A model generated the notes under the pieces. That model saw only the letters and a list, made by a program, of their open reading frames with translations. It was not told the origin of the DNA and searched no databases. Of a stretch of DNA of 64,000 nt, positions 1-64,000 are shown piece after piece. Within the stretch, counting starts at the first letter, position 1, and each line of letters starts with the position of its first letter. Source of the stretch: Streptomyces sp. NBC_01197 (GTDB taxonomy: Bacteria; Actinomycetota; Actinomycetes; Streptomycetales; Streptomycetaceae); assembly GCF_036010505.1 (NCBI RefSeq), contig NZ_CP108569.1, positions 682,001 through 746,000 of the forward strand. Reading direction: 5' to 3'. A program made the translations under genes and the position numbers.

Positions 1-186
1 GCCGCGCAGGTGATCCCCGTCGACACGGTCGTGCTGTGCACCGGTCAGGAACCGCGCCGTGAGCTGTACGAGTCGCTGTGCGCCGCCGGCCACCGGGTGC
101 ATGTGATCGGAGGCGCCGATGTGGCGTCCGAGCTGGACGCCAAGCGGGCCGTACGCCAGGGGACCGAACTGGCCGCGAGCGTCTGA
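1..186 (+). CDS. fadH: 2,4-dienoyl-CoA reductase, C-terminal end (partial)
   Basis: This is the last 61 codons of a gene that begins before the window, ending in TGA at 184-186. The readable tail contains TGQEPRRELYESL followed by a glycine-rich turn (HVIGGADVASELDAKRAVRQG). That is the usual end of the NADPH-binding half of bacterial FadH-type 2,4-dienoyl-CoA reductases (old-yellow-enzyme barrel plus FMN/FAD/Fe-S), which act in beta-oxidation of unsaturated fatty acids. Only this end is visible, so cofactor sites upstream cannot be checked; a related OYE-family enediol or amine dehydrogenase is the main alternative. Confidence 0.75.
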   Translation, partial: AAQVIPVDTVVLCTGQEPRRELYESLCAAGHRVHVIGGADVASELDAKRAVRQGTELAASV

Positions 187-196
187 GCCACCGTCC

Positions 197-362
197 TAAG
201 GGCTGTCCCGCAATTCCTGGTGGATCAGCGCGCGGCGTCAGATGCGGTGCATCGCAAGGCGGAGGGACGTCCGCATACTGGATGTATGTGGACGTTCCGA
301 CAACGCGGCGAGGTGCCGTAGCTGTCGTCGCGCGCCCGCCGGGAATTGCGGGACAGCCCTTA
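197..362. repeat. 166-bp intergenic element bounded by perfect 21-bp inverted repeats
   Basis: Positions 197-217 and 342-362 are exact reverse complements (core GGGCTGTCCCGCAATTCC). The interior carries no credible gene. The heptamer GCCACCG occurs at 187-193 and again directly after the element at 363-369, which would be a target duplication if the left boundary is 194. The element lies between the fadH stop and the padR promoter. I believe similar sequences recur between genes in Streptomyces chromosomes, but that is from memory. It could be a MITE, a REP-like element or simply a large transcribed hairpin. Confidence 0.75.
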
Positions 363-445
363 GCCACCGCATCGCGGCCGCGCCCGGTGGCGCGATGCGG
401 CAGCCCCCGGTGTCCCGGTGCGGCGGCTCCCGGTCTGGATCTCTC

Positions 446-451
446 TAGGAT
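446..451 (+). promoter_or_regulatory. -10 box TAGGAT for a leaderless padR transcript
   Basis: TAGGAT fits the actinobacterial TANNNT -10 box and ends six bases before the ATG at 458. This places the transcription start at or next to the start codon. No Shine-Dalgarno sequence precedes the ATG. No clear -35 was picked out. Confidence 0.5.
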
Positions 452-457
452 GCCCGC

Positions 458-988
458 ATGTCCCTCCCGCACGCGATCCTCACCGCCCTGCTCGAAAAGC
501 CGTCGTCCGGGCTGGAGCTGACCCGACGGTTCGACAGGTCGATCGGTTACTTCTGGTCGGCGACGCATCAGCAGATCTACCGCGAACTGGCGAAACTGGA
601 GCAGTCCGGCTTCATCCGCCCGCTGCCGCAGCAGCCCTCGCGGGGGCGGAGGCGGGAGTACGAGGTCCTGCCCGAAGGGCGCGCGGAACTGACGGCCTGG
701 GTGGCCAGACCGGAGGATCCCCGAACGGCACGCGATCCCCTGCTGCTGCGGCTCCGGGCGGCTGCCATGGTGGGGACGCACGGCCTCGGAGCCGAGCTGA
801 CGCGCCACCTCAGGCTGCACGAGAAGCAGTTGGCGGAGTACCTGGCCATCGAGGAGCGGGACTTCTCGCGCCCCGGCCTGCCCCCGGAGGACCGTCTCCA
901 GCATCTGGTGCTCCGGGCCGGAATCGGTCTGGAGAAGTACTGGACAGAGTGGCTCACGGAGGTACTGGCGGAGTTCACCGACCACTGA
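458..988 (+). CDS. PadR family transcriptional regulator
   Basis: A 176-residue protein. Residues about 1-80 form the PadR winged helix: MSLPHAILTALLEKPSSGLELTRRF, then the recognition region and a wing with RGRRREYEVLPEGRAEL. Residues about 90-175 match the C-terminal helical dimerisation domain (Vir_act_alpha type). PadR proteins are usually repressors of nearby exporters or phenolic-stress genes. Here the neighbours are a fatty-acid enzyme on one side and a DUF2510 membrane protein on the other, so the target is not obvious. The ATG at 458 is chosen because it starts at the conserved N-terminus and sits 6 nt after a TAGGAT box. Family assignment is firm; ligand and target are unknown. Confidence 0.88.
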   Translation: MSLPHAILTALLEKPSSGLELTRRFDRSIGYFWSATHQQIYRELAKLEQSGFIRPLPQQPSRGRRREYEVLPEGRAELTAWVARPEDPRTARDPLLLRLRAAAMVGTHGLGAELTRHLRLHEKQLAEYLAIEERDFSRPGLPPEDRLQHLVLRAGIGLEKYWTEWLTEVLAEFTDH

Positions 989-1076
989 TGCCGGTCCGGC
1001 CCGGGCCGACGCGTGACGCGGCGGCGGCCGGACGCACTCCCCCGACCCGATTCATGTGATTTTCACGCAGTCCGGC

Positions 1077-1082
1077 TACGGT
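1077..1082 (+). promoter_or_regulatory. -10 box TACGGT, leaderless start of the DUF2510 gene
   Basis: TACGGT lies exactly seven bases before the GTG at 1090, and no ribosome-binding sequence is present. This spacing is typical of leaderless actinobacterial mRNAs, and it argues for 1090 over the in-frame GTG at 1081, which would overlap the -10 box. Confidence 0.55.
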
Positions 1083-1089
1083 GGCGGCT

Positions 1090-2004
1090 GTGACCCAGAT
1101 GAGCCCGCCCGGATGGCACAGAGACCCCGGGTATACAGGAATAGGCCCTGTCCAGGAACGCTGGTGGGACGGCGCCCAGTGGACCGACCAGCTGCGTATG
1201 CCGCCTGCCGCGACCCGGCGGCGCCGGTTGCGGATCGGCGCCGCGGTCACGGCCGCCGTGGTGGTCCTGGCGGCCGTCGGAGGCGGCATCTATCTGCTGA
1301 GCAACGGATCGGGCTCCGGGCACACATCGGACGCGGCGACCGCCCCGTCCACGGCGCCCAGCCGCCCCGGGACGCCGGGCGGCGGTGACGGGAGCGGTCA
1401 GAACGGCGGCGGCAGCGGCGGTGACCAGGGCCCCGGGCAGGCACCGCAGACCGAGGACGGCTACGCCACCGACGCGGCCAGCGGGATCAGCATCCCGGTG
1501 CCGAAGGGCTGGACCGGCCAGTCGGGGACCGTCGGGGCCGGCGTGACCATCGGCAAGTACACCTGCCCGGACGGAGCCGGCGCGAACGGCAAGGCCGCAC
1601 AGTGTGTGCGCGGCGGGGTGTTCTCCGAACCGGCGCTCGCCCTGAAGATCTCGGCGACCGACCCGGAGACCGCCGCGAAGAAGGACATAGCCGGCAATGC
1701 CAAGGAGTCGTACGGGGAGTCCTCTTCGGGGATCACCTCGCACCAACTGCTGAAGTCCGAGGCCGTCACGGTGGCCGGCCGGCAGGGCTATCTGGTGCGC
1801 TGGAAGGTGGTGACGGAGAAGGGTGACGACGGGTACGTCCAGTCGCTGGCTTTCCCGTCACCGGGGGCCGACGGAATGCTGATCGTCGTCCGCTCCGGCT
1901 TCGACATCAACTCCAAGGCGCCCGCGCTCTCCGTCATGGACCAGATCACCAAGGGGATCAAGGCGGCGCCCACTTCGGGGACCGGGTCGGGCCAGGGCGC
2001 CTGA
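1090..2004 (+). CDS. DUF2510 domain, single-pass membrane protein with extracytoplasmic domain
   Basis: About 304 residues. The N-terminus carries the DUF2510 signature (PPGWHRDPGY ... ERWWDGAQWTDQ), a short cytosolic domain common in actinobacterial membrane proteins. An Arg-rich stop and one transmembrane helix follow (about residues 45-70, IGAAVTAAVVVLAAVGGGIYLL). Then comes a 60-residue Gly/Ser/Pro/Thr linker and a globular extracellular domain to the end (from about SGISIPVPKGWTG), which reads like an unnamed ligand-binding or PsbP-like fold. Function is unknown. GTG 1090 is preferred on promoter spacing; GTG 1081 and ATG 1099 are alternatives in the same frame. Confidence 0.8.
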   Translation: MTQMSPPGWHRDPGYTGIGPVQERWWDGAQWTDQLRMPPAATRRRRLRIGAAVTAAVVVLAAVGGGIYLLSNGSGSGHTSDAATAPSTAPSRPGTPGGGDGSGQNGGGSGGDQGPGQAPQTEDGYATDAASGISIPVPKGWTGQSGTVGAGVTIGKYTCPDGAGANGKAAQCVRGGVFSEPALALKISATDPETAAKKDIAGNAKESYGESSSGITSHQLLKSEAVTVAGRQGYLVRWKVVTEKGDDGYVQSLAFPSPGADGMLIVVRSGFDINSKAPALSVMDQITKGIKAAPTSGTGSGQGA

Positions 2005-2037
2005 CCTGCACCCTGGCACCCGGCCTCTCAGGTCAGG

Positions 2038-2352
2038 TCAGGGAAGTACGAGCCAGTCGGCGGCGACTGCGGCCACCAGGCCCACGCACAGCAGCCAACT
2101 GGCGATCCTGGTACGGCCGCTGCGGCTGAGTTCGATGACCACACCGCAGAGGATCAGTGCCATCCCGTAGTCGGCCACGACCAGCAGGGACGACCGGCTG
2201 GTGATCCGTTCCGCGAGCACCAGCGCGACGGCGGCCATCATGACGGATGCCACCGCTATCCGTATCCTCCGGGCCTGACGAGGCGTCAGGCCCGGCTTTC
2301 CGGGCTCGGTCAGGTCCGTGTCCACCGCTTCGCTCTGGTCAGGAGTGCTCAT
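2038..2352 (-). CDS. small three-helix membrane protein, unknown function
   Basis: A 104-residue protein beginning MSTPDQSEAV. It has a charged N-terminal segment of about 30 residues and then three hydrophobic helices (about 32-50, 57-75 and 82-102). The ATG at 2352 is taken because upstream sequence in the same frame is arginine/proline-rich and unlike coding sequence for such a protein. It is transcribed divergently from the GNAT gene at 2552. I do not recognise a family; small proteins of this layout are common and uncharacterised in Streptomyces. Confidence 0.65.
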   Translation of the reverse strand: MSTPDQSEAVDTDLTEPGKPGLTPRQARRIRIAVASVMMAAVALVLAERITSRSSLLVVADYGMALILCGVVIELSRSGRTRIASWLLCVGLVAAVAADWLVLP

Positions 2353-2551
2353 GAGCGGGAATCGTAACGGAGGGCGCGGGCGGTCGGCGCCGACGCAGCC
2401 CGGTCCGGTTCCGGCGAGCGGCCCCTGACGCCGTCGGACAGGGCGGATTTCTCCGCCGCTGCGGCCTCCCGGGGCGGGCCGGGAGATACTGGCCGGGCTG
2501 AGTTCACGGAGGCGCCGGTCTCCACTCCCCCGTATCGAGGTGGCCGACGCC

Positions 2552-3070
2552 ATGACCCTGCGCTACTTCCGAGAGAACGGCCTGCTCGTTCTGGAGACGG
2601 ACCGGCTCGTCCTGCGTGAGCAGTCGCCCGCCGCGGCCGCTGTGCTCGCCGAGGGCGACACGGCAGGACTCGACTGGCTCGACGCGGCTCCGGGCAGCGG
2701 GACACAGATCGCCGGGAAGATGGTGGCGATGGCCGCCGAAGCCGGGGCGCACCTGCCCGGGTGGGGGCTGTTCGTGATCCAGCGCGCCCGCGACGGCGTC
2801 GCGCTGGGCGGGATCGGATTCCACGGGCCGCCGTCCGAAGGCGCGGTGGAGATCGGCTACGACCTGACGGAGTCGGCGCGGGGCGCGGGCTGGGCGACGG
2901 ACGCGGTGATCGCGCTCACCCGCTGGACCTTGCGGCTCCCCGCTGTGCACACGGTGCTGGCCACGACGGACCCGGGCAATCTGCCCTCGCAACAGGTCCT
3001 GCTCCGGGCCGGGTTCACCCGGCGCGCCGACCTGGACGGGTTGTGGGCGTACGAGCTGACCGCCGCCTGA
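2552..3070 (+). CDS. GNAT family N-acetyltransferase (RimJ/RimL-like)
   Basis: 172 residues. The opening TDRLVLREQSP is the classical beginning of RimJ/RimL-type acetyltransferases. The middle GGIGFHG and EIGYDLTESARGAGWATDAV correspond to the acetyl-CoA pyrophosphate-binding motif A (R/Q-x-x-G-x-A region), and the end TDPGNLPSQQVLLRAGFTRRADLDG is the usual alpha4/beta7 region. It probably acetylates a protein N-terminus or a small molecule; the substrate cannot be read. ATG 2552 is preferred over the in-frame GTG at 2540 because GAGG at 2537-2540 then serves as its ribosome site. Confidence 0.82.
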   Translation: MTLRYFRENGLLVLETDRLVLREQSPAAAAVLAEGDTAGLDWLDAAPGSGTQIAGKMVAMAAEAGAHLPGWGLFVIQRARDGVALGGIGFHGPPSEGAVEIGYDLTESARGAGWATDAVIALTRWTLRLPAVHTVLATTDPGNLPSQQVLLRAGFTRRADLDGLWAYELTAA

Positions 3071-3132
3071 CCTGCCGGGTCGGCCGCATTCCATCCGCCG
3101 GCCACCCGCTGGCCCTGTCGTCACCGGCTGCC

Positions 3133-3684
3133 CGCAACGCCGACCACGGGCTGCTGCCCAGTGTCTTCGCCGGGCCCTACGTGGAGCTCAAACCGGATCT
3201 CGCCTTCGTCGTCGACGACGGCAGCGGCCTCGCCGTCGGGTACGTCGTCGGCACCGCGGACACCGCGCGGTTCGTGGAACGCTTCCGTACGGAGTGGCTG
3301 CCCGAGGTCGCCGGACGCTACCCGGAACCGGCCGGGCCGCCGCGGACACCGGCCGATCAGATGGCCGTGCTCCTGCACCGCCCCGAGCGCATGCTGGTGC
3401 CCGAAGTGGCCGCGTACCCCGCCCATCTGCACATCGATCTGCTGCCCGGCCATCAACGAGCCGGGTGCGGACGGGCGCTGATGACGCGGTTCCTCGGCAC
3501 GCTGGCGGAGCACGGCGTGTCCGCCGTCCATGTGGGTATGGTCACGGCCAACACCCCGGCGCGAGCGTTCTACGACCGGCTCGGGTTCCACGAGATCCCG
3601 GTGCCGGACGCGGGCCCGCTGACCTACCTCGGCCGTGGCACCGGCGACCATACGTCCGTCCACCCGCCTACCCTGGCACGATGA
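3133..3684 (+). pseudogene. GNAT acetyltransferase, 5'-truncated
   Basis: The reading frame encodes a clean GNAT core (VFAGPYVELKPDLAF ... HPAHLHIDLLPGHQRAG-type CoA loop ... ARAFYDRLGF) closely resembling the intact neighbour at 3731-4372. The first 20 or so residues of that paralogue have no counterpart. A short RNADHG remnant is joined directly to LLPSVF, where the intact gene has about ten more residues (DATALYHDPD). No ATG, GTG or TTG exists in frame between the preceding stop at 3070 and the conserved core. The nearest start codon lies inside the preceding gene. I read this as a decayed copy of a tandem pair, though translation by coupling from the previous gene cannot be excluded. Confidence 0.65.
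3669..3674 (+). promoter_or_regulatory. possible -10 box TACCCT for a leaderless start at 3681
   Basis: TACCCT ends six bases before the ATG of the 17-codon frame at 3681, the same arrangement as at padR and the DUF2510 gene. It lies inside the end of the truncated GNAT frame. It would give the intact GNAT gene its own promoter. Confidence 0.35.
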
Positions 3685-3734
3685 CCACCGAACCCGCCTC
3701 GGCCCCGCCCGGCTCCCCGGCGGCCGCCCGATGA
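3681..3734 (+). CDS. 17-codon overlapping leader peptide frame upstream of GNAT gene
   Basis: The frame MTTEPASAPPGSPAAAR starts with an ATG that overlaps the preceding GNAT stop (ATGA at 3681-3684). It ends with a TGA that overlaps the next GNAT start (ATGA at 3731-3734). This double 4-base overlap would couple translation through to the intact acetyltransferase. It may be a leader peptide, or the stub of a gene lost when the tandem copies rearranged. No family is recognisable in so short a peptide. Confidence 0.4.
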   Translation: MTTEPASAPPGSPAAAR

Positions 3735-4372
3735 GTATCGAGATCCGGCCCTTCCAGCCCTTCGACCTGCCGGGCATGTACCGGGTGTGCCTGCGCACCG
3801 GTGACTCGGGCGGCGACGCCACCGCGCTCTACCACGACCCCGATCTGCTGGGCCATGTGTTCGCCGGCCCCTACCCGGCCGCCGATCCGGGCCTGACCTT
3901 CGTGGCCGCGGACGCGTTCGGGGTCCTCGGTTACGTGGTGGCGACCGCGGACTCCGCCGCGTACGAGAAGTGGCGGGAGCACCACTGGTACGCCCCGCTG
4001 CGGCTGCGCCACCCGGAGGCCATGGCGGACGATCCGGGCGACGGCAGCCGGGACTGGCAGCTGGTGGCGCAGCTCCACCGGAAACCGCTCGCCGAAGGCG
4101 ACCCGCTGTACGAGAGCCATCCCGCGCATCTGCACATCGACATCCTGCCGCGCGGCCAGGGCGCCGGGCTCGGGCGGCGTCTGATGTCGGCCCTGCTGGA
4201 AGCTCTGCGGGCACGCGGGGTGCGGGGGCTGCACCTCGGGGTGGGCGGCGGAAACCCGGGAGCACGCGCCTTCTATCTGGCGCTCGGCTTCACCGAGGCC
4301 CGGCGGCACGACTGGGGTTCGGTGATAGTGCTGGATCTGCGGGACGGGGCGGCCCGGCGCAGCAGCACCTGA
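3731..4372 (+). CDS. GNAT family N-acetyltransferase
   Basis: 213 residues, MSIEIRPFQPFDLPGMYRVCL at the N-terminus. The CoA-binding segment is HIDILPRGQGAGLGRRLMSALL (R/Q-G-x-G-x-G/A), followed by GARAFYLALGF. Length and domain order are normal for a single-domain GNAT related to O-GlcNAcase-associated acetyltransferases in actinobacteria. It is the intact member of a tandem pair; the copy at 3133-3684 has lost its N-terminus. Its start overlaps the stop of a 17-codon frame. A strong hairpin terminator follows at 4439-4474. The substrate is unknown. Confidence 0.82.
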   Translation: MSIEIRPFQPFDLPGMYRVCLRTGDSGGDATALYHDPDLLGHVFAGPYPAADPGLTFVAADAFGVLGYVVATADSAAYEKWREHHWYAPLRLRHPEAMADDPGDGSRDWQLVAQLHRKPLAEGDPLYESHPAHLHIDILPRGQGAGLGRRLMSALLEALRARGVRGLHLGVGGGNPGARAFYLALGFTEARRHDWGSVIVLDLRDGAARRSST

Positions 4373-4438
4373 GCGCCGGCCAGTGCGGTCGCGCCGATCA
4401 CAAGCCGCTCGAAGAGCCGCCGGCCGATCGCGTGCACA

Positions 4439-4474
4439 CAGGTCAGGGACCGTCCTCGGACGGCCCCTGACCTG
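4439..4474. terminator. bidirectional hairpin terminator between GNAT and GH31 genes
   Basis: 4439-4455 pairs with 4458-4474: a 17-bp stem with one A/C mismatch and a tiny loop. It lies between convergent genes ending at 4372 and 4498. Streptomyces terminators commonly lack a U-tract, and this fits that form. Confidence 0.8.
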
Positions 4475-4497
4475 CCTCGTGCTGCTCGGGAGAGCGC

Positions 4498-7167
4498 TTA
4501 GCCCCGCAGAGTCACCGAGAAGCCGTGGCCCGTGGAGAGCGACGGCGTCCTGATCTCGGTCACGCCGGTGGCCGGGTCCGTGTACCAGCCGGACTCGGCC
4601 GCCGCGAACGCCTTCGCGGAGTCCAGCCGGGGCAGCTTGCCGCCCGCCATGGCCACCTTGGACGGTGCGTCCTTGGCGTGCACCGTGAAGGTGTACGAGC
4701 GGGAGGCGGGCTTGCCCGTGTAACTGCCCACGCTTTCACCGACCTTGATGGTCGTGGCGCCCTTGCCGTGCGTGGGGGCCTTCACCTGGAGGTGCTGGGT
4801 GGCCGACGAGCCCTCCGCGAATTTCCGCGTCACGCCGTCGTCCTCGTACAGCGTGTAGTCCGTGGTGCCCTTGGGGTAGATGTCGTAGTCGAGTTCGCTC
4901 TTGTCCCGGGTCTCCCAGGACGTCGTGCCCTTGGGCCACATCGGCACGATCGAGCCGCCCTTGACGAACAGCGGGAGGGTGTCGAGCGGCGCCTTGTAGC
5001 CGTTGACCGTGGTCGGGCCCTGGTAGGTCTTGCCCGTCCAGTAGTCGGTCCAGGTGCCCTTCGGCAGGTAGATGCCGTTGCGGACGTCGGTGTCGCTGTA
5101 GACGGGCGCCACCAGGAAGTCCGAGCCCGACATGAACTCGTACTTCGCGTCGGCCCCGAGCGTCGCCGGGTCGTCCGGGTACTCCAGCGACAGCGGGCGC
5201 ACCGATCCGACGCCGGTCTTCGTGGCGTCCTTGGACAGCGTGTACATGTACGGCAGCAGCCGCTCCTTCAACTGGAGGTACTTCCGGTTGATGGAGGTGT
5301 ACGGCTCACCGTCCAGCCAGGGCTGCTGGTCGTGCGGCTTCTTGGTGGTGATGTCGCTGGCCCAGCCGTCCATCGTCATGATGGCCGGCAGGAACGCCTT
5401 CCACTGGAGGTCACGGGCGTACATCTTGGGGTCGTGGCTGTAGATCGAGCCGACGTCACCGGTGTTGTACGCGATGCCGGACAGGGTCGCACCCGCATAG
5501 GTGGGAATCTGCCAGCGCAGGTAGTCCCAGGACAGCTTCTGGTCACCGCTCCAGAGCACTCCGCAGCGCTGGGCCCCGGCCCAGGAGACCGGCAGCCAGA
5601 CGAAGCCGCGGGCGTCGCTGTTGTCCTCGATACCGGCCTTGGCCTGGTCGCAGGCGTCGAGCGCCATACCGTAGCCGTTGCCGACCCACGCGACGTCCAG
5701 CTTGCGGACGCGCACTCCGGCCTTGGCCTCCTCGGCCTGGTTCGGCAGACCGTTCTGGGTCCAGAGGCCGAGCTGGGCGTGGTCCTTGTTCAGCCCCTCA
5801 CCGGTCTGCGGCAGGTTCTCGTAGCCGCAGCCGTAGCCGTCGTTGACGAGCATCCAGCCGAGCGGCATCTGGTTCTGGTTGTAGCCGTCCGCGATCTTGA
5901 GCGAGTCCAGGGTGTGGCGCTCGCCCCGGTTCGCGTTGTGCAGATAGCAGTCGGAGTCGCCCGGCTCAAGGCCGTACACCGGCGGCATGAACGGCTTGCC
6001 GACCAGCGAGGTGTACTGGCCGATCACCGACTTGGTGTCACCGGTGAAGTAGTAGGCGTCCAGGCGCCGTTCCTGCTGACCGGTCCTGACCGGTGAGCCG
6101 AAGTCGTACACCCCTGCCGTCATGGTGTTGCGGAAGACTCCGTATCCGGCACTGGAGATGTAGAACGGCTGGGAGTTGTTGTAGCCGCCCTCGTTCCAGT
6201 TGGTGTTGTTGCCGACGTTCATGACCTGGTCGCGGTGGGAGAAGCTGCCGTTCTGCTCACCGCCGCCGAAGAACTGCTCCTTGGCTCCGCGCTTCAGACT
6301 CTGCCGCATTCCGCCGGACGTCCAGCGCAGCGGGTCGGCCTCCGCCCAGATCACCGTGCGGTTGTCCGCCTTGTACAGGGCGAACGTCAGCGGCTTCTTG
6401 TAGACGCGCAGCACGACGCCCTTCGACCGGATCCCGTAGTAGGAACCGGCGTTGAAGGCGGAGGTGTGCGACTGGACCACCGGCTGCTTCTGGATCATGT
6501 GGCTGCCCGCAGGACCGGAGAGATCCCCGTCGGGGGACGCCTGGAGCCGCATCGTCTCGTCGGTGAAGAAGGAGGCGCGCGCCTTGAGGTCACCGGCCGC
6601 GATGTCGTAGGTGCCGTGCGATCCGCTGAAACCGGTCAGCTTGCCCGCGTCGGTGGGCTCCGGGAGATACGCCTTGCCGGTGAAGGAGTTGTTGTGCACG
6701 TCGTACGGGACGACCACCACGTGGTACGTGCCCGACGCCTTGGGGATGACCGTCGCCTCGGGGTCGGCGGTCCCGGCGCTCGACGCGACCTGCTTGTTGT
6801 CCTTGTCGTAGATGTACATGTCGAAGTCGTCGGTGGGGGTCTGCCACTGGATGGAGACCGGGACTCCCCCCTCGGGGTTGTCGTCCCATTGACCCGCCGG
6901 CGGGTTGACCGTCAGATCGAACCGGGCGCACTTGGCCTGGTCCGGATCGTCGGCTGTCGTACCGCACTTGTCGGGAGCGTCGACGGTGCCCTTGGCGTAG
7001 ACGGGGCTCTGCCAGGTGACGCTCTTCGTCCCGCTGTCGAGGACCCCCGACGGAGTCGCGGCCGCGTGTGCCTGGGACGCCGGGACGGTCAGGGTGGTGA
7101 GGGCGAGTACCAGCGCCGACACCGCGGCGGCCGCGCCCTGCCGGGGGCGGCTTCTGAGGATTCGCAA
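4498..7167 (-). CDS. secreted glycoside hydrolase family 31 protein
   Basis: About 889 residues from a TTG start with GGAG eight bases upstream. The signal peptide is LRILRSRPRQGAAA...PASQAHA (about 1-35). It is followed by a PPC-like beta domain (about 70-170, QWQTPTDDFDMYIYD), a GH31 N-terminal galactose-mutarotase-like domain, the catalytic barrel and a DUF5110-like C-terminus. The likely nucleophile is Asp491 in KLDVAWVG and the acid/base is Asp542 in WSGDQKLSWDYLRW. Family members cleave alpha-glucosidic or alpha-xylosidic links; the substrate here is uncertain. The gene is divergent from the beta-helix protein gene, with a LacI-type palindrome in the shared promoter region. Longer in-frame starts reach position 7431 but would bury the signal peptide. 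Confidence 0.85.
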   Translation of the reverse strand: MRILRSRPRQGAAAAVSALVLALTTLTVPASQAHAAATPSGVLDSGTKSVTWQSPVYAKGTVDAPDKCGTTADDPDQAKCARFDLTVNPPAGQWDDNPEGGVPVSIQWQTPTDDFDMYIYDKDNKQVASSAGTADPEATVIPKASGTYHVVVVPYDVHNNSFTGKAYLPEPTDAGKLTGFSGSHGTYDIAAGDLKARASFFTDETMRLQASPDGDLSGPAGSHMIQKQPVVQSHTSAFNAGSYYGIRSKGVVLRVYKKPLTFALYKADNRTVIWAEADPLRWTSGGMRQSLKRGAKEQFFGGGEQNGSFSHRDQVMNVGNNTNWNEGGYNNSQPFYISSAGYGVFRNTMTAGVYDFGSPVRTGQQERRLDAYYFTGDTKSVIGQYTSLVGKPFMPPVYGLEPGDSDCYLHNANRGERHTLDSLKIADGYNQNQMPLGWMLVNDGYGCGYENLPQTGEGLNKDHAQLGLWTQNGLPNQAEEAKAGVRVRKLDVAWVGNGYGMALDACDQAKAGIEDNSDARGFVWLPVSWAGAQRCGVLWSGDQKLSWDYLRWQIPTYAGATLSGIAYNTGDVGSIYSHDPKMYARDLQWKAFLPAIMTMDGWASDITTKKPHDQQPWLDGEPYTSINRKYLQLKERLLPYMYTLSKDATKTGVGSVRPLSLEYPDDPATLGADAKYEFMSGSDFLVAPVYSDTDVRNGIYLPKGTWTDYWTGKTYQGPTTVNGYKAPLDTLPLFVKGGSIVPMWPKGTTSWETRDKSELDYDIYPKGTTDYTLYEDDGVTRKFAEGSSATQHLQVKAPTHGKGATTIKVGESVGSYTGKPASRSYTFTVHAKDAPSKVAMAGGKLPRLDSAKAFAAAESGWYTDPATGVTEIRTPSLSTGHGFSVTLRG

Positions 7168-7553
7168 GGAGTGTTCTCCGTTCGTACCGAACAGCAAAAT
7201 GTGCAATGTCTGCGCAGACATGCTTGGAACACTGGTATTTCGAGCATCACAATTCACCTTGCGGTCAGTACATGTCAACGTTTCGGCGCGATCCGCACCC
7301 CTCGTCCGAGGCGGCCCCGGCCCGGGTCTCGCCCCGGTCACCGAGACCGGGGAGCGTGGACCGCCTCCCTCAAACGGCCCTTTATTCAACAGAGTTGGAG
7401 AAACCAAGGTCACCGTCAGCACTTTTTGCACAACTCTTGACGTGGCACACGCGCGGAGGAACGATCCAACCCATCAGAGAGCGCTCCCAACCCCATTCGC
7501 TCTTCACTTCTTGAAGGCTCAGCGTCGAGCCACCAACCGCGGGAGATTTCCCC
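7168..7553. other. 386-bp divergent promoter region between GH31 and beta-helix genes
   Basis: No coding sequence is supported here. The region is locally AT-richer than its surroundings (for example around 7425-7440) and contains a TTGACG hexamer at 7437-7442. A LacI-type palindrome lies at 7477-7488. It presumably holds the promoters of both secreted-protein genes. Confidence 0.6.
7477..7488. promoter_or_regulatory. LacI-family operator-like palindrome (GAGAGCGCTCCC)
   Basis: GAGCGCTC (7479-7486) is a perfect palindrome. The extended site resembles the GGGAGCGCTCCC boxes bound by carbohydrate-responsive LacI repressors such as CebR in Streptomyces. It lies about 65 bp before the beta-helix gene start, downstream of a TTGACG hexamer. 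The cognate repressor is not adjacent. Confidence 0.55.
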
Positions 7554-9308
7554 ATGCTTGTTCCCCCCACAGCACGCAGGAGAAGGATGTCGGTGGTGGC
7601 CGCGGCCGCGCTCGCTGCCGCCCTGCTCGTCGTCGCCCCGTCGAAATCGCACGCTGCCGAACTGCCCGGCGGCGGCGACCTCGGCCCGAATGTGCATGTA
7701 TTCGACCCGTCCACCCCCGATATCCAGGGCCAGTTGGACTCGGTGTTCAAACGGCAGGAGTCGGCGCAGTTCGGTACCGGCAGGGATGCCTTCTTCTTCA
7801 AGCCGGGTAAGTACAGCAACATAAACGCCCAGCTCGGCTTCTACACCTCGATCGCCGGTCTTGGCCTCTCCCCCGACGACACCGACATCAACGGCGACGT
7901 CACCGTGGACGCGGGCTGGTTCAACGGCAACGCCACGCAGAACTTCTGGCGCTCGGCGGAGAACCTCGCGCTCACGCCGGCGAACGGCACCGACCGCTGG
8001 GCGGTGGCCCAGGCCGCGCCGTTCCGCCGGATGCACGTCAAGGGCGGACTCAATCTGGCCCCCGACGGCTACGGCTGGGCCAGCGGCGGCTACATCGCCG
8101 ACAGCAAGATCGACGGGACGGTCAGCCCGTACTCGCAGCAGCAGTGGTACACCCGGGACAGCTCGGTCGGCGGCTGGGCCAACGGCGTCTGGAACATGGT
8201 GTTCTCAGGCGTGAAGGGCGCACCGGCCCAGGGCTTCCCCGACCCCACGTACACCACCCTGGACACCACTCCCGTCTCCCGCGAGAAGCCGTTCCTGTAT
8301 CTGGACGGCGACGACTACAAGGTCTTCACACCGGAGAAGCGCACCAACGCCAGCGGCACCACGTGGGAGAACGGCACGCCGAAGGGTGACTCGATCCCGC
8401 TGGACCAGTTCTACGTGGTCAAGCCCGGCGCGACCGCGGCGACCATCAACCAGGCGCTGGACCAGGGGCTCAACCTCCTCTTCACGCCCGGCATTTACCA
8501 CGTCGACCAGACCATCGACGTGAAGCGGGCCAACACGGTGGTGCTGGGTCTCGGATACGCGACGATCGTCCCCGACAACGGGGTGACGGCGATGAAGGTA
8601 GCCGACGTGGACGGCGTCAAGCTGGCCGGTCTGCTCATCGACGCGGGCACGGTCAACTCGGACACGCTGCTCCAGGTCGGGCCGGAGGGCTCGTCCGCCG
8701 ACCACTCGGCCAACCCGACCACCGTGCAGGACGTCTTCGTCCGGATCGGCGGCGCGGGGCCGGGCAAGGCCACCACCAGTATGGAGATCAACAGCAACGA
8801 CACCATCGTCGACCACACCTGGCTCTGGCGTGCCGACCACGGCGACGGCGTCGGCTGGGAGACCAACAGAGCCGACTACGGGCTCACGGTCAACGGCGAC
8901 AACGTGCTGGCCACCGGGCTGTTCGTCGAGCACTTCAACAAGTACGACGTCCAGTGGAACGGCGAGAACGGCAGAACGATCTTCTTCCAGAACGAGAAGG
9001 CGTACGACGCCCCCGACCAGGCCGCCGTCCAGGACGGTGCCACCAAGGGGTACGCCGCCTACAAGGTCGCCGACTCGGTGAACACCCATGAGGGCTGGGG
9101 TCTCGGCAGCTACTGCAACTTCACGGCGGATCCTTCCATCCAGCAGGACCACGGCTTCGCCGCCCCCGACAAGACGGGCGTGAAGTTCCACGATCTGCTG
9201 GTCGTGTCACTGGGCGGGAAGGGCCAGTACAACCACGTCATCAACAACACCGGCTCCGCGACCTCGGGGAGCTCGACCGTGCCGTCCACCGTCGTCTCGT
9301 ACCCGTGA
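7554..9308 (+). CDS. secreted right-handed beta-helix protein (pectate-lyase-like fold)
   Basis: 584 residues. An Arg-rich signal peptide (MLVPPTARRRRMSVVAAAALAA ... PSKSHA) is followed by a domain with repeated beta-helix coils (TVVLGLGYATIVPDNGVTAMKVADVDGVKLAGLL, and later DHTWLWRADHGDGVGW). Related Streptomyces proteins carry misleading labels such as adenylyl cyclase or coagulation factor 5/8 protein; nothing here supports a cyclase. The fold suggests a polysaccharide lyase or hydrolase, or a glycan-binding protein. GGGAGA lies seven bases before ATG 7554; an internal ATG at 7587 also has a strong AGGAG but would shorten the basic n-region. The GH31, beta-helix and GH71 genes form a secreted carbohydrate-active cluster. 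Confidence 0.75.
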   Translation: MLVPPTARRRRMSVVAAAALAAALLVVAPSKSHAAELPGGGDLGPNVHVFDPSTPDIQGQLDSVFKRQESAQFGTGRDAFFFKPGKYSNINAQLGFYTSIAGLGLSPDDTDINGDVTVDAGWFNGNATQNFWRSAENLALTPANGTDRWAVAQAAPFRRMHVKGGLNLAPDGYGWASGGYIADSKIDGTVSPYSQQQWYTRDSSVGGWANGVWNMVFSGVKGAPAQGFPDPTYTTLDTTPVSREKPFLYLDGDDYKVFTPEKRTNASGTTWENGTPKGDSIPLDQFYVVKPGATAATINQALDQGLNLLFTPGIYHVDQTIDVKRANTVVLGLGYATIVPDNGVTAMKVADVDGVKLAGLLIDAGTVNSDTLLQVGPEGSSADHSANPTTVQDVFVRIGGAGPGKATTSMEINSNDTIVDHTWLWRADHGDGVGWETNRADYGLTVNGDNVLATGLFVEHFNKYDVQWNGENGRTIFFQNEKAYDAPDQAAVQDGATKGYAAYKVADSVNTHEGWGLGSYCNFTADPSIQQDHGFAAPDKTGVKFHDLLVVSLGGKGQYNHVINNTGSATSGSSTVPSTVVSYP

Positions 9309-9318
9309 GCGCCGAAGC

Positions 9319-10929
9319 TCAGGGAGTGTCCGGGCGGCCGCTGCTCTCCGCGTAGTACTGGAGATCCTGGACCTGGACCTGGCTCCGCACCGGGTGGCGC
9401 GAGGTCACTTCCGCCACCGTCCGGCCGTCCCGGCGCACGGTGGCCGCGCTCCACCCCGTGTGCAGCGGCGCCAGGGTGGACCGCACACCGGCCGGCACCG
9501 GGCGGCTCTGCCGGTCGGTGCCGACCACGGTGTCCAGGACGGCGGGCGCGGTCAGGAAGGTCAGCGCTTCGACCGTGTCGCGGGGTGCGGCGGTACCGGG
9601 GCGCGGGCTCATCAGCTTCTGCTGCACCCCGGGCGACGGCTGGGTCCCGGCGAACTGGACCCGTGAGGTCAGATAGACCGTGTCGCGCACGATCCTGGGC
9701 CACTGCCCCGTCTTGAAGCGGGTGAGGTAGTACGAGGACAGGTCGAGATATACGTAACCGTTGTGCAGCGACGGTGCGAACTGGCTGCCCTCGGAGTAGT
9801 CGTTCCAGGTGGTGAGCTGGACCCAGTCGGCGCCGTCGTCGATCGCATGGCCCCAGCCGGACCGCAGTGTCGCGGTGTTGCCTGCCTCGTCGTACACCCC
9901 CTGGTTGGGCCTGGCGTCCTGGACCGAGACCGGCTGCATCCAGGTCTTGCCCAGCCGGTGGGCCAGAGCGACATCGGCGGTGGCGCCCGCCTGCGCGGTG
10001 TAGCTGCGGTTTCCCCACTCCGAGAAGCCGTAGCTGATCGGGGCGAACCGCTCGGCGTTCGCGGTGAAGTCGAGGAACAGCGGGACCAGGGCCGTCCGGA
10101 CGGCGTGGTGTGTCCGGAGCCGCGTGGTCAGCTGCGACCACCAGCCGGGATCGTGCGCCTCCGCCTTGAAGGGGGAGATCACCAGCCGTCCGTCGCCGAG
10201 CCGGTGGGCGGCCGGTGAGGCGGCGAGACCGGCCAGGGCGTCCGCGAGCGTCGTGGGGTCGGTGTGCAGCGACGTCATGTCCGGCATCAGCATGATGCGG
10301 AACCCGGGCGCGGCCGAAGCTGCCGCTTCGAGCAGGAGGTTGACCCGCTCCCAGTTCGGGCCGGTCAGCGAGAGGATGTCGACGCTGAACCCGTCGATGC
10401 CCGCAGCCCTGGCGGTGCGCACCTCCTGTTGGAGGTTGCCGAGCTGCCAGTCGCCGCTCCGGGGCGCGACGGGCAGCGGCCGGTCCCGCAACAGGCCGCC
10501 GTACGGGGCGTGTTTGCCGTTTTCGCCCCGCGCGGTCAGATAGTTGCGGCTGTAGTAGTCCTGCCCGGCCGGCTCGTTGTCCAGGGACAGCGGATACGGC
10601 GTGAAGTAGTGGGCGAACACCAGGTGGTGGCCGGTTCGCAGTGTCGCGGACGAAGGCAGGTCGAAGGGCAGCTCCTTACCGGTGACGCGCTCCGGCCGTG
10701 GAGTGAGCGTCCCTGCACGCCCTGCCGGGCCCTGCGCGGAGGGTGCGTCTGCGGGTGCTCCGCCGGCGGGCTTCCCGTCCGCCCCGAAGGGCGACCAGGC
10801 CATACCGCTCCCGGCCAGCAGGCAGATCAGCAGCAGGCCGAGCACCAGACCGCCTCCCGGCAGCAGGACGCGCCGCCCGGTGGCTCTGCGGCGGTGGGGC
10901 GCCAACGGTCGTTCCGGCGCTTCGGCCAT
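9319..10929 (-). CDS. GH71-like endo-1,3-alpha-glucanase, secreted or membrane-anchored
   Basis: 536 residues. The N-terminus MAEAPERPLAPHRRRATGRR is followed by one hydrophobic helix (about 20-45), then a Pro/Ala linker. The catalytic region opens HLVFAHYFTPYPLSLDN and continues with AGIDGFSVDI and WVQLTTWNDYSEGSQF. These are typical of family 71 (mutanase-like) glycosyl hydrolases, which degrade alpha-1,3-glucan. ATG 10929 has AAGGA seven bases upstream. The gene faces away from the exopolysaccharide locus starting at 11241, so the enzyme may trim or release that polymer (inference). A GH99-type activity is a less likely alternative. Confidence 0.78.
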   Translation of the reverse strand: MAEAPERPLAPHRRRATGRRVLLPGGGLVLGLLLICLLAGSGMAWSPFGADGKPAGGAPADAPSAQGPAGRAGTLTPRPERVTGKELPFDLPSSATLRTGHHLVFAHYFTPYPLSLDNEPAGQDYYSRNYLTARGENGKHAPYGGLLRDRPLPVAPRSGDWQLGNLQQEVRTARAAGIDGFSVDILSLTGPNWERVNLLLEAAASAAPGFRIMLMPDMTSLHTDPTTLADALAGLAASPAAHRLGDGRLVISPFKAEAHDPGWWSQLTTRLRTHHAVRTALVPLFLDFTANAERFAPISYGFSEWGNRSYTAQAGATADVALAHRLGKTWMQPVSVQDARPNQGVYDEAGNTATLRSGWGHAIDDGADWVQLTTWNDYSEGSQFAPSLHNGYVYLDLSSYYLTRFKTGQWPRIVRDTVYLTSRVQFAGTQPSPGVQQKLMSPRPGTAAPRDTVEALTFLTAPAVLDTVVGTDRQSRPVPAGVRSTLAPLHTGWSAATVRRDGRTVAEVTSRHPVRSQVQVQDLQYYAESSGRPDTP

Positions 10930-11118
10930 CGTCGTTCCTTCCCGGAAGGCCGCCCGCACTGCGGGGGTTGGGCAGTAGTAGAGCGGAAATGCGGCTCCGG
11001 GACAACCGGGGGTCCGTCCAGAACGGGGCAGTACGTAGCCGTTCGGGCCGAATGACACGAGGCCAACACCGCTTCGACACAGGGCCTCCCGATACACGCG
11101 GGGGCCAATCGGTCGCAA

Positions 11119-11132
11119 CGTTTACGTAAACG
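11119..11132. promoter_or_regulatory. perfect 14-bp palindrome CGTTTACGTAAACG, operator-like
   Basis: The sequence is its own reverse complement over 14 bases with a central CG, the form typical of LacI-family operators. It lies about 110 bp before the sugar transferase start. It is conspicuously AT-rich for this chromosome. Confidence 0.55.
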
Positions 11133-11180
11133 GCATTGTGCGACCTGAAGTTTGTCGTACTGTTCCCTGTTGCGACTCCA

Positions 11181-11206
11181 GTTCGTCGATCGGGGAATCG
11201 ACGAAC
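11181..11206. promoter_or_regulatory. 10-bp perfect inverted repeat GTTCGTCGAT/ATCGACGAAC
   Basis: The arms are 11181-11190 and 11197-11206 with a 6-base loop (CGGGGA), 34 bases before the ATG of the initiating sugar transferase. It could be a DNA operator or, if transcribed, a hairpin in the leader. Confidence 0.5.
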
Positions 11207-11240
11207 CGGACGAACCAGTCAACACGTGCCGGGGGGGTAC

Positions 11241-12716
11241 ATGTGGCATGTCCGAACGCCTGAGACCAGTGCGTCCGACATCAGCACTTCATCAGGCGCG
11301 GTCCCGCATGGGATGCGCCTGAAAGCACCGTGGTACCTGCCGACGGCGCTGCTCGCCGACATCGCGGCGACAGCGCTGCCGGTAGCTCTCACGTTCCGCG
11401 CCCAGGGGCAGCCGTACGCACTCCGGTCGGCGGCCGTGACAGCGCTCGCCTGGCTCGGGGTGCAGTCGCTCCGGCACCGTTACGCCAAGCGCGCCCTGGG
11501 CGAGTCCCGGGGTGCGCTGCCCGTCCTGCACGACTGGCTGATCCTGCTGGGTGTACTGGCCGTGGTCCGCAGCGCGGCCGAACTGCACCACCCGCCGCTG
11601 CTGTGCCTGTTGGTGCTGATCCCGTCCCTGCTGGCCACGCTCGTCTGCCGCCGGGCGACCTACCGGCATCTGGCGGCGGCCCGGCGCAAGGCGCAGGTCG
11701 TGACCCGGGTACTGGTGGTCGGCGAACCGGCCGCCGCCGACGAGGTCGCCGGCCATCTGGCGGGCCGCACCGACCACCCGTACGTCGTGGTCGGCATCGT
11801 GGCGGTCGGCGTGGGCACGGTGGACAGCGGCTCGCGGCTCGCGGGGCGGCTGGCCCGGCGCGCCCCGGCCGCCACCGCCGACGACACCGTGCCGCTGCTG
11901 GGTGCCGCACGCGAACTGTCCGCCGACGTCGTCCTGGTCGCACCCGGTGCGGGCATGTCGGGCGAGCGGCTGCGGAGGCTGTCCTGGGCGCTGCACGACG
12001 CCGGGGTCGAACTGGCCCTGGCCCCGGGCCTGGTGGAGATCTCCGTCAAGCGGATGGAGCCCGCGTCGGCCGCCGGGATGGCTCTGCTGCGGATCGTGCC
12101 GCCGGTGCGCCGGGGCGCCCAGCCGGTGCTGAAATCCGTCATGGACCGGGCGGGCGCGGGCCTGGGGCTGCTCTTTCTGTCGCCGCTGTTCCTGGTGATA
12201 GCCCTTGCGGTGCGGCTGAGTTCGGCGGGTCCGGTCTTCTACCGGCAGCAGCGGATCGGCCAGGGCGGCACGCCGTTCGTCATGTGGAAGTTCCGCACGA
12301 TGCGGCTGGGCGCGGACGCCCGCAAGGCCGAGCTGGCGTCGGCGAACGAGACCGACGGGCCGATGTTCAAGATCCGCCGGGACCCGCGGGTCACCCGGGC
12401 CGGGCGGCTGCTGCGCCGGACGTCCCTCGACGAACTGCCCCAGCTGATCAACGTGTTGCTTGGTGTCATGTCCCTGGTCGGCCCACGCCCGCCGCTGCCA
12501 GAAGAGGTCGCGCTCTACAACGAGACGGAGGCCAGGCGGCTGGCCGTGCGGCCCGGGATGACCGGCCTCTGGCAGGTCAGCGGCCGGTCCGACCTCTCCT
12601 GGGACGAGGCCATCCAGCTCGATCTCCAGTACGTCGACAACTGGTCGTTCACCAGTGATGTCGATGTGATGGCCCGTACGCTCCGCGCCGTCGTCGACGG
12701 CCGCGGTGCGTACTGA
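11241..12716 (+). CDS. undecaprenyl-phosphate sugar-phosphate transferase (WbaP/CpsE-like), initiates repeat unit
   Basis: 491 residues. Four hydrophobic helices occupy about residues 30-130, followed by a Rossmann-like CoA-binding-type domain (VTRVLVVGEPAAADEVAGHL). The C-terminal catalytic bacterial sugar transferase domain runs from about residue 300: one helix (LGLLFLSPLFLVIALAVRL), VMWKFRTM, RTSLDELPQLINVLLGVMSLVGPRP and RPGMTGLWQVSGRS. This polyisoprenyl-phosphate hexose-1-phosphate transferase architecture loads the first sugar onto undecaprenyl phosphate at the inner membrane. ATG 11241 follows a G-rich stretch ending four bases upstream; longer in-frame starts lack family similarity. 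It stands at the head of the exopolysaccharide genes. Confidence 0.9.
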   Translation: MWHVRTPETSASDISTSSGAVPHGMRLKAPWYLPTALLADIAATALPVALTFRAQGQPYALRSAAVTALAWLGVQSLRHRYAKRALGESRGALPVLHDWLILLGVLAVVRSAAELHHPPLLCLLVLIPSLLATLVCRRATYRHLAAARRKAQVVTRVLVVGEPAAADEVAGHLAGRTDHPYVVVGIVAVGVGTVDSGSRLAGRLARRAPAATADDTVPLLGAARELSADVVLVAPGAGMSGERLRRLSWALHDAGVELALAPGLVEISVKRMEPASAAGMALLRIVPPVRRGAQPVLKSVMDRAGAGLGLLFLSPLFLVIALAVRLSSAGPVFYRQQRIGQGGTPFVMWKFRTMRLGADARKAELASANETDGPMFKIRRDPRVTRAGRLLRRTSLDELPQLINVLLGVMSLVGPRPPLPEEVALYNETEARRLAVRPGMTGLWQVSGRSDLSWDEAIQLDLQYVDNWSFTSDVDVMARTLRAVVDGRGAY

Positions 12717-12743
12717 CCGGCCGCCGTCCATGCGGACCGGAGC

Positions 12744-12757
12744 CCCGGTGTACCGGG
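12744..12757. terminator. short hairpin between convergent genes
   Basis: CCCGGT (12744-12749) pairs with ACCGGG (12752-12757) over a 2-base loop, between the converging sugar transferase gene and the GDP-fucose synthase gene. The stem is short, so termination is only a suggestion. Confidence 0.3.
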
Positions 12758-12759
12758 CG

Positions 12760-13698
12760 TCAGCCGCGCTGCCACGCGGCGTACGTGTCGGCGATCCCGT
12801 CGCGCAGCGCGACGCCCGGTTTCCAGCCGAGCGAACTCAGCCGGGTGATGTCGAGCAGCTTGCGCGGTGTGCCGTCGGGATTGGAGGTGTCCCAGCCGAT
12901 CCGCCCCTGGAATCCGGTCACTTCGGCCACGGCGGCGGCGAGTTCACGGATCGTCAGGTCGGTGCCGCAGCCGACGTTGACAGGTGCGTCGCCGTCGTAC
13001 GAGCGGAGCAGCAGCGCGCAGGCGGAGGCCAGGTCGTCGACGTGGAGGAACTCACGGCGCGGGGTGCCCGAGCCCCAGAGCACCACCTCGTCGCGGCCTT
13101 CCGCGCGGGCCTCGTGAAAGCGGCGGATCAGCGCCGGCAGGACGTGCGAGGTCTCCAGGTCGAAGTTGTCCCCGGGTCCGTAGAGGTTCGTCGGCATGGC
13201 GGAGATGTAGGCCGCCCCGTACTGCCGCCGGTACGACTGGATCTGCACGATTCCGGCGATCTTGGCCAGAGCGTACGCCTGGTTGGTGGGCTCCAGCGCT
13301 CCGGTCAGCAGGGAGTCCTCGCTGATCGGCTGCGGGGCGAGCTTCGGGTAGATGCAGGACGAGCCCAGGAAGAGCAGCCTGCCGACGCCCGCCGCGTGCG
13401 CCCCGGCGATCACGCTCAGCTGGATCTGCAGGTTCTCCTCGATGAACTGGACGGGGTACGTGCTGTTCGCCATGATGCCGCCGACCTTGGCCGCGGCCAG
13501 GACGACCGCGTCGGGGCGGGTCTCAGCGAGGTAGCGCGCGGTGCCGTCGGCGTCGCGCAGATCCAGCTCGGTACGGGTGCGGGTGAGGACCTGGTAACCG
13601 TCGGCGGTGAGCCGGCGGGCCACTGCCGATCCGACGAGGCCGCGGTGGCCGGCGACGAATATACGGGCGCGGGCCGGCAGGAACAGCGATTCAGTCAT
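12760..13698 (-). CDS. fcl: GDP-L-fucose synthase (GDP-4-keto-6-deoxymannose epimerase/reductase)
   Basis: 312 residues, the normal family length. The NADPH-binding turn is [11 protein letters not shown] (about 16-26). The SDR catalytic set reads GSSCIYPK (Ser near 113) and Tyr142/Lys146 in [30 protein letters not shown] and [16 protein letters not shown] are signature blocks of Fcl/WcaG. It converts GDP-4-keto-6-deoxy-D-mannose to GDP-L-fucose in the cytosol, using the product of the divergent gmd gene. ATG 13698 gives the family N-terminus. Regulation is presumably shared with gmd through the 125-bp intergenic region. Confidence 0.93.
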
Positions 13699-13823
13699 GC
13701 GCCGGATCATGCCAGGACGAAGCCCGTCACCGTGGCCAAGATGCTGACTTATTTCCTGAACCACAACATAACCGCGGGGTCCGGGCGGGTCCCGGGCCGG
13801 TCCGCCAGAGAGGGACATCCCAT

Positions 13824-14837
13824 ATGAGCAAGTCCGCACTGATCACCGGAGTCACCGGTCAGGACGGTTCCTATCTGGCCGAGCTGCTGCTCTCCAAGGG
13901 GTACACGGTCCACGGGCTCCTCCGGCGTTCGTCGAGCTTCAACACGGAGCGCGTCGACCACATCTACCAGGACCCGCAGCAGCCCCACCGGTCCTTCGTA
14001 CTGCACCACGCGGACCTGGCCGACGGGGTGGCGCTGGTGAACCTGCTGCGCGAGCTGAGACCGGACGAGGTCTACAACCTCGGGGCCCAGTCACATGTCA
14101 GGGTCTCCTTCGACGCTCCGCTGTACACGGGAGATGTGACGGGTCTCGGGGCCCTGCGCCTCCTTGAGGCCATCCGGGCGAGCGGTATCGAGACCCGCTA
14201 CTACCAGGCGTCGTCCTCCGAGATGTTCGGGGCCACCCCGCCCCCGCAGCACGAGGGCACGCCGTTCCATCCGCGCAGCCCGTACGGCGCGGCCAAGGTC
14301 TTCGGGTACTGGACCACGGTCAACTACCGCGAGGCGTACGGCATGTACGCGGTGAACGGCATTCTCTTCAACCACGAGTCGCCGCGCCGGGGCGAGACCT
14401 TCGTGACCCGCAAGGTGACCCGCGCGGTGGCCCGCATCAAGGCGGGGCTTCAGGACCGGCTCTACCTGGGGAATCTGGACGCCGTACGGGACTGGGGGTA
14501 CGCCCCGGAGTACGTGGACGCCATGTGGCGGATGCTCCAGCACGGCGAGCCGACCGACTTCGTGGTGGCGACGGGAGTGGCCGCGACGGTACGGGAGTTC
14601 GTGGAGACGGCGTTCGCGCACGCGGGTCTGGACTGGGACAAGTACGTCCGCTACGACCCGAAGTACGAGCGCCCCAGTGAGGTGGACGCGCTGATCGGCG
14701 ACCCGGCCAGGGCGAACGAACTGCTCGGCTGGAAGCCGGAGGTGCTCGTGGAAGAGCTGGCCCGGATCATGGTGGACGCCGATGTGCGCCAGGTGGAGGA
14801 CCAGCTGGCCGGTGCGAACGTCCGTATCGACCGCTGA
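13824..14837 (+). CDS. gmd: GDP-mannose 4,6-dehydratase
   Basis: 337 residues. The N-terminal dinucleotide-binding motif is [17 protein letters not shown]. The GDP-sugar dehydratase blocks are [24 protein letters not shown] and [12 protein letters not shown] (Tyr154, Lys158), then [19 protein letters not shown] and [14 protein letters not shown]. It makes GDP-4-keto-6-deoxy-D-mannose from GDP-D-mannose, the substrate of the divergently encoded Fcl. Together they indicate an L-fucose (or another GDP-6-deoxyhexose) residue in the encoded polymer. ATG 13824 is close behind a GAGAGGGA ribosome site. Confidence 0.95.
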
Positions 14838-14868
14838 AATGAACGACTTCATGCCTGGGGGTATGTAC

Positions 14869-17589
14869 ATGCGTAGATCCAGAGGGCTTTCGGCCGCCCT
14901 CGTCCTCACTGTGACAGCAGGTCTGGGGGTGACAGCGGCGGCGCCGGCCACGGCGGTCACCCCTCCGGTGGCGTTCACCGCGGACGACCTGCCGACCTGG
15001 CAGACCAACGGAATCGTCTGGGCACTGGCCGAGGCGCAGGGAACCGTCTTCGTCGGCGGTACGTTCTCGCAGGTCCGGCCGCCGGAGGGGGCGAGCGGGA
15101 CACCGCAGGACGCCGTCAACTTCGTAGCGATGAACGCAGCAACCGGGGCGCCCACGTCCTGCAAGCTGTCGTTCACCGTCGGCAGCGGCACCGCGACCGT
15201 GCGTACGCTCGCGGTCTCGCCCGACAAGAAGACCCTGTACGCGGGCGGCTACTTCGGCGCCGTCAACGGCGTACAGGCCAGCAGCCTCGCGGCGATCGAC
15301 ATCGCCACCTGCGCCCCGAAGGCGGACTTCCACCCGAGTTTCCCCGCGACCGTGCGGGCACTGGCCGTCACCGACGACACGGTGTACGCCGGCGGCGACT
15401 TCGGGACCGTCGCGGGCGAGACCCGCAAGCGGTTCGCCGCGGTGGACAGCGCCACCGGGGCGCTGCGGCCGTTCCGTGCGGACGCCGACCTGCCGGGCCG
15501 CGCGGTCGCGGTCACACCCGACGGGCACGACGTCCTGCTCGGCGGTGACTTCTTCACCGTCAACGGCGCCGACTCGCACGCGCTCGCCGTGGTCGACGCC
15601 ACGTCGGGCGACAACGTGAAGACGTACCCGGGCTTCATCGAGACCAACTCGGTCGTCAAGACCATCGGGACCGACGCGACCGGTTTCTACACCGGTAACG
15701 AGGGGACGGGCGGCGGTGTGTTCGACGGGCGCATCGCGCTGAACCTCAGCGATCTCGGCCAGCGCTGGCGCGACACCTGCCTGGGTGCCACCCAGGCCGT
15801 GCTGCCGTACGAGAACGTCCTCTACAGCGCGTCGCACGCCCATGACTGCTCCAGCGTCGGCGAGTTTCCCGACGGCCCGCGCAACCATCTGCTGGCCCAG
15901 CCGACCACCGGTGTGGGCAAGCTCGGCTGGTTCCCGAACACCAACGACGGTCTTGGCGAGGGCATCGGCCCGCGCGCGCTGGCCGTGGCGGACACCGGGT
16001 CCAACAAGTACCTCTGGGTCGGCGGCGAGTTCACCACGGTCAACGCCGCCCCCGCCCAGGGGCTCACCCGGTTCGCGGCGAGCCCCGACACCGGGGTGCC
16101 GGGTGTGCCGCAGGCCGGCGCGTCGAGCATCAAGCCCGGTGAGGTGCAGGTGCGCTGGCGCTCCAGCACCGATCTGGACGACAGCAAGCTGACGTACAAG
16201 GTGTACCGCAACGGCGCGTCGGCCCCGGTCTACACGGCGGACGGCGATTCGCTGCCGTGGTCGCGGCCTCAGATGTCGTTCCGGGACACCAGTGTGAAGG
16301 CGGGCCAGACCTACACCTACCGGGTTACGGCGACGGACGCGGCGGGCAACGCCAGCGGTCTTTCGCCCACTGCGACGGTCACCGTCCCCGCGTCGGCCGA
16401 GGCCTACCCGACGGCCGTCCTCAACGACGGCGCCACCCAGTACTGGCGCTACGACGAGGCCAGTTCACCTTTCACCGGCGACTCGTCCCCGTCCGACAGC
16501 AGCGGCATCCAGCTCAACGGGCCGTCGCTCCGCCAGACTCCCGCCGCGGTCAACGGCCCCAGTACGGCGATAAGTTTCGACGGAACCGACCAGGTGGTGT
16601 ACAGCGATCGCAGGACGACCGTGGACGGTGACTACTCCATCGAGACCTGGTTCAGAACGACCACCGACCGCGGCGGGAAGCTCGTCGGGTTCGGCAACAA
16701 CACCACGAAGACCAGCAGCAACTACGACAAGCAGATCTACCTGACCGACGACGGCCATCTGGTCTTCGGTGTGTACCCGGGGGCTGCGCAGACCGTCACG
16801 GCGCCGGGCACCTACAACAACGGCGCCTGGCACCAGGTGGTCGCCACCCAGGGCGCGTCCGGTATGGCGCTCTATGTCGACGGCGCCCTCAAGGCGTCGT
16901 CGAAGGTGACGGGCAACCAGGCGTACTCCGGCTACTGGCGGGTCGGTGGTGACCAGCTCAACGGCTGGCCTCAGCAGCCCACGAGCAACTTCTTCGCGGG
17001 CCAGATCGACGAGACGGCCATCTACCCCTCGGTGCTGACCGCGCAGCAGGTGGCCGACCACCAGAAGCTGGCGAGCGCCCCCGCGGACACCGTCTCCACC
17101 GTCCGCGCGACCGAGGACAGCTACGTCAACGCGGGTGCGCCGGGCACGAACTACGGCACGTCGTCCTCGCTGGCCGTGCGCGGCACATCGGCGTACGCGT
17201 CCTATCTGCGCTTCACCCTGCCGTCCGCCCCCGCGGGCACGGCGCTGAAGAGCGCCAGGCTGTCGGTGAAGACCTCGACCCAGACCGGAGCGGGTTCCGC
17301 GGACAGCCAGTCCGTCGTACCGGTCACCGGGGACTGGACGGAGTCTGCTCTGACGTACGGCAACCGGCCCGCACCGGGTCCTGGCACACTCGGCACACTG
17401 AGCGGTGCGACGGACGGGTCCACCGTCTACTCGGTCCCGCTCGACACGACCGCGCTCACCCCGGCGCTGGGCAGTCCCTACAGCCTGGCGCTCACGAGTA
17501 CGGGCACGGACCCGCTCTGGCTGTGGTCTCGCGAGGCCACAGCGGCCGAGGGCACTCCGCAGCTCGTGCTGACCTTCGGCGCTCCGTGA
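14869..17589 (+). CDS. large secreted protein: beta-propeller, fibronectin type III, LamG-like and C-terminal CBM96-like domains
   Basis: About 906 residues. The signal peptide MRRSRGLSAALVLTVTAGLG...APATA is followed by an N-terminal propeller-like region of repeated AGG(D/Y)F and (V/I)NG motifs (about 30-420). An FN3 module (TYKVYRNGASAP ... YTYRVTATDAAGN) comes next, then a concanavalin-like/LamG domain (about 540-740, IETWFRT ... WHQVVATQG ... ALYVDGAL). A C-terminal DNRLRE/CBM96-like domain (ATEDSYVNAGAPGTNYGTSSSLAVRG) ends the protein. Such proteins bind cell-surface glycan. ATG 14869 is chosen for its GGGGG site seven bases upstream; ATG 14839, 14851 and 14863 are in-frame alternatives. 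It lies just after gmd and may associate with the polymer. Confidence 0.8.
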   Translation: MRRSRGLSAALVLTVTAGLGVTAAAPATAVTPPVAFTADDLPTWQTNGIVWALAEAQGTVFVGGTFSQVRPPEGASGTPQDAVNFVAMNAATGAPTSCKLSFTVGSGTATVRTLAVSPDKKTLYAGGYFGAVNGVQASSLAAIDIATCAPKADFHPSFPATVRALAVTDDTVYAGGDFGTVAGETRKRFAAVDSATGALRPFRADADLPGRAVAVTPDGHDVLLGGDFFTVNGADSHALAVVDATSGDNVKTYPGFIETNSVVKTIGTDATGFYTGNEGTGGGVFDGRIALNLSDLGQRWRDTCLGATQAVLPYENVLYSASHAHDCSSVGEFPDGPRNHLLAQPTTGVGKLGWFPNTNDGLGEGIGPRALAVADTGSNKYLWVGGEFTTVNAAPAQGLTRFAASPDTGVPGVPQAGASSIKPGEVQVRWRSSTDLDDSKLTYKVYRNGASAPVYTADGDSLPWSRPQMSFRDTSVKAGQTYTYRVTATDAAGNASGLSPTATVTVPASAEAYPTAVLNDGATQYWRYDEASSPFTGDSSPSDSSGIQLNGPSLRQTPAAVNGPSTAISFDGTDQVVYSDRRTTVDGDYSIETWFRTTTDRGGKLVGFGNNTTKTSSNYDKQIYLTDDGHLVFGVYPGAAQTVTAPGTYNNGAWHQVVATQGASGMALYVDGALKASSKVTGNQAYSGYWRVGGDQLNGWPQQPTSNFFAGQIDETAIYPSVLTAQQVADHQKLASAPADTVSTVRATEDSYVNAGAPGTNYGTSSSLAVRGTSAYASYLRFTLPSAPAGTALKSARLSVKTSTQTGAGSADSQSVVPVTGDWTESALTYGNRPAPGPGTLGTLSGATDGSTVYSVPLDTTALTPALGSPYSLALTSTGTDPLWLWSREATAAEGTPQLVLTFGAP

Positions 17590-17619
17590 TCCGTCGGTGA
17601 CGCCACCTCAATGACAGCG

Positions 17620-17647
17620 TGCGGGGCCCGGTCCGCCGGACCCCGCA
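17620..17647. terminator. GC-rich hairpin after the large secreted protein gene
   Basis: TGCGGGG and CCCCGCA form outer arms enclosing an inner GGTCC/GGACC hairpin. It lies about 30 bp after the stop and before the next ribosome site. Confidence 0.5.
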
Positions 17648-17672
17648 GCGTCCGTACCACAGGAGCATCCCC

Positions 17673-18347
17673 ATGCGTCCACTCCACCGGCGTGCGGCGG
17701 CCGCGACGGCCGCGCTGGCCGTGCTCGTCTCCGTGTCCGCCTGCGGTTCGTCCGGTTCCTCGCACGACGGCGGAGCCGGCGCCCAGCACAGCCCGGCCCC
17801 GGCGGCGAGCATCCCGGACCCGCAGACCGGGGCCGGTGCCACGCCGTCCCCTTCGGCGAAGGAGCCGGTGCTGCCGGACTCCCGGCTCACCCCTGTCACC
17901 GGCTCGTTCAGCAAGAAGGACAAGAAGTATCTGAGCGGTCGGGTGCCGCAGAACATGGACCCGTCCGCTGTGCTGCAGACGGGCCAGGAGAGCTGCCAGC
18001 GGGTGGCCAGGACCGCCGCACATGACAAGAACGCGGCGGTCGGCGCGGTCATCGCGGGCGACATCCCCGACGCGAAGGCCGCCATCACGCTGCTCTGCCC
18101 GGATCAGGAGCCGGTACTCAAGGCCGCGGACGCGGGCTTCCCCGACGGCACCCGGAAGAACCCGCGGGCGGGCACCTACCGCGCCCTGACGACCGCCGCC
18201 GACTGCACCTGGCGGGTCTCGGGCAGCGGCGGCAAGGTGCTCGCCTCCGGGCCGGGCACCGGCGCCGAGGGAACGGTGAAGGCCCGGGTCCCGGCGGGCG
18301 CGGCCGAGTTCACCTCGTCCGGCTGTTACGCCTGGGTCCCCGCGTAG
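17673..18347 (+). CDS. putative lipoprotein, unknown function
   Basis: 224 residues. The signal peptide MRPLHRRAAAATAALAVLVSVSAC ends in a lipobox (LVSVSAC), with the lipidated Cys near residue 24. A disordered Ser/Pro/Ala linker of about 40 residues and a C-terminal domain with several cysteines follow. AGGAG lies seven bases before the ATG. The last 22 bases overlap tail-to-tail with the glycosyltransferase gene on the other strand. It sits within the exopolysaccharide locus and may be an outer-face partner, but no domain is recognised. Confidence 0.72.
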   Translation: MRPLHRRAAAATAALAVLVSVSACGSSGSSHDGGAGAQHSPAPAASIPDPQTGAGATPSPSAKEPVLPDSRLTPVTGSFSKKDKKYLSGRVPQNMDPSAVLQTGQESCQRVARTAAHDKNAAVGAVIAGDIPDAKAAITLLCPDQEPVLKAADAGFPDGTRKNPRAGTYRALTTAADCTWRVSGSGGKVLASGPGTGAEGTVKARVPAGAAEFTSSGCYAWVPA

Positions 18348-19459
18348 CACCCCTCGTACACCCCGATGAGGATGTCGAGCACGGCATCCATCGAGAACGC
18401 CTCCGCCGCCAGCTTCCGGGCCGCGGCGGAGGCCGCTCCGTTGGCGCCGGGGTCCAGCAGCTCCAGCACCCCGGCGGCCAGCTCCGCCGCGCCGGCGACC
18501 ACGCGTCCGGCCCCGGCGTCCGCGATGTCCCTGGCGAGCCCGTTGGAGTGCGTGACGACAGCGGGCGTCCCGGCGGCGAGCGCTTCCAGGACCGACATCG
18601 GGAACGGCTCGTCCACCGAGGGAAGCACATAGACATGGGCCTGCCGGAGTTCGGCGAGCATCTCGGCGGCCGAGAGCGAACCGGGGCAGTGCACGCGCCC
18701 GTCGAGGCCGAGCTCGCTGATGAGGGCCTGTACGGAGGCGAGTTCGCCCTCGTCGGGCCCGGCCACGACGAACTCGGCCTCGGGGTGGTGGCGCAGGATC
18801 TCCGGGACCGCGGCCACGAAGTCCTGCGGCCGCTTCCTGGCCTGGAGCCTGGCCGCGTACAGCACGCGCGGGGGTCCTGGCGGGGTGGGCCGCGCCTCCT
18901 GGGCCGGCACCCCGTTCACCAGGCGGGTGAGGTGGAGCGGGCGCCCGGAGCCGGCCGGGGCCACGGCTTCGAGGCCCCGCCGCTCGTGGCCGGTCAGATA
19001 CAGCACGGCGGAGGCGCGGCGGAGCACTCTGCGGACAGCCAGCGCGTCGAGCGCCTTCGCGAGGAGCCGGTCGCTGGGGTCGACCATGCCGTGGGTCTGG
19101 AGTACGAGCGGCTTGCCCGCGCGCAGCGCCGCCAGGGCGACTGGCAGGGTCACCAGGTCACGTGCGAGGTGCACATGGACGAGGTCGGCGCCGCGTACCA
19201 GGCGCCCGGCTGCCGCGATCAGGGCGGGCGACGTGATGCCGCTGAAGCCGAGCGGCAGCATTCTGCGGGCCCGGAAGAGCCGGGCGGGTACCCCCTCCAC
19301 CTCCGTGGGGAGCGTCCCGCCGAAGCCGTCGCCGAGTGCGACGAGCCGCGCCTCGTGACCGCGCTCCCGCAGGCCGCGGGAGAGGTTGAGCGCAACCCGG
19401 ACCGGGCCGCCGAAGGCGTGCGTCGGGCTGTGCAGAGTCACGGTGTGCAGGACTCTCAT
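18326..19459 (-). CDS. GT4-family glycosyltransferase
   Basis: 377 residues. The N-terminal GT-B half contains HSPTHAFGGPVRVALNLSRGL and DLVHVHLARD. The C-terminal half has VLYAARLQARKRPQDFVAA, EFVVAGPDEGE and the GT4 signature YVLPSVDEPFPMSVLEALAAGTPAVVT, which includes the donor-binding E-x7-E equivalent. It retains configuration and uses a nucleotide sugar to extend the lipid-linked repeat unit at the cytosolic membrane face. Its start overlaps the stop of the WcaF-like gene by four bases (ATGA), so the two are translationally coupled. The donor and acceptor are unknown. Confidence 0.88.
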   Translation of the reverse strand: MRVLHTVTLHSPTHAFGGPVRVALNLSRGLRERGHEARLVALGDGFGGTLPTEVEGVPARLFRARRMLPLGFSGITSPALIAAAGRLVRGADLVHVHLARDLVTLPVALAALRAGKPLVLQTHGMVDPSDRLLAKALDALAVRRVLRRASAVLYLTGHERRGLEAVAPAGSGRPLHLTRLVNGVPAQEARPTPPGPPRVLYAARLQARKRPQDFVAAVPEILRHHPEAEFVVAGPDEGELASVQALISELGLDGRVHCPGSLSAAEMLAELRQAHVYVLPSVDEPFPMSVLEALAAGTPAVVTHSNGLARDIADAGAGRVVAGAAELAAGVLELLDPGANGAASAAARKLAAEAFSMDAVLDILIGVYEGCYAGTQA

Positions 19460-19992
19460 ACGGGCTCCTGAACCGGACGCCGGCCATCGGCCGTGTGCAG
19501 TGTGAGATCCGGGAGGTCCCGGTGCACGACCGTGCCCGCCGCGACGACTGCCTGCGCGCCGATGGTGACGCCGGCGAGCACGGTGGCGCGGGCGGCGACC
19601 CAGGCGCCGTCCTTGACCACGATCGAGGCATTGCGGTAGCGGAAGTCCGCGGCGCGATGGTCATGGCTGCCGGTGCAGAGCAGCGCCTCCTGGGAGACAC
19701 AGACATGCGAACCCAGGGTGACCGGTTCCAGGTTGAGCAGCCAGGCCCCCTCGCCGATCCAGGTGTGGTCCCCCACTGTCAGCTTCCATGGCCACAGGAC
19801 CCGCACCCGGTGCCGTATCAGCACCCCTTCACCGACCGTGGCGCCGAAGGCCCGCAGCAGCGCGACACGCAGCCTGGCGGGGCAGAACCACGCCATGAAG
19901 ACGGTGTTCAGCACGGCGAACCACAGCGCCTGCGTCAGCCGCCCCCGGCCCTTGTCGTATCCGGCCAGCGTGAACGCCGGTAGATTCCGCAT
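19456..19992 (-). CDS. WcaF-like left-handed beta-helix O-acetyltransferase
   Basis: 178 residues. Hexapeptide repeats of the (L/I/V)GxxxxI type run through residues 50-165 (IGEGAWLLNLEPVTLGSHVCVSQEALLCTGSHD ... VVKDGAWVAARATVLAGVTIGAQAVVAAGTVV). The catalytic His is in GSHDH. The N-terminal FTLAGYDKGRGRLTQALWFAV is characteristic of WcaF/NodL-like exopolysaccharide acetyltransferases. It probably O-acetylates a sugar in the repeat unit. It lies in an operon with the GT4 gene downstream (4-base overlap). A GTG at 19995 is one codon upstream of the chosen ATG. Confidence 0.85.
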   Translation of the reverse strand: MRNLPAFTLAGYDKGRGRLTQALWFAVLNTVFMAWFCPARLRVALLRAFGATVGEGVLIRHRVRVLWPWKLTVGDHTWIGEGAWLLNLEPVTLGSHVCVSQEALLCTGSHDHRAADFRYRNASIVVKDGAWVAARATVLAGVTIGAQAVVAAGTVVHRDLPDLTLHTADGRRPVQEPV

Positions 19993-20097
19993 CACTTCAC
20001 CCCCACTGGCGCCTCCCCAGACGCCTGAGCGCTCAGCCTAGTGGTTGATACGGGGGGACGGCGCGGCGTCGGTAGACTGCGGGCGGGGAAGTGAAGC

Positions 20098-20152
20098 GGG
20101 GCGTTCAACCAGGGGCGTTCACCAAGGGCGTTCAACCCGGGGCAGTTCAACA
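20098..20152 (+). repeat. four tandem 14-bp imperfect repeats in leader of polymerase gene
   Basis: Units begin at 20098, 20112, 20126 and 20139 with consensus GGGGCGTTCAACCA. The period of 14 (one unit of 13) is not a multiple of three, so the array is unlikely to be coding. This supports a start at 20169 rather than the in-frame GTG at 20091. It could be an operator array or an mRNA leader feature. Confidence 0.65.
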
Positions 20153-20168
20153 GGGGCGGGGGCCATCC

Positions 20169-21710
20169 ATGGCGACGGACACCAGCGAGGGCGCCCGTCC
20201 GGAGCCTCCGGCCACCGCCGCCGGGCGCGGTCCGCTTCCCGGCCCTGTCCGTACCCGCGCGACCGCCATCCGCTTCGCACCCGCCGTGTCCCCGCGCACG
20301 CTGCTCTCCCGGGCCCTTTCGGTGCCGCTCGCGCTCGGGCTCTCGCTCGTGCTGCCGCTGCTCGTCGCCGTACAGCCGGGTGACGGGGTCCACGACGCCG
20401 CGTACTGGCTCCAGCTCACCCTGACCGTGTACGCGGGGGCGAGGCTGTCCGGCATGGTGCTGACCAGCCACCGCAAGCTGCTCCAGGGATCGTTCTGGCT
20501 CTTCGTCTATATGGCGATGGGGGTGGCGCCGCTGGCCCAGGCGGTGCTCGGCAAGGTCCCCACTCCGGTGGTGGGGCCGCGCTCGGACGTGACGGAGGGC
20601 GTGGCGCTCGTCCTCATCGGCTGCGCGGCCTTCGACGTGGGCGCGCTGCTGGCCCGGCACCGGCCCGGCGGCAGGGGGCGCGGTGAGTCCCGGCCCGCGC
20701 TGGTGCACCGCCGGCGGCTGTATCTGCTGGTCGTGGTGGCCTTCGTGTGCAGCGCGGCGCTCATTCTCAAACTGGGCGGGCCCGCCGTCTTCTTCAGCAG
20801 CCGCCAGGAGATCATCGCCGGTATCGAGGAGGCCGGGATCTCGCAGGCCGACTCGCAGGCAGGTCAGGCCCTGCTGCGCGGCTTCGGTACGGTCCCCGCG
20901 CTTTTCGCGCTGCTCGCGTACACCCGCTGGCTCGTCACATCGCGGCGGGCCCGCAGGTCCCCCGCGGTGATCGCCGTCTGGATCGCCCTGGCCGCGCTGA
21001 ACACAGTGGTCAACAACCCGATCTCCAACCCGCGTTACTGGTTCCTGACCGTGCTGCTCGCGTTGCTGTTCACACTGTTCCCGGTCAGCGCGGTGATGTA
21101 CCGCTCGGCGCTGAGCCTGGGGGTGGTGGTGGCGCTGGTGATCTTCCCGTTCGCCGACCGCTTCCGCTACGACGAGCAGAACTACCACCCCATGGAGACC
21201 ACTTCGGTTCTGGAGCCGCTGGCGCTCAAGGACTACGACCAGATCGGGATGTTCGCCAACACCATCACCTTCGAGCGGTCCGGGGTGGGGCACCTCTACG
21301 GCAAGCAGCTGGCCGGATCCATCCTGTTCGCCGTCCCGCGCTCGGTGTGGCCCGGCAAGCCCCACGACACCGGGGTGATGGTCGGTGAGTGGATGGACGC
21401 GGTCAACACCAACCTCTCATCGCCGGTCTGGGCGGAGCTGTGGATCGACTTCGGCCCTGCCGGAATGACGCTGGGACTGCTCGCGATGGGCTACGCGGCC
21501 GCCCGGGTGGACCGGAGATACGCCCGCCGCGCGATCCGGCGTACGCCTCCCGGGAGCCTGATCTCGCTCGTGGTGCCACTCGTCGCTGGCTACTCGTTCA
21601 TCCTGCTGCGCGGTCCGCTGCTCCAGGCGTCCGGGCGGGTGGCCATCGCGGTCATCTGCATCGCGATGGTCACCACTTACCGTCAGGACAGGGGCGCGGC
21701 GCTGCGCTGA
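20169..21710 (+). CDS. O-antigen/exopolysaccharide polymerase (Wzy-like) membrane protein
   Basis: 513 residues with about twelve hydrophobic helices and a large loop around residues 330-420 (NYHPMETTSVLEPLALKDYDQIGMFANTI ... PRSVWPGKPHD). The order of helices and the late RSVWPGKP motif fit O-antigen polymerase-like proteins of actinobacterial exopolysaccharide loci. Sequence conservation in the class is low, so assignment rests on topology and context. It would join lipid-linked repeat units at the outer membrane face. The start was chosen after the tandem repeats. The last 28 bases overlap the convergent flippase gene. Confidence 0.72.
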   Translation: MATDTSEGARPEPPATAAGRGPLPGPVRTRATAIRFAPAVSPRTLLSRALSVPLALGLSLVLPLLVAVQPGDGVHDAAYWLQLTLTVYAGARLSGMVLTSHRKLLQGSFWLFVYMAMGVAPLAQAVLGKVPTPVVGPRSDVTEGVALVLIGCAAFDVGALLARHRPGGRGRGESRPALVHRRRLYLLVVVAFVCSAALILKLGGPAVFFSSRQEIIAGIEEAGISQADSQAGQALLRGFGTVPALFALLAYTRWLVTSRRARRSPAVIAVWIALAALNTVVNNPISNPRYWFLTVLLALLFTLFPVSAVMYRSALSLGVVVALVIFPFADRFRYDEQNYHPMETTSVLEPLALKDYDQIGMFANTITFERSGVGHLYGKQLAGSILFAVPRSVWPGKPHDTGVMVGEWMDAVNTNLSSPVWAELWIDFGPAGMTLGLLAMGYAAARVDRRYARRAIRRTPPGSLISLVVPLVAGYSFILLRGPLLQASGRVAIAVICIAMVTTYRQDRGAALR

Positions 21711-22927
21711 GCGTCCCCGTCGGCGGCCGGTTCGGCCGCCGGGCCCAGCCGTACGACCCGTGCCCAGGCGGCGACGGCCTTGAGCGCGGAACCCGCCGCG
21801 AGTCCCCAGGCCGCACCGGTGGCGCCGCCGAGCGGATAGCCGCCGAGCATCAGCGCCACGGAGACCAGCGAGAAGACCACCTGGAGCGACAGGGTGGCAC
21901 GTGGGCTGAGCACCCGGAGCGTGACCAGGGCGCAGGTCCCCAGCGCCATGACCGCGTACTGGCTGCCGGTGGCGGGCAGCAGGGCCGATGCCGACTGCCA
22001 GGTGGCGCCGAGGAGCTGGCGCCCCACCCGGTCGGGCAGGGCGTACAGGACCGCGGCCCAGCCGAAGCCCACCCCGGCCAGTACGCAGCCCAGGACCGCG
22101 GCGGCGCGCGCGGTGGCGCGCCGGCCGCCCAGTCTGCCGAGTACCGGCGGGCCGAAGGCGCTGACCGAGTTGAACAGCACGTTGAGCGGGCCGAAGAGGG
22201 TGGTGGCGCCGCGCAGCGCGCCGACGGCCAGCGGGCTGGCGAACAGGCCGAGGCCGAGGACCGCCAGCTGGCTGGAGGCGTTGCCGACGGCGAACTCGAC
22301 GACGAACCGCCTCCCGAGGTGACCGCGCCGAAGATAGCGCCGCACCTCGGTGCCGGCCCCGCGCACCAGGGGCCGCAGCAGCAGCAGGCCGGTCAGGAGC
22401 GCCGGTACGGCGGAGAGCCCCCAGACGGCCACCAGCCGGGCGGGGCCCGCGTGGTGGGGCTGGAGGAGCAGCGCCGGCACCACGCAGAGCAGCCGCAGTA
22501 CATCGGCGGCGAGTGCGCGCTGCGGCTGCTGGAGCGCGGAGAAGGAGTAGCGCAGGCCGTCCTGGAGCAGCACGAAGGGCAGGACGAGGCCAAGAGCCAG
22601 GAAGGTGTGCCCCAGCCGGCCGCCGACGGCCGCCCCGCCCGCAGCCAGCAGCGCGCCCGCGGCGAGCGAGGCGCAGCCGGTGAAGGCGGCGGCCGAGCGG
22701 CACGCGGAGGCGAGCGCCGTACGGTCGCCGCGCTCCAGTACGACGGCCTGTCCGACGTACGACATGTTGAGGCCGAGCAGCACCGTGAACGTCAGATAGA
22801 CCATCGAGAACGCGGCGAACCCGGCCGTGCTGGAGACCCGGGCCGCCATCACCAGGACGAGGATGTTGGTCAGGCTGGAAGCCGCCTGGTCCAGCACCGA
22901 CGCGGCGACGACGGCCGAGCGTCTCAC
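21683..22927 (-). CDS. polysaccharide flippase (Wzx-like, MOP superfamily)
   Basis: 414 residues with about twelve transmembrane helices. The N-terminus SVLDQAASSLTNILVLVMAARVSSTAGFAAFSMVYL is typical of MOP exporters of lipid-linked oligosaccharides. It would translocate undecaprenyl-linked repeat units to the outside. The GTG start overlaps the stop of the upstream co-polymerase gene by four bases (GTGA), giving a translationally coupled trio with that gene and the GT4 gene. Its 3' end overlaps the convergent polymerase gene by 28 bp. Confidence 0.8.
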   Translation of the reverse strand: MRRSAVVAASVLDQAASSLTNILVLVMAARVSSTAGFAAFSMVYLTFTVLLGLNMSYVGQAVVLERGDRTALASACRSAAAFTGCASLAAGALLAAGGAAVGGRLGHTFLALGLVLPFVLLQDGLRYSFSALQQPQRALAADVLRLLCVVPALLLQPHHAGPARLVAVWGLSAVPALLTGLLLLRPLVRGAGTEVRRYLRRGHLGRRFVVEFAVGNASSQLAVLGLGLFASPLAVGALRGATTLFGPLNVLFNSVSAFGPPVLGRLGGRRATARAAAVLGCVLAGVGFGWAAVLYALPDRVGRQLLGATWQSASALLPATGSQYAVMALGTCALVTLRVLSPRATLSLQVVFSLVSVALMLGGYPLGGATGAAWGLAAGSALKAVAAWARVVRLGPAAEPAADGDAQRSAAPLS

Positions 22928-24633
22928 CGGTCTCCGGTCCGGATGGTGCCGAGGGCGACGGTGTCGTCCCCTGCGGGGACGCGTGGTGCCACCGGGGACG
23001 GTGCCGGAGGCTGCGCCGCCGCGCCCGGCGGCGCGGGTCTGCCCGATGCCCGGCCGCCTCCGCCCCGGTGCCCGGACTTGGCGGCGGTGCGGCGGCCCCT
23101 GCGGGAGGCCGAGTGGGTGACTGCGCCCAGTACGGTGCCCCCGGCGCCGGTGATCAGCTCCCGGATGCGGACCAGGTCCGCCCGGTGCACGGCACGCGGA
23201 TCGCAGACGATCAGTACCCCGTCGACCCGGTCGACCAGGGCCAGCGCGTCGGCGTAGGCGAGTACGGGCGGGGCCAGCACGACGACCGTCGCGTTCGGCG
23301 AGTCGGCCTCCTCGATCAGCCGGGTCACCCGGGCCGATGTGAGGGCACGCGCCACATTACGTACGCGCTCCCCCGGTATCAGGTCGAAGGCCCCCGACTC
23401 GCCCGCGTCGACCTGGAGTTGCCGCGGGCCCGGCCAGCCGGACTCGTCGAAGTCGGGCGGCAGGCTCCACCCCGGGCGGCTGGGGGAGTTGGCGCGCAGC
23501 CGGGCGGTGAGGGACGGTGTGCGCAGGTCCGCCTCGACGAGCAGCACGTCCTTGCCGGTCTCGGCGAACGACGCGGCCAGGTTGGCCGCCACGGCCGCCG
23601 CCGCTTCGCTGTTGCCGCCGCGCGGGGCCGCGACGAGCAGCCGGCGGCGGTCGGCGAACCGCTGGTCGTAGGCGAGCCGGAAGGCGACGGAGCGGTACTC
23701 CTCGGCGAGCCGGGAGTCCGACTGGTCCACGGCGAGCAGCGGGCCGCCGTCGCCGACGCGGGGCAGGGTGCCGAGTACGGGGGCCCGCACCGCACGGGCG
23801 ACGTCACCGGCCGAGCGGGGCGACGGGTCGAAGACCAGCCGGACCCAGGCGGCGAGCAGCCCGAGTGCGATACCGACGGCGCCGCCGACGCCGAGCGAGA
23901 CGATCAGCCCCAGACCGCTGGAGGCGGTCGGCGGCACGGCCTTGACGATGACGGTGCCGGCCGTCATGTCGAGCGCCTTGAGACTGGCTATCTGGCTGTT
24001 GAGCGTGCCGACCTTGCTGAGCAGGTCGTCATTGCGGGCCCGTGAGGAGTCGGGGGCCGAGCTGCCCTCGGCCGCCAGCTGCTTGGCCAGGTCGTTCTGC
24101 TCCTTGGCGATCGGGTTCAGTTGGTTCTGGGATTTCGTGACCATGCTGTCCCGGAGATCGCCCCACTGCTTCTTCCGCAGATCGAGGTATGCCTTGGTGA
24201 CGGCGTTGGCCCGGCGGGCCGCCTCCCCGGGCGAGGTCGCCGTGTAGGTGAAGTGGAGCACCATGGTCTGCGGCGGGTTGGTGACCTGGAGTCCGCGCTG
24301 GAAGGCGGCCAGTTGGCTGTCGGGCAGGCCCAGGGCCTTGACGGCGACCTCGGCGACGCTGCTGCTGACCGCGGTCTGCCGCTCGGTGCCCATGTTGATG
24401 GTCTTGTCGACCGAAAGGGCGGGGTTGAAGGGGTCGTTGGTGGGGGCGCGCAGCCTGATGTCACTGGCCGCCGCATAGCTCTCGGCCGATGTCACCCCGA
24501 GCCAGGCACCGCCGAGCAGGCCGACCCCGATTCCCAGGCCGATGAGACGGCGGTAGCGCAGCAGTTGTCTGAACTGGTCCCTCAGCAGGTCCGGTTCGTC
24601 GTCGCGCGCCGCGGAAGCATGCGTGTCCGTCAC
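22924..24633 (-). CDS. Wzz-like chain-length protein fused to a degenerate BY-kinase domain
   Basis: 569 residues. The N-terminal Wzz region has a helix at about 30-50, an extracytoplasmic domain with coiled coil (about 150-225) and a second helix at about 240-265. It is followed by a cytosolic CpsD/Wzc-type domain (about 285-540). The expected Walker A GxxxxGK(S/T) is replaced by PRGGNSE (about 337-343). Walker A' reads VEADLR (Glu367 where Asp is expected), and Walker B lacks its Asp (VVVLAPP, about 450-456). The Tyr-rich tail is absent, replaced by a Gly/Pro/Arg-rich end. It likely sets chain length without autokinase activity. The GTG start overlaps the GT4 stop. Confidence 0.85.
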   Translation of the reverse strand: MTDTHASAARDDEPDLLRDQFRQLLRYRRLIGLGIGVGLLGGAWLGVTSAESYAAASDIRLRAPTNDPFNPALSVDKTINMGTERQTAVSSSVAEVAVKALGLPDSQLAAFQRGLQVTNPPQTMVLHFTYTATSPGEAARRANAVTKAYLDLRKKQWGDLRDSMVTKSQNQLNPIAKEQNDLAKQLAAEGSSAPDSSRARNDDLLSKVGTLNSQIASLKALDMTAGTVIVKAVPPTASSGLGLIVSLGVGGAVGIALGLLAAWVRLVFDPSPRSAGDVARAVRAPVLGTLPRVGDGGPLLAVDQSDSRLAEEYRSVAFRLAYDQRFADRRRLLVAAPRGGNSEAAAAVAANLAASFAETGKDVLLVEADLRTPSLTARLRANSPSRPGWSLPPDFDESGWPGPRQLQVDAGESGAFDLIPGERVRNVARALTSARVTRLIEEADSPNATVVVLAPPVLAYADALALVDRVDGVLIVCDPRAVHRADLVRIRELITGAGGTVLGAVTHSASRRGRRTAAKSGHRGGGGRASGRPAPPGAAAQPPAPSPVAPRVPAGDDTVALGTIRTGDR

Positions 24634-25889
24634 GTGTGTGGACCCCCCAAGGCCTCTTCGATCAGTGCGTCGATCCGCGCCAGTCCCGCGTCCCTCGACA
24701 AGTGGGACGCCACATGACGCGGCCCCTCAGCCCCCAGAGCATCGGCGGTCACCGGATCTGCGGCGAGTCTACGCACCGCGGCCAGCAGTGCGTCCGGATC
24801 CTCCGGGGATACGAGCACCCCGGCTCCCGAGCGGAGCACTTCCTGGGCGGTGCCGCCCTCGGCTGCGACGGAGGCGACCACCGGCCGTCCCGAGGCGAAG
24901 TACGAGGTCAGCTTGGATGGGACGCTCATGTCGAGCACCGAGGCCCGCTGGGTGACCGCGAGGACATCGGCCGCCGCGAGGATGTCCGGGAACTCGCCGT
25001 CATCGGCGGGCGGCAGGAACAGCAGATTGGGTATGCCTGCGGCGAGCGCGGCCAGGGCCTCCCGCTGGTTGCCGTCGCCCATCAGCACCACACGCAGGGC
25101 CGGATCCCGTCTGGCCGCCTCGACCAGGACATCGAGCCCCTGCTTGAGCCCCATGTTCCCGGAGTGCAGGACGACGGTGTCGCCCTTTCGCCAGCCGAGC
25201 CGGGCCCGGCTCTCCTCGCGCGGGCGCGAAGGGCCCGGTATGTGGTTCCAGTTGGGCACCAGCCGGATCCGGCCGGGGTCGACACCCATCGCCCGTACCT
25301 TCTCGACGAAGGTCTCGTGGATGACGCCCACCAGCGTGGCGCGGCGCAGGGCGTACGACTCGGCGCGCTCGGCCAGCGCGGCGGCGCGGTCCCCGCCGCG
25401 TATCCCGCTCTGCGCGGCCGCCGCCCCCATCAGGTCCTGAACCACGGGGACGTACGGCGCCCTCCAGCGCGCCGCGAGCCGGGCCCCGAGCACGCCGCCC
25501 GCCAGACTGGGCATCTGCGCCAGCACGGCGTCCGGGCGGCCGGTCCGGGGCGGCGCGGCGAGGCCGTGCAGCAGGATCGTGCCCTCGAAGAGCGCCCGGC
25601 GGGCTGCGGTCTGCCGCGGCGGCACGGTGTGCCGTCTGCGGTGCACCCGTACGCCCTCGCGCTCCTCGGACCGGCGCCAGACACCGGCGTACGCCGGGTC
25701 CGTCGACCAGGACGGGTAGTGCGGCATCCCGGTCAGCACATGGGTCTCGTGGCCGCTCCGCGCCCAGTGCTCGGCTATCTGGGTCGCGTACGGGCCGATC
25801 CCCGCGTGCTCCGGCGCGTAGTTGGTGGAAACCAGCAGCAGCCTGCGGCGGCCCGCGGCTGGTTCATCGTTTCGTCGCGTCTGTGTCAC
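24630..25889 (-). CDS. GT4-family glycosyltransferase (WcaI-like)
   Basis: 419 residues. The N-terminus RRLLLVSTNYAPEHAGIGPYATQIAEHWARSGHETHVLTGMPHYPSW is the hallmark of WcaI-type glycosyltransferases. The C-terminal half carries LHSGNMGLKQGLDVLVEAA, VVLMGDGNQREAL and VPSKLTSYFASGRPVVASV. In colanic-acid-type pathways WcaI homologues act with GDP-fucose or related donors, which fits the gmd/fcl pair here (inference). The GTG at 25889 has GGGAAGGGA about eight bases upstream. First gene of a coupled operon (GT4, Wzz-like, Wzx-like). Confidence 0.87.
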   Translation of the reverse strand: MTQTRRNDEPAAGRRRLLLVSTNYAPEHAGIGPYATQIAEHWARSGHETHVLTGMPHYPSWSTDPAYAGVWRRSEEREGVRVHRRRHTVPPRQTAARRALFEGTILLHGLAAPPRTGRPDAVLAQMPSLAGGVLGARLAARWRAPYVPVVQDLMGAAAAQSGIRGGDRAAALAERAESYALRRATLVGVIHETFVEKVRAMGVDPGRIRLVPNWNHIPGPSRPREESRARLGWRKGDTVVLHSGNMGLKQGLDVLVEAARRDPALRVVLMGDGNQREALAALAAGIPNLLFLPPADDGEFPDILAAADVLAVTQRASVLDMSVPSKLTSYFASGRPVVASVAAEGGTAQEVLRSGAGVLVSPEDPDALLAAVRRLAADPVTADALGAEGPRHVASHLSRDAGLARIDALIEEALGGPHT

Positions 25890-25982
25890 GCGGCGGTCCC
25901 TTCCCCGGAGGTGAACCCATGGGTCAGCCCTGATCGTTCACTCAACCTGAACGGAATGTGCACGCTATCGTCAGTACCTTCC

Positions 25983-26002
25983 ACCACACCGGGGGGTGTG
26001 GT
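25983..26002. promoter_or_regulatory. 8-bp inverted repeat ACCACACC/GGTGTGGT upstream of the cytidylyltransferase
   Basis: The arms 25983-25990 and 25995-26002 are perfect, with a GGGG loop, ending 18 bases before the ATG at 26021. It lies in the divergent region shared with the WcaI-like gene; an operator or leader hairpin. Confidence 0.5.
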
Positions 26003-26020
26003 TCGCTGGGGGGTTGAGTC

Positions 26021-26506
26021 ATGACGGCAGGCAGACCGCACCGGGTCGGATACGCACCCGGTGCTTACGATCTCTTCCACATCGGGCATCTCAATATCCT
26101 TCGTCACGCACGCAGTCAGTGCGACTACCTGGTCGCCGGAGTGGTCTCCGACGAGATGGCCGAGCGGGCCAAGGGGCGCCGCCCGATGATCCCGCTCGTG
26201 GAGCGGCTGGAGATCGTCCGCAGCGTCAAGTACGTGGACGCGGCGTTCGTGGAGACCGTCGCGGACAAGGTCGAGACCTGGAGACAGGTGCGTTTCGACG
26301 TCCTGTTCAAGGGCGACGACTGGCGGGGTACCGCGAAGGGCGAGAAGCTGGAGCGGGATTTCGCCGCGGTGGGCGTGGAGATCGTCTACTTCCCGTACAC
26401 GGTGCACACATCGAGTACCCAGTTGCGCCGCGCACTCGACGTACTGGCGCAGCCCGGACCGCAGTTCAGCGCCGAACTGCGTTCAGTTCCCGGAACCACT
26501 TCGTGA
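26021..26506 (+). CDS. cytidylyltransferase-fold nucleotidyltransferase (TagD/glycerol-3-phosphate cytidylyltransferase-like)
   Basis: 161 residues. It carries the HxGH motif (His20-Ile-Gly-His23 in YDLFHIGHLNIL), RYVDEVV-like SVKYVDAAFV, KGDDW and a C-terminal HTSSTQLRR that replaces the usual ISST(T/K) loop. The family couples CTP to glycerol-3-phosphate or another polyol phosphate. Its 3' end overlaps by 41 bp with the convergent CDP-alcohol phosphatidyltransferase gene, which could use such a CDP-polyol. The substrate cannot be told from sequence; other adenylyl/cytidylyl-transfer activities are possible. Confidence 0.82.
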   Translation: MTAGRPHRVGYAPGAYDLFHIGHLNILRHARSQCDYLVAGVVSDEMAERAKGRRPMIPLVERLEIVRSVKYVDAAFVETVADKVETWRQVRFDVLFKGDDWRGTAKGEKLERDFAAVGVEIVYFPYTVHTSSTQLRRALDVLAQPGPQFSAELRSVPGTTS

Positions 26507-27188
26507 GGAAGGCGGCCAGGAACAGCGCGCTGACCGCACCGAGCACCGTGTAGGCCCAGCGGAAGCCCGCCCCGGCGCCGAGCAGCAGGAAGACCAGGCA
26601 GAAGATCCCGTGGTCGACGGGGAGCAGCACGACCGCGCGCAGTCGCGACGGTGCCGCGGCCGGGCTGCCGGGGGCCGGCCGGGGGGTGAGTTTCTCGGTG
26701 AGCAGTCCGCCGAAGAAGGTGACGACGGCGGCGAACTGGAAGCCCAGCGGTACCAGCAGCCAGGCGTCGCCCGTCATCCCGAAGTGGCCGGGGTGACGGT
26801 AGAAGGTGATGAGTACGGCGGAGTGCAGCGCGGTGATCTTCGCGCAGTCCACGACATGGTCCAGCCACTCCCCCGCCGCGCTGCCGCCGCCGCGCAGCCG
26901 GGCCAGCTGTCCGTCGGCCGAGTCGAACGCGAACCCCACGGCGAGACCGGCCCACACGGCGGCGCCCTGCCCCCAGGACGGTTCGCCCAGCGCCACAACG
27001 GCCACTGCGGCGAAGCTGAACACGGCGCTCACCAGCGTCACTTGATTGGGGCTCAGCCCCAGGGCGTGCGATGCGGCCGCAAGGTAGCGGCCCACCGGGC
27101 GGTTCACATAGCGGGAGTAGAGCGACACTCCCTTGGCGGACTTCTGCGCCGTCCGCAGTTCGAGCAGCGCGGTACTCACCGATCCCAT
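26466..27188 (-). CDS. CDP-alcohol phosphatidyltransferase family membrane protein
   Basis: 240 residues with about six transmembrane helices. The full family motif D-x2-D-G-x2-A-R-x8-G-x3-D-x3-D is present: Asp89, Asp92, Ala96-Arg97, Gly106, Asp110, Asp114 (DSADGQLARLRGGG...GEWLDHVVD). It transfers a phospho-alcohol from a CDP-activated donor to an alcohol acceptor in the membrane. Pairing with the TagD-like gene across a convergent overlap suggests that a CDP-polyol is made and used here, possibly to decorate the polymer or its lipid anchor. Housekeeping phospholipid roles are less likely at this location. Confidence 0.85.
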   Translation of the reverse strand: MGSVSTALLELRTAQKSAKGVSLYSRYVNRPVGRYLAAASHALGLSPNQVTLVSAVFSFAAVAVVALGEPSWGQGAAVWAGLAVGFAFDSADGQLARLRGGGSAAGEWLDHVVDCAKITALHSAVLITFYRHPGHFGMTGDAWLLVPLGFQFAAVVTFFGGLLTEKLTPRPAPGSPAAAPSRLRAVVLLPVDHGIFCLVFLLLGAGAGFRWAYTVLGAVSALFLAAFLTKWFRELNAVRR

Positions 27189-27438
27189 GGCCCCCCCAGG
27201 TCATCTGTGCACAAAGTGTGAACATCATTGCAGGTGTACGGCTGCCTGCAATACGGGGCGGGCGAACACCGTCCCGGGAAAGCGGCGTTGAGCGGCCACC
27301 GCCGCACCGCGTCGGTGCTCGACAACGCCGGTGAAGTGACGGAACTTGTGGTGGGCGGTGCCGCCCGCCGGCGCACAGCTGTCCACCGCACAGTGTCACC
27401 ACCCAGCGTCACCGCACAACCAGCAGCCGGGAGCCCCA

Positions 27439-28365
27439 GTGAACTCAGCACGCCGCACAGGCGCTTGCCGTGGAGTACGACGGCTGACCGGGGCCGCGCT
27501 CGCCGCTGCCGCCCTCGCCGCGTCGGCCACCGCAGCCGGGCTCACACCCGCGGCAGCGGACGGCGGAGGCACGACGAACGGGGCCCGCCAGGTGTATGTG
27601 GCGCTGGGCGACTCGATGGCAGCGGGGCCTTTCGTACCGCGCCGCACGGGCCCTGTCGCCTGCGGACGCTCGACCCGCAACTACCCGCACCGGCTGGCAG
27701 CCAGGGTCAGGGCCGCCGTCTTCCGTGACGTCACCTGCAGCGGCGCGGAGACCGGCGACATGACCGCACCCCAGCGGCTCTCCGTGCTCGGCGTGGCCGC
27801 GGGCACCGCGCCACCCCAGGTCGACGCCCTGAGCGCCGGCACCACGCTGGTGACCTTGACCATCGGCGGGAACGACGCCGGTCTGGTCGGCGTGGCGGGC
27901 AGCTGCGTCCGGCTCAGCTCGCTCGGCGGGTACTGCCAGGACACGTACGTCAGGTCCGGGGTGGACGAGGAGGCGGCCCGTATCGACGGCCTGGGCCCGA
28001 AGCTCGCCGCCGTACTTGACACCATTCACCGCCGCTCTCCGGCGGCCAGGGTGCTGGTCACCGGGTACGGGGACTACCTCAGGGCGGGCGGCTGCTGGCC
28101 GGCCGTCCCGCTGCTCGGCAGCGACGCGGACTGGCTGCAGGGCAGTATCGACCGGATGAACCGGGTGATCGCCGCGACGTCCGCCGCGCACGGCGCCGAG
28201 TACGTCGACGTCCGCACCCCGAGCGAGGGGCACGACGCCTGCCGGGCGCCCCGCGCCAAGTGGGTGGAGGGCTTCCTGCCCACCGCGCCGGCGGCGCCGC
28301 TGCACCCCAACGCGCGGGGCGAGCAGGCTTATGCGGACGTCATCCATGCCCGGATGGCGGATTGA
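27439..28365 (+). CDS. secreted SGNH/GDSL hydrolase
   Basis: 308 residues from a GTG with GGGAG six bases upstream. A signal peptide is followed by SGNH blocks: block I VALGDSMAAGPF (catalytic Ser), block III TIGGNDAG and block V PLHPNARGEQAYAD with the catalytic His. Cysteine pairs (VACGRS, VTCSG, SCVRL/YCQD, GGCW, DACRAP) suggest the disulfide-rich Streptomyces extracellular lipase/esterase type. It could deacylate lipids or O-acetylated polysaccharide; given the locus an exopolysaccharide deacetylase role is attractive but unproven. Confidence 0.85.
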   Translation: MNSARRTGACRGVRRLTGAALAAAALAASATAAGLTPAAADGGGTTNGARQVYVALGDSMAAGPFVPRRTGPVACGRSTRNYPHRLAARVRAAVFRDVTCSGAETGDMTAPQRLSVLGVAAGTAPPQVDALSAGTTLVTLTIGGNDAGLVGVAGSCVRLSSLGGYCQDTYVRSGVDEEAARIDGLGPKLAAVLDTIHRRSPAARVLVTGYGDYLRAGGCWPAVPLLGSDADWLQGSIDRMNRVIAATSAAHGAEYVDVRTPSEGHDACRAPRAKWVEGFLPTAPAAPLHPNARGEQAYADVIHARMAD

Positions 28366-28442
28366 CAGCGCCGGGTGAGGAGCGCCGGCCGTGACCTCGG
28401 GCCACTGGCTGTCACACAGGTCCATCGTCCATACTGCGCACC

Positions 28443-29051
28443 GTGGAACAGCACATAGGTCCTAAGAGCCCGCTTCCCGTGCACGCCGCCGCGATCGATC
28501 CGGCGTACGTCCCCGGCCTCATGCCGCCGCGCTTCGGGACGCAGGCCGCCGAGTCGCCGGAACCCGCCGACGGTGAAGCCTCCGAGAGTGCGGAGGGTCC
28601 CGCCGATGCCGCGGCGCCCGCCAACGCGGCGCCGCAGGACACGGCCGAGGCCGGCGTGCCGGACGACTCGGCGCCGCAGAGCGCCGCGGCGCCCACGGAA
28701 CCGGCGGAGGCCGGTGCCGACGCCGCGGAACACGAGAGCTCCGGACCGGAGGACTCCGGGGGCGAGGCCGGGGGCGATCCGTCATTCGAGGTCGCCGACC
28801 GCCGTTCGGCGATCATCGCGAACCGTGCGGGTATCGTGCTCCGGCTCGACGACCAGGAGGCCGAGTTCGACTGGAGCGAGATCGGCGCCGTCGAGTTCGA
28901 GACCGCCAAGTACGGGCGCCGTCTGACCATCTTCGTCCATATGCCCAACCGCCACAGCTACCAGACCGATGTCACGGCGTCCGGCCGGGACGAGCTCAAG
29001 GAATGGTCGGCGCGGCTTGACACGGTCCTGGACGCGTATTTCGAGGAGTGA
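28443..29051 (+). CDS. conserved hypothetical protein with acidic Ala-rich linker and small C-terminal domain
   Basis: 202 residues. Residues about 35-115 are a disordered Ala/Glu/Pro/Ser-rich stretch. Residues 118-200 form a compact domain (RRSAIIANRAGIVLRLDDQEAEFDWSEIGAVEFETAKYGRRLTIFVHMPNRHSY) that looks like a PH-like or bacterial PH fold; that is an impression only. Start GTG 28443 sits seven bases after CATACT, an imperfect -10, with no ribosome site, so it may be leaderless. No signal peptide is present; presumably cytosolic. Confidence 0.65.
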   Translation: MEQHIGPKSPLPVHAAAIDPAYVPGLMPPRFGTQAAESPEPADGEASESAEGPADAAAPANAAPQDTAEAGVPDDSAPQSAAAPTEPAEAGADAAEHESSGPEDSGGEAGGDPSFEVADRRSAIIANRAGIVLRLDDQEAEFDWSEIGAVEFETAKYGRRLTIFVHMPNRHSYQTDVTASGRDELKEWSARLDTVLDAYFEE

Positions 29052-29283
29052 GCCGGGCTTCGAGGGGCGAGCAGGGCCCCGCCCGCGCCTCTCGCGCCCG
29101 CGTCCCCGTGCCGTTTGCACGTACGAGAACCGCGCCCGTGTCAGCACGTCGGAGCGTGTTTCCTGCCCCGCCCCCCGGACAGGTGCGTCCGTTCGGCTGT
29201 GACCGGGGCGGGGCGCCTTCCAGATGCACCTCTTAACCGATATGCATGTTCTTGTCCATGTAGTTGTCGAATTAGGAGTCTTC

Positions 29284-29532
29284 ATGCGTCTTCGCAGCAT
29301 GCTCGTCGCCAGCGCCTTCGCCGCCTCCGCCGTGCTGGGCGGCGCCGCGTCCGCGTCGGCCCTCGACTACGGTCACGAGCACCACCACCACCACGGCATC
29401 GCCGGCGCCGGCGCCTTCCACGAGGAGAAGAGCGGCGTCTTCTACCACAACATCGGTGGCCCGGCGGGAATCACGCACGCGGGCGCCTTCAAGGACGAGC
29501 GCGAGGGCTGGTTCGCGTTCATGGCTCACTGA
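29284..29532 (+). CDS. small secreted His-rich protein
   Basis: 82 residues. The signal peptide MRLRSMLVASAFAASAVLGGAASASA is followed by a mature part of about 55 residues with YGHEHHHHHG and FHEEKSGVFYHNIGGPAGITHAGAF. AGGAG is six bases before the ATG. The His/Glu cluster suggests metal binding, but no family is recognised. A long upstream leader (from the stop at 29051) and a strong terminator at 29543-29584 mark it as its own transcription unit. Confidence 0.7.
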   Translation: MRLRSMLVASAFAASAVLGGAASASALDYGHEHHHHHGIAGAGAFHEEKSGVFYHNIGGPAGITHAGAFKDEREGWFAFMAH

Positions 29533-29542
29533 TCCGAGTCCT

Positions 29543-29584
29543 CGCCGCCCCCGGTACCGCAGAGTCGCGGTGCCGGGGGCGGCG
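29543..29584. terminator. strong bidirectional terminator
   Basis: 18-bp arms 29543-29560 and 29567-29584 pair with a single G-T wobble over a 6-base loop (AGAGTC). It separates the His-rich peptide gene from the convergent ABC operon. Confidence 0.85.
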
Positions 29585-29629
29585 GTCTGTCCGGACGGCA
29601 GCGGCGCGGGCTGATCCGAACGAGAGGTT

Positions 29630-30283
29630 CTAGGCGCGCGCCACGCGCAGGCCCTTGGGCACCAGCAGCCGCTGGATCAGCGCGATCAGCCCGTCGGCGG
29701 CGAGAGCCAGGGCCGCCACCCACAGTGCGGCGGCGATCACCCCTTCCAGCCCGTAGTTGGCCTGGCCGAGAACGATGTCCCCCAGTCCGCCGCCTCCGGC
29801 CACGGTGGCCAGGGTCGCGGCGGAGATGACGTACACCACCGCGATCCGGATCCCGGAGAAGAGCAGCGGGAGGGCCAGCGGCAGCTCGACCTTGAGCAGG
29901 ACCTGGAGGGGGGTGAGGCCCATACCGCGTGCGGCGCGGACCATGTCCGGGTCGACCTGGTCCACGGCCAGATACGCCTGGCTGAGGATCGGGGGGATGG
30001 CCGTGATCAGCAGCGCGACGGCGATGTTGACGAAGTTGAGGCCGAAGATGCCGAGGCCGATCGCGATGACCGCGAGGTTGGGCAGGGCGCGGCCCACGTT
30101 GGAGATGCTGGTGGTGACGAACTCACCGCGGTGCAGATGCCCGAGCCACAGCCCGACGGGTACCGCGACCACGAGCGAGACCGCGATCACGATCGCGCAC
30201 ATCCAGACGTGCTGCCCCGTCTTCTCCAGCATCAGCGACAGTCGCTCATGCATGAAGGTGAACGATCCGACGAAGGTGTCCAT
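29630..30283 (-). CDS. osmoprotectant-type ABC transporter permease (OpuC/ProW-like)
   Basis: 217 residues, about six helices, with the binding-protein-dependent permease EAA-loop region VDPDMVRAARGMGLTPLQVLLKVELPLALP, a good match to glycine betaine/carnitine/choline ABC permeases. It directly abuts the second permease gene upstream, whose stop (TAA) touches this ATG with no gap. It is the last gene of a coupled operon: hydrolase, binding protein, ATPase, permease, permease. The solute is probably a quaternary amine or related osmolyte by family, but the operon context (CocE hydrolase) is unusual. Confidence 0.88.
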   Translation of the reverse strand: MDTFVGSFTFMHERLSLMLEKTGQHVWMCAIVIAVSLVVAVPVGLWLGHLHRGEFVTTSISNVGRALPNLAVIAIGLGIFGLNFVNIAVALLITAIPPILSQAYLAVDQVDPDMVRAARGMGLTPLQVLLKVELPLALPLLFSGIRIAVVYVISAATLATVAGGGGLGDIVLGQANYGLEGVIAAALWVAALALAADGLIALIQRLLVPKGLRVARA

Positions 30284-30994
30284 TTACGCGGCCTTCCTGC
30301 TCCGGGCCCACGGAGTGAGCAGCCGTCCGGCGAGTACGAGCAGTCCGTCGGCGGCGAGCGCCAGGATGACCGCGAGTGCGCCCGCGCCGATGAACTGGGT
30401 GTTGAACGGCGACTGCAGCGCCTTGAGGATGAGCGAGCCCAGGCCGGAGTCGATGACGTACGCCGCGATGGCGACCGTCCCGATGGTCATCACCGTCGTG
30501 ACCCGCAGCCCGGAGACGAGGGACGGCAGGGACATCGGCAGCTCGACCTTGAACAGGATCTGCCGCCGGGTCAGCCCCATGCCCCGCGCCGCGCGCACCG
30601 CGTCCTCGGGTACTTCGCGCAGCCCGGTGAGGATGGTGGTGAAGAGCAGATAGAGGCTGTACGCGATGAGCGCTATCTCCACGGTGAGCACGGAGAACCC
30701 GGTGACGGGGACCAGCAGTTGGAAGAGCGCCAGCGGCGGCACCGTGTAGAGGAACGACGAGAGTGCGGAGGCCGGCATCGCGAACCACCCCTGGAAGTGG
30801 GCGAGTACGGCCATCAGGAAGGCGATGACGAAGCCGGCCACGACCGCGATCACGGTGAGTTCGATGTGCTGGACCAGCGCGGGCCAGAAGAGATTCGACC
30901 AGTGCGCGGTGAACCAGTCCATGCAGAAGGTGGAGTTGTTCGCCACACAGGCGCTGGGGCTCCCGTAGTCCGGGATGACGGGTGCTGCGCTCAT
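30284..30994 (-). CDS. osmoprotectant-type ABC transporter permease (second subunit)
   Basis: 236 residues, six or so helices, with the EAA loop VPEDAVRAARGMGLTRRQILFKVELPMSLPSLVSGLR. It is paralogous to the permease encoded next to it, as in OpuCB/OpuCD pairs. The start overlaps the ATPase stop by four bases (ATGA). An N-terminal extension of about 35 residues (GSPSACVANNSTFCMDWFTAHW) has two Cys and precedes the first helix; similar periplasmic-side leaders occur in actinobacterial homologues. Confidence 0.87.
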   Translation of the reverse strand: MSAAPVIPDYGSPSACVANNSTFCMDWFTAHWSNLFWPALVQHIELTVIAVVAGFVIAFLMAVLAHFQGWFAMPASALSSFLYTVPPLALFQLLVPVTGFSVLTVEIALIAYSLYLLFTTILTGLREVPEDAVRAARGMGLTRRQILFKVELPMSLPSLVSGLRVTTVMTIGTVAIAAYVIDSGLGSLILKALQSPFNTQFIGAGALAVILALAADGLLVLAGRLLTPWARSRKAA

Positions 30995-31983
30995 GCCGCG
31001 CCCGCCTTCCGTACGGCGTCCATCGACGCGGTGCCGAGTACCGTTCCGCCGTCTCCGGTGACCCGTACGGCGTCGGCGCCCTCGGCCACCATCAGGGAGA
31101 GCGCGGAGCGGAGCGTGGCCTCACCCGGGAGGACGGGCAGCTCGCCGGTGCCGGCGTCCGGGGCCGGGGTGAGCTCCAGATCGCTGAGCCGTACCAGGGA
31201 CAGCCGTTTCAGTCCGCGGTCGGCGCCGAGGAAACGGGCGACGAACTCGTCGGCCGGCTTCTTCAGCAGGGCCCGGGGCGAGTCGTACTGCGCGAGCCTG
31301 CCGCCCTCGCGGAGGATCGCGACCCGGTCGCCCATCTTCACGGCCTCGTCGATGTCGTGGCTCACGAAGATCACGGTCTTGCGGATGCGCTCGTGCAGGG
31401 CCAGGAACTCGTCCTGGACATGCTCACGGGTGATGGGGTCGAGCGCGCCGAACGGCTCGTCCATCAGCATGACCGGCGGGTCGGCGGCGAGGGCGCGGGC
31501 GATGCCGACACGCTGGCGCTGGCCGCCGGAGAGCTGGGTGGGGTAGCGCGAGCCGTACTCGCCGACCGGCAGGCCGACCAGGTCGAGCAGCTCGGCCACC
31601 CGGTCCTTGGTGCGTTTCCTGTCCCAGCCGAGGACTTTGGGGACCGTGGCGATGTTCGCCGCGATCGACAGATGGGGGAAGAGCCCCGTCTGCTGGATGA
31701 CGTACCCGATCGAGCGGCGCAGCTGGATGGGGTCGAGATCGCGGATGGAGCGACCGCCGATACGTATGTCGCCGCCGGTCGGCTCGGCGAGCCGGTTCAC
31801 CATCATCAGCGCGGTGGTCTTGCCGCTGCCGGACGGGCCGAGCAGCACGCAGATCTCCCCCGCGGGCACGGTCAGCGACAGGTCGTCGACCGCGGGCGAT
31901 GCCGAGTCGGGGTACGTCTTGACCACGTGGTCGAAGACGATCTCCTGCGCGGAGGTGGAGATTTTATGGCTTTCCTGGCTCAT
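30991..31983 (-). CDS. osmoprotectant-type ABC transporter ATPase (OpuCA/ProV-like)
   Basis: 330 residues. Walker A GPSGSGKTT, Q-loop QQTGLFPH, signature LSGGQRQRVGIARAL, Walker B VMLMDEPFGALD and the switch HD in VSHDIDEAVKMGD. The C-terminal 80 residues form a CBS-like or regulatory region (SALSLMVAEGADAVRVTGDGGTVLGTASMDAVRKA) as in glycine-betaine transporter ATPases, where it senses ionic strength. AGGAGA lies about a dozen bases upstream of the ATG. Coupled to both permeases. Confidence 0.9.
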   Translation of the reverse strand: MSQESHKISTSAQEIVFDHVVKTYPDSASPAVDDLSLTVPAGEICVLLGPSGSGKTTALMMVNRLAEPTGGDIRIGGRSIRDLDPIQLRRSIGYVIQQTGLFPHLSIAANIATVPKVLGWDRKRTKDRVAELLDLVGLPVGEYGSRYPTQLSGGQRQRVGIARALAADPPVMLMDEPFGALDPITREHVQDEFLALHERIRKTVIFVSHDIDEAVKMGDRVAILREGGRLAQYDSPRALLKKPADEFVARFLGADRGLKRLSLVRLSDLELTPAPDAGTGELPVLPGEATLRSALSLMVAEGADAVRVTGDGGTVLGTASMDAVRKAGAA

Positions 31984-32069
31984 TGGGGGCTTTTTCTCCT
32001 GGAGGGCGACGGAAGGTCGCGGATGGATGGCGGGGCGCCGCCGCGTCCGTCGCGGGGCGGCTGCCTGCG

Positions 32070-33067
32070 TCAGCTGATGTCGTTGGCCTTCAGGAACTTG
32101 GCCGCGACTTCGGAGGGGGCGAGCCGTACGGTGTCGACCGCGCGGTTCATCTCGCGTACCGCCTGGTCAGTGAGGAGCGCGTCCACCTTGTTCAGCGTCC
32201 TGGCGAATTCCGGTCCCTGCTTCTCCTGCACGCCCTTGCGCACGACGGGGGCCACGTTCTGGAAGCCGTAGTAGCCCTTCGTGTCGTCGAGAAGGGTGTA
32301 GCCGCCGCGGGCGAGCTGCGGGTCGGTGGTGAAGACGTCCGCGGCATTGACCTGCCCGTGGTCGAGGGCGGAGTACTGCAGACCGATGTTCAGGGTCTTC
32401 ACCTCGGTGTTGCGCAGTCCGTACGCCTTCACCATCTCGCGGTAGCCGAGCGCACCCTCCATGTTGTCCGGGTACTCGGCGAAGACGACATGGCCCGCCT
32501 TCTTCAGATCGCTGATGGTCCTGAGCCCGTGCTTCTTGGCGAAGGCGGGCTTGACTGCGACCGCGTCGCGATTCTGGAAGGGGGTCGGGGGCAGCATCGT
32601 CAGCCCGCGGGTCTCCTCGTAGGCCTTGGCGGCGCGGAAGGTCTCGGCGGCGGAGTGCGGCATCGTCCTGCTGCGGGCCAGGACCTGGAGGATGACCCCG
32701 GTGTACTCGGGGTACAGGTCGATCTGACCCGAGGTGAGCGCCCCGTCGATGACGGTGGTGCTGCCGATGTTCGACTTCAGCTCGACGTTGTAGCCAGCCT
32801 TGGTCAGTGCCTGCTTGTACAGCTCACCGATGATCCACTGCTCGGTGAACTCCTTCGCACCGATGACCACGGAGGCTTGCCGGTGGTCTCGGGGACGGCG
32901 CCGCAGCCCGACGGGGCGGCGAGGGACACGAAGGCCAGACAGCCGGCCAGGACCCGAGAGGAGCGGTGGGCCGGCGGGCGCCGCAGCGGCCGGCGGCCGG
33001 CCGCCGGGGCCGCGTTCGCCGTCGGAGCCGGGGTGCGTGCCGCAGGCGTGCGGCGCAGGCCCCTCAC
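32070..33067 (-). pseudogene. glycine betaine/choline-type solute-binding lipoprotein, frameshifted
   Basis: The signal sequence and lipobox (RRPPAHRSSRVLAGCLAFVSLAAPSGCG) are read from a GTG at 33067, which overlaps the upstream hydrolase stop by four bases. The mature OpuBC/OsmF-like domain (ASVVIGAKEFTEQWIIGELYKQAL ... to 32070) is in another frame. The switch lies near 32873-32878, where one extra G in the coding strand (AAG-GCC instead of AAGCC) would join the frames as TTGK-ASVVIG. Coding is otherwise clean to the end, so this is a recent single-base deletion or a sequencing error. If real, the transporter lacks an exported binding protein. Confidence 0.8.
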
Positions 33068-35088
33068 ACCTGGTCCCGGGGGACGCTGAAGGACCAGGTA
33101 CGGCTGAAGACCTCACGCTCGTCGTCGCCCGAGCCCTCGAACGCGGACAGCTGGTTGACCACGCAGAAGTCCGTGGCGTCGGCGGTCATCCTGGACCGGG
33201 TGCTGATGCGCGTCGCCCAGTCGCCCCGGCTGATGGACTCCTCGCGCTCGCTCTCCACCGAAGCGGAGAGCGGGTCGCCCTCGACCAGCCGGAAGCGGTT
33301 GAGGTCTCGGCCGGTACGGGTGAGCCCGTCGGCCCGGTCGGTCATGGTGCCGTCGGCCGGTGTGGTGACGATGACCTGCTCCCCGGTCTCGTAGTCGTAA
33401 CTGACGTGCCTGTCACCGGGTATCGCGGTCAGCTCGATGCTGTGCGGCGGGACATCGAGCGGCGGTCCGTACGGGCGCAGCCCGGCCTCCTCTGCGGTGC
33501 GGGGTGCGCGCACCGGCAGGGTCAGTTCGCCGTGTGCCGTGTCGAGCTCCAGCGCCACCTGCTCGGGCGACGGCCAGACCCAGGGCCACAGCGAGGCGGA
33601 GACGGAGACCCGGATGCGGTTGCCGGCCGCGAAGGCGTGGCCGATGGCGAACAGCGGTACCACCACCTCGTAGGCGCGGCCCGGCTCCAGCGGGCGCGGG
33701 TCGCTGTGCCCGTCCCGGTGGGTGAGGTTGAGGAAGCCCGCGGTGACCAGCTTGGAACTGCCGTCGGGCCAGACCTCGCAGAGCCGTACGGCGAGCTGGG
33801 CCTGCGGCCGGTCGCTGGTGACCCGCAGGGACACCTCGGGGGCGCCGAGTATCTCCAGCCGCTCGGTGAGGGCAGGACCGGTGAAGGTCTGCGATCGGCC
33901 GTCGTCGGCGGCCTGGTCCCCGTACTGCCCCGGTATGTCACCGAACTTGAGGAAGTCGCCGCCGGATGCGCCGATCGCGAGCGGCGAACGGAGGACGGCC
34001 GTGCCCGGGCCGCCGCCGAGCGTGCTGAGCGGGATGACGGATGCATCGACGCCGGGGGCCGGCCAGGAGGGTTCGGATACCCAGCGGCCGGGGCGCTCAT
34101 CGCGGTCGGCTCCGACCGGGCTCGGGTCGGGTATCCAGGCGCGCAGGGCGGGTTCGTCCATGATGCCGTTGTCGGCGCCGGCCATCCAGTGGTCGAACCA
34201 GCGCACGCACTCGCCCTGGAAGTCCATGGCGGGGCCGGGTTCGGCCTGGTGAGGGTAGGTGTGCGCCCAGGGGCCGAGCATGGCCTTGGCCGGTACCCGC
34301 AGGTTCTCCATGAGCCGGAAGACGGCGCCGCGGTACGGGTCGAGCCAGCCGCCGACCGCATAGACCGGCACCTTGATGGCCGAGTAGTCCTCGCAGACGG
34401 AGCCGTGCTGCCAGAAGGCGTCACGGCGCTGGTGGGTCAGCCACTCCTCGGCGTACGGGACGGTCCGCTCCAGCCGGTCCAGCCACTCCTCGCGCCACGA
34501 GTCGCCGAGCACGGCGGGGTCGGACGGGCGGGCGTTGTACGCGAGCATCGTCGCGGCCCAGGGCAGCATCTCGGAGGCGAGCAGGGAGCCGCCCGCGTAG
34601 TGCACGTCGTCGGCGTACCGGTCGTCGGTCGAGCAGACGGTGACGATGCAGCGCAGCTGGGGCGGCTGGAGGGCGGCTATCTGGAGGCCGTTGAAGCCGC
34701 CCCAGGACTTGCCGATGATGCCCACCTGGCCGTCCGACCAGTCCTGCCGTTCGAGCCAGGCGAGGACTTCGAGCGCGTCGGACAGTTCGGTGGCGTGGTA
34801 CTCGTCGAGCATGATGCCGCTGGAGTCACCGCTGCCCCGGCAGTCCACCCGCACCGCGGCGTAACCGGACCGCGCGAACTGGCCGTGCAGCGTCACGTCG
34901 CGGGGAGCTGTCCCGTCGTTCTTCCGGTACGGGATGTACTCCAGGACCGCTGGGACCGGTCCTTCCGCGTCGGCGGGAAGCCAGATCCGGGCGGCGAGAC
35001 GGGTGCCGTCCTCAAGGGGAATCCAGACATGGCGAAGGACGCGTACGGGATGCTGTGCGGGCGTGCGGTGGTTGGTGGCAGTGCTCAT
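33064..35088 (-). CDS. CocE/NonD family serine hydrolase (X-Pro dipeptidyl-peptidase-like)
   Basis: 674 residues. An alpha/beta-hydrolase domain with oxyanion region EYIPYRKNDGTAPRD, DCRGSGDSSG and nucleophile elbow GKSWGGF is followed by the CocE-type cap and a C-terminal jelly-roll X-Pro-peptidase domain (from about residue 450; LRVTSDRPQAQLAVRLCEVWPDG ... FLNLTHR). The family cleaves acyl esters or X-Pro peptides. No signal peptide is visible. Its stop overlaps the binding-lipoprotein start by four bases, making it the first gene of the ABC operon, so its substrate or product may be the transported solute (inference). ATG 35088 gives the natural N-terminus. Confidence 0.85.
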   Translation of the reverse strand: MSTATNHRTPAQHPVRVLRHVWIPLEDGTRLAARIWLPADAEGPVPAVLEYIPYRKNDGTAPRDVTLHGQFARSGYAAVRVDCRGSGDSSGIMLDEYHATELSDALEVLAWLERQDWSDGQVGIIGKSWGGFNGLQIAALQPPQLRCIVTVCSTDDRYADDVHYAGGSLLASEMLPWAATMLAYNARPSDPAVLGDSWREEWLDRLERTVPYAEEWLTHQRRDAFWQHGSVCEDYSAIKVPVYAVGGWLDPYRGAVFRLMENLRVPAKAMLGPWAHTYPHQAEPGPAMDFQGECVRWFDHWMAGADNGIMDEPALRAWIPDPSPVGADRDERPGRWVSEPSWPAPGVDASVIPLSTLGGGPGTAVLRSPLAIGASGGDFLKFGDIPGQYGDQAADDGRSQTFTGPALTERLEILGAPEVSLRVTSDRPQAQLAVRLCEVWPDGSSKLVTAGFLNLTHRDGHSDPRPLEPGRAYEVVVPLFAIGHAFAAGNRIRVSVSASLWPWVWPSPEQVALELDTAHGELTLPVRAPRTAEEAGLRPYGPPLDVPPHSIELTAIPGDRHVSYDYETGEQVIVTTPADGTMTDRADGLTRTGRDLNRFRLVEGDPLSASVESEREESISRGDWATRISTRSRMTADATDFCVVNQLSAFEGSGDDEREVFSRTWSFSVPRDQV

Positions 35089-35149
35089 GTTTCGGCACCT
35101 TAGAGGAGCCTCACATTCCGTTTGCCCTGAGTGCCCGTGTATTCCTTGC

Positions 35150-35167
35150 TTGTTCAATCGTGAACAA
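35150..35167. promoter_or_regulatory. 18-bp inverted repeat TTGTTCAATCGTGAACAA upstream of the hydrolase-ABC operon
   Basis: TTGTTCA and TGAACAA flank a 4-base spacer, about 62 bp before the hydrolase start. The stretch around it is unusually AT-rich. It is a candidate repressor operator; the regulator is not encoded next door. Confidence 0.5.
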
Positions 35168-35257
35168 AAGCACAGGCATAGGTCGGTTCATTATGGGTAA
35201 AGCCCCTATATTTGCACGTTGGTGTGCACGCACCAGCGGGTAATGCCCGTTGCGCCC

Positions 35258-35620
35258 CTACGCAGGCTCCGGCCCGTCGAGGAACCCGAGCAGCACGGCC
35301 GCTTCCGCACGGAGACGTACGGCCCGGTCGGCGTGTGCGGGTGCGGTCAACTCCGCTGCGGCCCGGAGCCGTTCGTCGGCCTCGGAGCGCACGATGTCCG
35401 CCATGTTCCGGTCGCTCAGCTCACGCCTCGCCACATCCGTGGCTCCGGCCCCGGCCGGCGACCCCTCCAGAGCCGAACTGCCCGGCCCTGCGCCCTCCAT
35501 CGGTACCGCCCCGGCGTTGTCCAGCGCGGCGAGCGCCGAACGCAGGGCGCTCACCGCCGCCTTCTCACGGGCGCGCATCGCTTCGGGCAGGGCTTGGCGC
35601 ATACGGTTGTGCAGAGACAT
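35258..35620 (-). CDS. GatB/YqeY domain-containing protein
   Basis: 120 residues. The N-terminus MSLHNRMRQALPEAMRAREKAAVSALRSALAALDNAGAV is the typical YqeY helical start, and the C-terminal ELSDRNMADIVRSEADERLRAAAEL is the domain's conserved second block. YqeY-like proteins share the tRNA-interacting tail domain of the GatB amidotransferase subunit; their standalone role is not settled. The internal 50-65 segment (GPGSSALEGSPAGAG) looks flexible. A single gene with no operon partner visible. Confidence 0.8.
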   Translation of the reverse strand: MSLHNRMRQALPEAMRAREKAAVSALRSALAALDNAGAVPMEGAGPGSSALEGSPAGAGATDVARRELSDRNMADIVRSEADERLRAAAELTAPAHADRAVRLRAEAAVLLGFLDGPEPA

Positions 35621-35844
35621 GCCGTGACCCTAGCGCCGCCGCGCCTCGTGCGCGCAACGGACTACCCGTACGGCCTTGTTCACGGTTCCAAACGGCGAGG
35701 CTCCTGACGATGGCGTCGGCCGCGCGGAGCGGCAGCGAGTGGTGCGAGACCCCGGGGAGCACTTCGGCCCGCATGCCCGGCGGCGCTGTCGGTGCGTGGG
35801 GCTACCGTGTGCAGACACGAGCCAAGCGCGAGTAGGGGATGATC

Positions 35845-36405
35845 ATGACCACATTGGAGAACCGGCCTAGGACCGCGCTCCTCGTCGTCGACGTGCAGAA
35901 CGGCGTGGTCGAAGGGGCCCACCAGCGCGACGTGGTCGTCGCGAACGTCGCTGGCCTCGTCGGACGGGCGCGGCAGGAGGGGATTCCGGTCGTCTGGGTC
36001 CAGCACTGCGACGAGGAGCTCACGAGGGGGAGTGACGACTGGCGGATCGTCCCGGAGCTCACTCCGGAGGACGCCGAGCCGCTCGTCGAGAAAAGCTACG
36101 GCGACTCCTTCGAGGACACCACTCTGGAGACCGTACTGTCGGGACTCGGTGTCGGACGGCTCGTCGTCGTCGGTGCGGAGACCGACGCGTGCATCCGCTC
36201 GACGCTCCACGGCGCGTTCACCAGGGGGTACGACGCGGACCTGGTCAGCGACGCTCACACGACAGGCGACAAGACAGCATGGGGCGCGCCGTCTCCGGAT
36301 CAGGTCATCGCACACACGAACCTGTACTGGACCTACCAGACGGCGCCGGGGCGGACGGCTGGGGCGGTCCCGACCAAGGACGTCGTCTTCGGCGGCACAT
36401 CCTGA
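35845..36405 (+). CDS. isochorismatase-family cysteine hydrolase
   Basis: 186 residues. The catalytic triad reads Asp16 (LLVVDVQNGV), Lys83 (VEKSYGDSF) and Cys116 (GAETDACIRSTLHGAF) with the expected spacing. Family members hydrolyse amides or isochorismate-like esters (nicotinamidase-like). The ATG at 35845 has AGGGG six bases upstream; ATG 35839 is two codons earlier. The C-terminal segment from about residue 160 (TYQTAPGRTAGAVPTKDVVFGG) is a normal tail. The substrate is unknown; cupins and a carboxymuconolactone decarboxylase lie nearby on the other strand. Confidence 0.86.
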   Translation: MTTLENRPRTALLVVDVQNGVVEGAHQRDVVVANVAGLVGRARQEGIPVVWVQHCDEELTRGSDDWRIVPELTPEDAEPLVEKSYGDSFEDTTLETVLSGLGVGRLVVVGAETDACIRSTLHGAFTRGYDADLVSDAHTTGDKTAWGAPSPDQVIAHTNLYWTYQTAPGRTAGAVPTKDVVFGGTS

Positions 36406-36577
36406 CGGCTTGAGCCGCAGCCATGGGAGCAGGCCGCAGGCCGGCTGTCGTCCGGCGCGCAGCGAAACGGCAACGCTTCGTGCCGTTGGTGCGCAGACGA
36501 CCCGCCGTACGGAGGGAGGCATCCGACGGCTTCTCCTGACCCGCATCTGGCCCCCGGTCGCCTGGAAGGGTTCCGCC

Positions 36578-36679
36578 GACACGGTGGCGCCGCTGCTCCA
36601 GGAGCGCGGGGTATTCAGTACGCAGCACGAGGGGTCCACGGTCCGCTACCGCCTCGGGCTGCGCAAACCCGGCGGGTGA
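36578..36679 (+). pseudogene. C-terminal remnant of an LLM-class flavin monooxygenase (NtaA/SnaA-like)
   Basis: A frame ending at TGA 36677-36679 reads VAPLLQERGVFSTQHEGSTVRYRLGL. This fits the C-terminal VPxLQxRGxFxTxYxGxTLRxxLGL tail of nitrilotriacetate/pristinamycin-type monooxygenases. Nothing upstream in any frame continues the barrel, so only about 33 codons survive. It lies between the isochorismatase gene and the cupin gene and is a relic of a deletion. Confidence 0.55.
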
Positions 36680-36730
36680 GGCTGCCGACTCAGCGGTCAA
36701 CGGGCTTTCGAGTGCCAGCTCTTGACGGGG

Positions 36731-37015
36731 TTACTTCAGCTCGATCTCCACGAAGGCCAGTGGTGAGGTTCCGGCGTTGACCACTTCGTGTTCGCCGCCG
36801 GCCGGACGTGCGTAGGACTCCCCCGCCCGCAGTTGCGAGGCGGTGGCGGTGCCGTCGGGGGCGATCACGCTGGTCCGGCCATCGACGACCGGCACGACGA
36901 CGTAGTCGTGTCCGTGCACGTGGCGACCGGTGCTCTCGCCCGGCTCGAAGTCCCAGCGGGTCACGCGTACCCGCTCGTCCTCGTGCTGCAGTGTCGCGCG
37001 GGCGGTGGTCGTCAT
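36731..37015 (-). CDS. cupin domain protein
   Basis: 94 residues. Single-domain cupin: motif 1 WDFEPGESTGRHVHGHDYVVVPVVDG supplies His ligands (HVHGHDY), and motif 2 is YARPAGGEHEVVNAGTSPLAFVEIEL. AGGAG is eight bases before the ATG at 37015. It probably binds a divalent metal; the catalytic or binding role is unknown. It lies downstream of a second cupin and a disrupted carboxymuconolactone decarboxylase gene on the same strand. Confidence 0.82.
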   Translation of the reverse strand: MTTTARATLQHEDERVRVTRWDFEPGESTGRHVHGHDYVVVPVVDGRTSVIAPDGTATASQLRAGESYARPAGGEHEVVNAGTSPLAFVEIELK

Positions 37016-37200
37016 GGCGTATCTCCTCATCATCGGCTGCCAGTGATGCTGCGGTCAGCTGGGCCGCAACATCCCAGGTGGCAGGCTAACCGCCGGCCTC
37101 TGCGGCAGCGGGGCGGGGATGGGTGACCGTCCATTCGCCGCAGTGCCGGGCGATGGCCCGGCGACGATGCAGCCCCCGCCGGCAGCCTCCACCAGGGTGG

Positions 37201-37614
37201 TCAGCGGCCGGCCGACTTCAGTGCCGCGGTGTACTGCTCGTCGGTGACCGGCTCCAGCCAGTTCGTGCCGTCGCCGTTCGCGTCACCGACGAGCATGGCG
37301 ATGTGAGCCATGAGGGTGGTGTCGGTGGCGCCGTGCCAGTGCTCCTCACCGGCCTGGCATTTGACCGTCTCTCCGGCGGTGGCCAGCGCTACATCGCCGT
37401 CACGGGTGCCGACCAGGCCGATGCCGTCGGTGATGTAGAGGGTCTGGCCCTTGGCGTGGGAGTGCCAGTTGGTGCGGGCGCCGGGCGTGAAGCGGACCAG
37501 GGCGGCGACCAGGCGGGCCGGGTCGGACGGCGTCTCGATCGGGTTGAGGTAGACGTCGCCGGTGAAGCGCTCGGCCGGGGCCTTGGCGGTGGGGGTGGAG
37601 GTGATGTGTTCCAT
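37201..37614 (-). CDS. cupin domain protein
   Basis: 137 residues. Motif 1 VRFTPGARTNWHSHAKGQTLYITDG (HSHxxG) and motif 2 CQAGEEHWHGATDTTLMAHIAM (EHWHG) are intact, as in the quercetinase-like cupins found beside carboxymuconolactone decarboxylases. The start MEHITSTPTAKAPAERF lies 49 bp after the stop of the interrupted decarboxylase gene, so the pair was probably one operon before the IS110 insertion. The upstream promoter is now probably cut off, unless the element supplies one. Confidence 0.84.
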   Translation of the reverse strand: MEHITSTPTAKAPAERFTGDVYLNPIETPSDPARLVAALVRFTPGARTNWHSHAKGQTLYITDGIGLVGTRDGDVALATAGETVKCQAGEEHWHGATDTTLMAHIAMLVGDANGDGTNWLEPVTDEQYTAALKSAGR

Positions 37615-37936
37615 GGCAGCTTTTCCTTGATCCAGATGGGGAGGTGCGGGCGGGCGGGGCCGGTCAGGCGGACTGCTCGTCGGCGATCTTCTTCAGCAGC
37701 GTGATCGCGGTCATCGCGTTGGGCCATCCGGCGTAGAACGCCAAGTGCGTGATGGTCTCGGACAGCTCCTCGACGCTCAGCCCGTTCTCCAGAGCCTTGT
37801 CCAGGTGGTACGGGAGCTGCTCGCTGCGGTAGAGCGCGGCCAGCACACTCACCGTGACCAGGCTCCGGTCGCGGGGGGGGTGCCTCTATGTCGTTCGTCA
37901 ATTCCGCGCTGCCGGTTTCGGGGGTGTTGGTCTGGT

Positions 37937-39151
37937 TTATGCGGCGAGGGCAACGGTGGGTGTTCGGGGTTCGTAGAAGGTTCCGTCGCGGAGCATGGCG
38001 AACAGGACGCTGATGCGTTGGCGGGCGAGGCGGAGGAGGGCTTGGGTGTGGGTCTTTCCGCGGGCGCGTTGCTTGTCGTAGTAGGTCCGGGAGGCGGGAT
38101 CGGCGTTCATGCAGGCGAAGGCGGACAGGAACATGGCCCGTTTGAGCTGGCGGTTTCCGCCTCGTGGGGCGTGTTCGCCGTGGATGGAGGTTCCCGACGA
38201 CTTTGTTGTCGGGGCGAGGCCCGCGTAGGAGGCGAGGTGGGCGGCGGTGGGGAAGTTGGTGCCGTCGCCGACGGTGGTCAGCAGGACTGCGGCGGTCCTG
38301 ACGCCGACGCCGGGCATCGAGGTCAGGACCGGGGAAAGAGGGTGGGCCTCCAGCAGGGTGTTGATCTGGGCTTCCAGGGCCCGGCGCTGTGCGTGGACGG
38401 CGGCGAGCGAGCGGGCCAGGGACGGGACCACGATGTCGAGGGTGCCGGTGCCGGGAACGGTCACGGTCTGCTCGTCCAGGGCGTCGAAGACGTCGTCGAT
38501 CAGCCGGGCGGCCATGCGCGGGGCCTTGGGCCGGATGAGTTCGACGAGGCGGCGTCGGCCGGCTTTGCGCAGGGCGGCCGGGGAGCCGTGGCGTTCCAGG
38601 AGCCAGGTGACGGCCTGGTGGTCCAGGCGGGGGCCCAGGACACGCTCCAGCGACGGGTGGAACTGGGTGAGCAGGCCGCGTATCCGGTTGCTGGTGCGGG
38701 TGGCCTCGGCGGCGAGGTCCTGGTCGAAGCCGGTCAGGACGGTGAGCTCGGCGGTGATCTCGTCGGCGAGTTCGAGCGAGCGCAGGGTGTGGGGCAGGGT
38801 GCGGGCGGCATCCGCGATCACTGCCGCGTCCCTGGCGTCGGTCTTCGCCTCGCCGGGATACAGGTCAGCGATCCGGCGCATCGCGAGTCCTGGCAGGTAG
38901 GCGACTTTGCAACCGGTGTCCCGGGCGACGGCCAGGGGCAGGGCGCCGATGGAGGCGGGCTGGTCCACGATCACCAGCACCATGCCGAACTTCGTGGCCA
39001 GCTTCTCGAAGACGGCCCGCAGCTTCGGCTCGCTGTTGGGCAGCTGCTTGTCGAAGACCTTCTTCCCGGCCGGGGTCAGCCCGTGTCCGTGATGGGCACT
39101 CTTGCCGACGTCCAGGCCCAGGAAGACGCCCACCTCAGTGGTGTCGAGCAT
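37937..39151 (-). CDS. IS110-family transposase
   Basis: 404 residues. N-terminal DEDD domain: GVFLGLDVGKSAHH (Asp14), VIVDQPASIGALPL (Asp63 in the second acidic position) and KTDARDAAVIADAAR (Asp105, Asp108). C-terminal IS116/IS110/IS902 domain: SMPGVGVRTAAVLLTTVGD, FPTAAHLASYAGLAPTTKSSG and GNRQLKRAMFLSAFACMNAD, containing the conserved serine. Start ATG 39151 with GGGAG upstream; an in-frame start at 39220 is longer but without family similarity. Intact, so the element may be active. The family is RNA-guided in the members studied. Confidence 0.93.
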   Translation of the reverse strand: MLDTTEVGVFLGLDVGKSAHHGHGLTPAGKKVFDKQLPNSEPKLRAVFEKLATKFGMVLVIVDQPASIGALPLAVARDTGCKVAYLPGLAMRRIADLYPGEAKTDARDAAVIADAARTLPHTLRSLELADEITAELTVLTGFDQDLAAEATRTSNRIRGLLTQFHPSLERVLGPRLDHQAVTWLLERHGSPAALRKAGRRRLVELIRPKAPRMAARLIDDVFDALDEQTVTVPGTGTLDIVVPSLARSLAAVHAQRRALEAQINTLLEAHPLSPVLTSMPGVGVRTAAVLLTTVGDGTNFPTAAHLASYAGLAPTTKSSGTSIHGEHAPRGGNRQLKRAMFLSAFACMNADPASRTYYDKQRARGKTHTQALLRLARQRISVLFAMLRDGTFYEPRTPTVALAA

Positions 39152-39159
39152 CGTTGTTC

Positions 39160-39420
39160 TCCCTCTCCTCAAGGGGGTGTTCACGGTGCCGGCCTCGGCA
39201 TGGGTGTCGTACGCGCGCATCCACGTTATGCAGACCTGCCGCCCGCGAACTGTCCGGCATTGCGCCGGACCGGGCGGTGGCCGGACCTCTCATCAGCGTC
39301 TCCGACAACACCTCCCGGGCCCGGTGACACCACCCCCCAGGTCATGCCTTCGACAGGGGGCAACAGTCATGCCGGACCCGGAGGCCAGCGGTCCCATTGC
39401 AGGACCGCGAAAAACATAAC
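39160..39420 (-). ncRNA. candidate IS110 bridge RNA region
   Basis: The roughly 260-base non-coding end 5' of the transposase gene is where IS110-group elements such as IS621 encode their bridge RNA. It contains a strong structured core: GTCCGGC (39252-39258) pairs with GCCGGAC (39264-39270). This is extended by CCGCCCG (39239-39245) with CGGGCGG (39271-39277). The guide loops and exact ends were not assigned. Support comes from position, element family and structure, not from a recognised RNA sequence. Confidence 0.5.
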
Positions 39421-39532
39421 GGGGGGACAGTCCCGGGCGCTCCCACACGTCGCCGAAGAGCACGTCGTTCGTGACCTCGACCAGCTTGGGCGCGATCCGT
39501 GTCAGTTCCTGGGGTGCGGACTGCTTCGCCAT

Positions 39533-39876
39533 GCGATGACTCCTTGCGATGTGTGAACTCGTACACGACAGATCCACTCTCCGTGAGAGCGGCCCGCCCG
39601 GCAGCCGCAGCCACTCCGGGATCAAAGCCGGGGGGGGGCGGCTGCCTTCGCTGACGAGGAAACCGCAGGTCACCCGCGCGCGGAAGGTGCCGTTACAGGT
39701 ACTGACAGGCCCCCTCGGCCCGGCGAAACGGACCCGGCCCGGCGGTATGGACACCGCCTACGACATCACCTCGGCCGGTCAACGTCGCCCCGCTTCCAGT
39801 TCCTCGACCTCGCGGGCCGCGGGCCACCCACGTACCCTCATCCGACCGACCTGCCTTCTGAAGGATTCCCCGCCCG
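39533..39876. other. 344-bp stretch with no recognisable gene
   Basis: It presumably holds the original promoter of the interrupted decarboxylase gene near 39540-39600. The rest has open frames in several phases but none with a convincing start, ribosome site or family motif. Confidence 0.5.
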
Positions 39877-40206
39877 CTACAGCACGACCGCGGTCCCGCC
39901 GCCCGCCCCCGTTGTGTAGCGGCGGGTGAGGACGCGTTCCCGCAAGTGCTCGACGTAGAGCGCGACTTTGATCTCCAGCGGGAAGTCCGGGGGCCAGACC
40001 CGGCGGGTGTAGTGGAAGCGGAGGCCGCGGTAGGAGAAGGACGTCTCGGCCTGTACCTCCTCGCCCTTCTCCACCAGGGCGAAGCGCTCAAGGCGCCCGC
40101 CCGCCAGGCCGGCGATGCTTCCCGGCACGAAGAGTTCGGCGATTCCCTCGTGCGCGAGGACGCGGAAACGCTCCACGTACGCGTCCCGCGTCTCCTCGGC
40201 CTCCAT
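39877..40206 (-). CDS. hypothetical protein, unrecognised
   Basis: 109 residues, MEAEETRDAYVERFRVLAHEGIAELFVPGSIAGL at the start, ending RYTTGAGGGTAVVL. Mixed alpha/beta composition, no signal peptide, no transmembrane helix, no motif I can name. It begins 11 bp after the stop of the secreted Ig-repeat gene on the same strand, so the two are probably co-transcribed. The high Arg/Glu content and codon usage look genuine for a coding region. Confidence 0.6.
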   Translation of the reverse strand: MEAEETRDAYVERFRVLAHEGIAELFVPGSIAGLAGGRLERFALVEKGEEVQAETSFSYRGLRFHYTRRVWPPDFPLEIKVALYVEHLRERVLTRRYTTGAGGGTAVVL

Positions 40207-40217
40207 GGCTCCCGTCC

Positions 40218-42206
40218 TCACTCGGCGCAGTTGTGGACGGCGCTCGTGCTCGATCCGATGACGATATCCCCGAGGCTCCCGGCGACCACGAGATGAACGG
40301 CGTTGACGGTGAGCCCGTGGTCGGCCCCGGCCACCGGCGTCTGCTCGTCGATCACGAGTCGGTTGCCGCCGGGCAGGCTGATCGTGCTGTTCGGCGCGGT
40401 CGGTACGGTGACGGTCGCGCCGCCGATCGTGAGGGCCGTCAGTGTGGCGCTGCCCGTCGCGCCGTCGCAGCGGGCGGATGCCTTGGCGGTCAGCCCGGAG
40501 ATGCCGATCACGGGGACTCCGGGGAGGCCGATCGAGGCCGATTCGACGCGGGTGGTGGCGGTGGCGGTGCCCGGGCCGAGGGTCGTCGTCACACCGGAGC
40601 AGAGCGCGTGTACGTCGAGGACGACCGCTGAGACGGCGGCCGTGCAGGGCGGCGCCACGGTGGTCGCGCCCGCTGTCCTGACCTGGCCGGTGTCCGGCCG
40701 ACCTGGCAGGTGGACCGGCGGCAGGAGCGGCAGCTCCAGCTGGGCCGAAAGGCCGAAGGCGCGGCCGGTGTAGTACTGGAGGAGCAGGGACGCGTCGGCG
40801 CTCGACTTCAGGTAGTTGGCGTCCCCGGCGAACGCCGCGTGCAGCGGCACGGTCGCCGCGGCGTTGAGCGGCTGGCCGGTCACGCTGATGGCGCACCGCG
40901 CTGCTCCGGCGCTGTCCGTGGTGGCGTCGCAGGACTGCGCGGTGGCCCCCGTACCGAGGGCGAAGTGGACGGACCTGCCGGTGACGGGTGCGCCGAGGTA
41001 GTCGTCGAGCTCACCCGAGAGGCGGACCTCCTTGCCGTTGGCGATGCGGGCGGGCCCGGTGTACTTGAGCGTCGTCGGCGACTGGACCGCCACCGTGGCG
41101 GCGGCCGATGACGCCTCGTAACCGGAGTCACCCGCGAAGCTCACCGCGACCGGGACCGAAGTGGGCGGCTGGCGCAGGGAGTTGATCGCGCAGCGGGCGC
41201 CCCCGGTCGTACTCGTCGTGCCGTCGCAGGACTGTGCGGCGTCGCCAGAGCCGATACGGAAGTGGACGGTCCGGCCGGTGACGGGGCTGCCCGCGTAGTC
41301 GGAGAGCGTGGCGGACAGCTCCAGCGGGCTGCCGTTGATGCCGTGCGTGGGCCCGGTGTACGAGAGCTTCGTCGGCGAGGTGGGCACCACCGTGGAGGAG
41401 GCCCACGAGGCCTTGAATCCGTCGTCGCCCGCGAAACTCACCGTCACCGCGACCGGCCCGGTGGGCTGGTGCAGTTGGCCGATGGCACAGTCGGCCGTAC
41501 CCGCCGCACTGGTCGTGCCTTCGCAGGTCTGCGCACCGCCGTCCGACCCGACCCGGAAGTGCAGGGTCTTGCCCGCGACCGGAACCCCGAGATCGTCGAC
41601 GAGGCGGGCGGAGAGCGTCAGCGGGCTGCCGTTGGTGCCGTGGCGGGGCCCGGTGTACGTGAGGGTCGTCGCCGCGGCCGGTACGGGCGGGCCGCCGCCG
41701 CACTTGAGCCGGGGTCCGGCGTCCGACGGCGCGATGCACGGCAGCATGTAGAAGGCGGTGATGATGCCGAAGGCGTACGCGTCACCGGAGCGGGGATCGA
41801 GGACCGGGCTGTACACCACGAAGAGGTTGGTTTCCGGGTTCAGGCAGCGCACCCGGGCGTCGGCGCCGGGTATGCAGTTCGCCGGGGTGCCGATGGTGTC
41901 CTGGATGTCCGTGGAGGGCGGGACCGCGCCGTGGCCACCGTCGGACGCCTCGATGTGCACCCGGCCGAAGCCGTCGAGCGGCGGCGGGTCGGACGGATCG
42001 TTGTAGTCCTCCTGGCCGGTACGGAGCGGGACGTCGTGACCGTACTGGTCGTAGAAGAGCTTCTCCACCTTCCAGTCGATCGGGTTCGGGTTGGTCGTCG
42101 CGGCGTAGGCCGTACTCGCGGCCGCGCCCACGCCGAGCAGTCCGGCGACGAGGCAGAGAAGGGCCGCGAAGATTTTTTCGCGCAGCCATGTGGTCGGACG
42201 CTTCAC
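40218..42206 (-). CDS. secreted protein with three Ig-like repeats and a choice-of-anchor-P-like C-terminus
   Basis: About 662 residues from GTG 42206 with GGGGGG six bases upstream. A signal peptide (VKRPTTWLREKIFAALLCLVAG...STAYA) is followed by an N-terminal domain of about 140 residues (DWKVEKLFYDQYGHDVPLRTG) and three about 95-residue beta repeats. Each repeat begins LxYTGPxxGxNGxPLxLSA and carries a conserved Cys pair (QTCEGT/ADCAIG, QSCDGT/ARCAIN, QSCDAT/ARCAIS). The last about 170 residues match the choice-of-anchor P pattern (ASARCDGATGSATL ... LTVNAVHLVVAGSLGDIVIG...HNC). Probably a cell-surface adhesin-like protein; ligand unknown. Confidence 0.8.
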   Translation of the reverse strand: MKRPTTWLREKIFAALLCLVAGLLGVGAAASTAYAATTNPNPIDWKVEKLFYDQYGHDVPLRTGQEDYNDPSDPPPLDGFGRVHIEASDGGHGAVPPSTDIQDTIGTPANCIPGADARVRCLNPETNLFVVYSPVLDPRSGDAYAFGIITAFYMLPCIAPSDAGPRLKCGGGPPVPAAATTLTYTGPRHGTNGSPLTLSARLVDDLGVPVAGKTLHFRVGSDGGAQTCEGTTSAAGTADCAIGQLHQPTGPVAVTVSFAGDDGFKASWASSTVVPTSPTKLSYTGPTHGINGSPLELSATLSDYAGSPVTGRTVHFRIGSGDAAQSCDGTTSTTGGARCAINSLRQPPTSVPVAVSFAGDSGYEASSAAATVAVQSPTTLKYTGPARIANGKEVRLSGELDDYLGAPVTGRSVHFALGTGATAQSCDATTDSAGAARCAISVTGQPLNAAATVPLHAAFAGDANYLKSSADASLLLQYYTGRAFGLSAQLELPLLPPVHLPGRPDTGQVRTAGATTVAPPCTAAVSAVVLDVHALCSGVTTTLGPGTATATTRVESASIGLPGVPVIGISGLTAKASARCDGATGSATLTALTIGGATVTVPTAPNSTISLPGGNRLVIDEQTPVAGADHGLTVNAVHLVVAGSLGDIVIGSSTSAVHNCAE

Positions 42207-42466
42207 CCGAATCCCCCCGAGGACCGGCGGCCGCGCACGGTGGACAGCGCGGAACCGTCGTGGTGTAGAAGGCCAGTGGTGCACAGCTCCAGTGCTGTAC
42301 ATGCCAACACGGCAGTCTAGCCGCAGCCCCCCGCACTGCCCAGGGGCTGCCGTACGCGGCGCGCCTCACCTTCGACCGGTACGGGCACCGCAGTTCGGCG
42401 GCGTGACCCACCGGACTTGCCACACGGTGTCCGAACGAAGCTCCCCAGCGGGAACATGACGCGGCG

Positions 42467-43558
42467 TCAGCCGATTTGGCGCCAGGACGCGAGCAGTCGG
42501 TGGATGGCCTCGGCCGCCTCGGGGATCGCGGCCACGGCACAGGTCTCGTCCGTGACGTGCGCCTGGTCGGGGTCGCCCGGACCGTAGATGACGACCGCAC
42601 GGGCGTCCAGCTTCCCGGCCAGCACCGACGCGTCGGTGAAGTACGTCGCGTACTCCGCTCGCCCGTCGGCATCCGCGGGGCGCAGGGCATCGGCGAGGTC
42701 ACGGACGAGGGCGGTGGCGGGATCGGTGGCCACGCCGTTCAGATCGAGCACTCGCTCGATCCCGGTACCCGGGCCGGCGAGCCGCTCGATCGCCAGGAGC
42801 GCGTCGTCGGAGCCGAACCCCGGAATGGTGCGGATATCGAGCATCAACTCGGCGTGGTCGGGGACGAGATTGGGCTGGACCCCGGCGTGGAAGGTGCCCA
42901 CGTTGACAGTGGCCGCACCGTGTGTCGCACTGCGCGGCCAGTCCTTGTGCTCGTGGATCCGGACCGCCGCCGCGGCGAGCCTGGCCAGTGCGTTGTCGCC
43001 GAGTTCGGGCCGGGACCCGTGAGCGCTGCGGCCTTCGGCCGTGAGCCGCAGCCACAGAACGCCCTTGTGCCCGAGGACGATCTTGTTCGCGGTGGGTTCG
43101 GCGACCAGCAGCACCGGACTCGGCGTCAGGCCTTCCAGCCGGGCTGCCCCCTCGCAGCCGGTCTCCTCGCCGAAGGTGAGGACGAGTTGTACGTCGGTGT
43201 CGGCGGGATGGGTCGAGACCCGGTGGGCCGCGGCGGCCACCATGCACGCCACACCCGCCTTCATGTCGCTGCTGCCGCGCCCGCGGAGCCGACCACCGTG
43301 GATGTCGCCGCTCAGCGGGTCGAAGGACCAGCCGGACGCGTCTGCGGGGACGGTGTCCAGATGCCCGGTCAGGGTGACCGGGGTGCGGCTACCGAAGCGG
43401 GCGACGAGATTGGCCCGGCCCGGCTCCGGCTCGTCGGTCCGCACGCTGAAGCCGGCGCCGGCGAGGATCGGAGCGAGAATTCCGGCAGCGGACTTCTCGT
43501 TCCCGGCCCTGGTGTCCAGTCGGACGAGCTGCTGTGTCAGCGATACGGGGTCGAGCAC
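42467..43558 (-). CDS. M20 family metallopeptidase (ArgE/DapE-like deacylase)
   Basis: 363 residues. Zinc-binding residues follow the M20 pattern: His66 in TGHLDTVP, Asp98 in RGRGSSDMKAG, and the Glu131-Glu132 pair in FGEETGCEG; a dimerisation domain is inserted at about 170-290. The family hydrolyses N-acyl amino acids or small peptides (ArgE, DapE, CPG2-like). It lies 40 bp downstream of the LacI regulator on the same strand, with which it is probably co-transcribed. With the divergent GATase1-like, transporter and phosphotriesterase-like genes it may break down one imported compound. Confidence 0.88.
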   Translation of the reverse strand: MLDPVSLTQQLVRLDTRAGNEKSAAGILAPILAGAGFSVRTDEPEPGRANLVARFGSRTPVTLTGHLDTVPADASGWSFDPLSGDIHGGRLRGRGSSDMKAGVACMVAAAAHRVSTHPADTDVQLVLTFGEETGCEGAARLEGLTPSPVLLVAEPTANKIVLGHKGVLWLRLTAEGRSAHGSRPELGDNALARLAAAAVRIHEHKDWPRSATHGAATVNVGTFHAGVQPNLVPDHAELMLDIRTIPGFGSDDALLAIERLAGPGTGIERVLDLNGVATDPATALVRDLADALRPADADGRAEYATYFTDASVLAGKLDARAVVIYGPGDPDQAHVTDETCAVAAIPEAAEAIHRLLASWRQIG

Positions 43559-43570
43559 GCGGGGACTCCT

Positions 43571-43622
43571 GTCAGTGCTGCGCGGGGAACCGCGGATGTC
43601 AGTGCTGCGGGGGAACCGCGGA
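43571..43622. repeat. tandem 25/26-bp duplication across the lacI stop codon
   Basis: 43571-43596 and 43598-43622 are near-identical copies (one base indel) starting GTCAGTGCTGCG. The copy at 43598 carries the LacI stop (43599-43601), and the second lies beyond it. It looks like a recent slippage or unequal-crossing duplication and changes only the 3' untranslated part. Confidence 0.7.
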
Positions 43623-44606
43623 GCCGCGGATCACGAGGTGCAGGGGGAAGGACTTCGCCACCCGGGCGCCGTCCGGGGCTTCGATCCGGTTCTGGACCAC
43701 TTCCAGCGCCGTGCGCGCGAGATCGGCGACGGGCTGCTGCAGAGTGGTGAGTTTGGGGCGCAGCCACTCCCCGACCCGGATGCCGTCGCAGCCGATGACG
43801 GAGAGGTCTTCCGGGATGCGCAGCCCGTGCAGTTCGGCCGCACCGAGGATGCCGACCGCGACGATGTCACTGCCCACGAAGGCCGCCGTCGGCGGTTGTG
43901 CGGCGCGCGGGAGGTAGGGGAACGTACTGGCGCCGAACTGCTCGGTGTAGGGGCCGTGCAGGACGAGGTCCTCGTCGATGTCCAGTCCTGCGTGGTCCAT
44001 GGCATCCCGGTAGCCGCGCAGCCGGTCACGGGTGGTGGACAGCTCTCGCGGTCCGGCGATGTGCATGATGCGCCGGTGCCCGAGCTGCACGAGATAGGTC
44101 GTCGCCTGGTAGGCGCCGCTGTAGTTGTCCACGGCGATGGTGTCGACCTCGGAGGGGCTGGCCACCTCCTCGTCCAGGAGGACCACGGGCAGCCCTTCGG
44201 CGATCGCCCGGGTCAGCCGGGGGTTCTGGCGGTGCATCCCGACGTAGATCAGCCCGTCGATGGCCTCGGTCGAGGCGGCGAAGTCACTGAAGAGCGACTC
44301 GCGCCGGGCCTGCTGGCCGGTGATCCCCACGACGAGCCCCACTCCGCTGACGGCAGCCGCGGCGGCGACCTCTTCGGCGAGTTCCGCGAAGAAGGGGTTG
44401 ATCAGGTCCGGCACGACCAGTGCGATCACCGGGCGGCCGGCGTGTGGGCCGGACGGGGCCGCGACCGGCACCTCGTAGTTCAGCTCACGTACGGCGGCAT
44501 CGATCCGAGCCGCTGTGTCCGGCTGCACCTTCAGCTGCCCGCGCAAGTACCGCGACACCGTCGAGGCCGACACCTGCGCACGTTGCGCAACGCTGGTCAA
44601 CGTCAT
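43599..44606 (-). CDS. LacI-family transcriptional regulator
   Basis: 335 residues. An N-terminal helix-turn-helix MTLTSVAQRAQVSASTVSRYLRGQLKVQPDTAARIDAAVRELNY (residues 1-45) is followed by a periplasmic-binding-type effector domain (ALVVPDLINPFFAELAEEV ... GSDIVAVGILGAAELHGLRIPEDLSVIGCDG). It is divergent from the GATase1-like/transporter/phosphotriesterase-like operon and precedes the M20 gene. TTGCGCAA palindromes at 44682-44693 and 44706-44713 lie in the shared promoter region, and a third (44581-44592) lies in its own first codons, so autoregulation is likely. The inducer is unknown. Confidence 0.92.
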   Translation of the reverse strand: MTLTSVAQRAQVSASTVSRYLRGQLKVQPDTAARIDAAVRELNYEVPVAAPSGPHAGRPVIALVVPDLINPFFAELAEEVAAAAAVSGVGLVVGITGQQARRESLFSDFAASTEAIDGLIYVGMHRQNPRLTRAIAEGLPVVLLDEEVASPSEVDTIAVDNYSGAYQATTYLVQLGHRRIMHIAGPRELSTTRDRLRGYRDAMDHAGLDIDEDLVLHGPYTEQFGASTFPYLPRAAQPPTAAFVGSDIVAVGILGAAELHGLRIPEDLSVIGCDGIRVGEWLRPKLTTLQQPVADLARTALEVVQNRIEAPDGARVAKSFPLHLVIRGSAVPPQH

Positions 44607-44655
44607 CTGAACCTCCCTCGCCTTGTTCGCAGTCTAGTGCGCGACCGGCAGAGCA

Positions 44656-44717
44656 TTGACGGCGCATCGACCCGCTTCTATTGTTGCGCAACATCAGCGC
44701 AAACATTGCGCAAGTTT
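44656..44717 (+). promoter_or_regulatory. promoter with overlapping LacI operators (TTGCGCAA palindromes)
   Basis: TTGACG (44656-44661) and TATTGT (44679-44684) are a good -35/-10 pair with a 17-bp spacer. The perfect palindrome TGTTGCGCAACA (44682-44693) overlaps the -10 and the likely start. A second TTGCGCAA (44706-44713) follows 24 bp downstream. This is repression architecture. A third palindrome, CGTTGCGCAACG (44581-44592), lies within the lacI coding sequence. Confidence 0.75.
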
Positions 44718-44750
44718 CATATTGTGTGAGATCACCAGAAGGAGGTACGT

Positions 44751-45503
44751 GTGAGCCGCGTACTCATCGCAGGCGAGTCCTGGATCAACGCATCCACCGA
44801 CTTCAAGGGCTACGACGCCTTCCCCCACGCCCAGCTGGAGGTGGGCGTCACCCCGCTGCTCCAGGCCCTGCGGGGTGCGGGCCACGAGGTCACGCATCTG
44901 CTCTCGCACGATGTGGCGACCCAGTTCCCGGAGACCCTGGAGAAGCTCGACGCCTACGACGTGGTGATCCTTTCGGACATCGGCGCCAACTCGCTGCTGC
45001 TCCACCCGCAGGTGTTCGCACAGGGCCGCCAGTTCCCCAACCGGCTCAAGCTCCTCGCGCAGTGGGTCCGGCAGGGCGGTGGCCTCGCCATGGCCGGTGG
45101 ATACCTGAGCTTTCAGGGGTTCCAGGCCAAGGCCAACTACCACGGCACTCCGATCGAGGACATCCTGCCGGTGCAGATCCTCCCGTACGACGACCGCGTG
45201 GAGTGCCCCGAGGGCGTAAGCGGTGAGCTCACCCGGGAAACGCACGAGATCACGGCCGGGCTGGAGCCGGAGTGGCCGATCCTCCTCGGCTATCAGCGGC
45301 TCACCGCGAAGCCGGACGCGCGCGTGCTCGCCACGATCGAATCGCGCCCCCTGCTCGCGGTCCGCGAAGAAGGCGCCGGGCGCACGCTCGCCTTCGCGTC
45401 GGACATCTCACCGCACTGGGCGCCGGCCGAGTTCATCGAGTGGAAGGGCTACCAGCCGCTCTTCGACCAGGCCGTCACCTGGCTCGCCGGCGCCCAGGAT
45501 TGA
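44751..45503 (+). CDS. GATase1-like (DUF1355-type) putative glutamine amidotransferase
   Basis: 250 residues. MSRVLIAGESWINASTDFKGYDAFPHAQLEVGVTPL and GGGLAMAGGYLSFQGFQAKANY fit the GATase1-like family related to class-I glutamine amidotransferases. The nucleophile Cys of true amidotransferases is not evident in AMAGGYLSF, so it may act as a hydrolase or binding domain rather than an amidotransferase. GGAGG lies five bases before GTG 44751. First gene of the LacI-controlled operon. Its substrate is unknown. Confidence 0.78.
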   Translation: MSRVLIAGESWINASTDFKGYDAFPHAQLEVGVTPLLQALRGAGHEVTHLLSHDVATQFPETLEKLDAYDVVILSDIGANSLLLHPQVFAQGRQFPNRLKLLAQWVRQGGGLAMAGGYLSFQGFQAKANYHGTPIEDILPVQILPYDDRVECPEGVSGELTRETHEITAGLEPEWPILLGYQRLTAKPDARVLATIESRPLLAVREEGAGRTLAFASDISPHWAPAEFIEWKGYQPLFDQAVTWLAGAQD

Positions 45504-45645
45504 ACCCACCCCATGTGCCGGGCCCGCCGGGCTCCACCGCCCGTCGGGCCGACAAGGCCGCAACGGCCGCTATGAAACAGCCCACACGCCCAGAGATTGC
45601 ATCGGTCCCGTCGGACATACTGGCTCAAAGGAGAGCGAATACACG

Positions 45646-46659
45646 ATGACAAGCCTCAACACCGCAGGACCCGAACCGGACACCGTGTCCGCAGCGCCCG
45701 CGCGGACCTCCCGCCGCACCACCACGGCGGTACTGGTCCTGGCCACCGTGCTGGCCGGGCTGCTCAGCCCCCTGCAATCCACCGTCAACGGCGCTCTGGG
45801 CAAGAACATCAACGACGGAAACGCCGCGGCCGTCATCTCCTTCGGGACCGGCCTGATCCTGATGGCCGTCATCGTGTTCGCCCGCCACGCCACCCGCCGG
45901 CAGGCGCTCAGCCTCCCCCGCCTGCTCCGCGACGGCACCATTCCCTGGTGGAACTGTGTCGCCGGCCTGTGCGGCGCCGCCGTCGTGCTCTCCGAAGGCG
46001 TCACGGTGGGCACCCTCGGCGTCGCCGTCTTCCAGATCGCGCTGATCTCCGGGCTGGTCATCTCGGGCGTGGTCTGCGACCGCGTCGGAGCGACGTCCAC
46101 GGTCAAGCAGCCGATCACGCTTCCTCGCGGACTGGGCGCCCTGCTTGCCATCGTCGCGACGGCCGTCGCGATATCGCCGAACTTCCAGGTACCCGGAACC
46201 ATCGCGCTCGCGGTCCTGCCGTTCGCCGCCGGACTGCTCGCCGGCTGGCAGCCCGCGGGCAACTCGGCCGTGGCTACGGGCAGCGGATCCATGCTGGTCT
46301 CGATCGGCCTCAACTTCCTCGTAGGATTCGTCGTCCTCGGGATCGGCCTGCTGGTGCGCGCCTCCACCGGCTCGGTGAGGTTCACGCTCCCCAGCACCTG
46401 GTGGATGTACACGGGCGGTGTGCTCGGCCTGCTCTCCATCGCTCTCATGGCACTGCTCGTACGGGGCCTCGGCCTGCTTCTGCTCGGACTGGCCTCGATC
46501 GCGGGCCAGTTGACCGGTTCGCTGATTCTCGACGTGATCAGCCCGTCCGTCGGCCAGCCCCTGCACGCCGTGACCGTCCTGGGCACCGTCATCGCCCTCG
46601 TCGCCGCGGGTATCGGCATGATCCCCTCCCGCTCCGCGTCCTCGGTGCGGACATCATGA
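45646..46659 (+). CDS. YdcZ-type DMT-superfamily transporter
   Basis: 337 residues, about ten hydrophobic helices in two repeat halves. The STVNGALGK and QPAGNSAVA motifs at the starts of the halves match the YdcZ/DMT (DUF606) family. ATG 45646 has GGAG about 12 bases upstream, a rather long spacing. The gene is in an operon between the GATase1-like and phosphotriesterase-like genes (the latter overlapping by four bases), so it is the candidate uptake or export protein for the substrate of this locus. Confidence 0.8.
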   Translation: MTSLNTAGPEPDTVSAAPARTSRRTTTAVLVLATVLAGLLSPLQSTVNGALGKNINDGNAAAVISFGTGLILMAVIVFARHATRRQALSLPRLLRDGTIPWWNCVAGLCGAAVVLSEGVTVGTLGVAVFQIALISGLVISGVVCDRVGATSTVKQPITLPRGLGALLAIVATAVAISPNFQVPGTIALAVLPFAAGLLAGWQPAGNSAVATGSGSMLVSIGLNFLVGFVVLGIGLLVRASTGSVRFTLPSTWWMYTGGVLGLLSIALMALLVRGLGLLLLGLASIAGQLTGSLILDVISPSVGQPLHAVTVLGTVIALVAAGIGMIPSRSASSVRTS

Positions 46660-47738
46660 CCGGGGGCACGGGCGCGGACCCGTACGTGCAGACTGTGGCC
46701 GGAGCCGTGCCCGCGGCCGGACTGGGCCTCGTCCTGCCCCACGAGCACCTGTTCAACAACCTGTCGGGCGTTCTGGACAAACCGAGCTACCCGTTCTCAG
46801 CGGCACTCAAGGACGAGCAGGTCAGCGCCTCGTCCGCCTGGGCGCTGCGCCACGACCCCTACTGCTGCGCCGACAACATCGCCGCCAAGCCGGTCGAGGA
46901 CGTGCACCGTGAGGTGGCTGCCTTCCAGGCCGTCGGCGGGCGCACGATCGTCGACGTGACGTCCAGCTCCGCCATCGGACGCGACCCGCAACGCCTCCTC
47001 GACCTCGCGCGACGCAGCGGCCTCAACATCGTCATGGGCTGCGGCGCCTACCTGGAGAAGTTCGAGGCCACGCGGAACCCGGCTGGTACGGTCGACGAGC
47101 AGGCGGCCGCGATCGGGAACGAGCTCACTCACGGTGTCGGGGACTCCGGCATCCGGCCTGGCGTCATCGGCGAGATCGGGGTGTCCCCCCAGTTCACCGC
47201 GGCGGAGCACGGATCGCTCCGTGCGGCGGCCCTCGCCCAGCTCGACCACCCTTCCGTTCCGCTGATGATCCACCTGCCCGGCTGGCAACGGCGGGCGCAC
47301 GAGGTGCTCGACGTCGTGCTCGGCGAGATCGGCGTCGAACCGGCGAAGGTCGTCCTCGCGCACATGGATCCCTCCGGCGCCGACGTCGACTACCAGCGCT
47401 CGGTGGCGGATCGCGGTGTATGGCTCGAATTCGACATGATCGGCATGGACGTCACGTTCCCCAAGGAGGGCGAGTCGCCCGCGTCCACCGCCACCGCGGA
47501 CGCCGTCGCCCGCCACATCAACGACGGCCACGCTCGGCAACTCCTGCTAAGCCACGACCTCTTCCTCAAGCAGATGTGGACCCAGCATGGTGGCAACGGG
47601 CTTATCCATGTGCCCACCGTCTTCGCCGAAATGCTCGTCTCTCGGGGTATCAACCGCGATCTGATCGACACCCTCACCCGGCAGAACCCGGTCCGTATGC
47701 TCGCCGGCCCCTCGCAGCGCCGACACGACCGGGCGTGA
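46656..47738 (+). CDS. phosphotriesterase-family metal-dependent hydrolase
   Basis: 360 residues. HxH motif His29-Glu-His31 (LPHEHLFNN), VVDVTSSSAIGRD, GEIGVS, LMIHLPGW, VLAHMDPSGAD and LLSHDLFLK supply the (beta/alpha)8 metal ligands of the PTE/PHP-like amidohydrolase family. In GEIGVS a Glu stands where the carbamylated Lys of PTE would be expected at another strand. Members hydrolyse lactones, esters or phosphotriesters. The start overlaps the transporter stop (ATGA). Last gene of the LacI-regulated operon; lactonase activity is plausible. Confidence 0.82.
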   Translation: MTGGTGADPYVQTVAGAVPAAGLGLVLPHEHLFNNLSGVLDKPSYPFSAALKDEQVSASSAWALRHDPYCCADNIAAKPVEDVHREVAAFQAVGGRTIVDVTSSSAIGRDPQRLLDLARRSGLNIVMGCGAYLEKFEATRNPAGTVDEQAAAIGNELTHGVGDSGIRPGVIGEIGVSPQFTAAEHGSLRAAALAQLDHPSVPLMIHLPGWQRRAHEVLDVVLGEIGVEPAKVVLAHMDPSGADVDYQRSVADRGVWLEFDMIGMDVTFPKEGESPASTATADAVARHINDGHARQLLLSHDLFLKQMWTQHGGNGLIHVPTVFAEMLVSRGINRDLIDTLTRQNPVRMLAGPSQRRHDRA

Positions 47739-47796
47739 GACCGGGCCACTCGGCAGGGGCCGTGCCCACGTACGAGGGGGCCAAGACCATCAAGTC

Positions 47797-47815
47797 TGAG
47801 GCATGGCTTACCTTA
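47797..47815. promoter_or_regulatory. iron box (IdeR/DmdR1-like) overlapping the efeUO promoter
   Basis: TGAGGCATGGCTTACCTTA matches the actinobacterial iron-box consensus TTAGGTTAGGCTCACCTAA at 13 of 19 positions. It ends five bases before the ATG at 47821 and overlaps the TACCTT -10 box, so repression under iron sufficiency is expected. Confidence 0.65.
47809..47814 (+). promoter_or_regulatory. -10 box TACCTT for a leaderless efeUO transcript
   Basis: TACCTT lies six bases upstream of ATG 47821 with no ribosome site between. An in-frame ATG at 47803 would fall inside the iron box, so 47821 is the favoured start. Confidence 0.5.
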
Positions 47816-47820
47816 CTTCT

Positions 47821-49971
47821 ATGACTTGGGCTGACGCGTTCCCCAACCTGCTGATCGGGTTGCGGGAGGGACTTGAAGCAGGACTGGTGATCAGCATCCT
47901 GCTGGCCGCGCTGCGCCGTACCGCGGGCGAGGGCCGCCGTGTGTCCACCGCGCCCGTGTGGCTGGGCGTGGTCGGGGCGGTCGCCGTCGCCGCAAGCTTC
48001 GCGACGGTGCTGACGTTCTCCACCGATGTGCTCTCCAGCAGCGGCCAGGAGACGGTGGGCGGCCTGCTCAGTGTCCTGGCGGTGATCCTGGTGACCGGGA
48101 TGGTCTTCTGGATGCGGAAGACCGCCGCGAGCCTGTCGGGCGAACTGCGCTCCAAGGTGGCGGCCGCCTCACAGGTGGGGGCGGGCGCGCTCGCCGCCAC
48201 GGCCTTCCTCGCCGTGGGCAGGGAGGGTCTGGAGACCACTCTGTTCCTGTGGACGGCCGCCCGGGCCTCCGGTGAGACGGTGTCCCCTCTCGTCGGAGCC
48301 GGACTCGGGCTGGCGCTCGCCTGCCTGGTGTGCTGGCTGCTGTTCCGCCGGGCGATCCGCATCAACCTGGGCGTGTTCTTCTCCCGTACCGCCCTCGCAC
48401 TGCTCGTGATCACCGCGGGCGTGCTGGCGTACGGCCTCGGCGAGCTGCAGAACGCCGGCCTGCTCCCCGGCCGCACCTGGCTGGCGTTCGACGTCAGCGG
48501 GACGATCCCGACCAGTTCGTGGTGGGTCACTCTCATCACGGGCGTGACCGAGCTCACCACACGGATGACGGTGCTCCAGGTCGTCGCGTGGGCCGTGTAC
48601 CTGGCCGTCGCCGTCACTCTGTTCGTCAGAGCCTCGCGTTCGCCCGCCACAGCCCCCTCCAAGCCGGAGTCGAAATCCTCTCCCGCGGCTGGACAGCCGG
48701 CGGGCACCCAGGCCCCCGGCGCCCCGGTCCCGCAGGCACAGACCGCCCCTGCGGGCGCCTCCTCCGCCCCGCCGGACCGCGCCGGCTTCCTGAGCCGCCG
48801 CAGTCCGTGGGCGGTCGGCGCCGTGATCGTGATGGTGCCGGCTCTGCTGGCGACGGGCGCCGTGGTGTTCCTGCCGTCGGGCGGCAGCGCGGCGGCCGGC
48901 ACGAAGGTCACCGTGACATCGTCCGGCTGCGCGACTGGGTGGTCCACCGCGCACAGCGGTGCGCAGACCTTCCAGGTGGTCAACCGGTCCGGGCGGGCGG
49001 GCGAGATCAACCTGGACGACTCCTCGGGGGCCATCGTCGCCGAGATCGAGACGCTCGGGCCGGCCACCACCGGCTCGATGAGCGCCACACTCGGCGCCGG
49101 TGAGTACACCTTCAAATGCCTGATGTCGGGCCAGGGGACGAAGAGTTCACAGACCGTGACCATAGGCGCCGGCCCGGGCTCCGGAGGCAAGGCCCCGGTC
49201 GCCGTCAAGCGGGTGTCCGTGGCCGACCTCAAGCCCGCGGCAGCTCAGTACCGCGCCTACGTCGCGCCCAAGCTGGCCACCCTGGCCAAGCAGGTCGCAG
49301 CGGTCCGGCACGACATCGCCGGCCCCCACCTGGACGCCGCGCGCAAGGACTGGCTGCCCGCCCAGCTCACCTGGGACGAAATCGGCGCCGCCTACGGGAG
49401 CTTCGGGGACCTGGGAGATGCCATCGACGGGCTGCCGCAAGGTCTGCCCGGTGGCGTCCACGACAAGGACTTCACCGGCCTGCACCGCCTGGAGTACGGC
49501 TTGTGGCACAACGGCAGCACCGGCGAACTCCTGCCCGTCGCCGACCGGCTGGAGACGGACGTCGCGACGTTGCGCAAGAATCTTCCCCAGGTCACAGTCG
49601 ATCCGACCGACCTCCCGGTGCGCTCCCACGAAATCCTTGAGGACGCCCTGCGGGACCGTCTGACCGGCGCGGCCGACCAGGGCTCCGGCGCCATGTACGC
49701 GGAGACCGAGGCCGACATCAAGGGGACCAGGGTGGTCCTGGCCGAGCTGGCACCACTCATCAAGCCCCGTTCACCCAAGCTGCTGCCGACCGCCGCCACC
49801 CAGCTCGACTCGCTGGAATCGGCGCTGCGGGCGATCCGTACCGGCAGCGGCCGGCAGTCTTTCCAGGACGTTCCCCTGGCCCGGCGCCAGCAGGTCGATG
49901 CCCGTATCGGCAGCGTGCTGGAGACCCTTGCCTCGGTCCCCGACCTCCTTGAGGTGCCCATCTCCCGCTGA
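47821..49971 (+). CDS. efeUO: EfeU-EfeO fusion: iron permease (FTR1 family) joined to imelysin/cupredoxin binding protein
   Basis: 716 residues. The N-terminal EfeU half has seven helices with two REGLE iron-binding motifs (15-19 and 134-138). A Pro/Ala-rich linker and another hydrophobic helix (about 325-345) follow, then a cupredoxin-like domain (VTVTSSGCATGW ... TFKCLMSG) and the M75 EfeO domain with HRLE (GLHRLEYGLW). In E. coli EfeU and EfeO are separate proteins of the EfeUOB ferrous iron uptake system; here one polypeptide would bridge membrane and cell-wall side. The DyP-type efeB follows 96 bp downstream. Confidence 0.92.
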   Translation: MTWADAFPNLLIGLREGLEAGLVISILLAALRRTAGEGRRVSTAPVWLGVVGAVAVAASFATVLTFSTDVLSSSGQETVGGLLSVLAVILVTGMVFWMRKTAASLSGELRSKVAAASQVGAGALAATAFLAVGREGLETTLFLWTAARASGETVSPLVGAGLGLALACLVCWLLFRRAIRINLGVFFSRTALALLVITAGVLAYGLGELQNAGLLPGRTWLAFDVSGTIPTSSWWVTLITGVTELTTRMTVLQVVAWAVYLAVAVTLFVRASRSPATAPSKPESKSSPAAGQPAGTQAPGAPVPQAQTAPAGASSAPPDRAGFLSRRSPWAVGAVIVMVPALLATGAVVFLPSGGSAAAGTKVTVTSSGCATGWSTAHSGAQTFQVVNRSGRAGEINLDDSSGAIVAEIETLGPATTGSMSATLGAGEYTFKCLMSGQGTKSSQTVTIGAGPGSGGKAPVAVKRVSVADLKPAAAQYRAYVAPKLATLAKQVAAVRHDIAGPHLDAARKDWLPAQLTWDEIGAAYGSFGDLGDAIDGLPQGLPGGVHDKDFTGLHRLEYGLWHNGSTGELLPVADRLETDVATLRKNLPQVTVDPTDLPVRSHEILEDALRDRLTGAADQGSGAMYAETEADIKGTRVVLAELAPLIKPRSPKLLPTAATQLDSLESALRAIRTGSGRQSFQDVPLARRQQVDARIGSVLETLASVPDLLEVPISR

Positions 49972-50067
49972 TGTGCGCGCGTGCGCGCCGGACGAAACCG
50001 GACCCAAACCGCCGGGTGTCCCCACCTCTATCCGCTCCGTCGTCACGACCGATCAAGGAGACTTGCC

Positions 50068-51300
50068 ATGGGCGTCAGCCGACGCACGTTCATACAGGGC
50101 GGCGCCGCCGGAGCCGCCGGCACCGCCCTGACGGGCGGACTTCTCGCCGCGGGTGCCCGCGCCGACGCGAACAGCGGCGGCCACAGCTCCCACGAGGCGT
50201 CGTCCTACCCCTTCCACGGCGCCCACCAGTCGGGCATCCTCACCCCGGGCCCCCCGCACCAGCAGCGCTTCTCCGCCTTCGCCGCGTTCGACGCGACAGC
50301 GGCGAAGCGCACGGAACTGGTCGACCTGATGCATACCCTCACGGAGCGGGCCCGCTTCCTCACCTCCGGCGGGACCCCACCGGATCTGGGCGTCAGCCAG
50401 CCTCCTTCGGACAGCGACGTGCTGGGGCCCGATGTCCCCGCCGACGGCCTGACCGTCACCCTCGCCGTCGGGTCGAGCCTCTTCGACGACCGGTACGGCC
50501 TTTCACATGCCAAGCCGCTCCGCCTGACCCCGATGCGGACCTTCCCCAACGATGCGCCCGAGGCCCGCTGGAGCCACGGTGACCTGCTGCTCCAGCTCTG
50601 CGCGAACCACCCTGACACCCTCCACCACGCGATCCGCGACCTGACCAAGCACACCCGGGGCGGCATGCAGCTGCGCTGGAGGATGGAAGGGTACGGATCG
50701 CCGCCGCGCCCCTCCGGCGCCCCCCGCAACCTGCTCGGTTTCAAGGACGGCACCGCGAACCCCGCCCCCGGGACGGCTCAGGGCCTGGTATGGGTGGACG
50801 ACCCGGCCGAGCCCGCCTGGGCGCAGGGCGGTACCTACCAGGTCGTGCGGTTGATCCGGATGCTCGTGGAGTTCTGGGACCGGGTCTCGATCAACGAGCA
50901 GGAGATGATGTTCGGCCGCCGCCGCGACAGCGGCGCCCCGCTGGACGGCAACGCGGAGACCGACATCCCCGACTACGCCAAGGACCCCCACGGCCAGGTG
51001 ATTCCGCTCAACTCCCACATCCGGCTGGCGAACCCGCGTACACACGCGACGAACAGCCAGCGCCTGCTGCGCCGCTCGTACAACTACGACCTGGGAATGG
51101 ACGAGAACGGCAACTTGCAGTGCGGGCACATCTTCGCGTGCTACCAGCAGGATCTGCACCGCCAGTTCGAACAGGTCCAGCAGCGCCTCATCGACGAACC
51201 CCTCGTGGACTACGTCCAGCCATTCGGCGGCGGCTACTTCTTCACCCTCCCCGGAGTGCTCAACTCCCGGGACTGGTACGCGCGTCGCCTGCTCACCTGA
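50068..51300 (+). CDS. efeB: EfeB, deferrochelatase/DyP-type peroxidase
   Basis: 410 residues. The Tat signal peptide MGVSRRTFIQGGAAGAAG (SRRTF motif) is followed by the DyP fold. The GxxDG motif is GFKDGTANP, the proximal heme ligand is the His in LNSHIRLANPRT, and LRRSYNYD supplies the distal-side arginine region. EfeB uses heme peroxidase activity to support iron uptake and may remove iron from heme. AAGGAG is seven bases before the ATG. It probably shares the upstream iron box with efeUO. Confidence 0.93.
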   Translation: MGVSRRTFIQGGAAGAAGTALTGGLLAAGARADANSGGHSSHEASSYPFHGAHQSGILTPGPPHQQRFSAFAAFDATAAKRTELVDLMHTLTERARFLTSGGTPPDLGVSQPPSDSDVLGPDVPADGLTVTLAVGSSLFDDRYGLSHAKPLRLTPMRTFPNDAPEARWSHGDLLLQLCANHPDTLHHAIRDLTKHTRGGMQLRWRMEGYGSPPRPSGAPRNLLGFKDGTANPAPGTAQGLVWVDDPAEPAWAQGGTYQVVRLIRMLVEFWDRVSINEQEMMFGRRRDSGAPLDGNAETDIPDYAKDPHGQVIPLNSHIRLANPRTHATNSQRLLRRSYNYDLGMDENGNLQCGHIFACYQQDLHRQFEQVQQRLIDEPLVDYVQPFGGGYFFTLPGVLNSRDWYARRLLT

Positions 51301-51488
51301 CGGAGCCGTACGGACTCCGGGGGAACCGCCCGGCCCCGGCGTCCGTCGCGCGAAGCAGGCCGCTGGTGACCGCGTCGACTACGGCCCTGAAACGACCAGT
51401 TGGTCGTGCCGTCGGGGTGCGCCCCAACGCGACACATGTGTCGCGGGCGTGGGGCCGTGGGGCCCGCTTGAAGGTACCGAGGTAACGA

Positions 51489-52064
51489 TCACCCCGCTGA
51501 TCTGGCGTTCTTGCGCTGGTTGGCATGGAAGCGCGTCTTCTTCTGACGATTCCCGCACGTGTTCATGTCACACCATTTGCGGGTGCGACTCCGGCTGGTG
51601 TCGAAGAAGGCGGCTTGGCAGGTCGGTGATGCGCACAAGGCCAACTTTCCGTCTCGTTCGCCCGCGATGATGCTCACCGCGTCGGCGGCGATCACGCCGA
51701 GGGCATCTTCCACACAGGAAGCCGAGCCGAGCAGCCATCGCCGATTACCCTCGGGCGTCAGAAAAGCCGCGGCCCGCCCCTGAGCGCTGCGGTCATTGAT
51801 CACTTGGACAGCAGACACAGGGAGAGCGTCCTGGATCGCGGCCGCTGTCGCGGCGGCGTGAATCGACTCCCTCAGTTCCCGCGCGAGGTCGAGCTGGGCA
51901 GCGGTGCAGGACGCCACGGCGAGGCCGTTCACTGCCAGCCAGTCGACGAGTCGGTGCGGCGTGGGAATGCGCTCCACAGCGTCGCCATGACGCTCCGACA
52001 GAGTCCCCGTGAAGCTGGTCGCCAGCACGCTACCGAGGCGGAAGTCAGGGAACCCAGTACGCAT
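51489..52064 (-). CDS. CGNR zinc-finger transcriptional regulator
   Basis: 191 residues. The N-terminal ABATE-type stress-induced domain is followed by a C-terminal zf-CGNR: CASPTCQAAFFDTSRSRTRKWCDMNTCGNRQKK with the C-x4-C ... C-x4-C-G-N-R pattern. It is divergent from the epoxide hydrolase gene, and twin 17-bp repeats in the intergenic region begin right at its start codon. It is the likely regulator of both itself and the hydrolase. Confidence 0.87.
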   Translation of the reverse strand: MRTGFPDFRLGSVLATSFTGTLSERHGDAVERIPTPHRLVDWLAVNGLAVASCTAAQLDLARELRESIHAAATAAAIQDALPVSAVQVINDRSAQGRAAAFLTPEGNRRWLLGSASCVEDALGVIAADAVSIIAGERDGKLALCASPTCQAAFFDTSRSRTRKWCDMNTCGNRQKKTRFHANQRKNARSAG

Positions 52065-52066
52065 GG

Positions 52067-52125
52067 AACCACCTTAGCCGGTTGCGCGCTGCCATGAGGA
52101 CGCGGTAGAACCGCCTTAGCCGGTT
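52067..52125. promoter_or_regulatory. twin 17-bp operators AACCRCCTTAGCCGGTT
   Basis: Copies lie at 52067-52083 and 52109-52125, 42 bp apart centre to centre (about four helical turns). Each has AACCR/CGGTT arms around a CCTTAGC core; the second is a perfect 5-bp inverted repeat. They lie between the divergent starts of the CGNR gene (52064) and the hydrolase gene (52170). Confidence 0.7.
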
Positions 52126-52169
52126 CGCCGGTAGGTCGTTGCCGGTTCCACGATGGCCAGGAGGTTCTC

Positions 52170-53345
52170 ATGCCCCGCCCAACCAGCGACGTGCAAGCAT
52201 TTGAAGCCCACGCAACTGACGCTGACCTCGACGATCTGCGCGCGCGGCTGGCCTCGGCGCGACTACCGGAGGCTGAGACGGTCTGTCGCGCCGCGCCCGG
52301 CCCTCGCCGATGGGAACAGGGCGTTCCTCTCGTCGACCTCGTCGGTGTCGTGAACTACTGGCGCACCGGGTACGACTGGCGGTCGTTCGAAGCGCGCCTT
52401 GACCGGATCGGCCAGTTCAGCACGACTATTGACGGCCTGGGAATCCACTTCCTGCACCGCCGGTCCGCACGCGCAGATGCCACTCCTCTGATCATGACGC
52501 ACGGCTGGCCGGGCAGCATTGCCGAGTTCAGCGAGGTAATAGACGAGTTGGCAGATCCGGAAGATGCGGACGCGCCGGCGTTCCACGTCGTGGCCCCTTC
52601 GCTACCAGGCTTTGGCTACAGCGAGAAGCCGGCCACCACCGGGTGGGGGATCGAGAAGATCGCGGCCGCATGGGTGGAGCTGATGGAAAGACTCGGCTAC
52701 AGCAAGTTCGCAGCCCACGGCGGCGACTGGGGAGGTGTGATCACCACCGTCATCGGCGGCAGGTTCCCGGCGCACGTTCTCGGCATCCACACACTGACCC
52801 CGCAGGCACCGCCCGGGTTGACAACGCAGGGGCTGACGGCGGCCGAGCGTAAATGGACCGAGGAGACCCGCGCTTTCTGGGACGGCCCGCGCGCGGCGTT
52901 CGCGAAGCAGCAGGCGGCCCGACCGCAGACCATCGGTTACTCGCTCGTCGACTCACCAGTCGGGCTTCTCGCCTGGATCCTTGACAAGTTCGCTGAGTGG
53001 ACAGATACCGATGACAGCCCCTTCGAGACGGTTTCCATAGACAGCATTCTTGACAACGTCACCCTGTATTGGCTGACCCGGACCGGAGCGTCGTCGGCCC
53101 GCATTTACTACGAAAGCCACGACTCGCTCGATCCCGGACTTCGGGTCGACGTCCCGTCAGCACTCACCGTGTATCCCCACGACATCGAGAAGTGCCCGCA
53201 CGTCTGGGCACAGGAGCGATACCGACAGATCGTCCGATGGAGGTCACCCGAAACCGGAGGGCATTTCCCGTCGCTGGAGGTTCCCGAGTATTTCGTCAAA
53301 GATCTGCAAGAAGGCCTCGCGGCAGTGCTGGCCGCTGATCGGTGA
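52170..53345 (+). CDS. epoxide hydrolase (EHN-type alpha/beta hydrolase)
   Basis: 391 residues. An N-terminal EHN segment (ATDADLDDLRARLASARLPEAE ... GYDWRSFEARL) is followed by the alpha/beta fold with oxyanion motif HGWPGS, nucleophile Asp186 in GGDWGG and His365 in GGHFPSLEVPE. The epoxide-opening Tyr residues lie in the cap region. The family converts epoxides to diols via an aspartyl ester. AGGAGG is five bases before the ATG. It probably belongs to the CGNR regulon through the twin operators. The natural substrate is unknown. Confidence 0.9.
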   Translation: MPRPTSDVQAFEAHATDADLDDLRARLASARLPEAETVCRAAPGPRRWEQGVPLVDLVGVVNYWRTGYDWRSFEARLDRIGQFSTTIDGLGIHFLHRRSARADATPLIMTHGWPGSIAEFSEVIDELADPEDADAPAFHVVAPSLPGFGYSEKPATTGWGIEKIAAAWVELMERLGYSKFAAHGGDWGGVITTVIGGRFPAHVLGIHTLTPQAPPGLTTQGLTAAERKWTEETRAFWDGPRAAFAKQQAARPQTIGYSLVDSPVGLLAWILDKFAEWTDTDDSPFETVSIDSILDNVTLYWLTRTGASSARIYYESHDSLDPGLRVDVPSALTVYPHDIEKCPHVWAQERYRQIVRWRSPETGGHFPSLEVPEYFVKDLQEGLAAVLAADR

Positions 53346-53687
53346 GCGCGGCAGGGTGCCGACACTCGATCACCGCTGATCCGATCAAGGCGTGCCCGAG
53401 GCTTCCGGACCGAGTACGTCCAGACGTAGAACGCGGTCGGACAGGGCGCGGCGAGCCGATCGCGATCCGGCGGCAGAACTTCGGTGCCCGAGGTCCGTGG
53501 CCGATACGCCGGTGAGCGCCACCGGACATACCGAAGCGGCGCCGGTGGAGCGCTCCCGGCTTGTCGCCGGCCACCGCCGCCGCTTCGGCGTGAAGCAGGT
53601 ATGAGACTTCCGCCCGGACGGCTGGATGCGCGGCGCGGGCTGGGGTGCGGTCGCCCGGTGCCCCGGGCGGTCGGGGAACGGTGCGGG
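53346..53687. other. 342-bp stretch with no recognisable gene
   Basis: Open frames exist in several phases but have no start, ribosome site or motif that I can support, and none continues a neighbouring gene. Nothing further is seen. Confidence 0.5.
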
Positions 53688-54137
53688 TCAGCGGACTTCG
53701 GTGACCCGGCGCTCCTTCAGGGCGGCGCAGTTGGAGTGCTCCACCGACACGGACACGTTGTCGATGGCGCCGCCCCAGCTCACGCAGTAGCCCTTGCCGT
53801 AGGCGTAGGCCGGCCCCGCGTAGGACGTGTAGTTGCCGGAGTCGTCGGCCGACGTCTCGGTGGAGGGGACGTAGATGTACGTGGACATGTACGTCGCCTT
53901 GCCCGGGGCGGAGCGGATGGTCACGACACAGTTCTTGCCGTTCGAGGAGTTGTACGTGAGGTAGACGGTGCCCCGCGAGCCGATGGGCGCCGAGTTCACG
54001 GTCTTGTAGGCGCTGCCGCAGGCGCCCTGGGGTGTGATGTTGGGTGCGGCGGAGGCGGTCGTGCCGAGCGCGGTCGTGGCGCCCACCGCCAGTGCGGTCA
54101 GCGCCCCGGCGGCCGCGATATTGCGTGCGATTCTCAT
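53688..54137 (-). CDS. secreted spore-associated-protein-like small protein
   Basis: 149 residues. The signal peptide MRIARNIAAAGALTALAVGATTALGTTASA is followed by a mature domain of about 115 residues with three Cys (GACGSAYKTVNSAPIGSRGTVYLTYNSSNGKNCVVTI ... YGKGYCVSWGG ... HSNCAAL). GGGGGAAAT lies just before the ATG. The pattern matches the Streptomyces proteins annotated as spore-associated protein, whose function is unknown. Abundant Ser/Thr/Tyr strands suggest a small beta-sandwich. No operon partner. Confidence 0.7.
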   Translation of the reverse strand: MRIARNIAAAGALTALAVGATTALGTTASAAPNITPQGACGSAYKTVNSAPIGSRGTVYLTYNSSNGKNCVVTIRSAPGKATYMSTYIYVPSTETSADDSGNYTSYAGPAYAYGKGYCVSWGGAIDNVSVSVEHSNCAALKERRVTEVR

Positions 54138-54337
54138 ATTTCCCCCTTGCGTCCCTGAGAGCGGTCTGCTCCCACTTGATGTGACCCGCGAGCGGCACGG
54201 ATAGTTGTGCCGTATTCACGCTGGGTCCCGCGAGAGGGAGTTGATGGCCCGTCAGGGCCGTACGCGACGGATCACATGGGGGGGCCGAAGCCACCGGGGG
54301 CACCGTGCGGGCCCAGGTCCGCTGGTTGGTCGCAACC

Positions 54338-54359
54338 GCCGCTGACAACGAGCAGCGGC
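54338..54359. terminator. 7-bp hairpin downstream of the DJ-1/PfpI gene
   Basis: GCCGCTG (54338-54344) and CAGCGGC (54353-54359) form a stem with an 8-base loop, 22 bases beyond the stop of the minus-strand DJ-1/PfpI gene. Confidence 0.4.
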
Positions 54360-54381
54360 TGCGCCGGCCGCGGAGAAAAGT

Positions 54382-54948
54382 TCAAGACCCGACGAGAGCC
54401 TTGTGAATCGCGTCGAGGAAGTCGTCGAGGTCCTTCGGTGTCCGTGAGGTGACCAGGGCGTAGCCGCCTTCGGAGTCACTCACCGCCGGTTCATCCACCC
54501 ATGCCTTCGCTCCCGCGTTGCGGATGTCGGTCCGCAGCGAGGGGTAGGAAGTGAGTGTCTTGTCCCGCAGGACTCCCGCTTCCACCAGAGCCCAGGGGCC
54601 GTGGCAGATCGCGGCGATGGGGCGGCCGGATGCCGCGAAAGCCTTGACGATACCGATGGCCTTGTCATTCAGCCGGAGGTTGTCGGCGTTGATGGTGCCG
54701 CCGGGGATCAGCAGCAGCTGGTGAGCGCGGGGATCCACCGTATCGAAAGTGGCGGTGGGCTGTACGGTCTCGCCGGCGTCCTTGTCCCCCACCAGGGTCT
54801 GGATGGGCTCCGCCGAGGCGGCGGCGACAGTGACGTCCGCGCCATCCTCACGCAGCCGCGTGAAGGGCACGAGCAATTCGTCCTGCTCGACACCGTAATT
54901 GGTGACGAGCGCCAGGACACGGTGACCATTGAGCGGCTTGTCGGACAT
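54382..54948 (-). CDS. DJ-1/PfpI family protein
   Basis: 188 residues. VLALVTNYGVEQDELLVPFTRL opens the flavodoxin-like fold and AAICHGPWALVEAGVL is the nucleophile elbow with its Cys (AICHG), as in PfpI/YhbO and general-stress Hsp31-like proteins. VTSRTPKDLDDFLDAIHKAL closes it. The family comprises protein deglycase-, protease- or glyoxalase-like stress proteins, so biochemical activity cannot be chosen from sequence. The start at 54948 is behind a small hairpin (54986-55008). Divergent from the IS630 element. Confidence 0.88.
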   Translation of the reverse strand: MSDKPLNGHRVLALVTNYGVEQDELLVPFTRLREDGADVTVAAASAEPIQTLVGDKDAGETVQPTATFDTVDPRAHQLLLIPGGTINADNLRLNDKAIGIVKAFAASGRPIAAICHGPWALVEAGVLRDKTLTSYPSLRTDIRNAGAKAWVDEPAVSDSEGGYALVTSRTPKDLDDFLDAIHKALVGS

Positions 54949-54985
54949 GATGCGCCTTTCTGTGGGTGGTCCGTCGACCGGAGTG

Positions 54986-55008
54986 CCCGGATGGAAGAGC
55001 CATCCGGG
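54986..55008. terminator. 9-bp perfect hairpin CCCGGATGG/CCATCCGGG
   Basis: The arms 54986-54994 and 55000-55008 enclose AAGAG, 38 bases upstream of the DJ-1/PfpI start. It could be a leader hairpin for that gene or the terminator of a gene displaced by the IS630 insertion. Confidence 0.45.
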
Positions 55009-55199
55009 TCCTGATACCCGCGCGGCTCTGCGACGGCGGCGCCCGGTCGCGCTGGAACAGAGTGTTTATGGTCTAGTCAGGGGGTTACCCGCATTCCTGG
55101 TCTTATTCCCGCCGGCTGCCCCCGGGCGGCCTACTGAGGCTGAACTCGTGGTGTCGTAAGGGGTGACGACTGGTCGGTGGCTGCGGTATCACCGGAGTC

Positions 55200-55739
55200 A
55201 TGCGGTATCCACAAGGGGGCGGGCTGACCGCCGAACGACAGCAGTTTCGCGAAGAGTTACGGCTCAAGGCGGCCGAGCGGTTCGCCCTGGGCGAGGGTAG
55301 TACAGCGATCGCCAGAGATCTGCGGGTCAGTGTCCGCTCGGTCCAGCGATGGCGTCACGCGTGGGCCGAGGGCGGCCCGCGATCCTTGCGGTCGCAGGGG
55401 CCAGCGTCGCTGCCGAAACTGAGCGATCAGCAGTTCACGCAGCTTGAAGCGGAGCTGGCCAAAGGCCCGGCCGCGCATGGCTGGCAGGACCAGCGCTGGA
55501 CGCTTGCCCGGGTCACGACGGTGATCGGCCGACGCTTTCACCTGACATACACGATCCAGGGCGTGCGCAAGCTGCTGGTGCGCAACGGCTGGTCTTGCCA
55601 GGTACCGGCCCGCAGAGCGATGGAGCGGGACGACGACGCGGTCGCGGGGTGGGTCAAGGAGGTGTGGCCCTGCGCGGAAGGCTCGCGGCGGCCCATGGAG
55701 CCTGGCTCGTCTTCGAAGACGAAGCCGGCTTCTCCATGA
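55200..55739 (+). CDS. IS630-family transposase, first frame (DNA-binding part)
   Basis: 179 residues. An N-terminal HTH/winged domain (RLKAAERFALGEGSTAIARDLRVSVRSVQRWRHAWAEGGP) is followed by a second helix-turn-helix region (WTLARVTTVIGRRFHLTYTIQGVRKLLVRNGWSCQVP). It ends out of phase with the catalytic frame in GSRRPMEPGSSSKTKPASP. Together the two frames would make one transposase of normal size by a -1 or +2 frameshift in the overlap around 55680-55735. Many Streptomyces IS630 copies show the same split, so it may be programmed rather than a defect. Confidence 0.85.
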   Translation: MRYPQGGGLTAERQQFREELRLKAAERFALGEGSTAIARDLRVSVRSVQRWRHAWAEGGPRSLRSQGPASLPKLSDQQFTQLEAELAKGPAAHGWQDQRWTLARVTTVIGRRFHLTYTIQGVRKLLVRNGWSCQVPARRAMERDDDAVAGWVKEVWPCAEGSRRPMEPGSSSKTKPASP

Positions 55740-56266
55740 CGCCGCCGCACGCAAAGACATGGTCGCCACGCGGCCGCACCCCGGTGGTCCGCGTCCGCGG
55801 CCGTTCCCGCAGGCGCATATCCATCGCAGCGCTGACCTGCTACAAACCCGGCCACCGGTCGAGGCTGGTCTACCGGCCCCGCCGCGACGACGGCAACCGT
55901 GACGGGCGCAAGAGCTTCTCCTGGCGCGACTACCGCGACCTGCTGATCTCCGCCCACCAGCAGCTCGACGGCCCCATCGTGCTCATCTGGGACAACCTCA
56001 ACGTCCACAAAGCAGCCGGCCTGAGAGAGTTCGCCGAAACCCGCGACTGGCTGACCATCTACTACCTGCCGCCCTACGCACCCGACCTCAACCCCGTCGA
56101 GGGCATCTGGTCACTCCTACGGCGCGGATGGCTCTCGAACGTCGCCTTCAGCACCCCCGAACACCTCGTCCAGACCGTCCGGCGCGGCCTGCGGCACATC
56201 CAGTACCGCAGCCACCTCATCGACGGCTGTCTCACCGAGACCGGCCTGACCATCCGCCCCGCCTGA
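55595..56266 (+). CDS. IS630-family transposase, second frame (DDE catalytic part)
   Basis: 223 residues from a possible ATG, though the true protein probably begins by frameshift from the first frame. DDE elements: Asp in VFEDEAGFSM, Asp in VLIWDNLNVHKAAGL and Glu in APDLNPVEGIWSLLRR. All three are present, so the catalytic centre is intact. It directs cut-and-paste transposition into TA. Confidence 0.88.
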   Translation: MPGTGPQSDGAGRRRGRGVGQGGVALRGRLAAAHGAWLVFEDEAGFSMTPPHAKTWSPRGRTPVVRVRGRSRRRISIAALTCYKPGHRSRLVYRPRRDDGNRDGRKSFSWRDYRDLLISAHQQLDGPIVLIWDNLNVHKAAGLREFAETRDWLTIYYLPPYAPDLNPVEGIWSLLRRGWLSNVAFSTPEHLVQTVRRGLRHIQYRSHLIDGCLTETGLTIRPA

Positions 56267-56368
56267 CCATCAGCACGACATCCCGAGTTCAACCTCAGTA
56301 ACGGCCCGCTCGCGGCCGCAACGCGCCTCTTGGAATCGGGGCAGAAACAGGAAGAGGGTGCACTCGGT

Positions 56369-57562
56369 ATGACGATTGAGGGGGCGGCCGCGAAGGGGCC
56401 ACCTGGGTGGTTCACGCGGGCGGGGCAGTGGTGGGGACGGGCCTTCCGGTACGCGGGTTCCGAACGGCACACTCTGCTTCTCATCGGTAAAAGCACCTTG
56501 GCGGCCTCGCTGGCCTGGATGGTCTCCTTCTACGGGCTGAACGCGCAGTCACCGGCGTTCGCGCCGTTCTCCGCAGTGATGATCATGTACGTCACCATCT
56601 ACCAGTCCGTGGTGCAGTCCCTGCGTTACGTCGGCGCCGTCGCGGCAGGAGTAGCCGTTCAGGCCGCGCTCGGCTTCCTCGCCGGACCCGATCTGCTGGC
56701 ATTCGTGCTGGTGGCACTGATCGCGTTGTCCATCGGCCGGTCACGGGTGCTGGGGACACAGGGGTCGCAGGTGGCCACCGCTGCGTTCTTCGCGTTCTCC
56801 ACGTACAGCAGCGCCACCGACACCACGACCCGGATCACGCAACTGGGTCAGATCGTCCTGATGGTCCTCATCGGCTGTGCCATCGGCACCGCGGTCAACA
56901 TCACCGTCGCCCCGCCGATGCGGTACCGCAGCGCCGAGTACAGCGTCCGTGTCCTCGCGCACACCCTCTACGACCTGACCGCCGACATATACCCTGCCCT
57001 GCGCGACGGCACACTGGACGCCGACACCACGGCTCGCTGGCGCGAGCGGTCGGCCCGCACAGACGGTCTGATCGCCCAGGCCAGGGCCGGCCTCAACACC
57101 GCCAAGGAGAGCCTCCACTACAACCCGCGACGCTTCTTGAAGCGCCACCGCCGGCACCTCAGCTTCCAGGGATACGAGTCGGTACTCGATGCCCTCGAAA
57201 GGACCCTGTACCAACTGGCCTCCCTGACGCGCAGTCTCGACCAGTGGCAGGAAGAAGAGAAGTACTACCGTTACCGTCACTTCCTGGACCGGTACGCGGC
57301 TTTCCTGGAAGCCGTCTCGGAGATTGCTCTCGCGCTGAGCAGCCTGGACGAGACCACGCTGCCCCAGCAGACCGACCGTCTGGCCGGCCTGACCCGCGAT
57401 GCTCAGGAACGGCGCCGGGAAGTCGCTGACGAAGCCGACGCCCAGGCTCTGCCGCTCACCGACCCCACCCGGCCCTACGGAGTACTCGTCATCGAGGCCG
57501 CCCGCCTCATGGAGGAAGTCCAGTACACCAGCGACACCCTCCACAGCTGGGTCGAGGACTGA
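56369..57562 (+). CDS. FUSC/aromatic-acid-exporter-like membrane protein
   Basis: 397 residues. Five or six N-terminal helices (about 30-190: LLIGKSTLAASLAWMVSFYGL, APFSAVMIMYVTIYQSVVQSLRYVGAVAAGVAVQAALGF and so on) match the ArAE/FUSC family that exports aromatic acids. The C-terminal half is a long helical cytosolic domain with Arg/Glu-rich coiled coil (about 200-397). ATG 56369 was chosen; a TTG at 56330 gives a short N-terminal extension. It lies directly after the IS630 right end (70 bp), so its original promoter may have been separated from it. Confidence 0.8.
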   Translation: MTIEGAAAKGPPGWFTRAGQWWGRAFRYAGSERHTLLLIGKSTLAASLAWMVSFYGLNAQSPAFAPFSAVMIMYVTIYQSVVQSLRYVGAVAAGVAVQAALGFLAGPDLLAFVLVALIALSIGRSRVLGTQGSQVATAAFFAFSTYSSATDTTTRITQLGQIVLMVLIGCAIGTAVNITVAPPMRYRSAEYSVRVLAHTLYDLTADIYPALRDGTLDADTTARWRERSARTDGLIAQARAGLNTAKESLHYNPRRFLKRHRRHLSFQGYESVLDALERTLYQLASLTRSLDQWQEEEKYYRYRHFLDRYAAFLEAVSEIALALSSLDETTLPQQTDRLAGLTRDAQERRREVADEADAQALPLTDPTRPYGVLVIEAARLMEEVQYTSDTLHSWVED

Positions 57563-57743
57563 GCGGGGCGCTCTCCTTTTCCGGCGGCCCGCCCACCGAA
57601 TTGCGACGCAGCATGAATATCTCGAACGGCACCGGCCTGACGGGGCGCGGCGAATGAGCCCGTTGGCCCGCTGCCCCATGACAGTTCTGCCAGTCCTGAC
57701 AGTCCTGTGACCGGCCCACCGCGGGCCCCGCACGGGTGGTTGG

Positions 57744-58760
57744 CTACTGCGCGGTGCCGGAGTCCTTATCGCGCTTGGGCTTGTCACGTTCGTCCACCTG
57801 GAGTTCACGTTCCGCGCCCGGAACACCCTCAGCGAGCTGACGGCCGCGCTCTCGCTCCGCGTTGAACTCGGCCCCCAGCAGAATGGCAAGGTTGGTGATC
57901 CACAGCCACACAAGGAAAACGATGACGCCGCCGAGCGCCCCGTACGTCTTGTTGTACGAGCCGAAGTTGGCCACGTAGAAGGCGAATCCGACGGAGGCGA
58001 TCAGCCAGAGGACCAGGGCGAGCCCAGCACCCGGGAGAACAGTCTTGAACCCCCGCAGGCGAGCATTGGGTGAGGCGTAGTAAAGAATGCTGAAGATCAG
58101 CACGACGACGACAATCAGCACAGGCCATTTGGCATAGTTCCATGCCGTCACCGCAGCGTCGCCGGCACCGATCGCAGAGCCCACCTTCCTCGCGAGCGGG
58201 CCCGTCACGACCAGCGCGACAAGCACGATGGCCTGCAGAAGAACCAGGATCAGCGTCACGAGCAGCTGCAGTGGGCGCAGTTTCAGAAAGGGGCGCCCCT
58301 CCTCCACCTCGTAGATATGGTTGGAGGCTCGCATAAAGGCGCCCACATACCCGGAGGCCGTCCACAGCGCCCCGGCCAGGCCCACGATCAGCATGACGGT
58401 GCCCGTGCCCCGGTTCGAGGCAAGCCCCTTGATCGGCCCCTTGAATGTGTTCACCGCGGAGGCCGGGCCGATCGAGCTGATGAGGTTCGTGGCCTTGTCG
58501 ATGATGGTCTTGGGATCCATGACGAGACCCACGATGGAGATCAGCGCGATCAAGGCAGGGAAAACAGAGAGGACCGAATAGTAGGTCAACGCCGCCGCAT
58601 AGTCGGGGAGGTTATCCTCCTTGAACTCCGCCAGAGTGCGTTTGACGGTCTGCGCCAGTCCCTCTTTCTTCCCGTGCGGTGGACCATCCGGTCGTCGACC
58701 GGAATTCTTCCCCTCGTGACGATGAAGACCGCCCTCACCACGATGCTGCGCGTCGGACAT
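57744..58760 (-). CDS. YihY/virulence factor BrkB family membrane protein
   Basis: 338 residues. A charged, disordered N-terminal 40 residues is followed by about six helices. YhY/BrkB motifs are DYAAALTYYSVLSVFPALIALISIVGL, GYVGAFMRASNHIYEV, and GAGLALVLWLIASVGFAFYVANFGSYNKTYGALGGVIVFLVWLWITNLAILLGAEFNAE. It ends in a charged tail (RDKPKRDKDSGTAQ). GGAG is about five bases before the ATG at 58760. The function is unknown; such proteins are often stress-associated in actinobacteria. Convergent with the FUSC gene. Confidence 0.87.
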   Translation of the reverse strand: MSDAQHRGEGGLHRHEGKNSGRRPDGPPHGKKEGLAQTVKRTLAEFKEDNLPDYAAALTYYSVLSVFPALIALISIVGLVMDPKTIIDKATNLISSIGPASAVNTFKGPIKGLASNRGTGTVMLIVGLAGALWTASGYVGAFMRASNHIYEVEEGRPFLKLRPLQLLVTLILVLLQAIVLVALVVTGPLARKVGSAIGAGDAAVTAWNYAKWPVLIVVVVLIFSILYYASPNARLRGFKTVLPGAGLALVLWLIASVGFAFYVANFGSYNKTYGALGGVIVFLVWLWITNLAILLGAEFNAERERGRQLAEGVPGAERELQVDERDKPKRDKDSGTAQ

Positions 58761-58999
58761 ATCTCTCCCACTCTCGATCAAACGCTGCCTCCCAGCGCAT
58801 GGACCCGTTCTACCAATAAAACGGAATGGAGAGCTTTATTCACGGGCATTGGTTATGAACCGACCCGAGCCATCTGAACCCGCGACTTCGCCAGGAGAGT
58901 ACGTTCCGTCAGGTGGGCACCGACTTCCGGCCCTCCGGTGAACAGACCCGTTGCCGCCCGGGCTTCGTTCGCCGGGGCGGCACCGTGAGCGCGGGTGGG

Positions 59000-59373
59000 T
59001 CAGCCGCCGGCACCGGCCGGGGACGTGGTGGCGGTGAAGCCCTCCTTCTTGTTGGCCTTGAACTGATCCTTGTCCTCGTCCAGGGCCTTTATGTAGTCGG
59101 CCTTGGTGACCAGCTGGTTCTGTACGAACGACGCGGGCAGCTTGGCGGTGTGATCTGGGCCGCGCTGTGTTTGTTGATCCAGTGCATGGCGGCGACGAGC
59201 GCGTCGACGACCTTCTGCACGGAGTCCTTGTGCGAGGGCACCCGGTCGCTGCGGGCGAGCACGCTCGCGCCCGGATACGCGCCTCCCAGCGCCGACTTGG
59301 CGCCGCTCTTCTTGGTGCACATCTCCCGTTCGCCGGGCGCACCCGACAACTGGACGACGTCTTCAACCGCCTT
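59000..59373 (-). pseudogene. ABC-transporter solute-binding protein (SsuA/NMT1-like), C-terminal fragment with a frameshift
   Basis: Reading the minus strand, 59373-59152 encodes KAVEDVVQLSGAPGEREMCTKKSG...GAYPGASVLARSDRVPSHKDSVQKVVDALVAAMHWINKHSAAQI. 59146-59000 in another frame continues KLPASFVQNQLVTKADYIKALDEDKDQFKANKKEGFTATT to a stop. The pattern VDALVAAMHWIN ... LVTKADYIKALDEDKDQF is that of aliphatic-sulfonate/nitrate-type substrate-binding proteins, whose first two-thirds are missing. A frameshift lies near 59147-59152. No transporter partners are nearby. Confidence 0.65.
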
Positions 59374-59378
59374 GGGCC

Positions 59379-59477
59379 GCCCCCGGCCCCGAGGGTGTCG
59401 AGCAGCAGGCTGGAGAGCGTGAAGGCGCCGAGGTGGTTGGCCGCGAACTGCACCTCGTGACCCTGCGCGCTCAGCGT
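59379..59477 (-). pseudogene. short-chain dehydrogenase fragment
   Basis: On the minus strand the 33 codons read TLSAQGHEVQFAANHLGAFTLSSLLLDTLGAGG. The NHLGxFxL block is the conserved SDR segment after the beta5 Asn (cf. NHLGHFAL). Nothing of the Rossmann motif or YxxxK survives. It abuts the binding-protein fragment at 59373 and the LacI fragment at 59502, indicating deletions joining unrelated genes. Confidence 0.6.
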
Positions 59478-59501
59478 CCCGGTGAGCCTCGGGGTCGTAG
59501 C

Positions 59502-59690
59502 TCATGCGAGGGGCCGACTCCACTGCCTCGCCGCCACTTTCAGACTCGGAGCCTCCCCGTGGGCGCGGCCGGGGGTCATCGTCCGGGCCATGCCCGTCTC
59601 CGCCAGGGCCGTGCGGTAACCGTCTCGGCGGGCCCTGTTGCTCCAGGCGAAACCCGAGACGTCCGCCGACTCCAGGTAGGCGATGCGCCG
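59502..59690 (-). pseudogene. LacI-type effector-domain fragment
   Basis: On the minus strand 62 codons read RRIAYLESADVSGFAWSNRARRDGYRTALAETGMARTM...RQWSRPLA to a stop at 59502. This has the (G)xRRIAYLxxx...RxxGYRxALAExG pattern of LacI/GalR effector domains. The helix-turn-helix and the rest of the domain are absent. It is the third in a series of three fragments from different families. Confidence 0.5.
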
Positions 59691-59767
59691 GTCGCCCCTG
59701 GACCGGCCCGGCCCCTCGCATCGGGAGGGGCCGGGCCGGTCAGGCGGTCACCGCGAAAGCCGCCTAC

Positions 59768-60643
59768 TCACGGGCGGGCTCCGCGGCGCCAGCGCTCGGG
59801 GTCGATCCGGCCTGCGTACAGGGGGAGTTCGATCGGCCGTCGGGCGTCCTCGAACGGGTCCCACACTCGGGCGAGGTCCGCAGTTCCCCGCGCGCGCACC
59901 CGGCGGGCCTCCGCAAGGTCGAGCACGTCCGTCAAGACCTCTTCCGAGCCGGGGCCGGCCTCGCAGCGCGTGTGCCCCTCGGGGTCCACCACGACGCTGC
60001 GCCCGACGCCGTCCGGCGCCGCCGCGTTGACGCTTGCCATGAACACCTGGTTCACGATCGCATTGGCCTGCGCGAGCACGACTTCCTGAGCACGGTCGAC
60101 GGTGGGCGTGCGCACCAGGTTCAACACGAGGTCTGCGCCCTGCCACGCCAGGTGGCGGGTGGTCTCGGGGAACCATGCGTCGTAGCAGATTGTCAGGCCC
60201 ACACGCCCGTGCTCCTCCATGTCGAAGACCACGAAACTGCCGCCGGACGCCGTAGTCTCGTAGGGCCGCCACGGGAAGATCTTGCGGTATTCCGCGACCC
60301 TTTCGCCCGCCGGTGAGTAGACGGGAGCCGTGTTGTAGATCCGGCCGTCCGCGCTCTGCTCGTAGACGCTGCCCGGCACGAGCCAGATATTCAGTTCGTG
60401 TGCGAGGGCCGCCAGCCGGGTGCCACGCGGTCCGTTCAGCGGCTGGGCCGCCGCGGTCATGACCGTTTCGGGGTCCGCACCGGTTCTGTGACCGCACAGG
60501 TGCAGCTCCGGGTACGCGAGCAGCCGGACGCCGGGGTGCGCCTCGGTGACGCGCCGTACGTCCGCCGCGAACGCGTCCAGGTCGTCGGCGGCGTGGTGCC
60601 GTGCGGCCGTCTGGACGAGACCGATCGACAAGGGGGTCGTCAT
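59768..60643 (-). CDS. nitrilase-superfamily carbon-nitrogen hydrolase
   Basis: 291 residues. The catalytic triad is Glu46 (AYPELHLCG), Lys121 (EYRKIFPW) and Cys153 (TICYDAWFPE), all with correct spacing. It belongs to the omega-amidase/carbamoylputrescine-amidase-like branch and would act on a small amide or nitrile in the cytosol. ATG 60643 is preceded by GGAAGG about ten bases away. It is divergent from the LysR gene at 60881. A HisD-like gene lies beyond the LysR gene, so a small catabolic locus is plausible. Confidence 0.87.
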   Translation of the reverse strand: MTTPLSIGLVQTAARHHAADDLDAFAADVRRVTEAHPGVRLLAYPELHLCGHRTGADPETVMTAAAQPLNGPRGTRLAALAHELNIWLVPGSVYEQSADGRIYNTAPVYSPAGERVAEYRKIFPWRPYETTASGGSFVVFDMEEHGRVGLTICYDAWFPETTRHLAWQGADLVLNLVRTPTVDRAQEVVLAQANAIVNQVFMASVNAAAPDGVGRSVVVDPEGHTRCEAGPGSEEVLTDVLDLAEARRVRARGTADLARVWDPFEDARRPIELPLYAGRIDPERWRRGARP

Positions 60644-60880
60644 CGCTGGGGTAGCCTTCCGCGCTCGGTGGCGTCCGGGGAATCTGGGGGGTCCGGGGGT
60701 CCAGTCGAGCCAATCATCGAGTCGCCCACGGGACAAGCTCCCTTCTTCCAGCGGTATCCACAGGAAGAACCCGGGGGCCGCACGGTTGCCCGCACGACCC
60801 CCACCCCCCGAAACCCCGTGGTAGAACGAGCATCAGCGCGTCAACGACGCGGATCACCGACTCGACAGGACAGGCAACGC

Positions 60881-61792
60881 ATGACCCTCAACCAACTGAG
60901 GGCCTTCGTCGAGGCGGAGCGGCTCGGTTCGTTCACCGCAGCGGCGCTGGCCATGGGCATCGCCCAGGCGTCGGCCTCCGAACTAGTGCGCCGTCTCGAG
61001 GCGGAACTGGACGCCGAGCTGTTCGCGCGCGGCAGCCGCACCCTGACCCTGACCTCGGCCGGCCAGGAACTGCTGCCGTACGCCCAGCAGACACTGGAGG
61101 CCGCCGAGAGCGGGACCCGCGCGGTGCGTTCGCTGGGCTCGCTGGGCGGCGGGACCGCCACGTTCGGCGTGCTCCGCAACGCGGACTACTACCTGTTGTC
61201 CGACCTCGTCCAGAAGTTCCACGCCCGGTATCCGTCCGTCCGGGTCCGGCTCGTGGGGCAGAACTCGGCCGAAACCGCGGCAGCCGTGGCCGCGGGACGC
61301 ATCGAGGCTGGCCTGGTCGTCCTGCCGATCGACGACGACGGGCTGGTCGTGCGCCCTCTGCTGCGCGACGAGGTGTTCTTCGTCAGCGCGAGCGAGGAGC
61401 GAACCCGCACACCGGTGACGATGGAGGACTTCGCCCGGGCGCCCCTTGTCCTCTACGACGCGCATTATGGGTGGCAGGACCCCACCCGGCGGCAGCTTGC
61501 GGAGCGGGCCCAGTTCGCCGGGGTCTCCATCGATCCGCTGATCGAGTTGGAACACGTCGAGGCCGCACTGGGCCTGGTGGCCGCCGGGGTGGGCGACACG
61601 ATCGCGAGCCGGGCGGTGGTTACCGGCCCTGCCTTTCCCGCCGGGCTGCACACCGCTCCGTTCGCCGACCCCCTCTACGACACCATCGCCCTGGTCAGAC
61701 GGAGGGGGCATCAGCTGTCGCGGGCCACGAGGGAGCTGGCCCAGAACGCCGAGGACACCTTGCGCGAGATCCGCAGCGAGCTCGGCCTCTGA
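60881..61792 (+). CDS. LysR-family transcriptional regulator
   Basis: 303 residues. The N-terminal winged helix MTLNQLRAFVEAERLGSFTAAALAMGIAQASASELVRRLEAELDAELFARGSRTLTLTSAG is typical of LysR, followed by two periplasmic-binding-like effector subdomains (GTATFGVLRNADYYLLSDLVQKFHARYP ... RIEAGLVVLPIDDDGL ... VLYDAHYGWQDPTRRQL). It is divergent from the nitrilase-like gene and 109 bp upstream of the HisD-like gene on the same strand, and is the likely regulator of one or both. The inducer is unknown. Confidence 0.93.
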   Translation: MTLNQLRAFVEAERLGSFTAAALAMGIAQASASELVRRLEAELDAELFARGSRTLTLTSAGQELLPYAQQTLEAAESGTRAVRSLGSLGGGTATFGVLRNADYYLLSDLVQKFHARYPSVRVRLVGQNSAETAAAVAAGRIEAGLVVLPIDDDGLVVRPLLRDEVFFVSASEERTRTPVTMEDFARAPLVLYDAHYGWQDPTRRQLAERAQFAGVSIDPLIELEHVEAALGLVAAGVGDTIASRAVVTGPAFPAGLHTAPFADPLYDTIALVRRRGHQLSRATRELAQNAEDTLREIRSELGL

Positions 61793-61888
61793 GCCGGACA
61801 GCTCGGGGCCCGTGCGGGCACTCTCCGACAGGGAAACCCTGTGGTTTGGACAGGTAATAGCCCTCTGGTCCTGTGGACGCGTGGCGTC

Positions 61889-61894
61889 TAGCGT
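61889..61894 (+). promoter_or_regulatory. -10 box TAGCGT for a leaderless HisD-like transcript
   Basis: TAGCGT is seven bases before ATG 61902 and no ribosome site is present, so the HisD-like gene probably has its own leaderless promoter after the LysR gene. Confidence 0.5.
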
Positions 61895-61901
61895 CGTTCT
61901 C

Positions 61902-63263
61902 ATGCAGATCACGCACGACGAAGCACAAGCTCTTCCTCCGTTCCAGTGGCTCAAGAAGCCGTCCGTGGACGGCCCCCCCGCCCAGCGCGACCCCTCGGTG
62001 GTCGAGCGGGTCTCGCAGATGCTGAAGGAGATCGAAAGCAAGGGCATGGACGCAGTGCGCTCCTACGCCCAGGAGCTGGACGGCTGGTCCGGTGCCCTGG
62101 AGATCGAGGCCGCCGAACTGAAGAAGTCGGGAGACGCCCTGCCCCCGGACGTCCGCATCGCTCTGGAGATGGGCTACGAGCGCACCCACCGGTTCGCCGC
62201 CGCGCAGCGCGAGCACCTGACGGACTTCGAGACCGAGGTCGCACCCGGTGTCGCCGGCGGCCAGCGCTACGTCCCCGTCTCCCGCGTCGGCGCGTACCTG
62301 CCGGCCGGTCGCTTTCCGCTGCTCGCCAGCGCCTTCATGACGGTGAACGTGGCGAAGACCGCCGGGGTGCCCACCGTGCTGGCGTGCACTCCCCCGTCCG
62401 GGGAGCACGGCGCGCACCCTGCCGTGCTGTACGGCGCCTATCTGTCGCGCGCCGATCGGGTGTTCGCGCTCGGTGGCGTCCAGGCGCTCGGAGCGATGGC
62501 CTTCGGTCTGCTCGGCGAGGCCCCGGTCGACATGCTGGTAGGTGCAGGCAACGCGTTCGTCACCGAGGCGAAGCGGCAGTTGTTCGGCCGGGTCGGCATC
62601 GACCTGCTGGCCGGCCCGTCCGAGGTCGCCGTCATCGCCGACGCCAGCGCCGACCCGGTGTGGGTCGCGGCGGACCTACTGGGCCAGGCCGAGCACGGCC
62701 CCAACTCCCCCGCAGCCCTGATCACCACGTCCGAGAAGCAGGGACGCGCCGTGATCGCGGAGATCGAGCGCCAACTCGAGTCCCTGACCACCCGGGACAT
62801 CGCCGGCCCGGCGTGGCGCGACTTCGGGTCCGTCATCCTGGTGGATGACCGGGCCGGCGCCGTCGCCGTCGCCGACGTGATCGCTCCCGAGCACCTGGAG
62901 ATCCAGACCGAGGACGACGACCACTACCTGGAAAACCTCTCCAACTACGGATCGCTGTTCATCGGGTCGTGGTCGACGGTCGCCTATTCCGACAAGGGCA
63001 TCGCCGGCACCAACCACGTGCTGCCCACAGGCAAGACCGCCCGATACAACGCGGGGCTCTCCGTCTCCCGGTTCCTGAAGCCGCTCACGTACCAGCGCGC
63101 GTCAAAGGAGGGGACCGCGTCCCTGGCACCCGCCGTCGAGCGCATCTCGGCGTTCGAGGGGCTGGCGGCCCACGGTGCCACGGCGACACTCCGCATCGAC
63201 AGGGTCGGGCGGACGTCCAGCGCGTTCGACGCGGTTCCGGCCGCATTCCGCGACCAGCTCTGA
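61902..63263 (+). CDS. histidinol-dehydrogenase-family NAD-dependent dehydrogenase (HisD paralogue)
   Basis: 453 residues. Zinc ligands of HisD are kept: Gln262 and His265 (GQAEHGPNS), Asp364 (AYSDKG) and His424 (GLAAHGA). The catalytic Glu330-His331 (IAPEHLEI) is present too. The NAD-binding turn is GVQALGAMAF. The gene is not in a his operon but beside LysR, nitrilase-like and LacI genes, so it more likely belongs to the catabolic HisD branch that includes sulfopropanediol dehydrogenase HpsN. True histidinol oxidation cannot be excluded. Leaderless start. Confidence 0.87.
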   Translation: MQITHDEAQALPPFQWLKKPSVDGPPAQRDPSVVERVSQMLKEIESKGMDAVRSYAQELDGWSGALEIEAAELKKSGDALPPDVRIALEMGYERTHRFAAAQREHLTDFETEVAPGVAGGQRYVPVSRVGAYLPAGRFPLLASAFMTVNVAKTAGVPTVLACTPPSGEHGAHPAVLYGAYLSRADRVFALGGVQALGAMAFGLLGEAPVDMLVGAGNAFVTEAKRQLFGRVGIDLLAGPSEVAVIADASADPVWVAADLLGQAEHGPNSPAALITTSEKQGRAVIAEIERQLESLTTRDIAGPAWRDFGSVILVDDRAGAVAVADVIAPEHLEIQTEDDDHYLENLSNYGSLFIGSWSTVAYSDKGIAGTNHVLPTGKTARYNAGLSVSRFLKPLTYQRASKEGTASLAPAVERISAFEGLAAHGATATLRIDRVGRTSSAFDAVPAAFRDQL

Positions 63264-63298
63264 CAGGGGGCCCATCTCACCCTCGCCGGAACATGGAG

Positions 63299-63323
63299 CG
63301 GGCGCCGGAGCCAACGGCGCCCG
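63299..63323. terminator. bidirectional terminator between HisD-like and lacI genes
   Basis: A 9-bp perfect stem CGGGCGCCG/CGGCGCCCG (63299-63307 with 63315-63323) encloses GAGCCAA. It lies between the convergent ends at 63263 and 63336. Confidence 0.8.
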
Positions 63324-63335
63324 GGCCGCGACGGA

Positions 63336-64000
63336 TCAGCCGGCGTGGGCGTGGGTGGCGCGGGGGATGAACTCGGTCCCGATGACCACGCGTTCCCCCG
63401 CCGGGTCGACGTCCTTGGCGATCCGCCGGACCAGGATGCGCGCTGCCTGACGAGACAGCTCCCGCAGATCGTGCCGGACGGTGGTGAGCCGGAACACCTC
63501 CCAGGCGGCCATCGGAAGGTCGTCGAAGCCGATGACGGTGAGGTCGTCGGGGACCTTGACGCCGGCCGCGAGCGCCGCGTTCAGGACTCCGATGGCGACG
63601 ACGTCGTTGCCGCAGAACACCGCCGTGGGTGGCCTGTCCGCCTCGAGCAGGGCGGGCAGCGCCCGGTAGCCGGTGTCGTACTCGAACGCTCCGCGCACCA
63701 CCTGGTCCTCCCGCAGTCCGATGCCACTCTCGGCGAGAGCCAGCCGAAAGCCCATTTCGCGCTCGCGCCCCGTGGTGGTGTTGGCGGCGCCGAAGACGCC
63801 GGCGATATGCCGGTGCCCGAGGGCGACGAGCTCCCGTGCGACGAGCCGCCCGCCGCCCTCGTTGTCGACGACGGAGGCGAAGTCGCCGGCCCGGCCGGTG
63901 TCGCGGTTGAGGAAGACGTAAGGCATGCCGCGCCGCTCCAGCTGGGCGGGCAGACGGGAGTCGGTGGTTGCCGTCGCGAGGACAACGCCGTCCATCGACT
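63336..64000 (-). CDS. LacI-family transcriptional regulator (N-terminus beyond the window)
   Basis: About 220 residues are visible, all effector domain: DGVVLATATTDSRLPAQLERRGMPYVFLNRDTG, ELVALGHRHIAGVFGAANTTTGREREMGFRLALAESG, TAVFCGNDVVAIGVLNAALAAGVKVPDDLTVIGFDDLPMAAW. The helix-turn-helix would lie beyond 64000. It converges with the HisD-like gene across a strong terminator. It resembles catabolite-type LacI regulators; ligand unknown. Confidence 0.9.
   Translation of the reverse strand, partial: SMDGVVLATATTDSRLPAQLERRGMPYVFLNRDTGRAGDFASVVDNEGGGRLVARELVALGHRHIAGVFGAANTTTGREREMGFRLALAESGIGLREDQVVRGAFEYDTGYRALPALLEADRPPTAVFCGNDVVAIGVLNAALAAGVKVPDDLTVIGFDDLPMAAWEVFRLTTVRHDLRELSRQAARILVRRIAKDVDPAGERVVIGTEFIPRATHAHAG

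Follow-up and report, generated by a model that had tools for sequence, protein, structure and literature searches.

The non-coding left end (LE) of the IS110-group insertion sequence described here very probably encodes a bridge RNA of the IS621 type. This RNA would be roughly 205–220 nt long and would serve as a two-headed guide steering the element into runs of cytosines; we estimate the probability of this reading at about 0.92, the steps of the mechanism being taken from IS621. Two comparative results carry it. The predicted structure is conserved among relatives, and comparison shows that the guide letters track the element's own tips on the donor side and the insertion sites on the target side. 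The proposal of a bridge RNA in this left end, made in the original prediction, is thereby supported both by comparative structure and by guides that vary together with DNA, the RNA itself being predicted.

Coordinates refer to the window, that is, the whole 64-kb stretch of DNA that was analysed, and are collected in Table 1. The protein matches PF01548 (E 9.5e-49) and PF02371 (E 1.9e-23), both above the curated cut-offs. Among sequences of known structure it is matched by the recombinases of IS621 (PDB ID 8wt6, E 3.3e-15) and ISCro4 (PDB ID 9t56, E 8.7e-15), the latter being a relative with a solved structure that was compared by protein sequence only. The strongest similarity to both falls in the C-terminal part and, for IS621, is limited to residues 238–394. 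The tips in relatives mostly read GTTATG or GTTATC in the LE and GAGGCA or GAGACA in the right end (RE).

Table 1. Features of the insertion sequence and of its predicted bridge RNA, in window coordinates.
Feature	Position	Strand	Remarks
IS110-group insertion sequence	37881..39420	(-)	ends given without core dinucleotides; LE and RE tips recurrent in relatives
IS110 recombinase ORF	37937..39151	(-)	404 aa; DEDD RuvC domain and Transposase_20 domain
Non-coding LE (left end) with the predicted bridge RNA	39152..39420	(-)	269 nt, 5' of the recombinase ORF
Right end (RE)	37881..37936	(-)	56 nt
LE tip GTTATG (right donor)	39415..39420	(-)	
RE tip ACATAGAGGCA (left donor)	37881..37891	(-)	
Left flank CTGTCCCCCC, lying in the carboxymuconolactone-decarboxylase gene that is interrupted	39421..39430	(-)	
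C8 run at the right junction (core and right target)	37873..37880	(-)	
Putative core CC, right side	37879..37880	(-)	placed by analogy with L004, inside C8
Putative core CC, left side	39421..39422	(-)	at the end of the target's C6 run; probable for the window copy
5' stem-loop	39388..39408	(-)	helix 1: double changes in 4 of 7 pairs, 95.3% paired
Target-binding stem-loop (TBL)	39311..39384	(-)	helix 2: double changes in 6 of 17 pairs, 96.2% paired
Left target guide (LTG), GTTGCCCC	39357..39364	(-)	letters before the Cs vary with site positions -5 and -6
Small hairpin between LTG and RTG	39341..39354	(-)	helix 3: 99% paired, every change one-sided
Right target guide (RTG), GGGGGG	39333..39338	(-)	pairs with the CC core and CCCC
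UG after RTG	39331..39332	(-)	candidate handshake guide to donor CA, from sequence
Donor-binding stem-loop (DBL)	39203..39309	(-)	helices 4–6 and RNAalifold pairs 111–117 with 215–220
Left donor guide (LDG), GAGAGGUCC	39283..39291	(-)	letters 2–6 (AGAGG) equal the RE tip
DBL apical hairpin	39239..39277	(-)	helices 5 and 6: double changes in 5 of 13 pairs
Right donor guide (RDG), CAUAACG	39224..39230	(-)	complementary to C-GTTATG
TTGACG in the RE	37896..37901	(-)	candidate -35 box; promoter would be completed by the RE-CC-LE junction

Earlier, a non-coding end of 269 bases 5' of the transposase and a G-run target in a decarboxylase gene had been described from the sequence. The former was measured as exactly this interval (39152–39420), and the latter is borne out by real C-runs at both junctions, which read CTGTCCCCCC/GTTATG on the left and GAGGCA/CCCCCCCC on the right; the 3' piece of the interrupted gene alone matches PF02627 (CMD, E 2.9e-15). 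The two pieces of the gene occupy window positions 37664–37880 and 39421–39532, and an original C-run of 6 or 12 letters fits the reading frame. An uninterrupted form of this particular site was sought via the decarboxylase gene in eight relatives and was not seen there; these genes encode LSPRDRS or LSKRDRS and have no long C-run. The host genome (7.7 Mb) contains three near-identical copies of the element including that of the window, one relative with 73% identity (locus L004) and two short fragments. The other two near-identical copies also sit in C-rich sites.

Relatives were collected from three sources: a nucleotide search covering 295 genomes of the genus; a scan of named genomes seeded with the protein, from which the best 80 of 309 loci were used (78 of the 80 from Streptomyces); and a search with a pattern of the loop frame, which matched 115 of the 295 genomes and from which 30 loci were taken among the matches listed. 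The pooled set comprised at least 187 loop matches, collapsed to at least 161 distinct insertion rows. In 161 rows the search expressions missed the right end 25 times, the left tip 4 times, the LDG 4 times and the RDG 14 times. For the structural alignment, 67 representative left ends were selected from 97 distinct sequences so that no pair was more than approximately 96% alike; 27 of 185 loop matches had been left out beforehand, having no upstream sequence or no standard RDG, and alignment A1 omits L002 and L003, which are copies of L001. An alignment of whole left ends with their variable tail (MAFFT, RNAalifold) was also tried and rejected, as its consensus was worse than that of the trimmed set. 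The rows are related by descent and hence not independent, so the test values given below are not strict probabilities.

The structure drawn for the 67 left ends contains 44 pairs, and 95.4% of its 2803 cells are paired; conservation across copies had been named as a check on the bridge RNA, and it was found across relatives. Double changes occur in 16 of the 44 pairs against 7.9 +/- 1.9 in shuffled alignments, and none of 500 shuffles, which ignore relatedness, reached the drawn structure on any of five measures. When the partners are slid by 1–3 columns, pairing falls to 36–53%, a comparison that favours the drawn structure since it was drawn by hand on one of the aligned sequences. RNAalifold applied alone to the same left ends predicts 49 pairs, 20 of them with double changes; its pairs between columns 111–117 and 215–220, which belong to the DBL, show double changes in several cases. 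Judged by the conserved helices, the RNA would extend over at least about 39203–39408. The nested stems originally noticed at 39239–39277 stood the comparison: the CCGCCC...GGGCGG hairpin is real and located exactly there. It forms the apical part of the DBL and not the whole RNA, and both target guides lie outside it, at 39333–39364. Rfam gave no match at the gathering score across the 64 kb, and at E up to 5 it yielded no bridge RNA, only two weak and unrelated matches. Some left ends deviate in length. Those of L035 and L074 have 202 nt, with LE positions of about 50–96 (the target-binding loop) apparently deleted and the remainder kept, and that of L054 has 469 nt instead of the usual 260 or so, the additional stretch lying within the donor loop near LE position 150.

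Folding of the single sequence only mildly beats shuffled sequences, and does so nearly equally on the minus strand (z -2.34) and on the plus strand (z -2.28). Hence one sequence alone could not settle the presence of a bridge RNA, and it is the comparative evidence that does. Similar folding of both strands would also suit inverted repeats acting at the DNA level, to which the recombinase would bind at the left end and from which no RNA would arise, and the resemblance of LDG and RDG to the tips is what direct or inverted repeats would produce. We nevertheless regard such DNA sites as highly improbable. G-U pairs are frequent on the minus strand, as suits an RNA (UG 34, CG 16 and UA 16 in columns 11/23; GU 17 in columns 38/102), and the target guides match host DNA outside the element. 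Further, RNAalifold pairs the C-run of the LTG with GGTGG at and beside the RTG, and the two guides (C and G, respectively) are paired in the predicted fold of the single sequence as well. We read this predicted pairing as the guides binding each other in the free RNA, which would be no disproof of the loop.

The four predicted guides (LTG, RTG, LDG and RDG) occur in the order known from IS621. The donor guides follow the tips of the element to which they belong. Letters 2–6 of the LDG are identical to the RE tip of the same element in 92 of 92 distinct left ends, distributed among the variants AGAGG (72), AGAGA (12), AGGGG (7) and AGGGA (1). Under permutation the mean number of identical pairs was 58.5 and the highest of 10,000 permutations was 70, the LDG and RE expressions both accepting either A or G where the two letters vary. 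The change from G to A at the last of the five letters is present in two different subgroups. The RDG pairs with the LE tip at position 1 in 99 of 100 distinct left ends and at positions 2–5 in all 100, and paired exchanges are seen at tip position 1 (G-C/A-T) and at tip position 5 (T-A/C-G). The letters of both guides proximal to the core fit less well, the U of the RDG facing the first C of the core, and in the subgroup of the window element the LDG diverges from the RE tip beyond its sixth letter. Handshake guides are described for IS621 in the parts of PMC11208158 covered here; the UG following the RTG could play this role.

The target guides follow the DNA at the insertion sites. Of the 161 rows, 147 have GGGGGG as their RTG, 5 have AAAAGG and the remaining 9 have other near-G-runs. 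CCTTTT stands beside the insertion in all five rows with AAAAGG and in none of the 126 rows with other RTGs; a match of fewer than six of six letters was found in 11 of 131 rows. At the sites of non-AAAAGG members, C occupies positions -1 to -4 on the left in 142–143 of 145 rows. On the right it occupies positions +1 to +6 in 118–125 of 125 rows, the constancy of +1 and +2 being partly built in by the RE expression, which required C and then C or T there, and position +7 in 74 of 125. CCCC closes the left flank in 144 of 152 poly-C rows.

The letter of the LTG preceding its Cs was compared with site position -5, the first four Cs of the guide being aligned to positions -4 to -1. Among poly-C members, guides with T at this letter have T at -5 in 15 cases, G in 0, C in 90 and A in 2, and guides with G have G in 18, T in 2, C in 15 and A in 3 (Fisher 4e-8 for T and G guides against the site letter; 0 of 5000 permutations as high). 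Without L157 and L205, whose left neighbour is the second element X described below, T-guides have T 14 and G 0 and G-guides have G 18 and T 1 (Fisher 2e-8), and with one row per distinct left end and letter the value is 1e-5. Position -6 is also above chance (14 of 5000 permutations as high), unlike positions -7 (593 of 5000) and -8 (502 of 5000). The commonest site letter at -5 for T-guides is C (90 of 107) and not the guide letter; when guides with six or more Cs are read alternatively as specifying C at -5, the site has C in 28 of 29. The three copies of the window element have C, C and A at this position, not the guided G, and copy 2 in the host genome has a T within its C-run. In individual loci, the left guide matches its own site at GGTCCCC (L004) and at CAGCCCC (L178), and partly in L193 and L195; L131, read past an element inserted there, has the site AGGTCCCC for the guide GGATCCCC.

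These guide letters bear on the possibility that the recombinase protein alone reads the C-runs and the structured left end is a leader regulating translation or stability of the recombinase. The structure does lie directly 5' of the ORF, a leader role would conserve helices too, and the near-constancy of the C-run targets in the family makes most rows silent on who reads the site. But the letters in the loops track DNA outside the structure (the RTG exchange, the LDG identity and the LTG letter at -5), and a leader would not be expected to vary with insertion sites; we consider this explanation very unlikely.

Least probable of all, and in our reading already refuted, is chance combined with composition, by which C- and G-runs and C-rich flanks would coincide without function in DNA of 70% G+C. 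Hairpins rich in G+C are indeed common in such genomes, and many flank positions have C as their most frequent letter. Against this, C8 is rare in the host genome (67 overlapping matches), yet nearly all poly-C rows have CCCC on the left, and the double changes in the helices and the exchanges in the guides would be left unexplained. Merged by hand, the 67 matches form 44 distinct runs. Independent letters at 36% C would lead one to expect approximately 4300 matches, a crude yardstick by which the observed 67 is far lower.

For the bridge RNA, we infer from the aligned sites a homopolymeric target of approximately eight Cs, about CC-CC-CCCC with a CC core. With such a target the LTG and the RTG become mutually complementary. 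At six loci (L016, L018, L028, L095, L113 and L171) a family member adjoins a second member or a relative, and a run of five to eight Cs separates the RE of one from the LE of the next. The C-run left by one insertion may serve the next one as a target. Insertions in L004, L195 and L197, which belong to different subgroups, follow a similar flank, about GGATTCGG...GTCA, which may belong to another repeated element.

The core was placed with the help of L004, uninterrupted relatives of whose site were found in 7 of the 295 genomes. The filled site reads CAGGTCCCC on the left and CCTTTTCAGG on the right, with CCCC on the left side and CC on the right one. Its uninterrupted relative L264 (296 aligned bases, 88.9%) reads CAGGTCCCCTTTTCAGG, so the filled site has two Cs more, which points to CC as the core. 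Of the five uninterrupted sites aligned, L264 fits exactly, three have one extra T and one reads CCCCCTTT. The L004 relatives thus indicate a CC core, which in the window copy, hidden by the C-run, would be the same. A bare CC junction between RE and LE was not found in the 295 genomes with a strict pattern of 2–12 bases between GGCA or GACA and GTTA; the search returned one tandem junction with six Cs, and the pattern missed at least the tandem in L171. TTGAC is invariant in all 136 right ends read, and the distance from TTGACG in the RE to the LE tip is 17 nt once CC is added (counted by hand).

According to the parts of PMC11208160 and PMC11208158 covered here, IS621 excises as a circle, the RE-LE junction provides a promoter, and the recombinase binds the RNA, whose loops pair with target and donor. 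By analogy, the window element would excise as a circle with the junction GAGGCA-CC-GTTATG (GAGGCACCGTTATG), where the TTGAC box of the RE and the first bases of the LE would form the promoter driving the RNA. The recombinase would then bind the bridge RNA. The first loop would pair with the C-run, the LTG (xCC-CC) with the bottom strand and the RTG (GGGGGG) with the top strand; the second loop would pair with the donor junction, and strands would be exchanged at the CC core. The natural guides of L004, GGTCCCC and AAAAGG, would direct insertion to GGTCCCCTTTTC rather than to C8.

As far as the covered parts of the same two papers go, the window element resembles IS621 in the recombinase family, in the predicted RNA residing in the left end, in the order of 5' stem-loop, target loop and donor loop, in strand use, the left guide (5' side) being predicted to pair with the bottom strand and the right guide (3' side) with the top strand, in the putative two-base core and in the promoter at the RE-LE junction (reported for IS621, only proposed here). 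It differs in the putative core (CC instead of CT), in an RTG of six letters including the core instead of four, and in the homopolymeric target with mutually complementary guides. The seekRNAs of IS1111/IS110 elements, in the covered parts of PMC11187229, are likewise encoded in the long non-coding end and pick the target, with IS groups differing in their targets; those parts make no mention of C-run targets. In IS1111 elements, unlike the window element, it is downstream of the recombinase that the long non-coding region lies. Membership of the IS1111 group was therefore rejected, the RNA there lying in a long right end and the long end here being the left one.

A second IS110-group element, here called X, was seen inserted mostly at the left tip of the family. 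Three loci (L067, L207 and L208) lack the C-run to the left of the LE and have X there instead, in opposite orientation, and L209 contains a remnant of it. Its ORF in L207 matches PF02371 (E 2.3e-21) and PF01548 (E 2e-14). At E 1e-3 the left end of X has matches in 62 of the 295 genomes, many of these being weak; the search did not find it in the host genome. Observed loci are L067, L207–L209, L233–L247 and L252. At least 18 distinct insertions were obtained from 30 loci among the matches listed together with L067 and L208. Fifteen of the 18 read lie immediately next to base 1 of a window-family left end, L236 and L241 being assigned by weak matches (E 1.6e-5); one more has a family match elsewhere in its flank and two have none. 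The predicted LTG of X reads AACATAAC where the family tip (reverse complement) is AACATAAC, and AAGGTAAC where the tip is AAGGTAAC; the natural tip variants that the guide would follow are AACATAAC, AAGGTAAC and AAGATAAC. Seven or eight of the eight guide letters agree with the flank in 16 of the 18 insertions; the agreement extends in total to 132 of 144 letters, where permutation gave a mean of 112.7 and none of 20,000 permutations was as high. Probably, then, though with clearly less confidence than for the bridge RNA, these are two RNA-guided IS110 elements, X living on the window family as an RNA-programmed transposon-on-transposon parasite whose guide tracks its host. By inserting exactly between the LE tip and the core, X should disable the first element. 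The sources covered in part contain a precedent for one mobile element aiming at the end of another, but X, unlike that precedent, has IS110 domains and inserts at the tip of another IS110-group element.

The mechanism is of a known kind, the IS621-type bridge RNA discovered in 2024, and the element is a new and well-supported example of it; the matching of the guide of X to the left tip of the family, and its variation with this tip, is the most novel part of the findings. In the literature searched (parts of PMC11208160, PMC11208158, PMC11187229 and PMC3646047) we recognised neither an IS110 element targeting C-runs nor one aimed at another IS110 element. The family offers natural variation on a large scale for matching the individual letters of a bridge RNA with those of its DNA partners, one scaffold carrying at least two target programmes (C8 and GGTCC-CC-TTTTC) and four variants of the donor guide. 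It suggests that the system can aim at a homopolymer, where mutually complementary guides could block themselves and thus set a limit on reprogramming, and element X, for its part, points to RNA-guided elements taking one another as targets.
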